Shown here: piece by piece, positions 1 to 54,384 of the stretch
Layout of the letters: each line of letters starts with the position of its first letter
Numbering within the stretch: the first letter of the stretch is position 1
DNA from: Candidatus Omnitrophota bacterium
GTDB lineage: Bacteria; Omnitrophota; Gorgyraeia; Gygaellales; Profunditerraquicolaceae
Direction: 5' to 3'
Length of the DNA stretch: 54,384 bases
Assembly (NCBI GenBank): GCA_016208765.1
Contig: JACQXK010000032.1
Span: forward strand, 1 to 54,384
The notes under the pieces: model-generated
Told to the model about the DNA's origin: nothing
Databases searched by the model: none
The model's input: only the letters and a program-made list of their open reading frames with translations
Made by a program: the position numbers and the translations under genes

Positions 1-338
1 GCAAAACCTGTGTACTTTCGTTCGCCGCAAAGCCTTGCACACTAGTAGATATAGCGATGCCAAAAAATCTCTGATTGTGTGCTCACAGGAGACTTTTGTT
101 GCTTAATACTCGGAGTTTTATTTTTATGGGTGACGAGGCGCGATTTGAGCAGGACGTCTGAAGCCCCGAACGGGCATGGTTCGCCCGCTATCAATTTATC
201 TGCGAGAGTGAGGGGCTGAAGCCGAGCGCAGTTTTGCCACGCTGGGGCAAAACAAGCGTTCCTGCGAAAACACGCCTCGGCAGGACCCATAAAAATAAAA
301 CTCTGCTTAAGAACAAAGAAATCCAGAAAATTTATATT
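1..338. other. Gene-free stretch downstream of ruvB
   Basis: Apart from the fold-back element at 113-303, I see no convincing gene, tRNA or terminator here. A minus-strand open frame across 42-290 exists only because of the repeat and starts inside its right arm. Bases 1-112 show no recognisable motif. Confidence 0.5.
113..303. repeat. 190-bp fold-back element with 19-bp perfect terminal inverted repeats
   Basis: The ends are exact inverted copies: 113-131 reads GAGTTTTATTTTTATGGGT and 285-303 is its reverse complement. Inside, further segments pair in register: CGAGGCG at 134-140 with CGCCTCG at 273-279, and GCAGGA at 149-154 with TCCTGC at 260-265. Two local hairpins lie within: 231-238 with 246-253 (8-bp stem), and 171-175 with 183-187. 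The interior is clearly more GC-rich than the AT-rich arms and the neighbouring DNA. The element could be a non-autonomous mobile element of MITE type or a structured RNA made as the ruvB transcript runs on. There is no transposase gene here and no clear target-site duplication. Function unknown. Confidence 0.6.
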
Positions 339-1385
339 TTAGAACATCTCCTCTTGCTTCTCGTATTTAATCCCGAAATGGTCGTAACAAAGTTTAGTGG
401 CAAGGCGGCCGCGGGAAGTACGTTTTAAATAACTTGCCTTTAATAAATACGGCTCAACAGTATCAACAATAGTATCAACTTCCTCATTAAGGCTTGCTGC
501 AATTGACTCAGCCCCCACAGGGCCGCCGTTATAAGTTGTCAAAATAAGTTTTAATACCTTGCGATCCAGATCATCAAGCCCTGCCGTATCAATGCCAAGT
601 TCACTTAATGTCTTTGCTGCAATCTCAAGATTAATTTTCTCTATTTTTGCCACCTGCGCATAATCGCGCACCCTGCGCAAGAGCCGATTTGCAATTCTTG
701 GCGTGCCGCGAGCTCGTCGTGCAATCTCTTGGGAAGCATCATCATCTATGCCAACGCCCAAAGACTTGGCAGAATGCTTGATGATCTTAGAAAGGTCATC
801 AACATTATAAAAATCAAGATGATAAAAGATCCCGAAACGGCTGCGTAAAGGCGAAGCAAGAAGCCCGCTTCTTGTTGTCGCACCGACTAATGTAAAAGGC
901 TTAAGATTAAATTTAATTGTCCTAGCGTACTGGCCCTTATCAATAACAAAATCAATCTGAAAATTCTCCATTGCCGGATACAAAAACTCCTCCACCACTT
1001 TGGAGAGCCGGTGTATCTCGTCAATAAAAAGAATATCCCCTTTTTCAAGATTAGTAAGAATACCGATAAGGTCACCTGCACGGGCAATCGCAGGGCCGGA
1101 GGTTGCGGTGATTTTTGAGCCCATTTCATGGGCAATAATATGAGAAAGGCTGGTCTTGCCCAACCCCGGAGGGCCGCTTAAGAGAACATGTTCAAGCGGC
1201 TCTTTTCTTTGCTTTGCCGCTTGGATAGAAACCTTAAGGCTGTCAACAATCTCCTTATGCCCGACGAACTCAAGCAATTTCTTGGGCCTTAAAGAGATAT
1301 TTAAAACTAAATCCTCTTCAGATTCCTTTACGTCACTGACTATTCTGCTGCCCTTGAGCAGCGTCTGCCTCGTCTCTTCGCTCAT
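339..1385 (-). CDS. ruvB: Holliday junction branch migration helicase RuvB
   Basis: RuvB is the hexameric AAA+ motor that, with RuvA, drives branch migration of Holliday junctions during recombinational repair. The 348-residue length is normal. Visible motifs are Walker A GPPGLGKTSL near residue 70, Walker B DILFIDEIHRL near 120, the sensor/arginine-finger stretch GATTRSGLLASPLRSRFG near 170, and the C-terminal winged-helix domain, including the conserved GGPVGAESIA segment near 290. The start at 1385 gives a usual N terminus (MSEE then acidic residues and SLRP), but it means the first 53 nt overlap the end of scpA. ruvA and ruvC are not in the window. It is the last gene of the long minus-strand run. 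Identity is certain. Confidence 0.97.
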   Translation of the reverse strand: MSEETRQTLLKGSRIVSDVKESEEDLVLNISLRPKKLLEFVGHKEIVDSLKVSIQAAKQRKEPLEHVLLSGPPGLGKTSLSHIIAHEMGSKITATSGPAIARAGDLIGILTNLEKGDILFIDEIHRLSKVVEEFLYPAMENFQIDFVIDKGQYARTIKFNLKPFTLVGATTRSGLLASPLRSRFGIFYHLDFYNVDDLSKIIKHSAKSLGVGIDDDASQEIARRARGTPRIANRLLRRVRDYAQVAKIEKINLEIAAKTLSELGIDTAGLDDLDRKVLKLILTTYNGGPVGAESIAASLNEEVDTIVDTVEPYLLKASYLKRTSRGRLATKLCYDHFGIKYEKQEEMF

Positions 1386-2112
1386 AAGGAATAATATTTT
1401 CCCTGTTACGGGAAATCTCTATCTCCGAGAACAAATCCTTTTGCAAGGCTCTTGCCTCTTTCATGCGGATCAATTCAAGGATCGCCAGGAATGTAACAAT
1501 AACCTCAAGTTTATTCTTTGCCTTATTGAATAACTCAGAGATTCGCACCGATTGCCTGATTAAAAGTAAATGCAATAAATCATGCAGTTTCTGGTCAATG
1601 CTAAACTCATCCTTAATAACTTCATAAAAAACCTCTTTGGGGATATCTTTTAACGCTGAAGAAAAAGCATTGATCAAATCAAAAATACTTGCTTCAAAAT
1701 ACATCTCCTTTTTCTCTTCAATTTCTTTCTCAAGCTCCACCTTTGGCCGTTTAAACACTTCCCGCTGCTCTAATTCCTTCTGACGCAAAGATTCTGCTAT
1801 TTCTTTAAATTTCTCATACTCTAACAGGCGCCTAACCAGCTCTTCGCGCGGATCTTCCTGCTCCTCTTGCTCCGACGAAACTTCTACAGGAAGAAGCATC
1901 TTTGACTTAATCTGCATCAGGGTCGCAGCCATCACCAAGAATTCCCCCGCAATATTTAAATCTAAAAGCTGCATCAGATCAAGATATTTTAAATACTGCT
2001 CGGTAACCTGCGCTATAGGAATATCATAGATGTTTAAATGATCCTTTTTTACCAGATATAACAAAAGGTCCAAAGGGCCCTCAAACATCTCTATTTTGAT
2101 TTTATATGCCAT
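1333..2112 (-). CDS. scpA: Segregation and condensation protein A (kleisin ScpA)
   Basis: ScpA is the kleisin that bridges the SMC ATPase heads together with ScpB and so helps compact and segregate the chromosome. The 259-residue protein begins with the typical ScpA signature (IKIEMFEGPLDLLLYLV, residues 5-21), followed by DIPIAQVTEQYL and the helix LNIAGEFLVMAATLMQIKSK. The middle is highly charged, as in the family, and the C-terminal winged helix is recognisable. The last 53 nt overlap the ruvB frame, so the Gln/Asp-rich tail is coded by the same DNA as the RuvB N terminus. It starts 2 nt after the trpS stop. scpB is not adjacent. Confidence 0.93.
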   Translation of the reverse strand: MAYKIKIEMFEGPLDLLLYLVKKDHLNIYDIPIAQVTEQYLKYLDLMQLLDLNIAGEFLVMAATLMQIKSKMLLPVEVSSEQEEQEDPREELVRRLLEYEKFKEIAESLRQKELEQREVFKRPKVELEKEIEEKKEMYFEASIFDLINAFSSALKDIPKEVFYEVIKDEFSIDQKLHDLLHLLLIRQSVRISELFNKAKNKLEVIVTFLAILELIRMKEARALQKDLFSEIEISRNRENIIPYERRDEADAAQGQQNSQ

Positions 2113-2113
2113 T

Positions 2114-3094
2114 TTATATTTTCATTGCCCGCCTGACATCGGCCATGGTATTCGCTGCTGCTTCACGCGCCTTTTGCCTGCCGTTATCAAGAATCTTACG
2201 AACCACAGAAGTATCCTGCAACAATTCATTTCTTTTCAGCTGCACAGGCTTTAAATAATCCAAAATAGCCGCGGCCAAACGCTTCTTGCATTCAGTGCAT
2301 CCCAACTTTGCATTTTCGCACCAGTCCCTAACTTCATCTTTTTTTTCAGGAGCAAATATTTCATAATAGGAATAAACATTGCATATATCCGGATGGCCCT
2401 GATCAGCTAATTTTATCCTCTTAGGATCAGTAATCATAGAAGACACTTTTTTCATGATCACTCCATCAGAATCAGAAATATTTATGGCATTATTATAACT
2501 CTTACTCATCTTTCTGTTATCAAGCCCAAGAAGACGCGGGTGCTTGGTTAAAATAGCTTTTGGCTCAGGCAAAACCTTTGTTTTATAAAGAAGATTGAAC
2601 CGCCTGCCAATTTCCCGGGTTAATTCCAGATGCGGCAATTGATCCTCTCCTACGGGAACAGCATCTGCCTTGTAAAGCATAATGTCTGCTGCCTGCAATA
2701 CCGGATAACCAAGAAAGCCATACGTATGCAGGTCACGGGTTTTTACCTCGCGCAACTGCTCTTTATATGTCGGGCAGCGCTCCAATAAACCAAGAGGAGT
2801 AAAACAGGAAAAGATCATGTGCAGCTCAAGATGCTCAGGGACCTGCGATTGAATAAAAATAGTGGATTTCTCAGGATCAATGCCTGCTGCCAACCAGTCA
2901 ATCACATTATCTATTGCATAATCAGATATATTCTCCGGCGCCTCATACTCTCCCATAAGAGCATGCCAGTCTGCCACCATAAAAAAACAATCATATTCTT
3001 TCTGAAGCTTAATCCAATTTTCTAATGCTCCGGCCAAGTGCCCCAGATGCAGGCTGCCAGTCGGACGCATTCCGCTTAATATTCGCTTATTCAT
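2114..3094 (-). CDS. trpS: Tryptophanyl-tRNA synthetase
   Basis: This class Ic synthetase charges tRNA-Trp. The 326-residue length fits the bacterial enzyme. The HIGH-type motif is GSLHLGHL near residue 13, and the KMSKS loop is an exact KMSKSYNN near 195. GEDQLPHLELTREIGRRFN, characteristic of TrpRS, sits near 148. The 5' leader between it and infB is only 39 nt and is made largely of a heptamer array (3104-3138), so there is no good Shine-Dalgarno sequence before the ATG at 3094. Translation may be coupled or weak. Identity is certain. Confidence 0.97.
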   Translation of the reverse strand: MNKRILSGMRPTGSLHLGHLAGALENWIKLQKEYDCFFMVADWHALMGEYEAPENISDYAIDNVIDWLAAGIDPEKSTIFIQSQVPEHLELHMIFSCFTPLGLLERCPTYKEQLREVKTRDLHTYGFLGYPVLQAADIMLYKADAVPVGEDQLPHLELTREIGRRFNLLYKTKVLPEPKAILTKHPRLLGLDNRKMSKSYNNAINISDSDGVIMKKVSSMITDPKRIKLADQGHPDICNVYSYYEIFAPEKKDEVRDWCENAKLGCTECKKRLAAAILDYLKPVQLKRNELLQDTSVVRKILDNGRQKAREAAANTMADVRRAMKI

Positions 3095-3103
3095 AGATGA
3101 AAT

Positions 3104-3138
3104 CTCGTAATTGGTAATTTACAAGTTGTTAAATTACA
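3104..3138. repeat. Degenerate heptamer array with an AT-rich hairpin
   Basis: Five consecutive 7-nt units can be read here: CTCGTAA, TTGGTAA, TTTACAA, GTTGTTA and AATTACA. Within them GTAATTTA (3114-3121) and TAAATTAC (3130-3137) form a perfect 8-bp stem with an 8-nt loop. The array fills the infB-trpS gap and covers the infB stop codon. It resembles arrays at 13151, 33449 and 41442. Confidence 0.5.
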
Positions 3139-5386
3139 GCTTCCTCGCTATTCTCTCCAAATCATAGGCCTCAATCAAATCGCCTACCTGATAATCAACG
3201 AACCCTCCAACCACTATACCGCATTCAAAACCGTCGCTAACCTCGCGCACATCATCTTTTAAATGTTTTAAAGATGAGAGCTTGTCCTCGTGAATAACAT
3301 CTCCATTGCGCACAACACTAACCGTATTATTACGATTAATCTTACCTTTCACCACAATGCACCCTGCAACAGCTCCTGCTTTGGTAAGTTTAAATACTTT
3401 TCTTACTTCTGCCCGGCCAATAAAGATCTTCTTAAATTTAGGCTCAAGCATGCCTTCCACAGCAGCCTTTATATCATTGGCAAGCTCATAAATAATATTG
3501 TAAGTCTTTACATCCACGCCTTCCTTGGACACCTGCTCGCGGGCAAGGGAATCCATGCTAACATTAAACCCAAGGATAAGCGCGTTTGAGGCCATAGCAA
3601 GGACAACATCAGAAGTATTGATGCTTCCGACACCTGTATGGATTATATCAATCTTTATTTCAGAGACATTAAGCTTACGCAAAGTTTCTTTGATTGCCTC
3701 CAGCGACCCCTGCACGTCCGCCTTAATAATGATCTTCAATTCCTTAATTTTTCCTTCTTGTATCTGAGCATGCAATTCTTCAAGGTTCACCCTTTTTACA
3801 ACTTTCATATCGCGCTGGCGTTCTTTTTCCGCGCGGATTTGAGCAATCTCTTTTGCTTCTTTATCGTCGCTGATAACAAAAAATTGTTCCCCTGCAACAG
3901 GCACTTCAGAGATCCCTAAAACTTCAACCGGATGCCCGGGGCCTGCAGAAGTTACCGCCTGAGCGCGGTCATTAAACATAGCACGGATTTTCCCGAAAAG
4001 TTTTCCAACAATAATATTTTCATTTAAATGCAGTGTTCCGTTTTGTACCAAAAGAGTAGCGACCGGCCCTCTGCCTTTAGACATTTTTGCTTCAATTACC
4101 ACGCCATGGGCAAGACGATGGGGGTTAGCCTTTAACTCCAGCATCTGCGCCTCAAGTAAAATCATTTCTAGAAGATTATCAATACCAACGCCTGTTTTTG
4201 CAGACACCGGCACAACAATAGTTTTACCTCCCCAGTCCTCAGGAGCAAGATCAAATTTACCCAGCTGTTTCTTCACGATATCCGGGTTTGCCTGAGGCTT
4301 ATCAATCTTATTTAGAGCGATAATAATAGGCACCCCTGCGGCACGGGCATGATCAATGGCTTCTTCTGTCTGAGGCATAATCCCGTCGTCAGCCGCCACC
4401 ACTAAAACCACCAGATCCGTTACACTTGCTCCTCTGGCGCGCATAGCAGTAAAAGCTTCATGGCCTGGCGTATCCAAGAAAGTAATCTCCCCGTGTTCAA
4501 GCTTGACCCGGTATGCTCCGATATGTTGTGTAATACCGCCATGTTCAGAATCAACAACTTTAGTCTTTCTGATCGCATCAAGAAGTGAGGTCTTACCATG
4601 ATCAACATGGCCCATAAAAGTGACAATCGGTGCGCGCGGAAGCAATAACTTTACATCATCTTCCTTTTGATGAACACGCAAAATCAACTCTTCTTTATCC
4701 GGAGCTTTTTTTATTTTGAAATGGTATTTTTCTCCTAACTTTGCCACAACCTGCTCATCCAACCCCTGATTTATCCCGGACATCACCCGCATATCCATCA
4801 GGGTTTTAATTATTGTAGAAGGTTTTTCCTGCAGCTTTATAGACAAGTCCTTGACAGTTACAGGCAATTCAAGTTCCAGTTCTTTCATTTCCTGCTCAGG
4901 CTTGGACAAAACAGTAGCAGGTACTTCTTTTGGCACTTCCGCAACTTTCGGCTTTAATTGAACGGCCTCTTCAACCTTTGGTTTTTGCTCAGTTGTAGCC
5001 GCAGGCTTTAAAGTTGCTTTTTGTTCAACAATTTTCTGGGTAACTTTTTGCGGAACTTGCTTTGAAACAATCTTTTCTTCAACAGGCTTTAAGATAACTT
5101 TTGGTTCAACAGGCTTGTGCTTCAAAACTTCAGTATTTATTTTATGCGGGCTAACTTCATGAGAAACATGCTCAACAGCATGTTCATGCTTAACTTCTTT
5201 TTTTATTACCGGCTTGGCCTTTGACATAATATGTTCTGTCTTTTTTGCCCTGACTGCTGTAGCCTTTTTAACAAGGCCCGCTTTAGAAGCTGCTTTCTTT
5301 TCTGCAGCCGGCTTAACAAGAACCTTCTTTATTTTTACCTCGCCTGTTTTCTTATGCACTGCCTTTTCTGCTTTCGCCTTTACCAT
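3134..5386 (-). CDS. infB: Translation initiation factor IF-2
   Basis: IF-2 is the GTPase that delivers initiator tRNA to the 30S subunit and promotes 50S joining. The 750-residue protein has a Lys/Ala/Val/Glu-rich low-complexity N terminus (residues 1-175), a single IF2_N module (about 176-235), and then the G domain with [14 protein letters not shown] (G1, near 260), DTPGHEAF (G3) and NKIDKP (G4). Domains II, III and the tRNA-binding C2 domain follow to the end. A good ribosome-binding site (AAGGA) precedes the ATG at 5386. It lies 15 nt after nusA, the classic nusA-infB arrangement, but rbfA and truB do not follow; trpS does. Confidence 0.97.
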
Positions 5387-5401
5387 AGACTAATCCTTCT
5401 T

Positions 5402-6592
5402 TCACGATTTTATTTTTTTTGCCTGCTTAATTATTTTCTCGGCTTTTTTCTCACCGATACCCTTAATTTTAGTCAAACCATCAATACCAGCATTTAGAAT
5501 ATCTTCAACGTTCTTTATCCCGGATTCTTTTAGGCTTTCTATAGTTTTGTCTCCCACGCCGTCTAACTGCGCAAGTGAAGATTCTTTCTCTGCCTCAACC
5601 GCTTCTTCCTGAGGCTCAGTTATTTTATCAGCCAACTCCTGCTTTTTAGCTGCGGTATCCTTTGTGCGGATATCCAATTCCCAGCCGATAAGCCTTGAGG
5701 CAAGGCGCACATTCTGCCCGTGTTTGCCAATAGCAAGCGACAACTGGTCATCATTAACAATTACTTCTGCTTTAAGCTTTTCTTTATCCAGCTTAATTTC
5801 AGCAACCTCCGCAGGAGAAAGCGCAGCCTTGATATACTCGCGGATATCTTCATTATAACGGACGATATCAATCTTTTCACCCTGTAATTCATTAACGATA
5901 TTTCTTACGCGATTTCCGCGCATACCCACACATGCGCCAACAGAATCAACTTTTTCATTTTTTGACCAGACTGCGATCTTTGTCCTTTCGCCTGCCTGGC
6001 GCGCAATTGATTTTACTTCCACAATACCCTCGTATATTTCAGGGACTTCCAATTCAAACAGTTTTTTGACAAAATTAGGATGTGTCCTTGAAAGAATAAT
6101 CTGCGGGCCACGGGTTTCTTTTTTTACCTCTGCCACAAACGCGCGTATACGCTGGCCTTGTTTAAAATCATCTTTCGGGGACTGTTCGCGCTTAAGCAAT
6201 ACCCCTTCTGCTTTTCCCAAAAGATCCACTATGATATTGCCTTTTTCAAAACGATACACCCCGCCACTAACGATCTCACCGACCTTGCCCTGAAAATCAT
6301 TGAATACCACATCCTTTTCTGCTTCGCGCATTTTCTGAATAATTACCTGACGCGCAGTAGAAGCGGCAATACGCCCAAAATCAATATTTGTTATCTCGGC
6401 ATTATTGCGAAAAGCCTTGATTTTCCCGGTCCCGGGATCAAGTTCAACCCTTAATTCCTCGTCGGGCTTTAAATCAATCACTCTTTTGGCCGCGCTCAGT
6501 AACGCGCTTTGAATTGCATCAATCAAAACTTCTTTTTTGATCCCTTTTTCTCTCTCAATTTGTTCTATAATTGCCAATAACTCCTGACTCAT
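5402..6592 (-). CDS. nusA: Transcription termination/antitermination factor NusA
   Basis: NusA binds RNA polymerase and modulates pausing, termination and antitermination. The 396-residue protein has the N-terminal polymerase-binding domain (1-125), an S1 domain (about 130-200), KH1 containing GACVGMRGNRVRNIV and KH2 containing LAIGKHGQNVRLASRLIG. After a short acidic linker, the C terminus is a helix-hairpin-helix region with two GVG/GIG turns (residues 342-396), a common alternative to the acidic repeats of E. coli. The ribosome-binding site AGAGAGG lies 6 nt before the ATG. The rimP-nusA-infB order is conserved across bacteria. Confidence 0.97.
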   Translation of the reverse strand: MSQELLAIIEQIEREKGIKKEVLIDAIQSALLSAAKRVIDLKPDEELRVELDPGTGKIKAFRNNAEITNIDFGRIAASTARQVIIQKMREAEKDVVFNDFQGKVGEIVSGGVYRFEKGNIIVDLLGKAEGVLLKREQSPKDDFKQGQRIRAFVAEVKKETRGPQIILSRTHPNFVKKLFELEVPEIYEGIVEVKSIARQAGERTKIAVWSKNEKVDSVGACVGMRGNRVRNIVNELQGEKIDIVRYNEDIREYIKAALSPAEVAEIKLDKEKLKAEVIVNDDQLSLAIGKHGQNVRLASRLIGWELDIRTKDTAAKKQELADKITEPQEEAVEAEKESSLAQLDGVGDKTIESLKESGIKNVEDILNAGIDGLTKIKGIGEKKAEKIIKQAKKIKS

Positions 6593-6638
6593 ATCAACCT
6601 CTCTGTTTGTAGTTTTGCTAATCTGAAATAGACACCTG

Positions 6639-7100
6639 TTAAAATAATTCCTGTCTTGCCTTGTTTATATTAGAATAATCTATCTTAATAATATCCCCTT
6701 GTATTTCTACACCAACGTTTGTTTCATCAACTCCGGAAATTCTCCCGAACCATTCCAACTTGCCATTTACAGGCTCTCTCAAAAAGAAACGGACATCTTT
6801 ATTTAAGCAGCGCAAGAAATCCTTTTTTGTTTTTAGCGGGCGGTCAAGCCCCGGAGAAGAAACCTCCAGGATATAATCATTCTCCAAAATAGCTTTCTCT
6901 TCAAGCATTATGCCAATTGCGCTGTTAATATCTGCACATTCATCTATGGTTATCCCGCCCTCAAGCCTATCCACTAAGATCCTTAAGACAAGATCCCTTC
7001 CTTCCTGCCTGTAGATAACCTCAACTAAATCAAAACCTTTATCTTTCAGAAAACCTTCAAGAATATTCGTAAGCTGGTTAATTATTTCCTGCCTGTCCAT
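6639..7100 (-). CDS. rimP: Ribosome maturation factor RimP
   Basis: RimP assists assembly of the 30S subunit. The 153-residue length is standard. Family hallmarks are GFDLVEVIYRQEGRDLVLRI (residues 18-37), GGITIDECADINSAIG and the central YILEVSSPGLDRPL motif near residue 80, followed by an SH3-like C-terminal domain. It lies directly upstream of nusA in transcription, the usual place for this gene, which supports the call. Confidence 0.95.
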   Translation of the reverse strand: MDRQEIINQLTNILEGFLKDKGFDLVEVIYRQEGRDLVLRILVDRLEGGITIDECADINSAIGIMLEEKAILENDYILEVSSPGLDRPLKTKKDFLRCLNKDVRFFLREPVNGKLEWFGRISGVDETNVGVEIQGDIIKIDYSNINKARQELF

Positions 7101-7119
7101 TTACAACCCCTAATTTATG

Positions 7120-8364
7120 TTATATTCGCTTCTTGATCTCTTGCACTATTTCAGCCCTCGGGCTGATAATCTTCTCTTTAGTTGAGCGCACTTTTAATTC
7201 AACTAAATTATCTTTTAAAGAATTCTTCCCGATAATTAACTGCAAAGGGATACCCAAAAGATCGGCATCCTTAAATTTAACGCCTGCTCGCTCATCCCTG
7301 TCGTCAAAAAGAACGTCTATGCCCAAATCATGCAATTCTTTATAAAGGCCCAAGGACAAATCCATTATTTTTACATCAGTAACATCCAAAGGCAAGATCA
7401 TCGCCCGATAAGGAGCTAACTCTTTTGGCCAAATAATGCCGTCTGCATCATTGTTCTGTTCAATCACCGCCGAAATCAGGCGCGAAACCCCGATTCCATA
7501 ACAACCCATGATAACGGGCAAAAGTTTACCATGCGCATCAAGAAAATTTGCTCCTAAACCAACGCTGTATTTTGTGCCTAATTTAAAAATATGCCCGACT
7601 TCAATGCAATTTAGTTTTTCCTGCTCCTGTCCGCATACCTTGCAAGATCCTGTACTATCCTCTTTAAATGTTTTGGCCAGATTACATCTTTTACAAAATA
7701 AAACCACATCTTCCCCGTCTTTAGCAGGGACCATAAACTCATGAGAAACTTTCCCTCCCATAACCCCGGAATCAGCCTCGGTAGTCAGGATTCTTAAACC
7801 GCAGCGGGAGAAAATCTTTTTATAGGCCTCAAACATTGCCTGATAATTCTTATCAAGCCCCTGTTCATCGCGGTCAAAACTATAGGCATCCTTCATAATA
7901 AATTCGCACGCCCTGATCAAGCCAAAACGCGGGCGGATCTCGTCGCGAAATTTAGTCTGGATCTGATAAAGCACAACCGGAAGCTGCCTGTAACTTGAAA
8001 CATTACTCCTGATTAAATCTGTGATTATCTCTTCATGCGTAGGGCCAAGGCAGATCTTTCTCCCCCTGCGGTCAACAAAACGGATCATTACCTCGCCGAT
8101 ATCCTTATCGCGCCCTGTCTTCTGCCATAATTCCAATGGCTGCAATGCCGGAAGCAACACTTCGCTTGCCCCGCAGGAATTCATTTCTTCCCTGATGATC
8201 CGCTGAATATTATTTAACACCTTTAAGCCTAATGGCAAATACGAATATGCCCCTGCCATAAGCATGCGCACAAACCCGGAACGCAGTAGAAGTTTGTGGC
8301 TGACTGAATCAGCCTCTTGAGGATTTTCTTTTAAAGTTGGAATAAAAGTTTTTGTCCAAAACAT
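7120..8364 (-). CDS. proS: Prolyl-tRNA synthetase lacking the editing insertion
   Basis: This class II synthetase charges tRNA-Pro. Motif 2 contains FRDEIRPRFGLIRACEFIMK followed by DAYSFD (about residues 130-160), motif 3 includes the GCYGIGVSRL stretch near 285, and a C-terminal anticodon-binding domain completes it. At 414 residues it is much shorter than the roughly 570-residue bacterial enzyme. The editing (INS) domain that normally lies between motifs 2 and 3 is replaced by a short segment with two CxxC pairs (CKRC and CKVC, about residues 225-245) that looks like a zinc ribbon. Mischarged Ala-tRNA-Pro would therefore need another editing protein. It directly abuts ispG: the ispG stop precedes the proS ATG with no gap. 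Confidence 0.94.
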   Translation of the reverse strand: MFWTKTFIPTLKENPQEADSVSHKLLLRSGFVRMLMAGAYSYLPLGLKVLNNIQRIIREEMNSCGASEVLLPALQPLELWQKTGRDKDIGEVMIRFVDRRGRKICLGPTHEEIITDLIRSNVSSYRQLPVVLYQIQTKFRDEIRPRFGLIRACEFIMKDAYSFDRDEQGLDKNYQAMFEAYKKIFSRCGLRILTTEADSGVMGGKVSHEFMVPAKDGEDVVLFCKRCNLAKTFKEDSTGSCKVCGQEQEKLNCIEVGHIFKLGTKYSVGLGANFLDAHGKLLPVIMGCYGIGVSRLISAVIEQNNDADGIIWPKELAPYRAMILPLDVTDVKIMDLSLGLYKELHDLGIDVLFDDRDERAGVKFKDADLLGIPLQLIIGKNSLKDNLVELKVRSTKEKIISPRAEIVQEIKKRI

Positions 8365-9408
8365 TTAACTAACCATTTCTTTTAATAATACTTTCACACA
8401 ATCTTTGACTTTTACTTTTTTAACGGGCTTGCCGTGTTTAAATAACAATCCTTCATTCTTCCCAAAAGCAATACCAATATCCGCTTCTTTTGCTTCTCCC
8501 GGGCCATTAACAACACAACCCATTACGGCCACCTTTATAGAGCGAGCCGATGCCCGAGCGGTCAATAGCCGATTTTCTAAGTCTCTTACAACTTTCACCA
8601 AATCTACTTCACAGCGCCCGCAGGTAGGGCAGCTGATAATTTCAGGCCCAAAATTTCGTAATTCTAAAGACGACAAGATTGCCTTTGCCGCTAAAACTTC
8701 CTGCAAAGAATTATCTGTCAACGACACCCTAAGGGTATCGCCAATTCCTTCCAGCAACAACGCGCCCAATGCAACGCTGGACTTTATTGCTCCGCCAAAA
8801 GGCGTACCAGTGGCAGTAACTCCCAAGTGCAAAGGATAATCGCAAAGCTTTGAACATTTGCGATAAGCATCAATAGTATCAAGAATATTTGAAGCTTTTA
8901 AAGAGATTACGGTATTATAAAATTTCAAACCCTCTAAAATCTTTATATAATCTAACGCGCTATTAACCATATTGTCAACATTTACCCGGCGGTTCCTAAT
9001 GGATCCGGAGTTCACTCCCACTCTTATCGGGATACCGCACGCCTTTGCAGCGCTGACAACAGATTTAATTTCTTCTTTCTTATAAATATTACCCGGATTA
9101 AGCCTGATCTTATCTGCGCCGTTATCAATTGCTTTTAAAGCCAGTCGCCAGTCAAAATGAATATCCGCGACAATCGGAAGCCTTGATTTATCTTTAATCT
9201 TTTTTATCGCTGAAGCATCTTCATTATCTTTAACTGCCAAACGCACAATTTCACACCCGGCGTCAGCTAATTCTTTTATCTGCTTAAGAGTTGCTTCAAC
9301 GCAAGATGCCTTGACCTTGGTCATTGACTGGATGGCAACCGGATGATTACCCCCCAAAAATATTCTATCAATCTTTACAACCTTGCTTTTACGGCGTTTA
9401 ATTATCAT
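8365..9408 (-). CDS. ispG: 4-hydroxy-3-methylbut-2-enyl diphosphate synthase (IspG)
   Basis: IspG is the [4Fe-4S] enzyme that reduces MEcPP to HMBPP in the methylerythritol phosphate route to isoprenoids. The 347-residue protein is the short two-domain bacterial form. The TIM-barrel half has PVAIQSMTKVKA near residue 25, and the cluster ligands are seen as CPTCGRCEVD near 260 and MGCVVNGPGEAKEADIGIAF near 295. An extra Cys follows the CPTC motif (CPTCGRC). It overlaps rseP by 4 nt and shares this block with dxr, cdsA and uppS, a frequent bacterial cluster. Confidence 0.96.
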   Translation of the reverse strand: MIIKRRKSKVVKIDRIFLGGNHPVAIQSMTKVKASCVEATLKQIKELADAGCEIVRLAVKDNEDASAIKKIKDKSRLPIVADIHFDWRLALKAIDNGADKIRLNPGNIYKKEEIKSVVSAAKACGIPIRVGVNSGSIRNRRVNVDNMVNSALDYIKILEGLKFYNTVISLKASNILDTIDAYRKCSKLCDYPLHLGVTATGTPFGGAIKSSVALGALLLEGIGDTLRVSLTDNSLQEVLAAKAILSSLELRNFGPEIISCPTCGRCEVDLVKVVRDLENRLLTARASARSIKVAVMGCVVNGPGEAKEADIGIAFGKNEGLLFKHGKPVKKVKVKDCVKVLLKEMVS

Positions 9409-10487
9409 CTTCCAAAAATCTTAATGATCTTGTCCCCAAAAAGCCTGATAATATCATTATAGGTAACAAATATCGCCAAAGAAATAATCAAGGTCATCCC
9501 TATTTTGGTAATAACCCTGTCTGCCTTTAGGCTCAGCATCTTTCCGCGGATCTTTTCTATCCCGAGTAACACGATGTGGCCTCCGTCAAGGATCGGAAGC
9601 GGCAAAAGATTAAAAATACCCAAACTGATACTTAAAACCGCCATTAAATGTAAAACAGCAATAATACCAAGGCGGGCCGCCTTAGAAGTAATATAAAAAA
9701 TCCCTAATGGCCCGGTTACAGATTCTTTTATCGCTAATTTTCCGGTAATTACGCGCCAAAGGCCTTTATAGGTTAATATGGTCAGTTCCCATGTTTTCTG
9801 AGCGCCTAAAACAAAGGATTCTAAAACATTGTGTCGAACAGTAATAAATTCATCATCAGGAGTTATTCCCAAAAGGCCTATTTTACGTTTTTGCCCCAAC
9901 ACATCGTTAAATTGGTCCTGTTTGATTACAACATCAATATTCTCCTGGCGGCTATCTCTTAAAATAAGCAGGCTTACTTTGCTGGCCTCTGATTTAGACT
10001 GAACAATTTTTTGCAAATCCTCCCAGAAAACTACTTTTTCTCCGTCAATCTCAAGGACTTTGTCCCCCGGCTTGACTCCCGCTGCCTTTGCCCCAAAACC
10101 ATCCATCACTGTTCCTACTTTAGCAGTAAGTGCAGGATAGCCAACAGAAAAAATCAACCAGAAACAAAGAAATCCCAATACATAATTTAATAATGGCCCG
10201 AGAAAAATTACAAAAAACCTCTTTCCAACAGGCTTTGAAAGATACTCATATTCCTTTGCCTTAAATTCTTCAGGGGTATCCCCGGATAATTTAACATAAC
10301 CGCCTAATGGGATCGCGCTTACGCTATACTCAGTTTCTCCTTTTTTGTGTTTAAATAACTGCGTGCCAAACCCGAGAGAAAACTTTTCCACACGCACACC
10401 AATTTTTTTTGCGGCGATAAAATGCCCAAACTCATGCACGACAATTAAAATACTTAAAATAAAAACAAAGACTAACACGCTAATCAT
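9405..10487 (-). CDS. rseP: RseP-type site-2 protease (M50 membrane metalloprotease)
   Basis: RseP is an inner-membrane zinc protease that cuts substrates within the membrane, typically anti-sigma factors and leftover signal peptides. The zinc motif HEFGH is at about residue 18, within the first transmembrane helix. One PDZ domain lies near residues 115-190, a further membrane segment follows, and the third metal ligand motif NLLPLPILDGGH is near 290. At 360 residues it has one PDZ domain rather than the two of E. coli. A GAGG-type ribosome-binding site precedes the ATG, and it overlaps dxr by 4 nt. Confidence 0.94.
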   Translation of the reverse strand: MISVLVFVFILSILIVVHEFGHFIAAKKIGVRVEKFSLGFGTQLFKHKKGETEYSVSAIPLGGYVKLSGDTPEEFKAKEYEYLSKPVGKRFFVIFLGPLLNYVLGFLCFWLIFSVGYPALTAKVGTVMDGFGAKAAGVKPGDKVLEIDGEKVVFWEDLQKIVQSKSEASKVSLLILRDSRQENIDVVIKQDQFNDVLGQKRKIGLLGITPDDEFITVRHNVLESFVLGAQKTWELTILTYKGLWRVITGKLAIKESVTGPLGIFYITSKAARLGIIAVLHLMAVLSISLGIFNLLPLPILDGGHIVLLGIEKIRGKMLSLKADRVITKIGMTLIISLAIFVTYNDIIRLFGDKIIKIFGR

Positions 10488-11638
10488 GCTTTACCTCTTT
10501 CTATGAACGAACGCGCCTGATTCCTTGCCCAGGCATCAGCCTGCCAGACATCCTCCAAATTAAAATCGGCGCTATTCTTATGCTTGTCTAAAACCTTTGC
10601 GATAATCCTTGCGATAGAAATGAATTCTATTTTACCCTTGAGGAACTCTTCAACACAAACTTCGTTTGCCGCATTCAAAACACAAGGCATTGTGCCAAGT
10701 TCATTTGCCGCCCGATATGCCAATGTGAGCGCAGGAAATTTATTAAAATCAGGCTTATCAAAATCCAGTTGCTTCAATTTATAAAAGTCAGCACTTGGAA
10801 ATAAACTCTCTAATCTTTCAGGATAACTAAGCGCGTATTGAATAGGAATGCGCATATCAGTTGCTGAAATCTGAGCCATTACCACACCGTCAACAAATTC
10901 AACCATTGAATGCACCAGTGCTTGCGGGTGAATAAGGATCTTGATCTGAGAGCTGGATAGATTAAACAAAAACATCGCCTCTAAAAGCTCCAGGCCTTTG
11001 TTTATCAAAGTAGCGGAATCAACAGTAATTTTCTTGCCCATCTTCCAGCGTGGATGCCTCAAGACTTGCTTAAGGGTGGCATTTTTTATCTTCAGGCTAC
11101 TTGCCTTAAGAAAAGGCCCACCTGAAGCAGTCAAATATACTTGTTTAAGCTTCGCTGGATCCTCGCCTTTAAGGCACTGCCAGATCGCCGACTGCTCGCT
11201 GTCAACGGGAAAAATATTTGCCTTTGTTTTTTTTGCTTCCTTCATAACCAGGTGCCCGGCCATGACCAAGGCCTCTTTATTAGCCAATGCAATTGTCTTT
11301 CCAAGCTTAACCGCCTTTAACAGCGGTAAGAGCGCAGCAGAGCCGCTGATTGAAAGAATGATCTTATCAATACTTCTTTCTTCCACTAATTCATCAAGGC
11401 CATGATTTCCAAAGAGCAATTTTGTATTCCGCGGCAGGCCCTTTACCTTGCCGATAAATTTTGTATCACCGATACAAACAACCCGCGGGAAAAATTCATT
11501 GGCTTGGCTTACAATGCTATCAACATTGGAATTTGTGCTTAATGCCGTTACTCTGAATTTATCAGGAAACTGCCTAACCACTTCCAGCGTACTCTGACCA
11601 ATGGATCCGGTTGAGCCTAAAACCGCAATATTAGTCAT
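10484..11638 (-). CDS. dxr: 1-deoxy-D-xylulose 5-phosphate reductoisomerase
   Basis: Dxr converts DXP to MEP with NADPH, the committed step of the non-mevalonate isoprenoid pathway. The 384-residue protein starts with the dinucleotide-binding motif GSTGSIGQSTLEVV (residue 8 on). PVDSEQSAIWQCL near 145 carries metal-binding acidic residues, and the loop region contains LTASGGPF. The substrate-binding HPRWKMGKKITVDSATLINK (near 195) is typical. It works with ispG, two genes away, to supply the isoprenoid used by UppS in the same cluster. Confidence 0.97.
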   Translation of the reverse strand: MTNIAVLGSTGSIGQSTLEVVRQFPDKFRVTALSTNSNVDSIVSQANEFFPRVVCIGDTKFIGKVKGLPRNTKLLFGNHGLDELVEERSIDKIILSISGSAALLPLLKAVKLGKTIALANKEALVMAGHLVMKEAKKTKANIFPVDSEQSAIWQCLKGEDPAKLKQVYLTASGGPFLKASSLKIKNATLKQVLRHPRWKMGKKITVDSATLINKGLELLEAMFLFNLSSSQIKILIHPQALVHSMVEFVDGVVMAQISATDMRIPIQYALSYPERLESLFPSADFYKLKQLDFDKPDFNKFPALTLAYRAANELGTMPCVLNAANEVCVEEFLKGKIEFISIARIIAKVLDKHKNSADFNLEDVWQADAWARNQARSFIERGKA

Positions 11639-11640
11639 GG

Positions 11641-12435
11641 TTAACGCAAAACGTGGCTAAAATAAAAGTAAAATACCGGTGCGGTAAAAAGCAAACTGTC
11701 AATTTCATCCAATATTCCGCCCATACCCGGCAGGATTGCGCCTGAATCCTTCACCTGACAATCCCGTTTGATTAAAGATTCGGATAAATCCCCAAGCTGC
11801 CCCAAAATCCCAAAACAAACTCCTAAACCAATCAAATGTAAATAGCTAAAGTGCAAAAACCCCTTACTAATCAATGCGCCGATAACGCTGAACAATAATC
11901 CGCCTAATGCGCCCTCTACAGTTTTCTTCGGGCTGATACGCGGCATAAGTAGTTTCTTGCCGAATTTCACCCCCACCAGATATGCACCGATATCCCCTAA
12001 CTTAGTAATCAACAAAACAGCCGCTAAAAGGCTAAGCCCGTCAGGCATAAACCTGATCTTGATCAAGAAACTCATAAACCATGAGACATAAAGAATTCCA
12101 AAAAGCGTGGTGGAGATATCCACTACTACCCCGGAATTATTCCGGCGGCGAAACTGCATCAAAATAAGGAACAATAATAAAAGAACAATAAAAAACAATT
12201 CCCAGCCTTTGGTAGGCTCAAAACGAAAGATCATTGACAAAGGGATTAAAGCTCCGACAGCTATACCAACGTACTTATATATTTTAAGACCCTTTGTTTC
12301 CAGCATTGTAAAAAATTCATACAAGCCGGCAATAATAAAAAGGGTAATAAATACCCCGCACAACCAATCAACAAAGATTGTGCCGATAATAATACCTATA
12401 AGCATAACCGCGCTAATTACTCTTTTTACCAGCAT
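11641..12435 (-). CDS. cdsA: Phosphatidate cytidylyltransferase CdsA
   Basis: CdsA makes CDP-diacylglycerol from phosphatidate and CTP for phospholipid synthesis. This 264-residue, very hydrophobic protein has about seven or eight transmembrane segments. The family region GDIGAYLVGVKFGK is near residue 148, and the C-terminal signature is present as SLIKRDCQVKDSGAILPG followed by MGGILDEIDS (about 215-245). Its first 23 nt overlap the end of uppS. The uppS-cdsA-dxr-rseP order is conserved in many bacteria. Confidence 0.95.
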   Translation of the reverse strand: MLVKRVISAVMLIGIIIGTIFVDWLCGVFITLFIIAGLYEFFTMLETKGLKIYKYVGIAVGALIPLSMIFRFEPTKGWELFFIVLLLLFLILMQFRRRNNSGVVVDISTTLFGILYVSWFMSFLIKIRFMPDGLSLLAAVLLITKLGDIGAYLVGVKFGKKLLMPRISPKKTVEGALGGLLFSVIGALISKGFLHFSYLHLIGLGVCFGILGQLGDLSESLIKRDCQVKDSGAILPGMGGILDEIDSLLFTAPVFYFYFSHVLR

Positions 12436-13150
12436 CTATTCCGCCAAACCTTCTTTCTCTCTTTTGATACTCTGAGATTGCCTCTTCAAAATCAGCTCGC
12501 CGGAAATCCGGCCAAAATTTGTCAGGAAAATAAAACTCCGCATAAGAAAGCTGCCAGAGCAAGAAGTTACTCACGCGCATCTGTCCGCTTGTACGGATCA
12601 AAAGATCAGGGTCTGGCAAACCCTTAGTATAAAGATAGCTACCAAACAAATCCACATCCACATCGCTAACTTTCAACCTCCCTTCAATCACAGCTTGAGC
12701 AATTTTCTTAGCGGCATCGGAAATTTCCTGCCGCGCGCCGTAATTCAGGGCCAAAACAATTGTCAATCCCGAATTATTCTTTGTTTTTAGCTCAGCATTT
12801 TTTATTTTTTGAAGCAAACCGGCAGGAATCGGATCTTGCCTGCCGATAACCATAAAACGGATATTATTTTTATCAAGCCCTGCGATTTCTTTATCAAGAA
12901 AGTTATCCAGATACCGCATCAAAGCATCTACCTCTTTTTTGGGACGGCTCCAATTCTCTGCAGAAAATGCAAAGAAAGTAACAACCTTAACCCCTAATTC
13001 ACCGGCAGCTTTGATAATCTCTTTAACTCTTTTAATTCCCTCGCGATGCCCTGCTGTGCGCGGAAAGCCCTTATTCCTGGCCCAACGCCCATTCCCATCC
13101 ATTATAATTGCTACATGTTTAGGGATATTCTCTTTATTCAACATAACCAT
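12413..13150 (-). CDS. uppS: Undecaprenyl (isoprenyl) diphosphate synthase
   Basis: UppS is a cis-prenyltransferase that makes the C55 lipid carrier used for peptidoglycan and LPS building blocks. The signature IIMDGNGRWARNKG sits near the N terminus, with HREGIKRVKEII after it and the C-terminal RTSGQMRVSNFLLWQLSYAE with the conserved Arg/Ser pair. I place the start at the ATG at 13150 (an ATG at 13144 also fits). The frame is open back to a TTG at 13186, but that would add 12 Ser/Asn-rich residues coded by a repeat-like tract (13151-13178). No start has a strong Shine-Dalgarno sequence, so translation may be coupled to the GH57 gene ending at 13193. Confidence 0.94.
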   Translation of the reverse strand: MVMLNKENIPKHVAIIMDGNGRWARNKGFPRTAGHREGIKRVKEIIKAAGELGVKVVTFFAFSAENWSRPKKEVDALMRYLDNFLDKEIAGLDKNNIRFMVIGRQDPIPAGLLQKIKNAELKTKNNSGLTIVLALNYGARQEISDAAKKIAQAVIEGRLKVSDVDVDLFGSYLYTKGLPDPDLLIRTSGQMRVSNFLLWQLSYAEFYFPDKFWPDFRRADFEEAISEYQKRERRFGGIDAGKKSN

Positions 13151-13178
13151 TATTGAATTACTCGGATTATTTGAGTTA
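13151..13178. repeat. Heptamer-like tract before uppS
   Basis: Four 7-nt blocks can be read (TATTGAA, TTACTCG, GATTATT, TGAGTTA), resembling in style the GTAACTC/GTAATTC arrays seen elsewhere in the window. It fills the gap between the GH57 gene and uppS and keeps the uppS frame open. The periodicity is weaker than in the other arrays. Confidence 0.3.
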
Positions 13179-13192
13179 CTATCCAAACAACC

Positions 13193-14773
13193 CTACTGGT
13201 GTGCCTTATAATCTATCCCGGGGAAAATATTATCCTTATATTCAACACCAGAAAGCCATCCCTCATCAATCGCACCTGCTTTTACATCCTCGTAAAGGCG
13301 GTTAAACCTTAAAAGATGATCCTTGGTGCGGCGCTCGGCATAACTGGTATGTGTACCTGTGCCTAAGATAAACGCCCAATCAGAACTTTGCGCAAGAAGC
13401 AATTCCCGTAACGCCTGGTTCAATGCGCGCTTAGCTAACCCATTCACATCAGGATAACTTTTTACTAACTCTGTCATTCTCTCAGATGCAGCATGCAGAT
13501 GACGGTAGATCCAGTCATTTGAACCCTGCAGCCACATTTCGCTATACCCTTTCCAGCCCCAGCTGGACATTGAAGGGTTAATTACCTGATTACGCGGATT
13601 CTCAACAAGGTACTCCGAGGGAGTAATCATACGAATATCACTCTGATCACAAGCGATTTTACGGATAAGAAACTCCAGCCACTGCGGCCCTTCATACCAC
13701 CAGTGCCCAAAAAGCTCGGCATCATACGGAGAAACAATAATTGGTTTCTTCTGCATAAAATTATAAAGATATTCCACCTGCTTTTGACGGTTAAACATAA
13801 AGTTTCCCGCATGCTCAGCAGCCCTTTGCCTTGCCCACTCAGGCATGTATGGCTCTTTATGATTTGTAGTGCCGGTAATCCGGTAATATTTTATTCCGGT
13901 ATTGATACGAATCCCGTCTGGATGGATATACGGCTTAATGTAATCATATTCAAGGTCAAAACCGATATCGCGGTAAAACTCCCTATAATTATAATCACCG
14001 GGATAGCCTTCAACTGATGACCAAACCTGTTTTGAAGACTCAAGGTCGCGGCTAAAACACGCCACACCAGAGCCCTTGCAATAAACCGGCGCAAACACGC
14101 CATACTTTGGACGGGGAGTCCCATGTAAAAGCCCGTGCGAATCAGTGAAGAAATAACGAATCCCTGCCTCGCGGAGTATCTCGTCGTGGCCCGGATAATA
14201 GCCGCACTCCGGAAGCCAGATACCCCGAGGAGGCCTTCCAAACACACTTTCATAATGGCTCACGGCAACTCTTACCTGAGCGCGCACAGAATCTTTGCAG
14301 GCTTCCATTAAAGGAAAATATCCGTGCGTTGCCCCGCAGGTAATTACTTCAAGTTTCCCCATATCCTGGAATTTCTTAAATGCATTAACCAGGTTGCGGT
14401 GATAACGCTCAAAACAATCCCGCGTCTTGCAAAACTGGTCACGATACATCAGGGCAAGATTATGAAACTGCCCCTGCCAGGTGGTCCTTTCTATTTCCTT
14501 ATAGGAAAGCTCAATCAGTTTATTCAGATGCTTTAAATAACGCTCCTGCAGCAAGGAATCCGAAAGCATAGAAGTTAGCGTCGGGCTTAAAGTCATGGTC
14601 AGGCGGAAATCTATGTTATCATTGGTAAGATTTTCAAACATCAAGATCAGCGGAACATAGGTCTCTGTTATTGCCTCGTAAAGCCAGTCCTCCTCCAGAA
14701 AATCCTCGTGTTCAGGATGCCTGACAAAAGGAAGATGCCCGTGCAACACCATGCAAAGATATCCTTTATTCAT
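13193..14773 (-). CDS. GH57 family 1,4-alpha-glucan branching enzyme (DUF1957 type)
   Basis: This family makes alpha-1,6 branches in glycogen-like alpha-glucans. The 526-residue length matches the GH57 branching enzymes. The N terminus LCMVLHGHLPFVRHPEHEDF carries the family histidines. The presumed nucleophile Glu is in GIWLPECGYYPG near residue 185, and the acid/base Asp is in SPYDAELFGHWWYEGPQW near 350, followed by a helical C-terminal domain with aromatic-rich stretches. It ends 7 nt before the longest possible uppS frame and follows a DUF4912 gene by 2 nt. That pair suggests a shared role in storage or envelope glucan, though the link is only contextual. An amylase-type activity cannot be excluded from sequence. 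Confidence 0.85.
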   Translation of the reverse strand: MNKGYLCMVLHGHLPFVRHPEHEDFLEEDWLYEAITETYVPLILMFENLTNDNIDFRLTMTLSPTLTSMLSDSLLQERYLKHLNKLIELSYKEIERTTWQGQFHNLALMYRDQFCKTRDCFERYHRNLVNAFKKFQDMGKLEVITCGATHGYFPLMEACKDSVRAQVRVAVSHYESVFGRPPRGIWLPECGYYPGHDEILREAGIRYFFTDSHGLLHGTPRPKYGVFAPVYCKGSGVACFSRDLESSKQVWSSVEGYPGDYNYREFYRDIGFDLEYDYIKPYIHPDGIRINTGIKYYRITGTTNHKEPYMPEWARQRAAEHAGNFMFNRQKQVEYLYNFMQKKPIIVSPYDAELFGHWWYEGPQWLEFLIRKIACDQSDIRMITPSEYLVENPRNQVINPSMSSWGWKGYSEMWLQGSNDWIYRHLHAASERMTELVKSYPDVNGLAKRALNQALRELLLAQSSDWAFILGTGTHTSYAERRTKDHLLRFNRLYEDVKAGAIDEGWLSGVEYKDNIFPGIDYKAHQ

Positions 14774-14775
14774 CT

Positions 14776-15774
14776 CTACCCTTTCACTAAAGCGCTGGTT
14801 TTAGTTTTTCTATTAACTACCGGCGTAATTACACGCTCTTCAATACAATCAGCAGAAACTGCTTTTACGGGAATAACCTGCTCTCCGTCAGGAAGCGCAA
14901 ACCTTAAAGTAAACGTCCCATCCGGCCTTAGCTTAATTTCTTTATCCTGCACCGTTACTTTTGCATCCGGTTCTGTTGCTCCGTATACGATCAGTTCGCA
15001 ATCAACCTTAAACCAGAATTTTCTCTGCTTCTGCTGTTTCTTTACAAAACTTGCGCCTGAAGTTATCCCGGACGACCATAGTGATTGCTTTACTCTCTCC
15101 TGCCAAGCCTTTCCGATAGGAGAACTTCTTCCTAAACCAAAACCCATTCCATAAAGCCTGGCGAATAATTCTTCAGGGATCATCCATTCTTCATCTGTCT
15201 CTTCTGAAGGGCCGTCAAGAGGAGTGATTACAATATTGGAACGCAAAACAGTAATAAATTTTCCTCCAGGTAAAAGCAACCCCAGGTCAACACACCATGA
15301 CCTGCCCGGAGCTGCAGTATCAATATACCAACTGGTCGCTCCCTCGGCAATATAGACATCAAAATAACGGTGAGCATTATTGCCGTTAAAGTTTATTTTA
15401 CTGACGTCATAAGCCCGCAGGATCCATTTTGATTTGGAAAACTCTTCTTTCAATTCCTGCCGCAGCTTATCAACCGTAGAACCGGATACCTCCCAAAAAG
15501 CATGCAACCACCAAGGATCACGCACCTGCAGCACTATTTTATCTTTGCCATAACCTGCTGGAAGCTCCTGAGGCATAAAACGCGATACCCGGGTAGGCTC
15601 AGGATGTGAATATTTAGTTTGTTCAACTTTAATTTCCTGTGCTCCAAATATTTCTTTCTTTAACTCAATGGTTGGAGAGGGCTTCTTCTTAACGACTGTT
15701 TTCTTTTTAGCAACACTCTTTTTCTTTTGTGCGATCTTTTTTACCTTTTCTTTTAATTTACGAATTATCGCCAT
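14776..15774 (-). CDS. DUF4912 domain protein
   Basis: The 332-residue protein starts with a strongly basic, Lys-rich stretch (residues 1-45, runs of K with V/A) of the kind that could bind nucleic acid or an anionic polymer. The DUF4912 core follows, with LPAGYGKDKIVLQVRDPWWL and HAFWEVS near residue 90 and a later WYIDTAAPGRSWCVDLGL segment. The C terminus (about 250-325) looks like a small beta-sandwich, with VTVQDKEIKLRPDGTFTLRF. There is no signal peptide. A strong GGAAGGAGG ribosome-binding site precedes the ATG. It lies directly upstream of the GH57 gene, which hints at a role with that enzyme. The biochemical function is unknown. Confidence 0.8.
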   Translation of the reverse strand: MAIIRKLKEKVKKIAQKKKSVAKKKTVVKKKPSPTIELKKEIFGAQEIKVEQTKYSHPEPTRVSRFMPQELPAGYGKDKIVLQVRDPWWLHAFWEVSGSTVDKLRQELKEEFSKSKWILRAYDVSKINFNGNNAHRYFDVYIAEGATSWYIDTAAPGRSWCVDLGLLLPGGKFITVLRSNIVITPLDGPSEETDEEWMIPEELFARLYGMGFGLGRSSPIGKAWQERVKQSLWSSGITSGASFVKKQQKQRKFWFKVDCELIVYGATEPDAKVTVQDKEIKLRPDGTFTLRFALPDGEQVIPVKAVSADCIEERVITPVVNRKTKTSALVKG

Positions 15775-15797
15775 TCTAACCAGCCTCCTTCCAATAA

Positions 15798-15837
15798 AAA
15801 AGGGGATACGTATCCCCTTTTAGAACAAAAATGTTCT
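15798..15837 (-). terminator. Double hairpin, likely intrinsic terminator
   Basis: Read on the minus strand, a hairpin with arms AGAACA/TGTTCT (15822-15837) is followed by a perfect 24-nt palindrome (15798-15821, core GGGGATACGTATCCCC flanked by A and T runs) and then a T-rich tail. It sits just after the coiled-coil lipoprotein gene and just before the ribosome-binding site of the DUF4912 gene. It could end the ompA/lipoprotein transcript while leaving some read-through. Confidence 0.7.
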
Positions 15838-15860
15838 CTCTACGATCATCTTATAACATT

Positions 15861-16247
15861 TTATTTCTTTGTCTTGGTTGATTTTCCGGTTAATGCCTCT
15901 TTCAAATCCTCTTCCAGCGCTTCCTTAAGCTTGGTGACTTTCTGCAGTTCTTCTTTTAAGCTCTGATTCACCAATTGCTCCTGCACCAAAGATTTCTTTA
16001 ATGCCTGATGCGCGGCTTTTTCTTCTTCCAACTCAGTTTCCGCTGCCTTTAGTTTTTCTTCCAAATTATTTTTTTCCTGCGTAAACTTGCTCATTTTTTC
16101 TTCCGAATCAAGCCTTGCCACCATCTGCTTGTCGCGTTCACCTTTATTGCGACGGGCAGATGCGCAAGAGCTGACCGAGCTGATAAAAAATATCACACTT
16201 AAAACTGAAAGGATTAAAATCACTCTGCTTTTCATCATCTCTTCCAT
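15861..16247 (-). CDS. Small coiled-coil lipoprotein
   Basis: This 128-residue protein has a hydrophobic signal segment (residues 7-27) ending in a lipobox, VSSC, which predicts cleavage and lipidation of the Cys at about residue 28. The rest is almost entirely charged heptad-like helix rich in E, K and L (about 45-115), typical of a coiled coil, with a basic C-terminal tail. The first ATG at 16247 has an AAGAGG ribosome-binding site, though Met4 or Met5 could also be used. It lies 19 nt after an OmpA-type lipoprotein that itself has a coiled-coil segment, so the two may interact at the outer membrane. I do not recognise a named family. Confidence 0.7.
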   Translation of the reverse strand: MEEMMKSRVILILSVLSVIFFISSVSSCASARRNKGERDKQMVARLDSEEKMSKFTQEKNNLEEKLKAAETELEEEKAAHQALKKSLVQEQLVNQSLKEELQKVTKLKEALEEDLKEALTGKSTKTKK

Positions 16248-16266
16248 TTTAGCCTCTTACTTTTGG

Positions 16267-16923
16267 TTATTTTAAATTCTCCGTTGGTTCATTCATGACC
16301 GGCTTAGCAGTTACTGCTTTTTCCCCTTTTACCTTGGTAACCTGAGGCAAAATTACAATCTCTACCCTGCGGTTTTCCTGGCGGCCTGCCTTTGTATCAT
16401 TGCTTGCAACCGGGCGGAATTCACCATAACCAATTGCAGAGAGGCGGTTCGGAGAAACGCCTTTCTCATCTGCCATGTAATGTAAAACACTCAACGCGCG
16501 CGCAGTAGATAATTCCCAATTTGATTTCCATGCAGAATGTGCAATAGGCTGATTATCGGTATGCCCTTCAATACCTACATTAAATTCAGGAACATTCTGC
16601 TGCAAAATTACTGAAACCTTGTCCAAAATTGGGTATGCCTGTGATTTGATCTTGGCTTTACCGGAATCAAACAAAAGGTCTCCTACGACGGTAATCACAA
16701 GGCCCTTTTCCATCATTTGCAATTTTACCTGCTGGTCCTGGATCTCGTTACCAAGCCTTTCCTCTAAAAGCCTTTTAGCCTGTGTCAATTCATCTACTTC
16801 TGACTGTAATTGTTCTATTTTCTGGATATCCGAGCGACGGCCTTTTTGAAAAATAACCGTACAGCCAGACAAAGCTATACCTAAAAAAATTATAAAAACT
16901 AATTGCAAGGCCCTTCTTTCCAT
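16267..16923 (-). CDS. OmpA/MotB-domain peptidoglycan-binding lipoprotein
   Basis: The 218-residue protein has a signal peptide ending in the lipobox LSGC (Cys at about residue 21). A coiled-coil segment follows (about 35-75) and then an OmpA C-terminal domain (about 80-195), recognised by GDLLFDSGKAKIKSQAYPIL, GHTDNQPI and the terminal NRRVEIVI. Such proteins are anchored in the outer membrane and bind peptidoglycan. It has a clear promoter (16966-16994) and an AGGAG ribosome-binding site, and shares a transcript with the next lipoprotein gene. It may be a Pal-like protein, but no tol genes are nearby, so I do not give a symbol. Confidence 0.9.
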   Translation of the reverse strand: MERRALQLVFIIFLGIALSGCTVIFQKGRRSDIQKIEQLQSEVDELTQAKRLLEERLGNEIQDQQVKLQMMEKGLVITVVGDLLFDSGKAKIKSQAYPILDKVSVILQQNVPEFNVGIEGHTDNQPIAHSAWKSNWELSTARALSVLHYMADEKGVSPNRLSAIGYGEFRPVASNDTKAGRQENRRVEIVILPQVTKVKGEKAVTAKPVMNEPTENLK

Positions 16924-16965
16924 AAACTCTTCTCCTTTTTTTAAGAAACAAATATTTGTGAAATT

Positions 16966-16994
16966 AATATAACACAGGCAAATTTATCAGTCAA
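16966..16994 (-). promoter_or_regulatory. Sigma-70-type promoter of the OmpA-lipoprotein unit
   Basis: On the minus strand, TTGACT (16989-16994) and TATATT (16966-16971) are separated by exactly 17 nt and lie about 40 nt before the ribosome-binding site of the gene starting at 16923. This is the best promoter match I found in the window. Confidence 0.65.
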
Positions 16995-17013
16995 GTAAAA
17001 TCAACTCTGTTAC

Positions 17014-18350
<1,337 letters not shown>

Positions 18351-18357
18351 CCTCAAT

Positions 18358-19596
18358 TCACGGTGACATTGTAAATATCCTGCGCGCCTGCTCAGGATAT
18401 TTCGCAATAAATTTTAGCTCATCATCAACCAGGGGTTTTTGATTGTGCACATTGGCATAACGCACAAGTTCCAAAACCTCAGTTGCTTCTTTTTCATCAT
18501 GAAACTCAAGTTCTAATTTCTCATAAACATTCCTAAAACCTTTGATCCCGGAATATTCTCCGGCAGTAATCTTGCGCCCGGTTTCAATTATTTCCGGTTC
18601 CCCGCGCCCTAATTCTTCAAAATCATAAAGCTCGTAATTGCGCCTGTCTTTTAAAGCGCCGTCTGCATGAATACCCGACTCATGCGCAAAAGCATTTGCC
18701 CCGACCCCCGGTTGATTGATCGGAATCGGAACGCCAAAAGCATAAGAAGCATATTTACAGGTTTTCCAGGCCGCCTTCAATTCAATTTTCTCATCCAGGC
18801 AATAATTCTGCATCCCATTTCCATATCTGATTGCAAGAATCACAGAAACTAAATCCGCGTTTCCGGCACGTTCTCCCATACCATTAACACAAGTGTTAAT
18901 GTAAGTATCAACACCGGCGTCATTGGCTGCCTTTGCTCCGGCAATGGAATTTGCCACTACCATTCCCAGGTCATTATGGCAATGAATTTCAATAGGTATA
19001 TGAACCGCCTCTGCCAATACTTTTATTCTTTCATAAATAGAAAAAGGAGAATCGCATCCCAAAGTATCACAATAACGGATCCTGTCTGCTCCGGCCTCTT
19101 TTGCCTTTATCGCAAACTCAATCAAATAATCTATCTTTGTGCGCGAAGCATCTTCAGCATTTACTCCGACACTTTCCGCTCCCAAATCCTTTGCCTCTTT
19201 TACCGCTTCCTGCATTTCCTTGATTACAGAAACATGATCAAGCTTGCCCTTAAATTTATGAATGATCATCTGGTCAGAAGTTGAAATTGATAGATTCATA
19301 TGCTTAATCTGCGGCACAAGCTTAAAAGCATTTTTTACATCCTCTTTTGTCGCACGGATCCATCCACCGAGCCTGATCGTTTTTAACAACCCGAGTTTAA
19401 CCAATTCCAGGTTTGCGTTCAGATAGTTGGTTTCATGACGTGTCAGAGGAAAGCCAAACTCAGACTGGAACACACCCATTTCATTTAAATAAATATTGAT
19501 CATAGTCTTCTGGAGCTTGGAAAGACAAATACGCGATGTCTGCACACCATCGCGGTTAGTTACGTCAATTAAATAGATCTTTGGTTTTTCTGCCAT
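18358..19596 (-). CDS. Homocitrate/isopropylmalate synthase family enzyme (HMGL-like)
   Basis: This family condenses acetyl-CoA with a 2-oxo acid. The 412-residue protein shows the TIM barrel with the substrate motif DVTNRDGVQTSR (near residue 11), the metal-binding EIHCHNDLGM (HxH, near 208) and NTCVNGMGERAGNADL near 245. It lacks the regulatory C-terminal domain of full-length LeuA, and no leuB, leuC or leuD lies nearby. NifV-type homocitrate synthase, an AksA-type enzyme or Re-citrate synthase are all possible; Re-citrate synthases of anaerobes belong to this subfamily. The ribosome-binding site AGAGGTG supports the ATG at 19596. The product is not resolvable from sequence alone. Confidence 0.8.
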   Translation of the reverse strand: MAEKPKIYLIDVTNRDGVQTSRICLSKLQKTMINIYLNEMGVFQSEFGFPLTRHETNYLNANLELVKLGLLKTIRLGGWIRATKEDVKNAFKLVPQIKHMNLSISTSDQMIIHKFKGKLDHVSVIKEMQEAVKEAKDLGAESVGVNAEDASRTKIDYLIEFAIKAKEAGADRIRYCDTLGCDSPFSIYERIKVLAEAVHIPIEIHCHNDLGMVVANSIAGAKAANDAGVDTYINTCVNGMGERAGNADLVSVILAIRYGNGMQNYCLDEKIELKAAWKTCKYASYAFGVPIPINQPGVGANAFAHESGIHADGALKDRRNYELYDFEELGRGEPEIIETGRKITAGEYSGIKGFRNVYEKLELEFHDEKEATEVLELVRYANVHNQKPLVDDELKFIAKYPEQARRIFTMSP

Positions 19597-19600
19597 GGTA

Positions 19601-21367
19601 TCACCTCTTGAATAATTTCTTTAATTCTTCCTTTGAAGGTACCCCTTTTGTGCCGAATATCTCCTGATTATCCACCAGATACGCCGGCCCAATCATAACC
19701 TTAAGCTCCTTGTTTAATTTAATATTCTCGCCCAATAATGCCTGGCCTTCCTCACCGCGGGCGCATGTTTTTATTTTTTGCTCATCCATATTTCCCAAAC
19801 AATCCTGCCACCATGAAGAATTGATATTTTTTGCGCGGCAGCTTAAATAATCCCAATAATTATCCGGATAATATTTCTCTACGCATGCACAACGCAAATA
19901 TTCTTCCACCTCAAGGTTGCCCCCTCTGGCGCTAAACTTACCATCTTCCTGCGCCGCAAGAAAATGTACCTGCGGTTTAAAATCCTTGATCACGGCTAAA
20001 AGTTCCGGCGTCGTTTTATCGTTAAGGCTAAAGAAAATATCAAGCTTGCCTTTTATTTTCTCCCTGCTGATAAAATAACTCAACCCCACAAAAGAAGGCT
20101 TTAACATAAAAACATTTCCCTTATCATCAAGGTTTGCTTTCAAACCCGCAAATAAACTTTCTTTTGCGATTTCTTTACCTAATAAATAAGCGGGAAGCCC
20201 CGTGATATTTAACTTTTTAACCAGTTCCTCAGCCTTCTTTTCAGGATAATAAAGATAAGAAATACTTATCCCTGGGAATTGCATCTTTAAAAAATTGACT
20301 ACGGCTGAGGTATCACAAACTTTGCAAGAACGCAGAGTAATTACCTGTAGTTCAATTTTATCTGCCTCGCTGAATACACATTTTGCATTAAGCGTTCCTG
20401 CTTCCTGGCAAACCCCGACAAGGCCTTCCTTCTTGCATCCTGCATCAGAAAAACAACGCGGCAAGATAGAAAGGATTGTTTGATCATCGGCGATTTTATC
20501 TGACAAACGCAAACCCTCAACCTTGTAATTTACAATTTTATTATTTTTGATATCTAAAGTAGCTCTTCCTATTTTTCTTCCCTGCCATGACGGCCTGAGG
20601 ATCAAAGTATCCCCTGCCTTGGAAGAAACATCACCTTTTCCAATGCTGTGCCCTGTGATCAAAACGTTTATGCCCTTAACTTCATTTAATAAATTTAAAT
20701 CTTCGCTTTCTCCTAAATGGCTTAAGACAAGTATAATATCCGCTCCATTTTTACGCATTTCTGGTATTACCTGCATCAACGCCTGCTTAGGGTCTATAAA
20801 CTTAACCCCCTTGGCTTTTTCCATTGCCGATAAAGTAGTCAGGGCGGTAATACCCACTTTTACGCCGTCTGTTTCCTTAATAATATAAGGCAAAGATTTA
20901 TCAATCCTGCAATTAGCAGAAATAAAATTTAATTTAGTTTTATTGATATTGTCTTTTAAGAAATCGGCTCCGAAATTAAGCTCTTCGTCTCCGATTGCAA
21001 CCGCATCATAACCCATCAACTCCATTGCCCTAAGATTTACCAATGTGCGCTGTGTATCCAGCTCGGTATTTTGCGCATATTCATCAAGGACTCCGCCTGC
21101 AAAGAACCCTCCGGAATCCAAAACCAGCGCTCCTGGATATTTCTTTTTTAATTGTTTTAAAAGAGTTGCGCGCCGCGCAATGCCTCCATCGCGCTCTATC
21201 GGGCAGCTGCACGGATAAAGCATAGCATGCGTTTCACCAGTGAAAAGAAATGTGATGTCCTTTGCAAAGGCTGGCGCAGCAGACAACATGTTACAACCAA
21301 TAAACAATATTACCGAGCATAATGCCACATTAAACATGCGGCTCACAAAGCATGCTATCCTCTTCAT
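19601..21367 (-). CDS. Exported UshA-like metallophosphatase-fold protein with thioredoxin-like segments
   Basis: The 588-residue protein has a signal peptide (about 1-36) and then a calcineurin-like/UshA fold (about 37-300) with PCSCPIERDGGIARRATLL near the start. Several canonical metal ligands are altered: the first motif reads GETH instead of DxH, the GGD position is GGF, the usual GNHE motif is GDEE, and the GHxH motif is GHSI. SHLGE and GHS keep their His. From about 340 there is a thioredoxin-like region with VITLRSCKVCDTS (CxxC), and from about 440 another segment rich in paired Cys. It overlaps serA by 4 nt. It may be an inactive phosphatase used as a redox or binding protein; a 5'-nucleotidase call would be unsafe. 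Confidence 0.65.
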   Translation of the reverse strand: MKRIACFVSRMFNVALCSVILFIGCNMLSAAPAFAKDITFLFTGETHAMLYPCSCPIERDGGIARRATLLKQLKKKYPGALVLDSGGFFAGGVLDEYAQNTELDTQRTLVNLRAMELMGYDAVAIGDEELNFGADFLKDNINKTKLNFISANCRIDKSLPYIIKETDGVKVGITALTTLSAMEKAKGVKFIDPKQALMQVIPEMRKNGADIILVLSHLGESEDLNLLNEVKGINVLITGHSIGKGDVSSKAGDTLILRPSWQGRKIGRATLDIKNNKIVNYKVEGLRLSDKIADDQTILSILPRCFSDAGCKKEGLVGVCQEAGTLNAKCVFSEADKIELQVITLRSCKVCDTSAVVNFLKMQFPGISISYLYYPEKKAEELVKKLNITGLPAYLLGKEIAKESLFAGLKANLDDKGNVFMLKPSFVGLSYFISREKIKGKLDIFFSLNDKTTPELLAVIKDFKPQVHFLAAQEDGKFSARGGNLEVEEYLRCACVEKYYPDNYWDYLSCRAKNINSSWWQDCLGNMDEQKIKTCARGEEGQALLGENIKLNKELKVMIGPAYLVDNQEIFGTKGVPSKEELKKLFKR

Positions 21368-22950
21368 ATTCTTATTGTCCTCACTTTTAGGATATTCTCA
21401 ATTTTATTGATCTTCTCCAGCATCTCCTGAGAAACCGGGCTGTCAACATTTAAAATACTTATCGCCTTGCCTCCGGGAACATCCCTTCCAAAGGTCATCG
21501 CCGCAATATTAATATTATGCTTTCCAAAAAGAGTCCCGAGGCTGCCGATAATTCCCGGCTTATCCCAATTCTGCGCCACGATCATTTCTCCGGCGGGCGT
21601 TGCCTCTACATAGTATTCACCGATTTTAACAATACGCGGCTGTTTATTAGCAGCAAGGGTCCCTGCGACTTTCTTGGTTTCCTTATCAGTCTTTATTTCC
21701 ACCTGGATCAATGTAACGAATTCGCCCTCTTTTGATGATTTAGAATCCCTGACATTAACCCCTCTTTCTTTTGCAAGGGTTAAGGCATTTATAAAATTCA
21801 CCGTCTCCTGCAGGATCGGGAAAAGAACCCCCTTTACGATTGCCATTGTTAACGGCCTCAACTCCTGCTTAACAAGCTCTCCGCTGTAAGTTATATTAAC
21901 TTCCTGAAGCCTGCCTTCAGCCAGCTGCCCGGCAAAAAGGCCAAGCTTCTCTGCCAAATTTATATAAGGCTCAAGGACCTTGTAGACATCAGCATCTACT
22001 GAGGGATAATTTGCCGCGTTCTTAATCCCTTTTCCTAAAAGCGCATCACGCACAATCTCAGCTACCTCTACCGCCACATTTACCTGCGCCTCCTCGGTAG
22101 ATGCACCCAAGTGTGGAGTAGTAATAACCGCATCAAGTTTTAAAAGCTCATTATCAGGATCAACCGGCTCTTTTTCAAAAACATCAAGCGCCGACCCGGC
22201 AACTTTTCCTTCCTTGATTGCCTGCGCCAAAGCCTGCTCATCAATTATTCCTCCGCGCGCGCAATTTACCACGCGCACGCCTTTTTTCATCATGGCAAAT
22301 TGTTCAGTAGAGATCATGTGCCGGGTTTCTTCCGTAAGAGGCGTGTGCACTGAAATAATATCTGCCTTTTTTAAAAGATCATTTAATTCCACAACTTCTA
22401 CAGATAATTCTTCCGCAACTTCACGCGATAAAAATGGATCATACGCCAAAACCTTCATCCCAAAAGACTGGGCGCGCTTGGCAACTTCTTTGCCAATGCG
22501 TCCGAAACCCACAACCCCCAGATTTTTGTTATATAATTCAACACCCATAAATTTTGAACGTTTCCACTCCCCCTTCTTCATGGAAATGTTTGCCTGAGGA
22601 ATGCTTCTGGCGAGCGACAAAATCATGCTCATGGTATGTTCAGCCGTAGACAAGGTATTGCCTCCGGGGGTGTTCATCACGATAATGCCTTTTTGAGTAG
22701 CCGCTTCCAAATCCACATTATCAAGCCCTACTCCGGCCCGTCCGACAACCTTTAATTTATCAGCACAACTTAATAAATCTCTGCTCACCTTGGTTGCGCT
22801 TCTGACAATCAAAGCATCGTAATCTTTAATTATGGGTTTTATTGTATCCGGTTTCAGGTCAGTCTTGACATCAACCTGAAAATCCTTAATATCCTGTAAT
22901 ATTTTTAACCCTTCATCCGATAACGGGTCGCTAACCAATATCTTGAACAT
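21364..22950 (-). CDS. serA: D-3-phosphoglycerate dehydrogenase
   Basis: SerA oxidises 3-phosphoglycerate to 3-phosphohydroxypyruvate, the first step of serine synthesis. The 528-residue protein is the long form: a substrate domain, an NAD-binding Rossmann domain with VVGFGRIGKEVAKRA near 148, the catalytic TPLTEETRHMI and NCARGGIIDE near 230, the intervening ASB domain, and a C-terminal ACT domain (about 455-528) that in relatives senses serine. A GGAGG site precedes the ATG at 22950. The aminotransferase gene that ends 15 nt upstream probably supplies the next step. Confidence 0.97.
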   Translation of the reverse strand: MFKILVSDPLSDEGLKILQDIKDFQVDVKTDLKPDTIKPIIKDYDALIVRSATKVSRDLLSCADKLKVVGRAGVGLDNVDLEAATQKGIIVMNTPGGNTLSTAEHTMSMILSLARSIPQANISMKKGEWKRSKFMGVELYNKNLGVVGFGRIGKEVAKRAQSFGMKVLAYDPFLSREVAEELSVEVVELNDLLKKADIISVHTPLTEETRHMISTEQFAMMKKGVRVVNCARGGIIDEQALAQAIKEGKVAGSALDVFEKEPVDPDNELLKLDAVITTPHLGASTEEAQVNVAVEVAEIVRDALLGKGIKNAANYPSVDADVYKVLEPYINLAEKLGLFAGQLAEGRLQEVNITYSGELVKQELRPLTMAIVKGVLFPILQETVNFINALTLAKERGVNVRDSKSSKEGEFVTLIQVEIKTDKETKKVAGTLAANKQPRIVKIGEYYVEATPAGEMIVAQNWDKPGIIGSLGTLFGKHNINIAAMTFGRDVPGGKAISILNVDSPVSQEMLEKINKIENILKVRTIRI

Positions 22951-22965
22951 ATCTCATCCTCCGGA

Positions 22966-24102
22966 TTATTTTAGAAATACTTCCTCTGCTGCTTTAACAC
23001 CTGAACCTAAGCTAAATTTATGCCCCATCTGCTGCAAAACTTTCTCAAGGCAGGAAATCCCTGCAATAATGTCAAACTCTTCAATAAAACCCATGTGCGC
23101 GATGCGAATCACCTTGCCCTTTAACACATCCTGCCCCCCGGCAATAGTTATCCCGTAAGTATCACGCATGGTTTTAACAAGCTTTTCACCGTCAATTCCC
23201 GCAGGCAGTTTTGCCGCAGTAACCGCATCAGATGCGGCGCTCGGCGCAAAAAGCTCTAAGCCCAGGGCCTTTACAGCTGCACGCGTTGCATCAGCCATTT
23301 TCTTATGGCGTGTAAATACCTTTTCCAAACCATCTTCTTTCATCATTGCCAAAGCTTCAATTAAAGCAATAACCAAAGTAACTGCCGGAGTAAAAGGAGT
23401 ATCTGTCTTTTCAATGGCTTTCTTGGCTTTTCTTAAATCAAAATAATAGCGGGGAGATTTTGATGCCTCGCACAACTTCCACGCCTTGGGGCTTACCGAA
23501 ATAAAACCAAGCCCCGGAGGAAGCATCAGGCCTTTTTGCGAACCCGAAACCACCACATCACAACCCCATACATCAGTCTTTAGGTCAATAGCTCCCAACC
23601 CGCTGATTGCATCTACCACCAAAACAGCCGGAGTATCTTTAACAACCTTGCCAATTGCCTCCAGATCATTGGTAACTGCAGTTGAGGTTTCGCAAAGTGT
23701 TGTAAAAACTGCCTTAATATTTGGATTAGCCTTTAATCTTTTCTGGATTTCAGATGGATCAACTGCCTTACCCCACTCAACATTTATAATCTCGGCATTA
23801 ATGCCGTATGCCTTGCATATCTCGGTCCATCTTTCACCAAACTTTCCTCCGTGGACAACCAGGGCAGTATCGCCGGCAGATAACAAATTAATTACTGCCG
23901 CTTCCATTGCTCCTGTTCCGGAAGAAGCAAGAATAAAGACATCATTCTGGGTCTGGTAAATGTATTTTAACCCGTTAGTAGCTTCTTTTAATATCTCCTG
24001 GAACTGCGGAGTGCGGTGATGAATAATAGGCCTGCTCATTGCTTCAGAAACCTTAGGCGGCAATGGAGTAGGCCCCGGAGTTAATAGGTAGTTTTTTCTC
24101 AT
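22966..24102 (-). CDS. Class V aminotransferase (serine-glyoxylate/phosphoserine type)
   Basis: This PLP enzyme resembles alanine-glyoxylate and serine-pyruvate aminotransferases. The 378-residue protein begins with NYLLTPGPTPLPPKV, has HHRTPQF near 28 and ASSGTGAMEAAV near 60, and carries the PLP lysine in SGSQKGLMLPPG near 190. Directly next to serA, it is the obvious candidate for a non-homologous phosphoserine aminotransferase making O-phosphoserine, since no serC or serB is in view. Serine-glyoxylate transamination is the alternative. An AAGGA ribosome-binding site supports the start. Confidence 0.88.
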   Translation of the reverse strand: MRKNYLLTPGPTPLPPKVSEAMSRPIIHHRTPQFQEILKEATNGLKYIYQTQNDVFILASSGTGAMEAAVINLLSAGDTALVVHGGKFGERWTEICKAYGINAEIINVEWGKAVDPSEIQKRLKANPNIKAVFTTLCETSTAVTNDLEAIGKVVKDTPAVLVVDAISGLGAIDLKTDVWGCDVVVSGSQKGLMLPPGLGFISVSPKAWKLCEASKSPRYYFDLRKAKKAIEKTDTPFTPAVTLVIALIEALAMMKEDGLEKVFTRHKKMADATRAAVKALGLELFAPSAASDAVTAAKLPAGIDGEKLVKTMRDTYGITIAGGQDVLKGKVIRIAHMGFIEEFDIIAGISCLEKVLQQMGHKFSLGSGVKAAEEVFLK

Positions 24103-24116
24103 ACTGTTGTCCTTTC

Positions 24117-24725
24117 TTATTTCTTCTTTCCTAATGCAATTACTTCGTCAATTAAACCGTATTCTTTTGCTTCCTGAGCTGACATAAAATAATCCCTGTC
24201 TGTGTCCTTCTGGACTTTATCCAAAGACTGTCCGGTATGATTAGCCAGTATCTCATTTAACCTGTCGCGCATCTTAAGGATTTCCTTGGCATGGCGGGAG
24301 ATATCTTCTGCCGCACCCTGCACTCCGCCCCAGGGCTGGTGGATCATGATCCGCGAATTCGGCAGCCCGTGGCGCTTTGTCTTTGCACCGGCGCATAACA
24401 ACAACGCGCCCATGCTGGAAGCCTGCCCCACGCAATAGGTAGCCACATCACATTTAACAAATTGCATCGTGTCATAAATAGCAAGCCCTGCAGTAACTGA
24501 GCCTCCCGGTGAATTGATATAAACATTAATATCCTTATTCGCGTCCTCCATCTGTAAAAATAACATCTGGGCGATAATAAGGTTTGCCACATAATCATCA
24601 ATAGGCGTGCCGATAAAAAGTATGCGGTCTTTTAAAAGGCGAGAATAAATATCATATGCCCTTTCGTAACCGCGAGAAGTCTGTTCAATTACCATCGGAA
24701 CCAGTGTCTGCATTTTTGTCTCCAT
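24117..24725 (-). CDS. clpP: ATP-dependent Clp protease proteolytic subunit
   Basis: ClpP forms the 14-subunit serine protease chamber that works with ClpX or ClpA. The catalytic Ser is in [15 protein letters not shown] and the His in [10 protein letters not shown], with the Asp further on in [10 protein letters not shown] start it at the ATG at 24725 (202 residues) because GGAGG lies 7 nt before it; the frame is open to 24761, but that would add 12 atypical residues and overlap tig. tig and clpP are adjacent, as in many bacteria, although clpX is not next. Confidence 0.96.
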
Positions 24726-24742
24726 CACTAACCTCCGTAGTT

Positions 24743-25621
24743 TTAAGCTGCTTCCTGCCAATCCGCCTCTTTAAGCAAAAATTCCATTACCTTACGCGGC
24801 ATTGCATCATCCAAAACGATATTTTCTTTCTTGGCAATCTCCGCTAAGATCAAATAGATCTTCACCTGTTCTTTTGCAGCCGGTTCAATCTGGCTAAGCA
24901 TATCTTTTTCCCGCTCATCAATCTTCTCGCGCGGCATTCCTTTTAAAGCCAAATCAACCTTGGTCTGGCGCAACATTTCTTCCACCTGACGATTAACCAG
25001 CGACTTAGGCAATTCAAAATTTAAATCCTTGGAAATCCCGGAAATGACCTCAGACTCAATCCTCTGGCGCTGAGCATTTTCTTTTTGTAAGAAAATCTGC
25101 CTTTCTAAAGCCTTCTCAAGTTCTGCTAAATTAGGGTAGCTGATTGATTTTGCAAAGGCATCATCAAGAGTATCCATCTTTCTTGCCTCTTTTAAAGAAT
25201 CAAGGCTATGTTTAATTTCATCCGGACCGACAGTAATCTTATTATAGGTAACTTTTATTCCTCTGTATTTCTTTAAAGCAATCTCCGGGTTAACCTCAAT
25301 TCGTGCCTTAAAAGAAAGTGAATTTCTGTCAAGTTTCACATCAAATATCTCAGGAAGCTCAACCACATCAAGCTTTTCCTGTTCAAGCGCCTTGTTATAC
25401 ACATCCGGCACCAGCTCTTTTAAAACCTGCTCATGCACAGCCCCGGAATAATGCTTTTCCAGCATGTCCCGCGGAGCATTGCCCGGGCGAAAACCCGGAA
25501 CCTTAGCCTCTTTGGCAACCGCCTTAAAAACTTCTTCAAATTTATTCTTTACAGCCTCACCGCTTACCTCAATTGTCATTTCTCTTTTAATGCTGTCAAT
25601 TTTTTTTACTTCAATTTTCAT
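24743..25621 (-). CDS. tig: Trigger factor lacking the PPIase (FKBP) domain
   Basis: Trigger factor is the ribosome-bound chaperone that meets nascent chains. The N-terminal ribosome-binding domain is clear, with [18 protein letters not shown] near residue 40, and the C-terminal helical chaperone domain is present (about 155-292). The protein is only 292 residues against the usual 420-450: after the segment [19 protein letters not shown] it passes straight to [11 protein letters not shown], the sequence that normally follows the FKBP domain. The peptidyl-prolyl isomerase domain is therefore missing cleanly. The ribosome-binding site GAGGAAG and the tig-clpP order support the call. Confidence 0.93.
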
Positions 25622-25669
25622 TTCTTCCTCACTAGTGGTTAATTGGTTGTTGTCCAGGCTACCTTTTAA

Positions 25670-25738
25670 GTCATTCCCGCGAAAGCGGGAATCCAGCCAT
25701 CACTGAAACGCCTGGATGCCCGCGTACGCGGGCATGAC
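25670..25738. repeat. Paired palindromic repeats of dRS3-like type
   Basis: Two 20-nt hairpin-forming units lie in opposite arrangement: ATTCCCGCGAAAGCGGGAAT (25673-25692) and the perfect palindrome ATGCCCGCGTACGCGGGCAT (25716-25735). The outer TCAT/ATGA and inner CCAG/CTGG pieces also match as inverted copies. The first fits the ATTCCC-N8-GGGAAT pattern known from Neisseria dRS3 repeats. The element fills the 129-bp gap between tig and lptB. Confidence 0.75.
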
Positions 25739-25750
25739 AACTTAATTAAG

Positions 25751-26473
25751 TTACATCCTAAATTTCTCACCAAGATAAATCTGTCTTGCCCTTGGATTAC
25801 TTATCAACTCATCTGCCGTACCAGAAATCAGAATCTTCCCTTCGGCGATTAAATAAGCCCTATCAGTAATAGAAAGGGTCTCCCTGACATTGTGATCCGT
25901 CAAAAGAATCCCCAGCCCTTTTTCTTTTAGTTCCTTTATAATTTCCTGCGCCTCATTTACTACAATCGGGTCAATCCCGGAGAAAGGCTCATCCAAAAGT
26001 ATAAAGGAAGGATTGGTAACCAGCGCTCTGGTAATTTCAAGTCGCCTTCTTTCACCGCCCGATAAAGTGTAAGCTTTGTTTTTGGCCAGATGCGCAATAT
26101 TCAGCTCATTCAACAAAAGCTCAAGCCTTTTTTTACGTTCAAATTTAGAAATAGACAGAGTTTCCAAGATCGCCATAATATTTTCTTCTACGCTAAGCTT
26201 CCTGAAAATAGAGGCTTCCTGCGATAAATAAGCTATACCAAAACGCGCGCGCTCATGAATAGGCAGATTTGTAATATCATAATTATCAAAGATAATTTTC
26301 CCGCGGTTTGGCGGAATAACCCCGACTACCATATAAAATGTCGTGGTCTTTCCGGCGCCATTGGGGCCTAAAAGTCCCACAATCTCGCCGCGCTTGACCA
26401 AAAGGTCAACCCCTTTTACCACTTCCCGGCCGTCATAAGACTTTGCCAGGCCCTTAATTTCCAGAAGGTGCAT
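25751..26473 (-). CDS. lptB: LPS export ABC transporter ATPase LptB
   Basis: LptB powers extraction of LPS from the inner membrane with LptF/LptG and passes it to LptC and LptA. The 240-residue ATPase has Walker [17 protein letters not shown] (near 35), Q-loop [15 protein letters not shown], the signature [11 protein letters not shown] and Walker [24 protein letters not shown] is typical of LptB rather than amino-acid ABC ATPases. It overlaps the upstream lptC-lptA fusion by 20 nt. lptF and lptG are not in the window. Confidence 0.96.
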
Positions 26474-27371
26474 TGGCTAAATTCTCCGTTGAGTAAATCA
26501 CAAGCTTCGGCCTGCCGCGCAGAGTGATCTTCTTGTCGGAAACAGAATAAATTGCTTCCTGGCTGTAGGAAACATTTTCTCCCCGCACAACCCGGACATG
26601 GCCACGGGCGATGATCTTATCAACCTTACTGTTGATCATGCCGGAAGTTTTATCAGTATTCCCTTCTTCCTGGTCTTTTTTTGCTTTACTGGAAGAAACA
26701 AAATAAATATCCAATTTATCGCTGTAAATTGCCGTATCGCGCCTATCTACTTTAACATTATTATTAAAGGAAGCAAGATTTTTCTCATAATCAATCTCAA
26801 GCGGCCCGTCACAAGTTACAATAATCTTCTCTTTAAGGCCCTCGGGAGTCGGATTTATATTCAGGGTTACATCTTTTTCAAGGGCTACTTTTTTTAACCC
26901 CGGCTCGCCTTTTGCCCCGGTTGCCTCTACTGAAACATTCTGCCTTTCAATATTTACCTCGTCTTTAGTCGTCACCATTTGGGCTTTTCTATCCCAATCC
27001 AAAGAATTTGTGGTTAATTTTGTTCCGGAGGTAGTGGTGATCACCACATTCTTTTCCAGATGCACCTTGCCATTGGCCTTGTTAAAATCTCCGGTATCAG
27101 CAACCAGGTTTACATTTTCTTCTTTTCCATAAAGGTTCCCCTGGACCGTAGTAAGTTTTACCGAATCCATCATTATATCTGCGGTTTTTCCTGACATATC
27201 CCAGGTCTTCTTACCCTTTTCACCGTAACCGGCAATAGAAAAATCGTTGATCTGCTGGCCGGATTCTGCTGCAGTGCCTTGCTCAACAACCGGCTGAGCT
27301 TCCTGGGCATAAGAATTGAGGCAAAAAAATAACGAAACAACAACGACAAAAATAATTTTCCTAAACATCAT
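26454..27371 (-). CDS. LptC-LptA fusion-like periplasmic LPS transport protein
   Basis: The 305-residue protein has an N-terminal signal or anchor (about 1-22, ending SYAQ). An LptC-like segment follows ([20 protein letters not shown] and a [12 protein letters not shown] repeat, about 40-150), and then an LptA/OstA-like beta-jellyroll (about 165-300), including the family stretch [15 protein letters not shown] and the C-terminal [12 protein letters not shown]. The two halves together would make a continuous periplasmic slide for LPS. The position directly before lptB and after kdsC matches the classic kdsC-lptC-lptA-lptB order with two genes merged into one. The exact boundary between halves is uncertain. 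Confidence 0.8.
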
Positions 27372-27900
27372 AAAGTTTTAAAGCATCCTGCCATTTATCC
27401 TGCGCCTTAAGAATTAACTCAGCAACTTCACGCACAGCCCCCCGGCCGCCGGACCTGATTGTAATATATGCAGCATTTAGCTTGATCTCCGGCAAAGCAT
27501 TAAATACTGCGATAGGAAACCCGACTCTTTTCATTAAGCATAAATCAACAAGATCATCCCCGACAAAACAAATTTCACTTAAATCAACTTTGTATTTTTT
27601 TAATATTTTATTTAGAGCATCCGTTTTCGGAGAAACATTGGCATAGACCTCTTCAACGCGCATATCGCGCGCACGCGGAATAATTGCGCGCGAACCTTTG
27701 GCGGTAATTAAAATCGTCGGGATACCGGCGGCCTTTTTTAACAGATAAACCCCCAAGCCGTCGTGCACATCAAAGAATTTCATGTCGCGGCCGCGGGAAT
27801 CATAAATTATCCTGCCGTCGGTAAGCACACCGTCAACATCCAGCAAAAGAAGCTTTATATTTTTTAATTTGCTTAAAATTGATTCATCTATTGTCTTCAT
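27361..27900 (-). CDS. kdsC: 3-deoxy-D-manno-octulosonate 8-phosphate phosphatase
   Basis: KdsC removes phosphate from Kdo-8-P. It is a capless HAD phosphatase of 179 residues with the nucleophile motif LLLDVDGVLTDG (near 17), DVHDGLGVYLLKKA near 43, motif III Lys in ARDMRVEEVY and motif IV CFVGDDLVDLCLM near 112. It lies between kdsD and the lptC-lptA fusion, as in many Gram-negatives, and overlaps the latter by 11 nt. Confidence 0.95.
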   Translation of the reverse strand: MKTIDESILSKLKNIKLLLLDVDGVLTDGRIIYDSRGRDMKFFDVHDGLGVYLLKKAAGIPTILITAKGSRAIIPRARDMRVEEVYANVSPKTDALNKILKKYKVDLSEICFVGDDLVDLCLMKRVGFPIAVFNALPEIKLNAAYITIRSGGRGAVREVAELILKAQDKWQDALKLYDV

Positions 27901-27918
27901 AATGACTTTCTAACCTTG

Positions 27919-28887
27919 CTAAACTACTCCTGCCTTTAACAGATCCTGTACATCTAAAAGGCCGACCGGCTTGCCATTAGCGTCTACTACCGGAACCTCA
28001 TCTATTCTTTTTTGCTGCAATATGCGCATTGCCTCCGCCGCCAGCATATCTTTATTTACTACCGAAGGCCCCTTTGTCATCACTTCGCCTACTTTGCGCC
28101 TGGGCAGTTCCGGATCTGTTTCCAAATGCCTGCGCAAGTCTCCGTCGGTAAATATCCCCTTTAATTTGCCGTTTCTATCCACCACCGTGGCAGAACCTGC
28201 GCGCGCCTGAGTGATCTTTAACAAAACCTCGGAAACCTTCCTGTCCTCAAGCACCACCGGATTCGCAGTGCCCCGGCGCATAATATCCTCTACTTTTAAA
28301 AACAAACGCCTTCCCAAAGCCCCCCCGGGATGATAAAAAGCAAAATCCCTTTCTTTAAACCCTTTGAGTTCTAGCAAACAAACTGCCAAAGCATCTGCCA
28401 TGGCCAATGTTGCAGTAGTTGATGCTGTTGGTGCCAATCCTAAAGGGCAAGCTTCTTTCTTTACAGAAACATCCAAAACCACATCGCTATATTTTGCCAA
28501 AACCGACTTGACATTACCGGTCAAAGCAACAATCTTTGAGCCTATTTTCTTTAAAAGCGGCAGGAGCTGGCGCATCTCCTCGGTTGATCCGCTGTTAGAA
28601 ATAATAATTACAATATCCTCGGAGGTAACCTTGCCCAAATCACCATGAATTGCCTCGGCGGTATGCAAAAATAAACTGGGAGTCCCGGTAGAAGCCAGGG
28701 TAGCAGAAAATTTCTGGGCGATAATTCCGGTTTTTCCCATTCCACTCACCACAACCCTGCCTTTAGTTTTAAAAACCAAATCTACGGCTTTTATAAAATT
28801 ATTCCCGATCCGCGGTTTTAAATTCTTAATCGCCTGCGCCTCAATATCTAAAACCTCTTTTGCCCGCTTAAGCATATTCATTTTCAT
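27919..28887 (-). CDS. kdsD: D-arabinose 5-phosphate isomerase
   Basis: KdsD converts ribulose-5-P to arabinose-5-P, the sugar precursor of Kdo. The 322-residue protein has an N-terminal SIS domain (VVVSGMGKTGIIAQKFSATL near 45, ISNSGSTEEM near 95 and the conserved HGDLG) and two C-terminal CBS repeats (about 205-320). The conserved His in AEAIHGDLG is present. It overlaps kdsA by 4 nt, so Kdo synthesis genes are translated as a block. Confidence 0.95.
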   Translation of the reverse strand: MKMNMLKRAKEVLDIEAQAIKNLKPRIGNNFIKAVDLVFKTKGRVVVSGMGKTGIIAQKFSATLASTGTPSLFLHTAEAIHGDLGKVTSEDIVIIISNSGSTEEMRQLLPLLKKIGSKIVALTGNVKSVLAKYSDVVLDVSVKKEACPLGLAPTASTTATLAMADALAVCLLELKGFKERDFAFYHPGGALGRRLFLKVEDIMRRGTANPVVLEDRKVSEVLLKITQARAGSATVVDRNGKLKGIFTDGDLRRHLETDPELPRRKVGEVMTKGPSVVNKDMLAAEAMRILQQKRIDEVPVVDANGKPVGLLDVQDLLKAGVV

Positions 28888-29699
28888 AAAGCTTCCTTGA
28901 TTTTCTTAATCTGCTTTAAAAGCCTTTCCAGCTCTTTATAATCAATCATGTTTGGCCCGTCGCAGAACGCCTGGGCAGGATTAGGATGCACTTCTAAAAA
29001 CAGCCCATCGCAACCAAAAGCAATTGCCGCGCGCGACAGGCCTTCCACAAACTCCCTTTGCCCTCCGGAACAACCGCCTTTTGCCCCGGGAAGCTGCACG
29101 CTGTGCGTGGCATCATAAATAACAGGGTATCCAAAGTCACGCATAATTTTAAGGCTGCGAAAGTCGGTAACTAAATTATTGTAACCAAAACAAAATCCCC
29201 GTTCGGTAATTATAATCTTGTTATTTCCTGTTGATTCTGCTTTCTTAATAATCGGCAGCATATCCCATGGAGCAAGAAACTGCCCTTTTTTAATATTTAC
29301 CACCTTGCCTGTGCGCGCAACCGCAACCACAATATCTGTCTGACGGCATAAAAACGCGGGGATCTGGATAATATCCAGAACTTTTGCCGCTTCTTCAATT
29401 TCTTTCTGGCAGTGGATATCGCTTAAAACAGGGACATTTAATTTTTGTTTTACTTTATGCAAAACTTCAAGGCCCTTTTTCATCCCCGGCCCGCGATATG
29501 AATCACCGGAAAGGCGGTTTGCCTTGTCAAAACTTGATTTAAAAATATAAGAAATATCAAGCTTGGAACAGATATCCTTAATTCTCTTGGCAGCCTCTAA
29601 ACACAGGCTCTCAGATTCAATAACGCAAGGGCCTGCGATCAACGCCAGGGGAGCATTACCGCCAATCTTTATTTTTCCGAGTTTAATTTCTTTTGTCAT
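28884..29699 (-). CDS. kdsA: Kdo-8-phosphate synthase
   Basis: KdsA condenses arabinose-5-P with phosphoenolpyruvate. The 271-residue protein shows LIAGPCVIESESLCLEAA (near 20), the IFKSSFDKANR motif, SDIHCQKEIEEA and the terminal region VHPNPAQAFCDGPNM. The Cys in AGPCVIES and the H/E/D set are compatible with the metal-dependent class. It overlaps kdsB and kdsD by 4 nt on each side. Confidence 0.96.
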   Translation of the reverse strand: MTKEIKLGKIKIGGNAPLALIAGPCVIESESLCLEAAKRIKDICSKLDISYIFKSSFDKANRLSGDSYRGPGMKKGLEVLHKVKQKLNVPVLSDIHCQKEIEEAAKVLDIIQIPAFLCRQTDIVVAVARTGKVVNIKKGQFLAPWDMLPIIKKAESTGNNKIIITERGFCFGYNNLVTDFRSLKIMRDFGYPVIYDATHSVQLPGAKGGCSGGQREFVEGLSRAAIAFGCDGLFLEVHPNPAQAFCDGPNMIDYKELERLLKQIKKIKEAL

Positions 29700-30433
29700 T
29701 TTAAATATTCCTTTACCCGCTCTAAATCCTCCGGAGTATCCACTCCAACAGAATCATATTTTGTTTCAATCACCTTGATCCGGAAACCTTCCTCCAAAAC
29801 ACGTAGCTGCTCAAGGCACTCTGTTTTCTCAAGACGGGAAACCGGCAGGTTTTTGAAGATAAATAAGAAATCTTTGGTATAGCCATACAACCCGATGTGC
29901 TTATAATACACAGGGTCTTTCACATCAGAATTAACCGCCTGATAAGGAATGCCTGCGCGCGAAAAATATAAAGCAAAATTGTTCTTATCAACTACCACTT
30001 TAACCACGTGCGGGTCGCTAATTACCTGAGGATCATCAATCTTCTTCATTAATGTGGCTATCCCCACCTTTGGATTATCCACTAAAGCCTGTGCCACACT
30101 ATCAATCATCATCGGGTGGATCAATGGCTCATCCCCCTGAATATTTATAATAATTTTCACGTCCAAAGGATTTACTACTTCCGCAATCCTGTCGCTTCCG
30201 CAGGCATGCCCCTTTACCGTAAGAGCAACTTTTGCCCCGAATTCTTTGGCAACACTTGCAACACGCTCATCGTCGCAAGCAATAATTAAATCATCCAACA
30301 GCCTTGCCTGTTTGGCGCGTTCCCAAACATGCTGGATCATAGGCTTACCCAAAATATCTGCCAGGACTTTTCCCTCAAACCTTGTGGATGAATATCTTGC
30401 AGGGATCACGCCGATTACATCAATTTTTTCCAT
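29696..30433 (-). CDS. kdsB: CMP-Kdo synthetase
   Basis: KdsB activates Kdo as CMP-Kdo, the donor used by WaaA (44340-45602). The 245-residue protein has the nucleotidyltransferase start VIGVIPARYSSTRFEGKVLA, CGSDRIAEV near 78, IINIQGDEPLI near 95 and the C-terminal GVDTPEDLERV. Length and motifs match the housekeeping form. Its first 14 nt overlap the end of hldA. Confidence 0.96.
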   Translation of the reverse strand: MEKIDVIGVIPARYSSTRFEGKVLADILGKPMIQHVWERAKQARLLDDLIIACDDERVASVAKEFGAKVALTVKGHACGSDRIAEVVNPLDVKIIINIQGDEPLIHPMMIDSVAQALVDNPKVGIATLMKKIDDPQVISDPHVVKVVVDKNNFALYFSRAGIPYQAVNSDVKDPVYYKHIGLYGYTKDFLFIFKNLPVSRLEKTECLEQLRVLEEGFRIKVIETKYDSVGVDTPEDLERVKEYLK

Positions 30434-31442
30434 ATAATCTTCCTATCAGTTCCTTGCGGCTGGTTACTGCCGTGCCGACCTTTCCAACGACAATACCTGC
30501 GGCAAAATTAGCAATATGCGCTGCCTCAAGCTTGCTGGCACCTGCGCAAAGGCCCAGGGTAAATGCGCTAATCACGGTATCTCCTGCTCCGGAAACATCA
30601 AAAACTTCCTGCGCAACCGTCGGTATATGCGTCCGGCGGCCGTTTTTCTCAAACAGCTTCATTCCCTGTTCTCCTAAAGTTACTAATATTGAATCCAAAG
30701 ATAAATAATCCAATACTTCCCGCGCAGCCAAATCAATATCTTTATCCGTAAATAATTTATCAGTATTAATTTTGAATTGATTGCTTGTATCTTTAATTTT
30801 CAGGTTCCTGACAGCATTCTCAAGTTCTTTGCGATTAGGAGTAATAGAGGTAACTCCACGGTAATATTGAAAATGCTCCTCTTTCGGGTCAACTGTAATA
30901 ATTTTCTTAAGCTTGCGCGCCAAGGTGATGATCTGTGATAAAAGCTCTTTATTAATTACACCCTTTCCATAATCTTCTATGATAACTGCATCATAACTCT
31001 TGAGATTCTTATTTACAAAATCGGCAATTTTCTTATTAAGCCTGTCTGCTAAGGGTTCGCGGTTTTCCCAATCAACCCTGACTACCTGCTGGTGCCCGGC
31101 GATAACACGGGTTTTTAAAACAGTGCAGCGAGACTGATCCAGAAAAATACCTTTTGCGTTAATCCTTCTTTTTTTCAATCCCTCAAGAAGGATTTCTGCG
31201 TGTTTATCTTTTCCTAAAACACCCACTAAAGTCACACTGCCGTCTAAAGCACTGATATTATTTGCCACATTGGCAGCGCCTCCTGGGACATATGTCCTTT
31301 GCTTGGCCCAAACCACCGGAACAGGAGCCTCAGGAGAAACCCTATCCACCGACCCCCAAATATACTGGTCAAGGATCAAGTCTCCAATAACAAGAACCTT
31401 TGCTCCGGGGAATTTATTGATAATATTTTTTAAGTTCTTCAT
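30420..31442 (-). CDS. hldA: D-glycero-beta-D-manno-heptose-7-phosphate kinase (RfaE domain I)
   Basis: This PfkB-family kinase phosphorylates heptose-7-P at C1 on the way to ADP-heptose. The 340-residue protein has LVIGDLILDQYIWGSVDRVS and the EAPVPVV motif, the glycine-rich YVPGGAANVANNI, KYRVIAGHQQVVRVD-like substrate residues near 115, and the anion hole DVSGAGDTVISAF near 285. The nucleotidyltransferase half (HldC domain) of the fused HldE is absent, and no hldC, gmhA or gmhB is in the window. The neighbouring GT9 heptosyltransferases support heptose use. Confidence 0.93.
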   Translation of the reverse strand: MKNLKNIINKFPGAKVLVIGDLILDQYIWGSVDRVSPEAPVPVVWAKQRTYVPGGAANVANNISALDGSVTLVGVLGKDKHAEILLEGLKKRRINAKGIFLDQSRCTVLKTRVIAGHQQVVRVDWENREPLADRLNKKIADFVNKNLKSYDAVIIEDYGKGVINKELLSQIITLARKLKKIITVDPKEEHFQYYRGVTSITPNRKELENAVRNLKIKDTSNQFKINTDKLFTDKDIDLAAREVLDYLSLDSILVTLGEQGMKLFEKNGRRTHIPTVAQEVFDVSGAGDTVISAFTLGLCAGASKLEAAHIANFAAGIVVGKVGTAVTSRKELIGRLYGKN

Positions 31443-32389
31443 ATCTTCTCAATGATCGCCTGCGCCAATAAAGGCAACATGATTTCATGATGGCCGATAA
31501 CATAATAACCGCTTCCTCCGGGCATCACAGGACGATGCACAATATTCTGTTGCGGACGATAATGATGGATCATATCAAAATTAGCTGAGGTAAAATTCTT
31601 CACAGAATTACCCAGATTGCGCGCTAAATTTAACGCCTTTAAGAATACCTCCGGCATAATTACAGTTGAGCCAAAGTTTAAAAGAACACCCCCATTATTT
31701 AATGCCGACAGGTTCTTCACTAAAAGATGAAAGTCCCTGAGCGATCCCTCGCCGGTGAGTGCTGCGTTAAATGACGGATGCTGATGAATAATATCTGTGC
31801 CGATTGCTACAAATACGCAAACAGGAACCTTGTTTTTATAAGCATTGTAGATCAGGCTTAAATCTTTATATTTTAAATTTGCTGCTGCCATTTTATTGGC
31901 AACCGCATAACCCAAACCAAAACCTGCGTTAACTCCGTCCTGCACTGCATTATTCAGAAAATCCGCAGTTTCTCTTCCCATGCCGAATTTTCCGTCAGCT
32001 AATTCCGCGGCAACATCCTCCGAAGTCTTTCCCTGAAAAGCAATCTCAAAATCGTGGATAATTCCTGCCCCATTTAAACAAACACAGGTGATTATTTTCT
32101 TTTTAATTAGCTCAATAATTACCGGGTTAAGCCCGCATTTAATTACATGAGCGCCGGCCATCAGGATTACTGCTTTTTTCTTTTTATGCGCCTTCACCAC
32201 AGCATCTACAACCGCCTTGATGTCCTTCCCCTTCAGAATATCAGGCAAAGAATCAAAAAATTGCACAAAACTTCTTCCTCGCGCAGGCGTTTTGGCAAAA
32301 TCCGCCAAATTTACCTTGCTAAAACGCTTTTTTATTGAATATGTTCTTACCTTATTGATATTAATCATGGGAAGTTTTAATTTTAGCAC
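31439..32389 (-). CDS. Deoxyhypusine-synthase-like protein of unknown function
   Basis: The 316-residue protein resembles the deoxyhypusine synthase fold: VILMAGAHVIKCGLNPVIIE (near 75), the stretch CLNGAGIIHDFEIAF with GKTSEDV (near 105), a GGVLLNFGSTVIMPEVFLK strand-loop (near 230) and ANFDMIHHYRP. True DHS acts on eIF5A, which bacteria lack. I do not see the usual GKI-type catalytic lysine near the C terminus; the end reads GGSGYYVIGHHEIMLPLL. The longest frame begins at a GTG at 32389; an ATG at 32368 is as likely, and neither has a clear ribosome-binding site. It overlaps hldA by 4 nt inside the LPS locus, so a role in core or envelope sugar or amine metabolism is possible but unproven. 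Confidence 0.6.
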   Translation of the reverse strand: MLKLKLPMININKVRTYSIKKRFSKVNLADFAKTPARGRSFVQFFDSLPDILKGKDIKAVVDAVVKAHKKKKAVILMAGAHVIKCGLNPVIIELIKKKIITCVCLNGAGIIHDFEIAFQGKTSEDVAAELADGKFGMGRETADFLNNAVQDGVNAGFGLGYAVANKMAAANLKYKDLSLIYNAYKNKVPVCVFVAIGTDIIHQHPSFNAALTGEGSLRDFHLLVKNLSALNNGGVLLNFGSTVIMPEVFLKALNLARNLGNSVKNFTSANFDMIHHYRPQQNIVHRPVMPGGSGYYVIGHHEIMLPLLAQAIIEKI

Positions 32390-32414
32390 AATTTAAGAGT
32401 AAATCAACCTGATT

Positions 32415-34454
32415 TTACTTTAACAATATTGTTTCTGCCGCGGCAATCACGCTATCTACAGTAATTGCCTTTAAACAGGCAAATTCTTTTTTACAATTGT
32501 GGGCCAGGCATTGAACACATCCTACTTCTTTATGCAAAAACTTGTCCTTGGGCCCCACCGGCCCCCAACGCTGAGGGCTTAAGCCTTTTTGATTACGGCC
32601 AAAAATAGAAATTACAGGCGTACCTACTGCTGAAGCAATATGCACCGGCCCTGAATCATTTGAAATAAAAAGCTGGCATCTCTTTAAAACACTCGCTAAT
32701 TGGCTGACAGATGTTTTTCCGGATAGATCAATGGCCTGATTTTTCATCAATTTAATCACGCTCCGCGCCAAGGAAGCATCTTTTGCCCCTGCAACCACTA
32801 AAACTTTAAACTCGTATTTTTCCACCAATTTATCCGCAAGCTCGGCAAACCTTTCCACCGGCCAAATTTTAGACGGGCAACTTGCCGCTGGATGTATTGC
32901 CAATAACTTCTCGCCTTTTTTTATCCCGGATTTTTCAAAAACTTCATCTACCCACTGCTCTGATTCTAATTTTATCGGCATGAATAAAGTTTTTTCTTGC
33001 GGGTTGATCCCGAGATACCTTACCAAATCCAGGGTATAATCCAATTCATGCCTCTCTCCAAACTGCTTAATATGCTTTATCTTATCAGTAAGCAAGAAAC
33101 CTAATTTACGGCCATAACCAACACGCTTAGGTATCCCGGCAAAAAAAGTTATTAGATGTACTCTATTAGTCGGATGGAGAATTAAAGCTAAATCAAATTT
33201 CTTCTTCTTAAGCTTTTGTGAAAATTTAATGGAATTTCTCCAACTCTTATGTTTTATGTCTTTATCATAAATTATTACTTCATCTAAATCCGGATTTCCT
33301 TCTACAATTTCTTTTGCATAAGGGCTGGCCATCATGACAATATATGCATTTGGATACGCATCGCGCATTGATCTTATAACCGGAGTGGAAAGGAGCACGT
33401 CTCCAATACGGTCGGTGCGCACAATAAGGATACGTTTGAATTTATGTTCGCAACGCGCAACGCGTAACACGTAACTCATAATTAAATTCTTTACCGCACG
33501 AAAAACATCATCCACTTTAATCAGCGACAAACACTCTAAGGTGCCAAAACGGCACTGCGCTTTTTCGCATGGACGGCAGAAAATCTCTTTCTTTATAACT
33601 ACGCTATTTTCTGACCACGGCCCGTATTTGGCGTCATTTGTCGGCCCGAAAATTGCCGCAACAGGCACATTTAAATAACTTGCCAGATGCAAGCTTGCAC
33701 TGTCATTAGTAACAAGTAGCTGTGCTTTTTTTAATAAACACCCGAGCTGCGCCAGATTTGTTTTCGCGCTTAAATCAACAACCGGACATTCTGAATGCTC
33801 AGAAATATACTTATTTATAGCAACTTCGTCTTTGTCCCCGGCTAAAATAATTTTTGCCTTGAGGTTTTTTCCTATGCGTCCGGCAAGTTCAGCAAACTTT
33901 TCTTTTGGCCATCTTTTAGTGTGGCTGCGGCCGCCTGCTGCAATAACAATGATTTTATCTTCCGGAGCAATATTATTTTTCTTTAAGATTTCTGCAATGT
34001 ATTTTTCATCTTCTGCACTTAGGCATAACGATTTCCCACCGGTATTTAATTCTAAACCCTGACTCTTACTTTTACGCTCTATGCTTTTAATTTTTAGTTT
34101 ATAAAGGTGCTTATCACGCATATGCCTGATGTTTTTGGGCACAGAAAACTTAGACTTATATTTTGCAGGCAAAAACATGCCGAAGAAACTGTTACGCAAA
34201 TCCACAACAAGATCAAATCTTTCTTTTTTTAATTCCAGCAGGAGCCTGATTTTATCGGTAATCCCCGACTTCTTATCATAAATAATCAATTTTGCTATCA
34301 GTGGGTTGTTTTCAAATATTTCCGCAGTCCTTTTCCCTGATATCACTGTAACCTTAGAATCAGGAAATTTCTCCCTTAAAAGATCAAGCGCAGGAAGCGT
34401 CAAGAAAACATCGCCGATGTTGCTTAAAGTCACAAATAAGATTTTATTAACCAT
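32415..34454 (-). CDS. Tandem fusion of two GT9 heptosyltransferase modules
   Basis: This 679-residue protein contains two full GT9 (ADP-heptose:LPS heptosyltransferase-like) modules. The first (1-325) starts KILFVTLSNIGDVFLTLPAL and has WPKEKFAELA and VTNDSASLHLAS. The second (about 338-679) starts KRILIVRTDRIGDVLLSTPV and has WPVERFAELAD and ISNDSGPVHIAS. Both keep the nucleotide-sugar pocket. The linker residues 326-337 include an internal Met and are coded by a heptamer array (33449-33476), so the fusion may have arisen through that repeat, or the second module may also start at the internal ATG at 33479. Core oligosaccharide assembly is the likely role; donor and acceptor cannot be told. 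Confidence 0.88.
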   Translation of the reverse strand: MVNKILFVTLSNIGDVFLTLPALDLLREKFPDSKVTVISGKRTAEIFENNPLIAKLIIYDKKSGITDKIRLLLELKKERFDLVVDLRNSFFGMFLPAKYKSKFSVPKNIRHMRDKHLYKLKIKSIERKSKSQGLELNTGGKSLCLSAEDEKYIAEILKKNNIAPEDKIIVIAAGGRSHTKRWPKEKFAELAGRIGKNLKAKIILAGDKDEVAINKYISEHSECPVVDLSAKTNLAQLGCLLKKAQLLVTNDSASLHLASYLNVPVAAIFGPTNDAKYGPWSENSVVIKKEIFCRPCEKAQCRFGTLECLSLIKVDDVFRAVKNLIMSYVLRVARCEHKFKRILIVRTDRIGDVLLSTPVIRSMRDAYPNAYIVMMASPYAKEIVEGNPDLDEVIIYDKDIKHKSWRNSIKFSQKLKKKKFDLALILHPTNRVHLITFFAGIPKRVGYGRKLGFLLTDKIKHIKQFGERHELDYTLDLVRYLGINPQEKTLFMPIKLESEQWVDEVFEKSGIKKGEKLLAIHPAASCPSKIWPVERFAELADKLVEKYEFKVLVVAGAKDASLARSVIKLMKNQAIDLSGKTSVSQLASVLKRCQLFISNDSGPVHIASAVGTPVISIFGRNQKGLSPQRWGPVGPKDKFLHKEVGCVQCLAHNCKKEFACLKAITVDSVIAAAETILLK
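33449..33476. repeat. Heptamer array at the GT9-GT9 junction
   Basis: Four consecutive 7-nt units, CGCAACG (twice), CGTAACA and CGTAACT, lie inside the coding frame and specify the linker segment with YVLRVARC. They coincide precisely with the boundary between the two glycosyltransferase modules. Confidence 0.65.
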
Positions 34455-34458
34455 TATT

Positions 34459-35469
34459 TTAAATTTTTATTATTTCTTCAATAACTTCCCGAGGAAGAAT
34501 TGCCTTCATACAGCGGTTATCCTTGCAATTAACCTGATAACAAGGGATTATGCACCCGACATCCTTCTGCAAAACCACAACATTATCCAATGGATACGGC
34601 CCTGTAACTTGCACCGAGGTGGGGCCAAAAAGCGCGATGATCTTTTTTGCACCTACGGCATTGGCAATATGAAGCGGGCCGGTATCTGCTGTAACAAATA
34701 CTTTTGCTTTTCTGCACAAAGCGCCCAGATGTTTGATATTAAACACTCCACAGGTTATAACCGGAGCATTCTTCATGAGCTTTTTTATTGCGGCCACCAG
34801 AGGCATATCAGCAGGGCTGCCGGTAATGATTACCTTAGCCCCAAATCCACCAATCAGCCTATCAGCCAATTCCGCCCAATATTCCTTTGGCCAACGCTTC
34901 AGCATCCAATTGCCTCCGGGATTAAGCACTACCGTAAAATCATCCTGCCCGATAGAATTCTTCTTTAGAAAATCATCTACAAATTTTACATCACTATCTT
35001 CAAGAAAGAATTCCAGAAACCTGTCTCCAACCTTAAACCCCGCACCTTTAATTAGGTTCAGGTAAAAATCTATCCGGTGCAAAGAATCTTTCTTGGGCAG
35101 AGGGATCTTCTTTGATAAAAGAAAACCTCTCTTCTTGGTAAAGTAACCGTGCCTTACAGGAATACCTGCCAACCGGCAAATTAACGCGCGCGTAAAAGAA
35201 CGGTGCAATAAAAATGCCATGTCAAATTTCTTTTCCTTGAGGGAACGGATAAAATTTATTTTCTCAATAACTCCGGAACGTTTGTCTTTTTCATCAAAAA
35301 TAATTATCTCGTCAAGGTGAGGATTACCCTTTAAGATATGATGGCACCTGCTGGGAATAACACAGGCAATATAGCTGTCTGGAAAATTCCTTCGTATATT
35401 GCGTATTGCAGCTGTTGAAAATAAAACATCCCCCAGCCAATTGACATTAAAAATAATTATGCGGCTCAT
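34459..35469 (-). CDS. GT9 heptosyltransferase-like glycosyltransferase
   Basis: A single-module GT9 enzyme of 336 residues: RIIIFNVNWLGDVLFSTAAI at the N terminus, LNPGGNWMLKRWPKEYWAE near 180, VTADTGPLHIANAVGAK near 250 and FGPTSVQVTGP near 275. The C-terminal CysXXXC-containing segment (CIIPCYQVNCKDNRC) resembles the WaaF/WaaC-like groups. It presumably adds a heptose or similar sugar to the LPS inner core at the cytoplasmic face. It overlaps the deacetylase gene by 4 nt and precedes the double GT9 gene by 4 nt. Confidence 0.88.
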   Translation of the reverse strand: MSRIIIFNVNWLGDVLFSTAAIRNIRRNFPDSYIACVIPSRCHHILKGNPHLDEIIIFDEKDKRSGVIEKINFIRSLKEKKFDMAFLLHRSFTRALICRLAGIPVRHGYFTKKRGFLLSKKIPLPKKDSLHRIDFYLNLIKGAGFKVGDRFLEFFLEDSDVKFVDDFLKKNSIGQDDFTVVLNPGGNWMLKRWPKEYWAELADRLIGGFGAKVIITGSPADMPLVAAIKKLMKNAPVITCGVFNIKHLGALCRKAKVFVTADTGPLHIANAVGAKKIIALFGPTSVQVTGPYPLDNVVVLQKDVGCIIPCYQVNCKDNRCMKAILPREVIEEIIKI

Positions 35470-36260
35470 TTTTTCCTGCTCTCCCTCATAAAATTATAAT
35501 AACCGCTTGACTCAACCCAAAAGACAAAAAGATTCCCCGCATTAGCAGAAATCCTTAATCTTTTCAATGCAAAGACATCATTATTAGAAAACTCCTTGCC
35601 CGGATTTGTAGTTACCGCGGCCTTATAACCGGCATCAATTACCATTTGCCTTATTTGAGGATTAAATCTTCCCTCGGGATAACTAAAAATATTCACCTTT
35701 CTCCCCAATTTCTCCTCTAAGATCTTCTTTGAAACAAAAATCTCCTCTTTAACAACTGCCTCATCATGTATATTCACAAGCGGCTCCGGGCCAAGGGTGT
35801 GGCTTCCAATAGTAAATATCCCGGAATCCTGCATCTCTTGTATCTGGCTCCAATTCAAACGGTCATTTTGCGGCCTGCCCACTTCATTTACAATGATAAA
35901 TATATTCGCCGGAAGATTATATTTCTTCAATATCGGGAATGCGTCAGTATAATTATTTTTGTAACCGTCGTCTAAAGTGATCGCAACAGTATTACGGGGA
36001 ATTTTCTTTTTATTCTTAATTAGATCTGCCAAGGCTTCTAAAGTAACCACATTATAACGGTATTCTTTCAAAAAACGCATCTGGCGCTCAAAAATTTCAG
36101 TACTCACCGCAAGCCTGTTCTCCGGATCAGGATTAGAATATACCGAATGGTACATCAATATCGCAGGCACATAATTCCTGTTAAAAACAATTACTGCCGA
36201 TACCGTAAAAAACAAAACAATAATAAACAAGAAACCTATAACTTTACATTTTTTAAACAT
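35466..36260 (-). CDS. Polysaccharide deacetylase (NodB domain), membrane-anchored
   Basis: The 264-residue protein has an N-terminal transmembrane or signal segment (about 7-27) and a CE4 NodB domain: MYHSVYSNPDP near 37, the catalytic AITLDDGYKNNYTDAFPIL near 93, the metal-binding GSHTLG near 150, and FSYPEGRF near 195. These enzymes remove N-acetyl groups from surface glycans in the periplasm. It lies among LPS glycosyltransferase genes, so modification of the core or an attached polymer is a reasonable guess. It overlaps the GT4 gene by 25 nt. Confidence 0.87.
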   Translation of the reverse strand: MFKKCKVIGFLFIIVLFFTVSAVIVFNRNYVPAILMYHSVYSNPDPENRLAVSTEIFERQMRFLKEYRYNVVTLEALADLIKNKKKIPRNTVAITLDDGYKNNYTDAFPILKKYNLPANIFIIVNEVGRPQNDRLNWSQIQEMQDSGIFTIGSHTLGPEPLVNIHDEAVVKEEIFVSKKILEEKLGRKVNIFSYPEGRFNPQIRQMVIDAGYKAAVTTNPGKEFSNNDVFALKRLRISANAGNLFVFWVESSGYYNFMRESRKK

Positions 36261-37348
36261 TCCAGATACACCCTTTCTGTTTCCTGAGCCATTTTTTCCT
36301 GAGAGAAATTTTGTGCAATAAAAGTTTTTGCACTCTCGGCTAAAATTTTACGCTCCTGCTGGTTCCTGATTAATCTTATTATCGCGCCTGCCAATGCTGC
36401 TGGATCAGCAGGCGCAACAAGCAGGCCGTTAAAACCATTTTTAATCAAAGTCTTTATCCCTCCGACAGCTGTGCCGATTACAGGCTTTTCAGAAGCCATC
36501 GCCTCCATTAAAGCAAGGCCCAGGCCTTCTTTTGTGGAAGGTAAAACAAAAATATCAATTAAAGCATAAATTTCACGGGCATCTTTTACAGTAGGAATAA
36601 ATGAAACATTCTTTTCAATGCCAAGTGAACCCGCCAAAGAGATTAACACCTTTTTCATCTTTCCTTCACCTGCAATTAATAATTTTGCCTGGGGAAATTC
36701 TTTAATTACCTGCTGCATTGCCTCAATAAGATAAATATGCCCCTTTTCTTCGGAAAGCCGGGCAACGACGCCGATCAAAGGGTCGCCTGTCTCCTGTCTC
36801 CTGTTTACCCCAAGCTGAATCGTGAGATCGCTATTCGGCAATTCAGAAAACCTTTCTACATCTATACCGCTGTGGACAACATTAATTCTTTCGTCTTTTA
36901 CTCCAAAATCATTTATCAAATGCTCTTTTACTGAATCACTGACAGCAATGATCCTCTCTCCCCAGAAAGGAAAAAACTTACGCAAAAACCTCGGCTTAAA
37001 AAAACCGTGGCAAGTTGAAATATGCGCAATTCTTGCTCGGTGCTGCAATAAACAACCCAGAACCTGGGTTGTGCGGCTCTGAGAATGCAGAAGATCAATA
37101 TTCTCTTTTCTGATTATTTTTGATAACTTTATAGCGCTAAATAAAATCTGCGGGCTCAGCGCCTGTTTTGTCCTCATAGGAACATCTATATGAGTTATCC
37201 CTTCATTAATAAATCTCTGCACTAATTCCCCGCCGCCAGAAGCAACAAAAACTCTGTGGCCTTTTTTCTTTAAACCGCAGGCTAGGGTAAACACATAGCT
37301 GGTTATCCCACCGGTATTAAGATGATTGGCCAAAAAAAGTATGTTCAT
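36236..37348 (-). CDS. GT4 family glycosyltransferase
   Basis: The 370-residue protein has the two-domain GT-B architecture: FLANHLNTGGITSYVFTLA at the start, ISTCHGFFKPRFLRKFFPFW near 115, VVARLSEEKGHIYLIEAM near 195 and the EGLGLALMEAMASEKPVIGT (EX7E) nucleotide-sugar motif near 275. A heptamer tract (36783-36803) codes for the RRQETGD segment at about residues 182-189, between the two Rossmann-like domains. It ends at the base where the next gene's start lies (shared base 37348). Role: transfer of a hexose or hexosamine to the LPS core; sugar unknown. Confidence 0.87.
   Translation of the reverse strand: MNILFLANHLNTGGITSYVFTLACGLKKKGHRVFVASGGGELVQRFINEGITHIDVPMRTKQALSPQILFSAIKLSKIIRKENIDLLHSQSRTTQVLGCLLQHRARIAHISTCHGFFKPRFLRKFFPFWGERIIAVSDSVKEHLINDFGVKDERINVVHSGIDVERFSELPNSDLTIQLGVNRRQETGDPLIGVVARLSEEKGHIYLIEAMQQVIKEFPQAKLLIAGEGKMKKVLISLAGSLGIEKNVSFIPTVKDAREIYALIDIFVLPSTKEGLGLALMEAMASEKPVIGTAVGGIKTLIKNGFNGLLVAPADPAALAGAIIRLIRNQQERKILAESAKTFIAQNFSQEKMAQETERVYLECLKNVKL
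36783..36803. repeat. Heptamer repeat inside a GT4 coding frame
   Basis: Three 7-nt units, TCGCCTG and TCTCCTG twice, lie in the interdomain linker of the GT4 protein (residues about 182-189, NRRQETGD). The length of 21 nt keeps the frame. Confidence 0.6.
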
Positions 37349-39444
37349 TATTTATTTAGCAATTTCTCAACAGCCTCTAAAACTTCCTCAACAGTTATCA
37401 TTTCCATACATTTAATCTTTGCGCACTTTGATCTATAGCAAGGCGCACAAGCAAGGTCTTTAAAAATTAAAGAGCAATTCTTTGATAAAGGCATATGACG
37501 GCGGTAATCCGTCGGGCCAAAGAGCGCAACAAAAGGCGTCTTTACCGCACAGGCGATATGTAGCGGGGAAGAATCCGGGCTGACAAAAACATTACAGCGC
37601 CTGATCAGGTATGCTAATTGATTTATTGATGTTTTCCCGCAGGCATTAATAATTTTTACTGACTTAACTGAATTTACAATCCTCCCTGCAATTACTGCCT
37701 CTTCTTCTGTGCCCGTGATTACTACCCGGATATCGCGCCGCCCCAGCTCTTCGCAAAACTTCTCAATACGCACAAGCGGCCAGTTCTTGGTCTGCCAACG
37801 CGAACTCGCACTTATATTTATCCCCACCAGCTTCTGCTGCGGGCTCAACCACTGGGTACTTAAGAAATCATCAATATACTTCTTGTCTTCTTCAGACGGC
37901 CATAATTCAAGCTGTTCATCTTTTAATTCAATACCCAGCAAATTTAACATCCTGAACTGATGCGTAACAGGATCAAGAACAGGTTTCTCGTCTTTAATCT
38001 TATTATTTAACAAAAATGAAAACTTTTTATTGTCATAACCGTAGCGTTGCAAAATACCTGAGAAAAACGCCAAGAGACGGCTCTTGCGGTTATTTTGTAA
38101 ATCAATGGAAATATCAAAACCCTTTGCCCTTAAGATACCGGATAAGTTCATTATCCCACGCCAGCCCTTATCTTTATTTTTAAAATCAACCACCAATAAC
38201 TCATCAATATATGGGCATCTCATCAACACGTCCTTTGATTCCTCTGAAACCAAAAAACTAATTTTATAGTTAGCGCGGGGAAATTTCTCGCGTATTGCCC
38301 TTAATGCCGCAGTTGATAAAATGATATCCCCGAGGGAACTGAACTTAATAATCAAGACCTTAAAATTAGCCAAGGCATCCTGGTATACCTCAAGCGTATT
38401 TTTTAGCATTAAATCAACGTTATATTTTTCCTGAACCTTGTTATAGGCATTTTTTGCAAGGCTTTCGGCAAAAACAGGGTCCTTAAATATTTTCTCAACA
38501 GCATCGGCCATGCCAGCCGGATCGGCCGGCGGCACCAAAAGGCCATTCTTCTGGTCATCTATAATATCAATCACGCCTCCGACTTTAGTGGCTACAACCG
38601 GCACACCCGAGGCCTGCGCTTCAATAATTACCCTGCCAAATGCTTCATGAGTAGTGGTTGCTAAAACTAAAACATCTAAATTTGAAAGGATCTCCGGAAC
38701 ATCTTTCTGATATCCCAAAAATACCGTATTATTCCACAAACCAAGCCTTCTTACCAGAACCTGCAGCTGCTCTTTATACGCTTCTTTTGATTGCGGGGCA
38801 TCACCTACAATCCAAATTTTTAAATTCGCCACATTTCTGGCAAGTTTTGCCATCGCCTTAATAAAATAAAGATGCCCTTTGAGCGGAGTGATCCTTCCGA
38901 TAATGCCGACATTAAAAACATCTTTTCTTTTTGCCCGCGGATTTAAAAATTTAAACTTTTCAAGGTCCACGCTGCGGGAAATTATCCTGATCCTTTCATG
39001 AGCAAGCCCAAAATCATCAATCATATGCCGGGCTATAACATTGCTTAAAGCAATAACTCTCTTGCCCCAGGCCATAGGAAAACTGAAAAGATGCTTACTA
39101 TAATAACCATGACAGGTGGTAATAAAAACTGTCCCGGTCCTGCGGCAGGCAAAATATGCAATCCACGCCGGCATGCGCGAACGGGCATGCACAATATCAA
39201 TTTTTTCTTTCTTAATAATCTCAACCAGTTTTGGAATAACCCTAAGCATGGTAAAAACAGACTTCTTCTCAACCGGCAGGCAATAATGGAGAGCTCCTGC
39301 AGCCTCAAGCTCTTTAACTAATCCGCCTCCTGCTGAAACAACCACTGCCTTATGCCCGGACCTAACCAGATATTTGGCCAAATCAAGGGTGCCTGTTTCA
39401 ACCCCTCCGACATTTAACTCCGGTAAAACCTGTAATATATTCAT
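37348..39444 (-). CDS. GT4-GT9 fusion glycosyltransferase
   Basis: The 698-residue protein joins a GT4 module (about 1-363) to a GT9 module (about 364-698). The GT4 part has LPELNVGGVETGTLDLAKYL, TTCHGYYSKHLFSFPMAWGK and HEAFGRVIIEAQASGVPVVA (EX7E near 275). The GT9 part begins KVLIIKFSSLGDIILSTAAL, with VSPDSSPLHIACAVKTPFVA near 625 and FGPTDYRRHMP. Two transferases in one chain could add consecutive sugars to the growing core. The gene starts 1 nt after the acyltransferase fusion stop. Confidence 0.9.
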   Translation of the reverse strand: MNILQVLPELNVGGVETGTLDLAKYLVRSGHKAVVVSAGGGLVKELEAAGALHYCLPVEKKSVFTMLRVIPKLVEIIKKEKIDIVHARSRMPAWIAYFACRRTGTVFITTCHGYYSKHLFSFPMAWGKRVIALSNVIARHMIDDFGLAHERIRIISRSVDLEKFKFLNPRAKRKDVFNVGIIGRITPLKGHLYFIKAMAKLARNVANLKIWIVGDAPQSKEAYKEQLQVLVRRLGLWNNTVFLGYQKDVPEILSNLDVLVLATTTHEAFGRVIIEAQASGVPVVATKVGGVIDIIDDQKNGLLVPPADPAGMADAVEKIFKDPVFAESLAKNAYNKVQEKYNVDLMLKNTLEVYQDALANFKVLIIKFSSLGDIILSTAALRAIREKFPRANYKISFLVSEESKDVLMRCPYIDELLVVDFKNKDKGWRGIMNLSGILRAKGFDISIDLQNNRKSRLLAFFSGILQRYGYDNKKFSFLLNNKIKDEKPVLDPVTHQFRMLNLLGIELKDEQLELWPSEEDKKYIDDFLSTQWLSPQQKLVGINISASSRWQTKNWPLVRIEKFCEELGRRDIRVVITGTEEEAVIAGRIVNSVKSVKIINACGKTSINQLAYLIRRCNVFVSPDSSPLHIACAVKTPFVALFGPTDYRRHMPLSKNCSLIFKDLACAPCYRSKCAKIKCMEMITVEEVLEAVEKLLNK

Positions 39445-39445
39445 C

Positions 39446-41392
39446 TCACAATATTTTCTCTAATGCCTCTTTTACTATTGACCTATCCTCTATAACCTGT
39501 ACCTGCGGTTTGTTAACCATAATATTCTCAACCACAAAATTTAAATCTTCTGGTTTTGTCAAATAAATGTATTTTTTCATGGCGCAATATTCAAGGAACC
39601 TGCGGTGCTTTTCTCCTAATCCGTCAGCTTCAAAAACTAAAACATGCTTTCCGCTTGAAGCAGCCTCAGAAATCATAGAAATGCTCTCTGCTGAAACAAC
39701 CACAATCTTGCTTAAACCCAATATCCCTCCTACTGCCTCGGGAATATTATTCTTATTGGCTATAACTAAAAGCTTGCAACGCGGATAATCTTTAAGTTCC
39801 TGTTCAAATATATTCTCAACTTCCTGTGAGGTCCTGCGAGAAGTAGTCGCCAGAATGTTCATGCCTAATTTTTCTGAAGCAAGTTTAATCTGCCGGATTA
39901 CTTCTAAAACGGAGTTCTTTTCTAATTTAAAATTCTTCGCATCTCCTCCGATTAATAAACCAATATGTAGATCTGTAGCACGTAAACCGTGCGCTGTGTG
40001 CCTTGTGCTCTGCAATAATTTATCAGATTGATTCCTTAAATAATCCTGATTGATCAAATTCAATGCTCCGTTAGTCACAACAACATTCTTGCTCCTTGGC
40101 GGATTGTCATGACGCGGCATAACCACCAAATCAAACTTTCCTTCATTCAATATCGCCGGGCGCATAATAATAACTGATTTTGCAAGATTTTCTCTTGATA
40201 TCAAATAGTTTACAGCGGTTAAAGATGAACCACAGGACACGACAACATTGGGTTTCTTGTCTACAAGTGCCTTATAGGAGCTATTCTCAAGGCAAGACTT
40301 TAAACAATCCAGGCATCCTTGACAAGTATATTTACCGGATAAGAAACTTGCGCACGAAAATATCCTTCGCGACATTCTTGACTTAAACTTGATTTCCGAA
40401 TATTCAACATTGGCCTTAATGCCTTTTTCCTGCCAAGCATCCTCCATGATCTTTGCCAGGGCTTGGGCCTGGCGCAAATGACCTGTCTTGGCGTCTGACA
40501 AAATAAGGATGTTTTTTTGATCGCTATACTTCCAGATTTTATAGGTCCAGAGATACTCCTGCGGATAAAGCCTGATATATTTCTCAAATATATGCGTCAA
40601 TTCCTGAATGTTATCGCGGATATCCGCGGCCCGGTTATTAGTAACTTTTAATTCAAATGGTTTCTCAATAAAGAGTTTAATATGTGGCCCGTGCACACGA
40701 GTAAAAAAAACCGGCAGGATCACCGACTGATATTTTAAAGACAACCTTATAGCACCAGAAGCCATAGCTGCATTACGGCCGAAGAATTTTACCAAAACGC
40801 CGTTTTTACCTCCCTGATCCATAGTCAAGCCCACTGCCTCGTTATTTTTTAATATGCCGATCAAATTTCTGGTCTGGTTCTGGCGCTGGATTAATTTACA
40901 TCCGCTCTTTTGGCGGTAGGAATTTAGCAATCCTTCAATAAGCTTAAATTTCTTCTGGTTGCGCACAAACATGCTGTAAGGATACCCCAAATTAGCAGAA
41001 ATTATATTGGAAAGCTCCCAGCTTCCCTCGTGCACCGGAAGAAGTATCACGCCCTTGCCTTTTTTAAAAGCCTCAGAAAGATTATCAAGGCCTTCAATAG
41101 ACACGTATTTATTTATATAATGCTTATCAACAAGAGGGATTAAAAATACTTCAATGAGGTTCTGACCGAAAGACTGATAGAACTTGCGTGTTATACGGTT
41201 AATTTCAGACGGCGAATATTCGCTCCCCAGGGCAGCCTTGATGTTGGAATAACTGAGCGCTTTATGTTTCAGGTCAAGGCAAAAAATCAGGTCGCCAAGC
41301 CTTCTCCCGAGAAATAAACTAAAATCAATCGGGAATTTCCTGATAATAAATCCAAGGCCTTTAAAGAGAATAAAGCTGATGTATTCTGTCAT
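39446..41392 (-). CDS. LpxL-type lipid A acyltransferase fused to an ELM1-like (DUF1022) domain
   Basis: The first half (about 1-295) is a lysophospholipid/lipid A acyltransferase: LPVHEGSWELSN near 115 (HX4E catalytic dyad), GLTMDQGGKNGVLVKFFGR near 190 and PVFFTRVHGP. The second half (about 296-648) begins ILILSDAKTGHLRQAQALA and has VVSCGSSLTAVNYLI, RHDNPP, LLIGGDAKNF and VVSAESISMISEA, features of the mitochondrial fission ELM1-like family, which has a glycosyltransferase-like fold. A set of C-rich residues (CQGCLDCLKSC near 350) is unusual. A heptamer tract (39975-40009) interrupts the second half at residues about 461-473. The pairing with lpxK (32-nt overlap) puts it in late lipid A assembly. 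Confidence 0.82.
   Translation of the reverse strand: MTEYISFILFKGLGFIIRKFPIDFSLFLGRRLGDLIFCLDLKHKALSYSNIKAALGSEYSPSEINRITRKFYQSFGQNLIEVFLIPLVDKHYINKYVSIEGLDNLSEAFKKGKGVILLPVHEGSWELSNIISANLGYPYSMFVRNQKKFKLIEGLLNSYRQKSGCKLIQRQNQTRNLIGILKNNEAVGLTMDQGGKNGVLVKFFGRNAAMASGAIRLSLKYQSVILPVFFTRVHGPHIKLFIEKPFELKVTNNRAADIRDNIQELTHIFEKYIRLYPQEYLWTYKIWKYSDQKNILILSDAKTGHLRQAQALAKIMEDAWQEKGIKANVEYSEIKFKSRMSRRIFSCASFLSGKYTCQGCLDCLKSCLENSSYKALVDKKPNVVVSCGSSLTAVNYLISRENLAKSVIIMRPAILNEGKFDLVVMPRHDNPPRSKNVVVTNGALNLINQDYLRNQSDKLLQSTRHTAHGLRATDLHIGLLIGGDAKNFKLEKNSVLEVIRQIKLASEKLGMNILATTSRRTSQEVENIFEQELKDYPRCKLLVIANKNNIPEAVGGILGLSKIVVVSAESISMISEAASSGKHVLVFEADGLGEKHRRFLEYCAMKKYIYLTKPEDLNFVVENIMVNKPQVQVIEDRSIVKEALEKIL
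39975..40009. repeat. Degenerate heptamer array inside the ELM1-like half
   Basis: Five successive 7-nt units (GTAGCAC, GTAAACC, GTGCGCT, GTGTGCC, TTGTGCT) lie in frame and code for a basic stretch with RHTAHGLRAT. The 35-nt length is not a multiple of three, so flanking bases must restore the frame. Confidence 0.5.
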
Positions 41393-42500
41393 AAAATCTT
41401 TCTTTTCCGGTTATGATTTTTATGGCAATGCGCAATATATAAATTCGTAACTCGTCCCGACGCGCTATTCCATAGAGGTCGGGATCCCGACTGAACCGAA
41501 GGTGAACGTCGGGATAATTCGTAACTCGTAATTCGTAAAGACGGGAGGCATCTTTTTCAGTAGTAACCAAGATTTCCATGCCCCTCTCTTTCGCCTGCCG
41601 GGCAATGCCCTCTAAATCACTCTGAGAATAATTATAATGATCAGCAAACTTAAAAGATAAACCAACCTTCAGGCCCAATCCAGAGGCCAATTTTTCAAAA
41701 GAATCCGGGTCGCCGATTCCGGAGAACAAAGCAGCGTTCTTGCCGGAAAATGTTTCCAGAGACAAGGGCTTCTCCGGCTGCCCTAACTCATAAAAATACT
41801 GCGGGCTATGCTCAGACTCAATTAATAGCGCCCCAGGGTTAAGGCCAGCCAGAAAACTTTTTAGGCCCTGACTGTCTTTAATAAAATTGGTTTTAGTTAA
41901 AACAAATACATCGGCGCGTTTTAACCCGCAAAGCGGCTCGCGCAAAATACCCCGCGGAAGTAAATGCTTATTCCCAAAAGGATTAACCGCATCAATGGCA
42001 ACAATTTCTAAATCTTTTTTTATCCTCCACTGCTGAAAACCATCATCCAAGATTACCGTATCAGCCTTATAATCCTGGATTGCTTTTTTTGCAGAGTGTA
42101 TGCGATTGCTGTCAACAATCACAGGAATGTTTGTAAGATTTCTCTGTAGCATAAACGGCTCATCTCCCATTATTAAACTTTGCCCAGAAGAAGAATCGGC
42201 AGTCTTTGGTAATTTCTTGTATCCGCGAGTTAAAATTGCAGGATTTTTCCCGTTGGATTTAAGATACTCTGCGATTAGCTGCACTAAAGTGGTCTTTCCT
42301 GTGCCCCCTAAAGTAATATTCCCCACGCTGATTACCTTACATCCCAGACGAAAAGACCTTAAGCGGCTAAAAATGATCAAGCCTCTAACAACTATTGCAT
42401 ATAAAAATGAAAACAGGTATAAAAACCCTTTTAACAGCAAAGGGATTGGCCCTTTTATCCTGTCTGTAGCTAAATCATAGAGATAATCCCGTAGGCTCAA
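41361..42500 (-). CDS. lpxK: Tetraacyldisaccharide 4'-kinase with a repeat-derived insertion
   Basis: LpxK phosphorylates the 4' position of the lipid A precursor at the inner membrane. The 379-residue protein has an N-terminal membrane helix, the P-loop GNITLGGTGKTTLVQLIAEY near 58, LTRGYKK near 94, DDGFQQW near 145 and the family motif ADHYNYSQSDLE near 290 followed by VTTEKDASRL near 310. Straight after this motif, residues about 321-353 are coded by a repeat unit (41442-41536) with no counterpart in usual LpxK; the normal C-terminal strand then resumes (RIYILRIAIKI). It overlaps the acyltransferase start by 32 nt and the DUF502 gene by 4 nt. Confidence 0.93.
   Translation of the reverse strand: MSLRDYLYDLATDRIKGPIPLLLKGFLYLFSFLYAIVVRGLIIFSRLRSFRLGCKVISVGNITLGGTGKTTLVQLIAEYLKSNGKNPAILTRGYKKLPKTADSSSGQSLIMGDEPFMLQRNLTNIPVIVDSNRIHSAKKAIQDYKADTVILDDGFQQWRIKKDLEIVAIDAVNPFGNKHLLPRGILREPLCGLKRADVFVLTKTNFIKDSQGLKSFLAGLNPGALLIESEHSPQYFYELGQPEKPLSLETFSGKNAALFSGIGDPDSFEKLASGLGLKVGLSFKFADHYNYSQSDLEGIARQAKERGMEILVTTEKDASRLYELRVTNYPDVHLRFSRDPDLYGIARRDELRIYILRIAIKIITGKERFYDRIHQLYSL
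41442..41536. repeat. Palindromic repeat unit inserted in lpxK
   Basis: The unit has heptamers at both ends (AATTCGT, AACTCGT at 41442-41455; AATTCGT, AACTCGT, AATTCGT at 41516-41536). Between them are two tandem hairpins, each TCCCGAC, a 16-nt loop, GTCGGGA (41455-41484 and 41485-41514). The lpxK reading frame stays open through all of it. Confidence 0.75.
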
Positions 42501-43087
42501 GGTTTAAACACCCCTCCAGAAATGATTATTTTTAAAGCATTTGTAATGGAAATGTCAGGAAACTTAATTTCTTCTTTTGGGAGAAAAACAACATATCCGG
42601 AAAACGGTCCAGGGGTTGTCGGCATAAATACCGCAGCCATTTCTTTACCGCAAGCTGAGGTTATCTGCTGAAAATTCTCATTGGTCAGAAAACCCAGCGA
42701 CCAGATCCCTTTAGAAGGATACTCAACTAAAACTACTTTTTTAAATCCAAATTCCTTCTGGGCCATAATGAACTGGATAATCTGCTTTAAGGTCGGATAA
42801 ATTTTATTAACAAGCGGAAGGCTGGAAAACCACTTCTCAAGCTGAGGATATATTTTCCTGCCGAGAAAACGCGTGGCCATAAACCCGATAAAAAGTATAA
42901 CAACCAAAAAAAGCAGTAATCCTAAACCGGGGATGTAAAAACCAAGGGTTTCTTTTAAGTAAACATTTAAAAACCTGCCTAATATCCCATCTACTAACTG
43001 AAAAGCCGCCACCAAGACATAAATAGTCAAAAAGACAGGGACAGCGACTGCTAATCCTGTGACAAAATAACGCTTGAGTGGTTTCAT
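42497..43087 (-). CDS. DUF502 family membrane protein
   Basis: The 196-residue protein has two N-terminal transmembrane helices (about 7-33 and 50-72), with VTGLAVAVPVFLTIYVL at the start and FMATRFLGRKIYPQLE after the second. The conserved LPLVNKIYPTLKQII region and a soluble beta-rich tail with MAAVFMPTTPGPFSGYVVF complete the family pattern. The function is not established; in plants a DUF502 relative (LCV-type) is membrane linked. It lies between the GDT1-type gene and lpxK, overlapping lpxK by 4 nt. Confidence 0.85.
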   Translation of the reverse strand: MKPLKRYFVTGLAVAVPVFLTIYVLVAAFQLVDGILGRFLNVYLKETLGFYIPGLGLLLFLVVILFIGFMATRFLGRKIYPQLEKWFSSLPLVNKIYPTLKQIIQFIMAQKEFGFKKVVLVEYPSKGIWSLGFLTNENFQQITSACGKEMAAVFMPTTPGPFSGYVVFLPKEEIKFPDISITNALKIIISGGVFKP

Positions 43088-43096
43088 ACACCCTCC

Positions 43097-43369
43097 TTAA
43101 ATTACCTTAAATAGTATCAAAACTCCCATAATAATAAATGTGGCGGCCCCGAAATATCGGATTAATTCCGGACTGATATATTTGGCAAGAAGCGCTCCAA
43201 TCAAAACCGAAATCACGGTTACCAGCATATATGCGCAAACTGAACCCACCCAAACAGATGCCGGCCTTCCCGTCTTTGCTGTCATGCCTATGCCGACAAG
43301 TTGTGTTTTATCCGCGAGTTCAGCCCAAAATACCGCAACAAAAGTAGCAATAAATATCTTCCAGTCCAT
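43097..43369 (-). CDS. GDT1/TMEM165 (UPF0016) family transporter, half-size
   Basis: The 90-residue membrane protein carries one copy of the family motif ELADKTQLVGIGM (E-x-D-K-T) in the first helix, and has three hydrophobic segments. Full-size members have two such repeats, so this one would act as a dimer. Family members export Mn2+ or Ca2+. I start it at the ATG at 43369, where GGAG lies about 8 nt upstream; the frame opens to 43414 but with no ribosome-binding site. It has its own probable promoter and leader. Confidence 0.85.
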   Translation of the reverse strand: MDWKIFIATFVAVFWAELADKTQLVGIGMTAKTGRPASVWVGSVCAYMLVTVISVLIGALLAKYISPELIRYFGAATFIIMGVLILFKVI

Positions 43370-43414
43370 AGATTTCTCCTTTTTGTTAATACTTTCAAAA
43401 ATAACAAGAAACAA

Positions 43415-43476
43415 TCTTGCCGGAAGAAATGTTGCCTTTCCAGCAAAAAGCTAAGAATTTCTTCAAAGAGATTAAA
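43415..43476 (-). other. Hairpin in the leader of the GDT1-type gene
   Basis: In the roughly 107-nt leader, GCTGGAA and TTCCGGC (minus strand) form a 7-bp stem with one G-U pair and a 12-nt loop. I looked for the yybP-ykoY manganese riboswitch that often precedes such transporters and do not see its conserved bases. Confidence 0.25.
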
Positions 43477-43481
43477 TTGTT

Positions 43482-43510
43482 ATATTATCACAAGTTACGA
43501 GAATGGGCAA
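43482..43510 (-). promoter_or_regulatory. Probable promoter of the GDT1-type gene
   Basis: On the minus strand TTGCCC (43505-43510) and TAATAT (43482-43487) are 17 nt apart, with a leader of about 107 nt before the ATG at 43369. The match to the sigma-70 consensus is moderate (four of six in the -10 box). Confidence 0.4.
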
Positions 43511-43528
43511 GATAATCCAGCAGGCCTT

Positions 43529-44260
43529 TTACGCGTCCTGATCCAAAGACATCAAAGAAAGGTTTCGTTCAATAAATCCGAGGATTTTTTCCTGAAGCTT
43601 AGGCTGGATATGCACAAATTCAACCCCTATCCCGGGATAAAAATGCGGTTGGACCTGCTTGTCCGGAAGCCAGACAATTTTAGCCTCCAGTTCTATTTCT
43701 TCGTTTTTTGGCGGGAGTTTCATTTTAAGGATCACTTCATCTCCAAGCTTAAATTTACCGCAGCCGAAGATAAAAGCCCCGATTGCGCTTAAATTTAAGA
43801 TGTCAAGCTTTAAGCACTCCGGAGTCTTAGCATGTTTTGACTTTAGCTCAATTTTAATATCAATAGGAAGCCTTTTAAATCTGCGCCTTAATTGCATCTT
43901 CTTGATATTCTCAATGGCCTTGTCTTCCTCAAAACTTTTTATCGCAGATTCCTCAGAAGAGAATATCTCTATGGTTTTGTCAAGCCCGGAAACAGAAAAA
44001 ACATTTCTTATGTGCGAAGGCACGTTTACAAACTTCATCCTGCCGTTAGTATTCGCCACCTCTTTATAGGCAATCACAATCGCAGACACGCCCATATAAT
44101 CAACAAAATCCACTTCCTCAAAATTACAAAGCAGATCATTGTAGCCATCTCTTACGCACTGCCCGACAGCTTCAATAAAATTAGCTGCGTCTACATCAAC
44201 ACGGCCGGCCAAATCAATGATCACCAAATTATTCTTTTGCCTCGCCCTGATTTCTAACAT
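43529..44260 (-). CDS. STAS-PilZ two-domain protein
   Basis: The N-terminal half (about 1-105) is an anti-sigma-factor-antagonist (STAS) domain with VIIDLAGRVDVDAANFI and CNFEEVDFVDYMGVSAIVIA; the Ser/Thr phosphorylation site is approximated by GVS. The C-terminal half (about 125-240) is a PilZ domain with the c-di-GMP signature RRRFKR and the downstream LNLSAIGAF. I start at the ATG at 44260, preceded by AGGAG at 7 nt; nine more residues are possible upstream. It probably links c-di-GMP to a partner-switch. It has no cyclase neighbour. Confidence 0.88.
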   Translation of the reverse strand: MLEIRARQKNNLVIIDLAGRVDVDAANFIEAVGQCVRDGYNDLLCNFEEVDFVDYMGVSAIVIAYKEVANTNGRMKFVNVPSHIRNVFSVSGLDKTIEIFSSEESAIKSFEEDKAIENIKKMQLRRRFKRLPIDIKIELKSKHAKTPECLKLDILNLSAIGAFIFGCGKFKLGDEVILKMKLPPKNEEIELEAKIVWLPDKQVQPHFYPGIGVEFVHIQPKLQEKILGFIERNLSLMSLDQDA

Positions 44261-44295
44261 TAAATCTCCTGTCTTTCTTAAAACCACCTAATAAA

Positions 44296-44324
44296 ATATT
44301 ACCACAAATAAAAACAGCGGACAA
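44296..44324 (-). promoter_or_regulatory. Probable promoter of the STAS-PilZ gene
   Basis: TTGTCC (44319-44324) and TAATAT (44296-44301) on the minus strand, 17 nt apart, about 35 nt before the ATG at 44260. The pattern is very similar to the promoter proposed at 43482-43510. Confidence 0.4.
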
Positions 44325-44339
44325 TCTATTTAAAATACA

Positions 44340-45602
44340 TTACAAAACCAGCGTTTCTATAAGCTTAATATTTCTTTGTGTAGCTCCGAGATTTTCTTTG
44401 ATAACCTTTTGCGCGTTCTTACCCATAGAAATCCCCAAATTTTCATCACTTAAAAGAACGCTTATCTTATCTCTTAATTCTTTCGTATTATTAACCTGCA
44501 TTGCAGCAGAATTTTTAAGGAATAAACTTGCTGTATCGCGAAAATTAAACATAAACTGACCAAAAATAACCGGCTTTGCCAAAGAAGCAGGTTCTAAAAT
44601 ATTATGCCCGCCTTTTTTTATAAGGCTACCTCCGACAAATACAATGTCGGCAATTGCGTAATAATTTAAAAGCTCCCCTATTGTGTCCAGGATAAATATA
44701 GGGTTAGTTGGGTTAGCTGGGTTAAGGACGCTTATTCTGACAGGTTCAAAACCAAAACCCCTTATTAAAACACTAATCTCTTCAGCGCGTTCAGGATGGC
44801 GCGGGGCAATTAAAAGTTTTAAATCAGGAAAATTTGTAAGCAAACTTTTATATGCTTCCAAAATTATTTTTTCCTCTCCGGGATGGGTTGATCCCGCAAC
44901 CAGAAGTTTTTCTTTAGCTGTAATTGCTAACTTTTCTTTATAATTCTTATAGTTTTTTTCTGAAAATTCACAACCATTCAAGTCAAATTTCATGTTTCCT
45001 GTTACCTTAATTTTATCAACTTTTGCTCCTATTGCCGCTAACCTGTCTGCATCCGTCTGTGTCTGGGCACAAAATAGGCATATTTTATTTAAAAGAGGTT
45101 TTAAGAAAACCTTCAGCATAAAATATCCCCGAAACGAACCATCAGAAATCCTGGCGTTCACCACCGCCACAGGAATCTTCTTTTTCCATAAACAAGTGAT
45201 CAGGTTTGGCCAGATTTCAGTTTCAGCAATAATAAACAAACTCGGATTCACGCGGGTAAGAACCTTTTTAACGATGAAACTAATATCCAAAGGCAGATAA
45301 CAAACAAGATCTCCCTGCCTGGCAATTGCTTGGGCTATTTTATTTCCCGTAGGCGTAACCGTAGAAATTACAAATTTCTTATCAGGATAAGTTTTTCTTA
45401 AGCCATCTACCAAACCCCGAACAGCCATTGCCTCTCCGACGCTAACTGCGTGTATCCAGATTGGCCGGCCCAAATTCAGGCCTTTTGGTAAAACTCCCAG
45501 CCTCTGCCATAAACCAGAGTGAAATTTCCGGCGCAAAAGATAGATTGGAAAGTAAATTAAAAGAATTACCAGAGCTATAAAATTATAAACTATAATCATC
45601 AT
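44340..45602 (-). CDS. waaA: 3-deoxy-D-manno-octulosonic acid (Kdo) transferase
   Basis: WaaA transfers Kdo from CMP-Kdo to lipid A precursor at the inner membrane. The 420-residue protein has an N-terminal membrane anchor (about 4-22), then WIHAVSVGEAMAVRGLVDGL (near 48), ISTVTPTGN near 80, ETEIWPNLI near 127, GSTHPGEEKIILEAY near 240 and FVGGSLIKKGGHNILEPA near 325. A nonamer tract codes for the NPANPTNP segment at about 293-301. It overlaps xer by 4 nt. CMP-Kdo comes from the kdsB gene in the same locus. Confidence 0.96.
   Translation of the reverse strand: MMIIVYNFIALVILLIYFPIYLLRRKFHSGLWQRLGVLPKGLNLGRPIWIHAVSVGEAMAVRGLVDGLRKTYPDKKFVISTVTPTGNKIAQAIARQGDLVCYLPLDISFIVKKVLTRVNPSLFIIAETEIWPNLITCLWKKKIPVAVVNARISDGSFRGYFMLKVFLKPLLNKICLFCAQTQTDADRLAAIGAKVDKIKVTGNMKFDLNGCEFSEKNYKNYKEKLAITAKEKLLVAGSTHPGEEKIILEAYKSLLTNFPDLKLLIAPRHPERAEEISVLIRGFGFEPVRISVLNPANPTNPIFILDTIGELLNYYAIADIVFVGGSLIKKGGHNILEPASLAKPVIFGQFMFNFRDTASLFLKNSAAMQVNNTKELRDKISVLLSDENLGISMGKNAQKVIKENLGATQRNIKLIETLVL
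44701..44727. repeat. Nonamer repeat inside waaA
   Basis: Three 9-nt units (GGGTTAGTT, GGGTTAGCT, GGGTTAAGG) code on the other strand for an Asn-Pro-X repeat in WaaA. The unit length keeps the frame. Confidence 0.6.
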
Positions 45603-46468
45603 GCCCTCGGATGAGCCTTATCATAAACGTTTTTCAACTTCTCGGTAGTCAAGTGCGTGTAAATCTGCGTTGTAGATAAATTGGCATGCCCCAAAAGTTC
45701 CTGAACAGTCCTTAAATCCGCCCCCCGGTTTAATAAATGCGTTGCAAAAGAATGCCTGAAAGTATGCGGCGATATGCCATGCAGTATGCCAACCTTGTTC
45801 AAATATTTCTTAACAATATTCCTGACGCCTCTGGTGGTGATACGCTTTCCATTCTTATTTAGAAATATGGCTTCTGACTTAATTTTCTTTTTATCACAAT
45901 ACTTCCTGATCGCACAAAGCGCTGTTTCTCCAATCGGCACAATCCGTTCTTTCTTGCCCTTGCCAAAGACCTTGGCAATACCGCTTATAACATCTACGTC
46001 CTCGTTATTCAATCTGACAAGCTCAGAAATACGTATCCCGGTAGAATAAAAAGTTTCCAAAATCGCCCGGTCGCGCAAGCCATGCTCATCCTTTTCATCC
46101 TTGCCAAAGGCAGAATCAATTACCCTTGAGACCTCTTCTTCAGTCATAAATGAAGGCAAGTGTTTATCTAATTTTGGGCTTGATAAAATCAGGATCGGAT
46201 TAACCTTTAAATAACCTTCGCGAGTAAGAAAACGAAAAAAACTACGCAGCGCAGACAGGTGCCTGCCGATTGAACGGTTACCAAGGTGCTTTTCTTTTAA
46301 CACGGCAAGATACTTGCGCAAAACAAGATAATCAATTTTATCCAATGCAATCTCGCCTATATAATTCCTGAAATCTTCTAAATCTAATTTATAATTAAGA
46401 ATGGTGTGCTCGGAATAATTCTTTTCTATTTCAAGATACCTGAAAAACTTTTCTATATATTTCTCCAT
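45599..46468 (-). CDS. Xer-type tyrosine recombinase
   Basis: This tyrosine recombinase resolves chromosome dimers at dif, or acts in a similar integrative event. The 289-residue length is that of XerC/XerD. The catalytic set is visible: Arg in TGIRISELVRL, Lys in KGKKERIVPI, HxxR in HTFRHSFATHLL, His in LLGHANLSTTQ and Tyr in QIYTHLT. An N-terminal SAM-like domain precedes (1-105). Whether it is XerC or XerD cannot be decided; it lies beside topA and dprA, a common location for a Xer gene in bacteria. Confidence 0.93.
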   Translation of the reverse strand: MEKYIEKFFRYLEIEKNYSEHTILNYKLDLEDFRNYIGEIALDKIDYLVLRKYLAVLKEKHLGNRSIGRHLSALRSFFRFLTREGYLKVNPILILSSPKLDKHLPSFMTEEEVSRVIDSAFGKDEKDEHGLRDRAILETFYSTGIRISELVRLNNEDVDVISGIAKVFGKGKKERIVPIGETALCAIRKYCDKKKIKSEAIFLNKNGKRITTRGVRNIVKKYLNKVGILHGISPHTFRHSFATHLLNRGADLRTVQELLGHANLSTTQIYTHLTTEKLKNVYDKAHPRA

Positions 46469-48453
46469 TACTCTTCTTTATCCTGAGGCAAAGTTTTCTC
46501 AATATGCCTGCACTTAGGAAAATTGGAACATCCAAAAAATACCCCTCTTTTTGAACGCCGTTCAATCAACTCTCCTGTGCAATCAGGCTCAGGGCATTTT
46601 ACACCGGAGGTGATTGCCTTGGAGAATTTACACTGCGGAAAACCGGAACAACTGATAAATTTGCCTCTCCTGCCCCATTTAATAATCATAGGCTTGCCGC
46701 ATTCAGGGCATATTTCATCGGTAGTAATTACTTCCCTTTTGATATTTGCCTGGGCATAATCAAGGCTGACTTTAAATGGCGCATAAAAGTCAGTTAAAAC
46801 TTTTTTTCTTTCAAGCCGCCCCTCTTCAATTTCATCAAGCTCCTCTTCCATTGCCGCGGTAAACGCAACATCCATAATCTTAGGAAAGTATTCAACCAGC
46901 ATGTCGCAAACTTTAAAGCCCAATTCAGTGGGCTGAAAATAACCTTTGATCCTGCGGATATAATCGCGCAATATAAGAGTTGAGATAATCGGGGCATAAG
47001 TTGACGGCCTGCCAATACCTGCTTCTTCCAGCGCCTTCACCAGCGAGCTGTCTGAGAAACGCGCCGGGGGCTTGGTAAAATGCTGTGAAGGGATCAATTG
47101 CATCAACTCAAGCACGTCATCTTTTGACAATTCCGGAATGACATTTTTCTTTTTATCTTCTTGCTCTCCATTATTATCCTCATCTTCTTCATTCTTACTA
47201 TATTGGGCCAGAAAACCATCAAACACGCAAATACTCCCCGATGCAGAAAACAAACAATTTCCTGCTTCAATGCTGGCCGTGGTAACCAGAAATTCTGCCG
47301 GCTTCATTTGGCTTGAGACAAAACGGTTATAAATTAATTCATAAAGTTCATATTGCTCCGGGCTCAAGAAATTTTTAAGCATTTGCGGAGGGTGGTTAAT
47401 CAAAGTAGGACGGATTGCTTCATGCGCCTCCTGCGCGCTCTTTTTTACCTTGAAAACATTTGGAGTTTCCGGAAGATAATTTTCTCCAAATTTCTGGGCT
47501 ATATAATTCCTGACGTCTTTTATCGCCTCAGGAGCCACGCGCGGAGAATCTGTACGCATATAAGTAATTAAACCAACAGGCGCTTCTTCTCCGATATCAA
47601 TACCTTCATAAAGCTGCTGTGCTACAATCATGGTTTTGGTGGAATTAAACCTGAGCTTATTAAAAGCTTCCTGTTGCAGGGTGCTGGTAATAAAAGGCGC
47701 AGTGGGATTTCTTTTCTTTTGCGTCTTTTTTATTTCACTGACAATAAACTGCTGAGCCTTGATATACTCAGCTAATTTATGGGCATCTTCATTATTCCTT
47801 AATTCTGCTTTCTCGCCTTCTATTTTATCTAACTTCGCCACAAACTGATTGTTGTCTTTTTTAAGCTCTGCTTCAATTTCCCAATACTCCTTAGGGACAA
47901 ATTTCTGAATCTGCCTTTCTCTCTCAATAATAAGGCGCAAAGCCACAGACTGCACTCTTCCGCCGCTTAAACCGCGAGCAATTTTTTTCCAAAGTAAAGG
48001 GCTTAAGAAATATCCGACGATCCGGTCAAGTATCCTGCGGCCGGCCTGCGCCTCAACCATGTTTTCATCAAAATCCCGCGGATGCTTAAACGCCTCACTC
48101 ACAGCCGCCGGAGTAATTTCATGAAAAACCACCCGGGAAACTTTCTTTCCCTTAAGGGCCCTTTTTCTGATTTGCCAGCCAATTGCCTCGCCTTCACGGT
48201 CAGGGTCAGTTGCCATATAAACCGTATCTGCTTCTTTTGCCTCTTTCTTAATGGCATTTAAGACCTTTTGCCTGCCGGAGATCACCACATACTCAGGCTC
48301 AAACCCATTTTCTATATCAACACCCATTTCTTTCTTGGGCAGGTCAATCAAATGCCCCATAGAAGAAAGCACTGTAAAATTGCTGCCTAAGATCTTGCTG
48401 ATTGTCTTTGCCTTAGTCGGAGATTCCACTATCACCAAATCTTTATTTTTCAT
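46468..48453 (-). CDS. topA: DNA topoisomerase I
   Basis: TopA relaxes negative supercoils. The 661-residue protein starts VIVESPTKAKTISKIL (Toprim), with DPDREGEAIGWQI near 85; the catalytic Tyr lies in LITYMRTDS near 300. The C terminus has two four-Cys zinc ribbons: CPECGK with CSGFPQC, and CPEPDC with CSNFPKC. It shares one base with xer and overlaps dprA by 11 nt. Confidence 0.96.
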   Translation of the reverse strand: MKNKDLVIVESPTKAKTISKILGSNFTVLSSMGHLIDLPKKEMGVDIENGFEPEYVVISGRQKVLNAIKKEAKEADTVYMATDPDREGEAIGWQIRKRALKGKKVSRVVFHEITPAAVSEAFKHPRDFDENMVEAQAGRRILDRIVGYFLSPLLWKKIARGLSGGRVQSVALRLIIERERQIQKFVPKEYWEIEAELKKDNNQFVAKLDKIEGEKAELRNNEDAHKLAEYIKAQQFIVSEIKKTQKKRNPTAPFITSTLQQEAFNKLRFNSTKTMIVAQQLYEGIDIGEEAPVGLITYMRTDSPRVAPEAIKDVRNYIAQKFGENYLPETPNVFKVKKSAQEAHEAIRPTLINHPPQMLKNFLSPEQYELYELIYNRFVSSQMKPAEFLVTTASIEAGNCLFSASGSICVFDGFLAQYSKNEEDEDNNGEQEDKKKNVIPELSKDDVLELMQLIPSQHFTKPPARFSDSSLVKALEEAGIGRPSTYAPIISTLILRDYIRRIKGYFQPTELGFKVCDMLVEYFPKIMDVAFTAAMEEELDEIEEGRLERKKVLTDFYAPFKVSLDYAQANIKREVITTDEICPECGKPMIIKWGRRGKFISCSGFPQCKFSKAITSGVKCPEPDCTGELIERRSKRGVFFGCSNFPKCRHIEKTLPQDKEE

Positions 48454-49549
48454 GACTACTCCTTACAAAAAGTTTTCCGGGAAGCTGCTTTACTATCTTC
48501 TTTAACTGTAACCTTAAAAGTATATCAGAAATCCTGATAATGTCCAGTTTCGCCCTTTCAACCAGCTCATCCAGAGAAACAGGCTGCTCAGATAAAAAAG
48601 AAAAAACACCACTCTCTTCCCCACCATCTAACCCTGGAGTAATCGGCAGCTTGCTTCTTCTTTCCTGCAGCAAAGGCTGATCAAACTGAAAAGAAAATTC
48701 TTCCAGAATATCTTCAACAGAAGAAACCAGTTTAGCCCCTTGTTTTATCAATTCATTTGTGCCAAAAGAATTATCTGAATCAATTTTCCCGGGAAGCGCA
48801 AAAACTTCCCTGCCCTGCTCAAGGGCAAAATCAGCAGTAATTAACGCACCGCTTCTTTTTGCCGCCTCTACAACCAATACTCCCATGCTTAAACCGCTGA
48901 CAACGCGGTTGCGACGGGGGAAATTATGCGGTAGCGGCAAAATATCCAGCCCAAATTCGGAAACCACCGCACCATTTGCTGCAATCTCTTCTGATAAAGC
49001 CCGGTTCTCTGGAGGATAAAGCTGATTAAAGCCACTCCCCATAACAGCAATTGTCCTTGCCCTTGCCTTTAACGCTCCTTTATGTGCAGCAGTATCAATG
49101 CCCCGCGCCATTCCGGAAATAATACTAAAACCTGCCTCAGCTAAACCTTGCGCAAATTTCTCAGCGCTGGAAATCCCATAAAAAGAAGCCCTGCGGCTTC
49201 CAACAATAGCAATGCTTTTTTCGTCTTTTTCCTCCAGCCTGCCTTTTATATAAAGCACGAGCGGCGGGCTGGGAATATTATTCAGGCTCGCAGGATAACC
49301 AGGCTCTCCTAATATTAAAATGCCTAAACCAAGTTTCTTTGCCCGGATAAATTCTTTATTTATGGTATTCTTCTTTAAACCGGTGATTTTTCTGGAAACT
49401 TTTTCATCAAGGCCGCAGGCACGCAATTTCTCTAAGGGCGCCTTAAAGATATTTTCTGGCTTATTAAAAAACTGTAGCAGCCTCTCCAACTTCACGCTGC
49501 CGATATCTGTAACCAGATTCAAGGCAACAAAGGCTTCTTGGCGGGTCAT
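48443..49549 (-). CDS. dprA: DNA-processing protein DprA/Smf
   Basis: DprA protects incoming single-stranded DNA and loads RecA during transformation; many non-competent bacteria keep it. The 368-residue protein has an N-terminal HhH region (about 1-60), a Rossmann-like domain with IAIVGSRRASFYGISSAEKF and GMARGIDTAAHKGAL (near 145), NRVVSGLS, and a C-terminal winged helix (about 305-368). It lies directly before topA, as in many bacteria. No com genes are in the window. Confidence 0.95.
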   Translation of the reverse strand: MTRQEAFVALNLVTDIGSVKLERLLQFFNKPENIFKAPLEKLRACGLDEKVSRKITGLKKNTINKEFIRAKKLGLGILILGEPGYPASLNNIPSPPLVLYIKGRLEEKDEKSIAIVGSRRASFYGISSAEKFAQGLAEAGFSIISGMARGIDTAAHKGALKARARTIAVMGSGFNQLYPPENRALSEEIAANGAVVSEFGLDILPLPHNFPRRNRVVSGLSMGVLVVEAAKRSGALITADFALEQGREVFALPGKIDSDNSFGTNELIKQGAKLVSSVEDILEEFSFQFDQPLLQERRSKLPITPGLDGGEESGVFSFLSEQPVSLDELVERAKLDIIRISDILLRLQLKKIVKQLPGKLFVRSSHEK

Positions 49550-50067
49550 TTTGTTTTTGGAATAAACCTCAAAATCCTGCTTACCACCTGTTTAATTGAA
49601 ATTTTAGAGGTATCTATAATTTTATGCGCTGCGGCATAATAAGGGGCGCGTAACTTCAATAATAGTGAAATCTGTTTCTTGGGGTCTTTTACATTTAACA
49701 AAGGCCTGTGTGCAAACCCAGCTGTCCTTTTTAAAATTACCTCAGGAGCGGCTTCTAAACAAATAAGCATTCCTGTTTCCTTCATTATTTTTATATTTTC
49801 CGGGTCAATTACCACACCGCCACCGCAGGCAACAATAAATCCTTTCTGCTGGCTGATTTCCTTTAAAGCCTGTTTTTCTACTTTACGAAAATAAGGCTCT
49901 CCCTCTTTGGAAAATATATCAGCGATCATTCTCTTTTCTCTTAACTCAATTAATTCATCCAAATCAAGAAATTGCCACTTCTTTAATTTAGCCAGTTCCC
50001 TGCCTACCGCGCTTTTACCGCTTCCCATAAAGCCTACTAAATATATATTGCTCATTTTTAAGGACAT
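49546..50067 (-). CDS. aroK: Shikimate kinase
   Basis: AroK phosphorylates shikimate in the chorismate pathway. The 173-residue protein has Walker A GFMGSGKSAVGREL, DLDELIE near 36, EPYFRKVE near 58, the ACGGGVVID motif near 80 and HRPLLN in the lid. The first ATG (50067) and a Met four codons later (50055) are both possible and neither has a clear ribosome-binding site. aroC lies one gene upstream in transcription, so both are probably part of a shared shikimate unit broken only by spoVG. Confidence 0.95.
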   Translation of the reverse strand: MSLKMSNIYLVGFMGSGKSAVGRELAKLKKWQFLDLDELIELREKRMIADIFSKEGEPYFRKVEKQALKEISQQKGFIVACGGGVVIDPENIKIMKETGMLICLEAAPEVILKRTAGFAHRPLLNVKDPKKQISLLLKLRAPYYAAAHKIIDTSKISIKQVVSRILRFIPKTK

Positions 50068-50077
50068 ATTTACTAAC

Positions 50078-50121
50078 CGTCATTGCGGGCAATGCGCTTC
50101 ACTGCAAAGCTCGCAACGACG
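50078..50121. repeat. REP-like imperfect inverted repeat
   Basis: CGTCATTGCG at 50078-50087 and CGCAACGACG at 50112-50121 form an imperfect inverted pair (nine of ten positions), with GCGGGCAATGCGC between. It sits in the aroK-spoVG gap and has the look of the CGTCATTGCGAGC-type intergenic repeats found in many bacterial genomes. Confidence 0.55.
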
Positions 50122-50138
50122 ATTATTAGATTACCGCA

Positions 50139-50396
50139 TTACTCCTGATAAGCTCCCAAAACCACTTTACTCAGAACCTGTTTTGCCTCTTCAGTGGCAG
50201 GATAAAAACAATCATACCACTTTCCATCCTTGGATTTTTCCTGAGGCATGGAAACAAAACACCCGTTCCTGCCCTCAACCACCTTCAGGCCTTTAACGAT
50301 AAAATCACCAAGGCTGACATCCACAAAAGCCTTCAACTTTGATTCGCCTTCAAAACGATGTAACCGCACGACCTTTAAAGCTGCTTCTTCTAACAT
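50139..50396 (-). CDS. spoVG: SpoVG-family RNA/DNA-binding regulator
   Basis: The 85-residue protein matches SpoVG: RLHRFEGESKLKAFVDVSL at the start, DFIVKGLKVVEGRNGCFVSM near 30 and SKDGKWYDCFYPA, then an alpha-helical tail. SpoVG proteins bind DNA and RNA and regulate cell division, virulence or envelope genes in Firmicutes, spirochaetes and others. I start at the ATG at 50396 because a GGGG site lies 8 nt upstream; a GTG at 50405 is possible but has no spacing for a ribosome-binding site. It has its own probable promoter and a palindromic leader. The role here is inferred only from the family. Confidence 0.88.
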   Translation of the reverse strand: MLEEAALKVVRLHRFEGESKLKAFVDVSLGDFIVKGLKVVEGRNGCFVSMPQEKSKDGKWYDCFYPATEEAKQVLSKVVLGAYQE

Positions 50397-50420
50397 CCCA
50401 ATCACCCCTTTCTATTTTTT

Positions 50421-50490
50421 CCCGGCGTTTCTCCGGGACAAGTTCGGACATATGACTTACATCCGCTTTCGCTTTGTAAATCATGTCCTC
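50421..50490. repeat. Palindromic leader element upstream of spoVG
   Basis: Two fold-backs lie in the spoVG leader: a perfect hairpin CCCGG/CCGGG (50421-50437) and an imperfect larger one in which GGACATGATTTAC and GTAAGTCATATGTCC face each other (about 50447-50488). On the minus strand, a 44-codon frame starting at the ATG at 50484 runs through the element and into spoVG in another reading frame; it may be a leader peptide or chance. Confidence 0.45.
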
Positions 50491-50521
50491 ACTCTAATAG
50501 ACACATAAGGAGTGATTTTCT

Positions 50522-50550
50522 AACATAAATTTCTAATAAATTTTCATCAA
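50522..50550 (-). promoter_or_regulatory. Possible promoter of spoVG
   Basis: TTGATG (50545-50550) and TATGTT (50522-50527) on the minus strand with a 17-nt spacer, four of six matches in each box. It would give a leader of about 120 nt containing the palindromes at 50421-50490. Confidence 0.35.
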
Positions 50551-50593
50551 ACAAGAAAGAACGAATTCAAGAAAACAATTCTCCGATACAAAA

Positions 50594-51640
50594 TTAGGAC
50601 AACTTAATCCTTTTTTTGTAATAAAGCAGGGCTCTTTTTATATCTTCCAGGTTATCCCCGCCAAACTTTTCAAGCATTGCCTCTGCCAAACAATAATTAA
50701 CAGCTGCTTCAGCAACCACTCCGGCAGCCTCAACTACACAGGTATCAGAGCGCTCAACCGCAGCCTTTGAGGCTTTTTTATTTAAAATATTTACAGAATC
50801 AAGCGGCTGCATCAACGTACAAATCGGTTTCATGCATGCACGCAGAATTATATCTTCGCCGTTAGAAATACCTCCTTCAATACCGCCGGCATTATTGCTT
50901 TCCCGGGTGAACCATTTATCTTTACTGTAATAAATCGCATCATGCGTTTCTGAGCCAAGGCGCTGGGCATAACCAAACCCAAGGCCGACCTCTACTGCCT
51001 TAATCCCCGGGATAGACATAACACCCTGCGCTAATTTACCATCCAGCCTGCGGTCAGGTTGAACATAACTGCCCAAGCCAACCGGGACATTTTTCGCTGT
51101 CACTTCAAAGATCCCCCCAAGAGTATCTTTATTTTTAATTGCCTCTTTTATTGCTCCCTTAATTGCCTGCCCGTCGATTTCTCCTCCCACAGATAACACC
51201 CTGCTTGAAACATTAATTCCAAACCCATCAAGAAATATTTTACATACCGCTCCAATTGCCACAGTAGCGGCGGTGCTGCGTGCAGACGCCCTCTCCAAGA
51301 CCTCACGAATATCACTAAACCCGTATTTTAGCAGCCCTGCCAGATCTGCATGCCCCGGGCGAGGACAAAGCACTTTATGCAATTTCTCAATACTTGCGTC
51401 TTTATTTTGAATCAACAAAGTGACTGGGCTACCAAGCGTAATATTATTTTTTAACCCGGAAATTACCTGCGCAGAGTCTTTTTCAATCTGCATCCGCTTC
51501 CCGCGGCCAAAACCCGCTTGCCTGCGCTTAAGCTCACTATTAATCTTGGCAGAATCTATCCTAAGCCCTGCCGGCATTCCTTCCAAAATTGCAATAATCG
51601 CCTTGCCATGCGATTCACCTGCGGTTAAATAACGCAACAT
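50594..51640 (-). CDS. aroC: Chorismate synthase
   Basis: AroC converts EPSP to chorismate using reduced FMN. The start MLRYLTAGESHGKAIIAILE at the ATG at 51640 has an AGGAGG site 7 nt upstream; the frame is open to 51715, but the extra 25 residues are not part of the enzyme. Other motifs are GFGRGKRMQIEKD near 47, RPGHADLAGLLKYG near 105 and the ERASARSTAATVAIGA segment near 127. The 348-residue length is normal. aroK lies two genes away. Confidence 0.97.
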   Translation of the reverse strand: MLRYLTAGESHGKAIIAILEGMPAGLRIDSAKINSELKRRQAGFGRGKRMQIEKDSAQVISGLKNNITLGSPVTLLIQNKDASIEKLHKVLCPRPGHADLAGLLKYGFSDIREVLERASARSTAATVAIGAVCKIFLDGFGINVSSRVLSVGGEIDGQAIKGAIKEAIKNKDTLGGIFEVTAKNVPVGLGSYVQPDRRLDGKLAQGVMSIPGIKAVEVGLGFGYAQRLGSETHDAIYYSKDKWFTRESNNAGGIEGGISNGEDIILRACMKPICTLMQPLDSVNILNKKASKAAVERSDTCVVEAAGVVAEAAVNYCLAEAMLEKFGGDNLEDIKRALLYYKKRIKLS

Positions 51641-51650
51641 AAATCCTCCT

Positions 51651-52217
51651 TTACTTCCATAACCCTCTTTTGTTTTCCCTTGCTTCATTATATAACTTCT
51701 CAAATAAATCCGCATACTTTACATTTGGCGGAAAAGTCAGCAAAGACGCATATCCTTGTTTTACAATTTCAGCGTTAACAAATGTTCCGTCTTTTAAATA
51801 CACATAAGCAAGAAGCCGCTTATATCTATCATACCTGTCCACATCAAACTCAAGGCTTACGTGCTTGCCCTGAACAAGATTCTTGGTAAATTCATAAGAC
51901 TGTTTTCCTAATTGCTGGATAGTGTTTATGTCTTGCCTTGAACGTTTTGCGTCGCGATGAAGCTTGGCTGATTCATGCATTTCAGGAGTATCAATACCGA
52001 TAAGCCTCACCCTTTCCCCGCTATCTAACAAAAGAGTATCTCCGTCAACAACCCGTTTAACTAAAATATCTGCGTAGTTATAATTCCTTCCAACAGGGAT
52101 TGAAATATTAACTTCTTCGGAATATTTGTGGTCTACATCAAGATCTCCGGAATAAAGCAAACTTACCCCCAACAACAACGCCCCAACTAAAAATAAAAGC
52201 AAATTAACCTTTTTCAA
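51651..52217 (-). CDS. Secreted or membrane-anchored thermonuclease (SNase-like)
   Basis: The 188-residue protein has an N-terminal hydrophobic segment (about 4-22) that acts as a signal or anchor, and a staphylococcal-nuclease domain with RVVDGDTLLLDSGERVRLIG (near 57), DTPEMHES near 77, and DVDRYDRYKRLLAYVYL near 127, containing the usual Arg/Glu/Asp active-site set (the catalytic Glu and second Arg appear conserved). It degrades nucleic acid outside the cytoplasm. It ends 10 nt before the aroC start. Confidence 0.9.
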   Translation of the reverse strand: MKKVNLLLFLVGALLLGVSLLYSGDLDVDHKYSEEVNISIPVGRNYNYADILVKRVVDGDTLLLDSGERVRLIGIDTPEMHESAKLHRDAKRSRQDINTIQQLGKQSYEFTKNLVQGKHVSLEFDVDRYDRYKRLLAYVYLKDGTFVNAEIVKQGYASLLTFPPNVKYADLFEKLYNEARENKRGLWK

Positions 52218-52229
52218 TTCATCCTCCTT

Positions 52230-52781
52230 TTAAAGTTGGCTGGCAATAATTCCTGCCAAAACCACAACATCTTCAATACAAAATATCTTAGTAACGCTGC
52301 GGTCAAAGAAAATATTTGCATCGGGCCCAAAGTCTTCATCTGCCTTCCAAAGCTTAATCATAACCGGAACACCTTCAAATGCTTCAAGGATAATCCCACC
52401 ATCGGCCTCTTCAATTAATTTTCCATTAAATCTCTTAACAAGAGAAGAAATTGCCTTGGGATTTAGGCCATATTTACGGATGATCGGGTCAATTGAGCGT
52501 TTCTTAAAAGCAGCGTAATAGCCCTCAATACCGCTAAGCTCGCGGAAAGTAAGCCATTCTCCTGTAACCAAAGCCAGGCCATTTAATTTTTGTGCCAGAT
52601 AATGCAAGATTAAAATCGCGGTGAAATCTTTAGCAGGAACATTGCAAGACAAAGAAAATACTTCTTTTTTATCCAAATCCACGATATATTCATCAGCAAG
52701 AAATTTTACCGAGGCATTCTTGGAAAGACCAAACTTACTTAATTCCGCCCAGGCTTTATTTTTAGCGATATCATAGCTCAT
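52230..52781 (-). CDS. DUF3786 protein
   Basis: The 183-residue protein matches DUF3786: FLADEYIVDLDKKEVF near 28, ILILHYLAQKLNGLALVTGE near 56, TFRELSGIEGYYAAFKKRS near 79 and VMIKLWKADEDFGPDANIFF near 140. This domain is common in anaerobes and is often found beside corrinoid and CO-dehydrogenase genes, but no such genes are here. Function unknown. A promoter 7 nt from the ATG (52789-52816) would give a transcript almost without leader. Confidence 0.85.
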   Translation of the reverse strand: MSYDIAKNKAWAELSKFGLSKNASVKFLADEYIVDLDKKEVFSLSCNVPAKDFTAILILHYLAQKLNGLALVTGEWLTFRELSGIEGYYAAFKKRSIDPIIRKYGLNPKAISSLVKRFNGKLIEEADGGIILEAFEGVPVMIKLWKADEDFGPDANIFFDRSVTKIFCIEDVVVLAGIIASQL

Positions 52782-52788
52782 TAAATTT

Positions 52789-52816
52789 ATTTTACTATTT
52801 TTTATCCATAAATCAA
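52789..52816 (-). promoter_or_regulatory. Promoter of the DUF3786 gene, near-leaderless
   Basis: TTGATT (52811-52816) and TAAAAT (52789-52794) on the minus strand are 16 nt apart, and the -10 box ends only 7 nt before the ATG at 52781. No Shine-Dalgarno sequence is present, which fits leaderless translation. Confidence 0.45.
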
Positions 52817-52818
52817 TC

Positions 52819-52829
52819 TATAATATAAT
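52819..52829 (+). promoter_or_regulatory. Overlapping -10 boxes just before the helicase start
   Basis: TATAAT occurs twice in overlapping copies (52819-52824 and 52824-52829) just before the ATG at 52832. Using the first copy, transcription would start at the start codon itself. The -35 region is weak, and there is no Shine-Dalgarno sequence. Confidence 0.35.
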
Positions 52830-52831
52830 CT

Positions 52832-54384
52832 ATGATTTACGACCGTTTCCAGCAAGAATCCATTGACTTCATCAATCAGGGCTATTCTGTTATTGTTTCC
52901 GCTCCTACAGGCGCCGGAAAAACCGCCATTGCCGAGCATGTTATTACCAGCTCAATCCAAAATAACATCGGAGTAATTTATACCGCTCCTATAAAAGCCC
53001 TCTCTAACCAGAAATTCCGGGATTTTCAAGGGCAATACGGCGACCATATCGGAATACTTACCGGAGATGTCTCAATTAATCCAAATGCCACTGTCCTGAT
53101 CATGACCACGGAAATTTTCCGAAATAAGGTCCTTGATGAACCGGAAAGCCTTGAGAAATATTCCTGGATCATCTTTGATGAAATCCATTATATTGACAAT
53201 CCTGAGCGCGGCACAGTCTGGGAAGAATCACTTATTTTCCTGCCCAGGCATATGCAGCTTCTTGGACTCTCTGCTACTATCCCCAATATCCAGCAGTTAG
53301 CAGCGTGGATTGAATCTATCCATTCAAAGCCGGTAAAAACCGTAATTGAAGACAAGCGCCCGGTGCCGTTGCATTTTTTCTTTCAGTGCCAAAACGAAAT
53401 TGTTGATAAACTTGAACATCTTCGCCGCCTCAGAAGCAGCAAACAAAACAAAATAAGCCACCTTATTAATTATCTGCGCACAAAAGACGGGCTTCCGGCA
53501 ATTTATTTTGTATTTGGCAGAAGGCGTGCGGAAGAGCTATCCTTTGAACTGCTTAATTACAATTTCTTAAACAGCAAAGAAAGACAGCAAATCCTGGATT
53601 TATGGGATACGCTCTGCCAGCGCTTTGACCTAAAAACAGAAAAAACTGCACAAGAAATGTATCCTTTGATTCAGCGCGGTATTGCCTACCACCACGCCGG
53701 CATGCTTCCGACGCTAAAGGAAGTAATTGAAAGGCTTTTTACCAGCCGCCTCTTAAAAGTTATTTTTACCACAGAAACCTTTGCCCTGGGCATTAATATG
53801 CCCAGCCGCTCAGTGATGTTTGACGATCTGCGTAAATTCTACGGCCGTTATGTGCGTAATTTAAAAACGAGGGATTTTTATCAGATGGCCGGACGGGCAG
53901 GAAGAAGGGGAATTGACGATGAAGGATTTGTTTATTGCCGCATAAACCCGCATAAAATAAACAACGATGAAGTACGAAGGATAATCTACGGCAAACCGGA
54001 AGAAGTCAAAAGCCAGTTAAACACCTCTTACGCTACTATTCTTAATCTATACCAGAAATACAAAGATGATTTATTCCAAATATACCCCAAATCCCTGCAC
54101 TACTTTCAATCACGCAAGAATGAGCAAAAAGAAGCACTGCGCCTGATTGAGTCAAAACTAAAATTGTTGAAAGAGATGAACTACATTTATGCAGGCTCGC
54201 TTACGCAAAAAGGAGAATTTGCCAAGTCTGTCTATGGCTACGAATTAATATTAGCAGAATTATATGAAGAAAATATTCTGGAACAATTAGATGAATTTGG
54301 CTTGGGGGTAATTAGCGCAAGCGTAGTTTTTGAACCGCGCAAAAACCAACGCCCTCCAGCCGGGATCTCAAGGAATACCCGTAA
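52832..54384 (+). CDS. Ski2-like DEAD/DEAH-box helicase (partial, runs off the window)
   Basis: The only plus-strand gene. The first 517 codons show a superfamily 2 helicase: Walker A APTGAGKTAIAEH near residue 27, APIKALSNQKF near 52, DEIH near 115, LSATIPN near 145, the GIAYHHAGMLPTLKEVIERL segment near 285, TETFALGINMPSRSV near 310 and motif VI QMAGRAGRRG near 350. This arrangement is that of the Ski2/Mtr4-like group, involved in RNA processing or DNA repair in bacteria. It begins at the ATG at 52832 (an in-frame stop lies just upstream). The end is outside the window, so total length and C-terminal domains are unknown. Confidence 0.92.
   Translation, partial: MIYDRFQQESIDFINQGYSVIVSAPTGAGKTAIAEHVITSSIQNNIGVIYTAPIKALSNQKFRDFQGQYGDHIGILTGDVSINPNATVLIMTTEIFRNKVLDEPESLEKYSWIIFDEIHYIDNPERGTVWEESLIFLPRHMQLLGLSATIPNIQQLAAWIESIHSKPVKTVIEDKRPVPLHFFFQCQNEIVDKLEHLRRLRSSKQNKISHLINYLRTKDGLPAIYFVFGRRRAEELSFELLNYNFLNSKERQQILDLWDTLCQRFDLKTEKTAQEMYPLIQRGIAYHHAGMLPTLKEVIERLFTSRLLKVIFTTETFALGINMPSRSVMFDDLRKFYGRYVRNLKTRDFYQMAGRAGRRGIDDEGFVYCRINPHKINNDEVRRIIYGKPEEVKSQLNTSYATILNLYQKYKDDLFQIYPKSLHYFQSRKNEQKEALRLIESKLKLLKEMNYIYAGSLTQKGEFAKSVYGYELILAELYEENILEQLDEFGLGVISASVVFEPRKNQRPPAGISRNTR

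Follow-up and report, generated by a model that had tools for sequence, protein, structure and literature searches.

How does a palindromic repeat come to lie within the reading frame of a conserved gene? In-frame palindromic insertions are best known from Rickettsia. The question is raised here by lpxK, the gene for tetraacyldisaccharide 4'-kinase, in the genome of an uncultured Candidatus Omnitrophota bacterium (G000). The window, i.e., the whole stretch of DNA that was analysed, is 54,384 nt long. A first-pass annotation had described a palindromic unit inserted in frame after the TTEKDA motif of LpxK, and the sequence is as it described. The minus strand reads TTTACGAATTACGAGTTACGAATTA, then TCCCGAC-16 nt-GTCGGGATCCCGAC-16 nt-GTCGGGA, then CGAGTTACGAA, in frame in lpxK. 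In other words, the TTEKDA motif is followed by 25 nt of heptamers, a 60-nt double hairpin, 11 nt of heptamers, and the normal last strand and helix. The features of the locus are as follows.

41361..42500, minus strand: lpxK, 379 codons, open and insert-bearing (Pfam PF02606, 255.9 bits)
41455..41514, minus strand: 60-nt palindromic unit of two tandem hairpins, encoding residues 330-348 entirely (covariance model R1, 79.5 bits)
41485..41514, minus strand: hairpin A, TCCCGAC-GTTCACCTTCGGTTCA-GTCGGGA (sequence, DNA fold)
41455..41484, minus strand: hairpin B, TCCCGAC-CTCTATGGAATAGCGC-GTCGGGA (sequence, DNA fold)
41515..41539, minus strand: 5' part of the heptamer array, 25 nt, T TTACGAA TTACGAG TTACGAA TTA
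41444..41454, minus strand: 3' part of the heptamer array, 11 nt, CGAG TTACGAA; the two parts make 36 nt, as in relatives without the unit
39446..41392, minus strand: downstream gene (open reading frame) that overlaps the 3' end of lpxK and lies outside the insert; its N-terminal half is lipid A acyltransferase-like by eye

The best explanation, to which a probability of roughly 0.85 is given, is that a REP-like, dispersed 60-nt palindrome inserted without target duplication in a 36-nt heptamer array of lpxK, where it is tolerated in a loop of the protein. The first-pass annotation had drawn the unit more widely, as 41442-41536 and about 33 residues with heptamers for its ends. Its two TCCCGAC/GTCGGGA hairpins stand; its extent does not, since the unit proper covers 41455-41514 and its 60 nt add 20 codons to lpxK.

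The target site and the protein loop in lpxK

The heptamers form a separate target array. When the unit is taken out, its flanks join as T plus exactly five TTACGAR heptamers, the 36-nt array length of relatives. The lpxK gene of another genome (G091) has five TTACGAG heptamers at the same place and no hairpins. Other genera carry arrays of ~36 nt in the same loop made of different heptamers, namely TTACAGC (G033), GTTTACC (G016), AAGCTGC (G030), ACGCTTC (G024), and GCAAATT (G020). In many other genomes the loop is of equal length and unrepetitive. Alignment with homologues showed that the extra segment is absent from ~90 other genomes of the family and order; in these the tail after TTEKDA is ~20 codons shorter and holds at most heptamers or other shorter insertions. 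The reading of heptamers as unit ends fails because the array occurs without the unit at the same site, and the unit occurs without heptamers in tRNA loci and in tatD.

Descent of the heptamers from one inherited array is doubtful, their types being scattered over the LpxK tree with nine changes and weak clustering. The idea that each genome prefers a single heptamer was rejected because G000 holds several heptamer families. The heptamer of this loop changes between genera with the length largely kept, an unexplained form of turnover. Further short insertions, one or more of them palindromic, lie inside heptamer-like sequence of the same loop in G006, G047, and G065 (L025, L035, L096).

The only other genome of the same genus in the set (G001) also carries the unit in this loop. 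There it follows the first heptamer (11+25 nt), and in G000 it follows the third (25+11 nt), a displacement of two heptamers. The two copies are identical at 51 of 60 positions and differ in hairpin A and in reading frame. The peptide encoded by the unit is not conserved between the two species because it is read in different frames. Do the two copies descend from one event? The G001 copy is two heptamers off and its hairpin A is different; either a single ancestral event whose flanks were later reshuffled or a pair of separate insertions could have given this arrangement. The second genome also bears on whether the segment is a repeat misassembly in a metagenome-assembled genome. Both genomes are drafts and repeats provoke misassembly, but the chance of this is negligible because the independent G001 assembly has a different version of the unit at the same loop, and the joined flanks are as long as the array of relatives.

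Several results indicate that the interrupted gene is under selection. All residues that are invariant across 49 LpxK homologues are kept in the G000 protein. Over codons 1-320, the comparison of G000 with G001 gives dN 0.20 and dS 1.18 (dN/dS about 0.17), i.e., purifying selection. A foreign repeat within a coding frame could mark a decaying gene, and the first-pass annotation had named a pseudogene as an outcome that would overturn its reading. This is extremely unlikely given the open frame, the retained invariant residues, the dN/dS value, and the same state of the gene in two species.

A structural model, proposed at the outset as a check for a surface loop, places the insert in a loop of low confidence. 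The AlphaFold2 model, built with 49 homologues, has a mean pLDDT of 86.6, and its fold matches that of Aquifex LpxK (4ehy). Residues 327-348 form the sole C-terminal stretch with a pLDDT <50, flanked by blocks at about 94-98; this low confidence may partly stem from the fact that no homologue aligns to the insert. This loop connects the two members of the last helix-strand pair, namely helix 315-327 and strand 353-364. The loop with its insert is also the most divergent part of the gene between G000 and G001 (pN 0.52). Could the insert be a selected functional extension of LpxK, for example for contact with the membrane or a partner? The same loop is filled in both species of the genus, as such a role would have it. 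The idea is nevertheless very improbable because the frame and peptide differ between the two species, divergence is the highest in the gene, and the insert is predicted to be disordered and is absent from all other genera surveyed. Conserved amino acids in the segment, another outcome named as contrary to the first reading, were likewise not found, the insert peptide differing even between the two species of the genus. The insert is tolerated, not selected for its peptide, and the enzyme probably still works with an idle, floppy loop.

A dispersed family of hairpin pairs

A DNA search of G000 found two more copies of the unit, with 91% and 84% identity (E 2.6e-25 and 6.8e-19). One is located in the rnfD-rnfE gap and the other in the metK-ahcY gap (gene names by eye); a weaker copy adjoins a tRNA-Leu gene. 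A covariance model built from 19 units found six good places in G000; in G001 it found about 18, and it matched in 65 of 108 genomes of the family and 66 of 237 genomes of the phylum. The genome search proposed at the outset therefore establishes that the unit is dispersed in G000 and across the family. The genomes are mostly draft assemblies and MAGs; gene boundaries come from open frames, and several gene names rest on Pfam or PDB matches or, where so marked, on reading by eye.

Most of 80 units are 59-64 nt long, with a few longer, and have a stem of 7 bp and a loop of mostly 15-18 nt. The stems covary, with 10 pairs changed on both sides; none of 500 shuffles reached the score and slid controls were far lower, although the rows were chosen by palindromic look, so that this support for the hairpins is not independent of selection. 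Folded as single-stranded DNA, the lpxK unit beats 197 of 200 shuffles (z -2.57). No viral contig gave an exact match to a relaxed pattern of the unit, and carriage by phage was set aside on that basis.

The family bears on a reading in which no mobile element is involved and the hairpins were made in place by template switching, the heptamer array acting as a hotspot of replication error. Several unrelated short insertions in the arrays of this loop, at least one palindromic (G006, G047, G065), are in its favour, as is the gain of stem-loop insertions at one place among the 7-nt repeats of the Nostoc trnL intron (PMC4476775). However, copies of the 60-nt unit at unlinked loci share its stems and have similar loops, and therefore it was copied from elsewhere, which makes an origin in place quite unlikely.

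Alternatively, the unit might act as RNA, its hairpins near the 3' end of lpxK tuning how stable the mRNA is or how lpxK is coupled to the downstream gene that overlaps it. The strong, covarying stems fit this reading, as do the units located between operon genes (rnfD-rnfE, metK-ahcY) and in a riboswitch. But the local mRNA fold is mildly unusual at most (z -1.45 for the 105-nt stretch), and the lpxK genes of almost all relatives lack the unit and have nothing in its stead. An RNA role is thus unlikely.

Other insertion sites

Units of this family also lie in other genes. The clearest case is tatD, in which units occupy one identical site in two genomes of one genus (G105 and G111) and in a genome of another genus (G029). 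The filled site reads ACTTA, 63 nt of unit, and TAAAAAAGC, and the empty site in congeners reads ACTTATAAAAAAGC; the two agree exact to the base, with zero bases duplicated. The tatD genes of the two genera are struck at exactly the same base (L175, L197, L199), and most congeners are empty. This coincidence suggests a fixed target or transfer.

In-frame units were also found in recG and purL (both in G246), in glgC (G065), and in a macro-NUDIX gene (G115). Relative to solved homologues, the net insertions are ~20, ~26, ~16, and ~22 residues for RecG, PurL, GlgC, and the macro domain, respectively. The recG unit is 61 nt long. A candidate in rimO (G025) is uncertain and was left off the firm list because there is no net insertion relative to the solved T. 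maritima RimO. The length of the unit is divisible by 3 in 9 of 10 coding cases vs 22 of 70 elsewhere (p 6e-4, an optimistic value because the coding list was drawn up after a look for open frames and its three tatD entries are relatives of one another). In Omnitrophota, a distant phylum, in-frame palindromes thus occur in about half a dozen conserved proteins, for one of which close relatives have exactly matching empty sites. The addition of stretches to working proteins by selfish repeats is thereby testable by direct comparison.

RNA genes form a further group of sites. In a sample of 40 further units, 21 have a predicted tRNA gene no more than 200 bp away, where random placement would give about 2%; the sample was picked by score in a restricted set of genomes, and its members are not independent. 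Judged by eye, many units break a loop (D, T, or anticodon) in a partial tRNA copy that lies beside an intact tRNA gene. Loci with a tRNA copy and a unit include L007, L074, L171-L174, L178, L245, L248, L252, L256, L272, L292, and L306.

A unit also occupies one shared junction of c-di-GMP-I riboswitches in two genera, represented by G001 and G067 (L246:1465-1616 and L273:1281-1352). The G001 aptamer with its extra stretch still scores above the Rfam threshold (36.9 bits, gathering 35), and the G067 riboswitch was recognised by eye from sequence. A second riboswitch in G001 (L248:710-868) has a different double hairpin at the junction, and its G000 counterpart (L256:749-836) is empty. That the unit turns up both in fragments of tRNA genes and in riboswitches suggests that insertion follows a shared rule. 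Complementarity between the two flanks of a unit slightly exceeds that of shuffled pairs (2.86 vs 2.28 of 8), and none of 500 shuffles was as high.

Mode of insertion and likeness to known systems

How did the unit enter lpxK? On the favoured explanation, the heptamer array would have existed beforehand, encoding a loop between the post-TTEKDA helix and the last beta strand that is constrained in length and free in sequence. The unit would then have entered the array without target duplication, leaving the enzyme with a floppy loop. The gene stayed in frame because 60 nt make 20 codons and two of the three forward frames of the unit are open; insertions that broke a frame were presumably purged.

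The target site duplication of a DDE-type MITE is missing: tatD flanks join exactly to the empty site and lpxK flanks to an intact five-heptamer array. Movement would thus use a route without target duplication. A Y1 transposase (Y1_Tnp) was not detected in G001, an assembly that is 84% complete and has about 18 copies of the unit, more than G000. Elsewhere, Y1 transposases occur in genomes that have units and in genomes that lack them, and no unit flanks any of the five transposase genes that were checked. A Y1/RAYT transposase was rejected as the mobiliser because it shows no association with the unit. Insertion at hairpin loops or single-stranded places is suggested because tRNA arms and stretches of short repeats are the usual sites; single-strand or hairpin-directed insertion is a guess. 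One extension of this idea, possible but doubtful, is an undescribed Omnitrophota insertion system aimed at loops of structured nucleic acid. Its targets would be the D-, T-, and anticodon-loops of tRNA copies, one c-di-GMP-I riboswitch junction, and heptamer arrays encoding protein loops. Since insertion is precise and without target duplication, the substrate of such a system would be hairpins of single-stranded DNA, or else RNA.

The first-pass annotation had likened the unit to Rickettsia palindromic elements (RPEs). The likeness is one of behaviour and implies no family relationship. RPEs are short dispersed palindromes that lie in frame in unrelated conserved proteins at places compatible with function (PMC10969869, PMC3767692). 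The Omnitrophota unit likewise occurs at several unlinked loci (6 places in G000, about 18 in G001) and in frame in conserved genes, for which unit-free versions exist in relatives (lpxK, tatD) or solved homologues (recG, glgC, purL, macro-NUDIX). However, RPEs measure ~100-150 bp vs ~60 bp for the unit; each has a conserved peptide according to the review, whereas the unit is read in differing frames even in one gene. Unlike RPEs, the unit is concentrated in tRNA fragments.

REP sequences offer another comparison. CGTC REPs combine a stem of 8-9 bp and a loop of 4-5 nt with a CCA tail and, at one end, a CGTC tag, and BIME-like dimers of CGTC- or GTAG-tagged REPs sometimes lie inside genes, adding 20-30 residues, and within palindromic targets (PMC3733652). 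These dimers resemble the unit as pairs of hairpins that are sometimes found in genes, and CGTC REPs too lack a linked transposase (PMC3733652). The unit is not a CGTC REP because its stems are 7 bp, its loops ~16 nt, and its CGTC falls within or next to the stem. Membership of the GTAG REPs fails as no GTAG tag was seen in the unit, and that of RAYT-mobilised REPs or BIMEs fails as there is no linked Y1 (RAYT) transposase. A literature search found no paper describing the unit; most subscription journals lay outside its coverage.

The heptamer array has its own parallels. The P6b helix of the Nostoc trnL intron contains 7-nt arrays whose motifs differ by lineage, with stem-loop insertions at one favoured place (PMC4476775). 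The LpxK loop shares the lineage-varying 7-nt array and the stem-loop insertions, but the Nostoc array forms an intron RNA helix, whereas the LpxK array encodes a protein loop and receives the hairpins of a dispersed repeat. Geobacter metallireducens has tandem heptanucleotide elements of four or five heptamers within and between genes (PMC2700814). Each family there has one consensus, whereas at the LpxK site the heptamer varies by genus at one fixed place.

Heptamer arrays also occur outside the loop discussed above. A second LpxK loop (LSRGYKR to MGDEPYML) has arrays whose heptamers differ by genome (L022, L035, L046, L096, L097, L098, L102). G000 contains period-7 arrays of another family, GACAGGC/GCCTGTC, at C35:70516-76668, C65:43175-43210, and positions 36782-36804 of the window, and among the short periods in a sample of 771 kb, seven is the most frequent. 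By eye, arrays that look in frame are present in PyrK-like, YggS-like, and electron-transport-like genes (L056, L066, L068).
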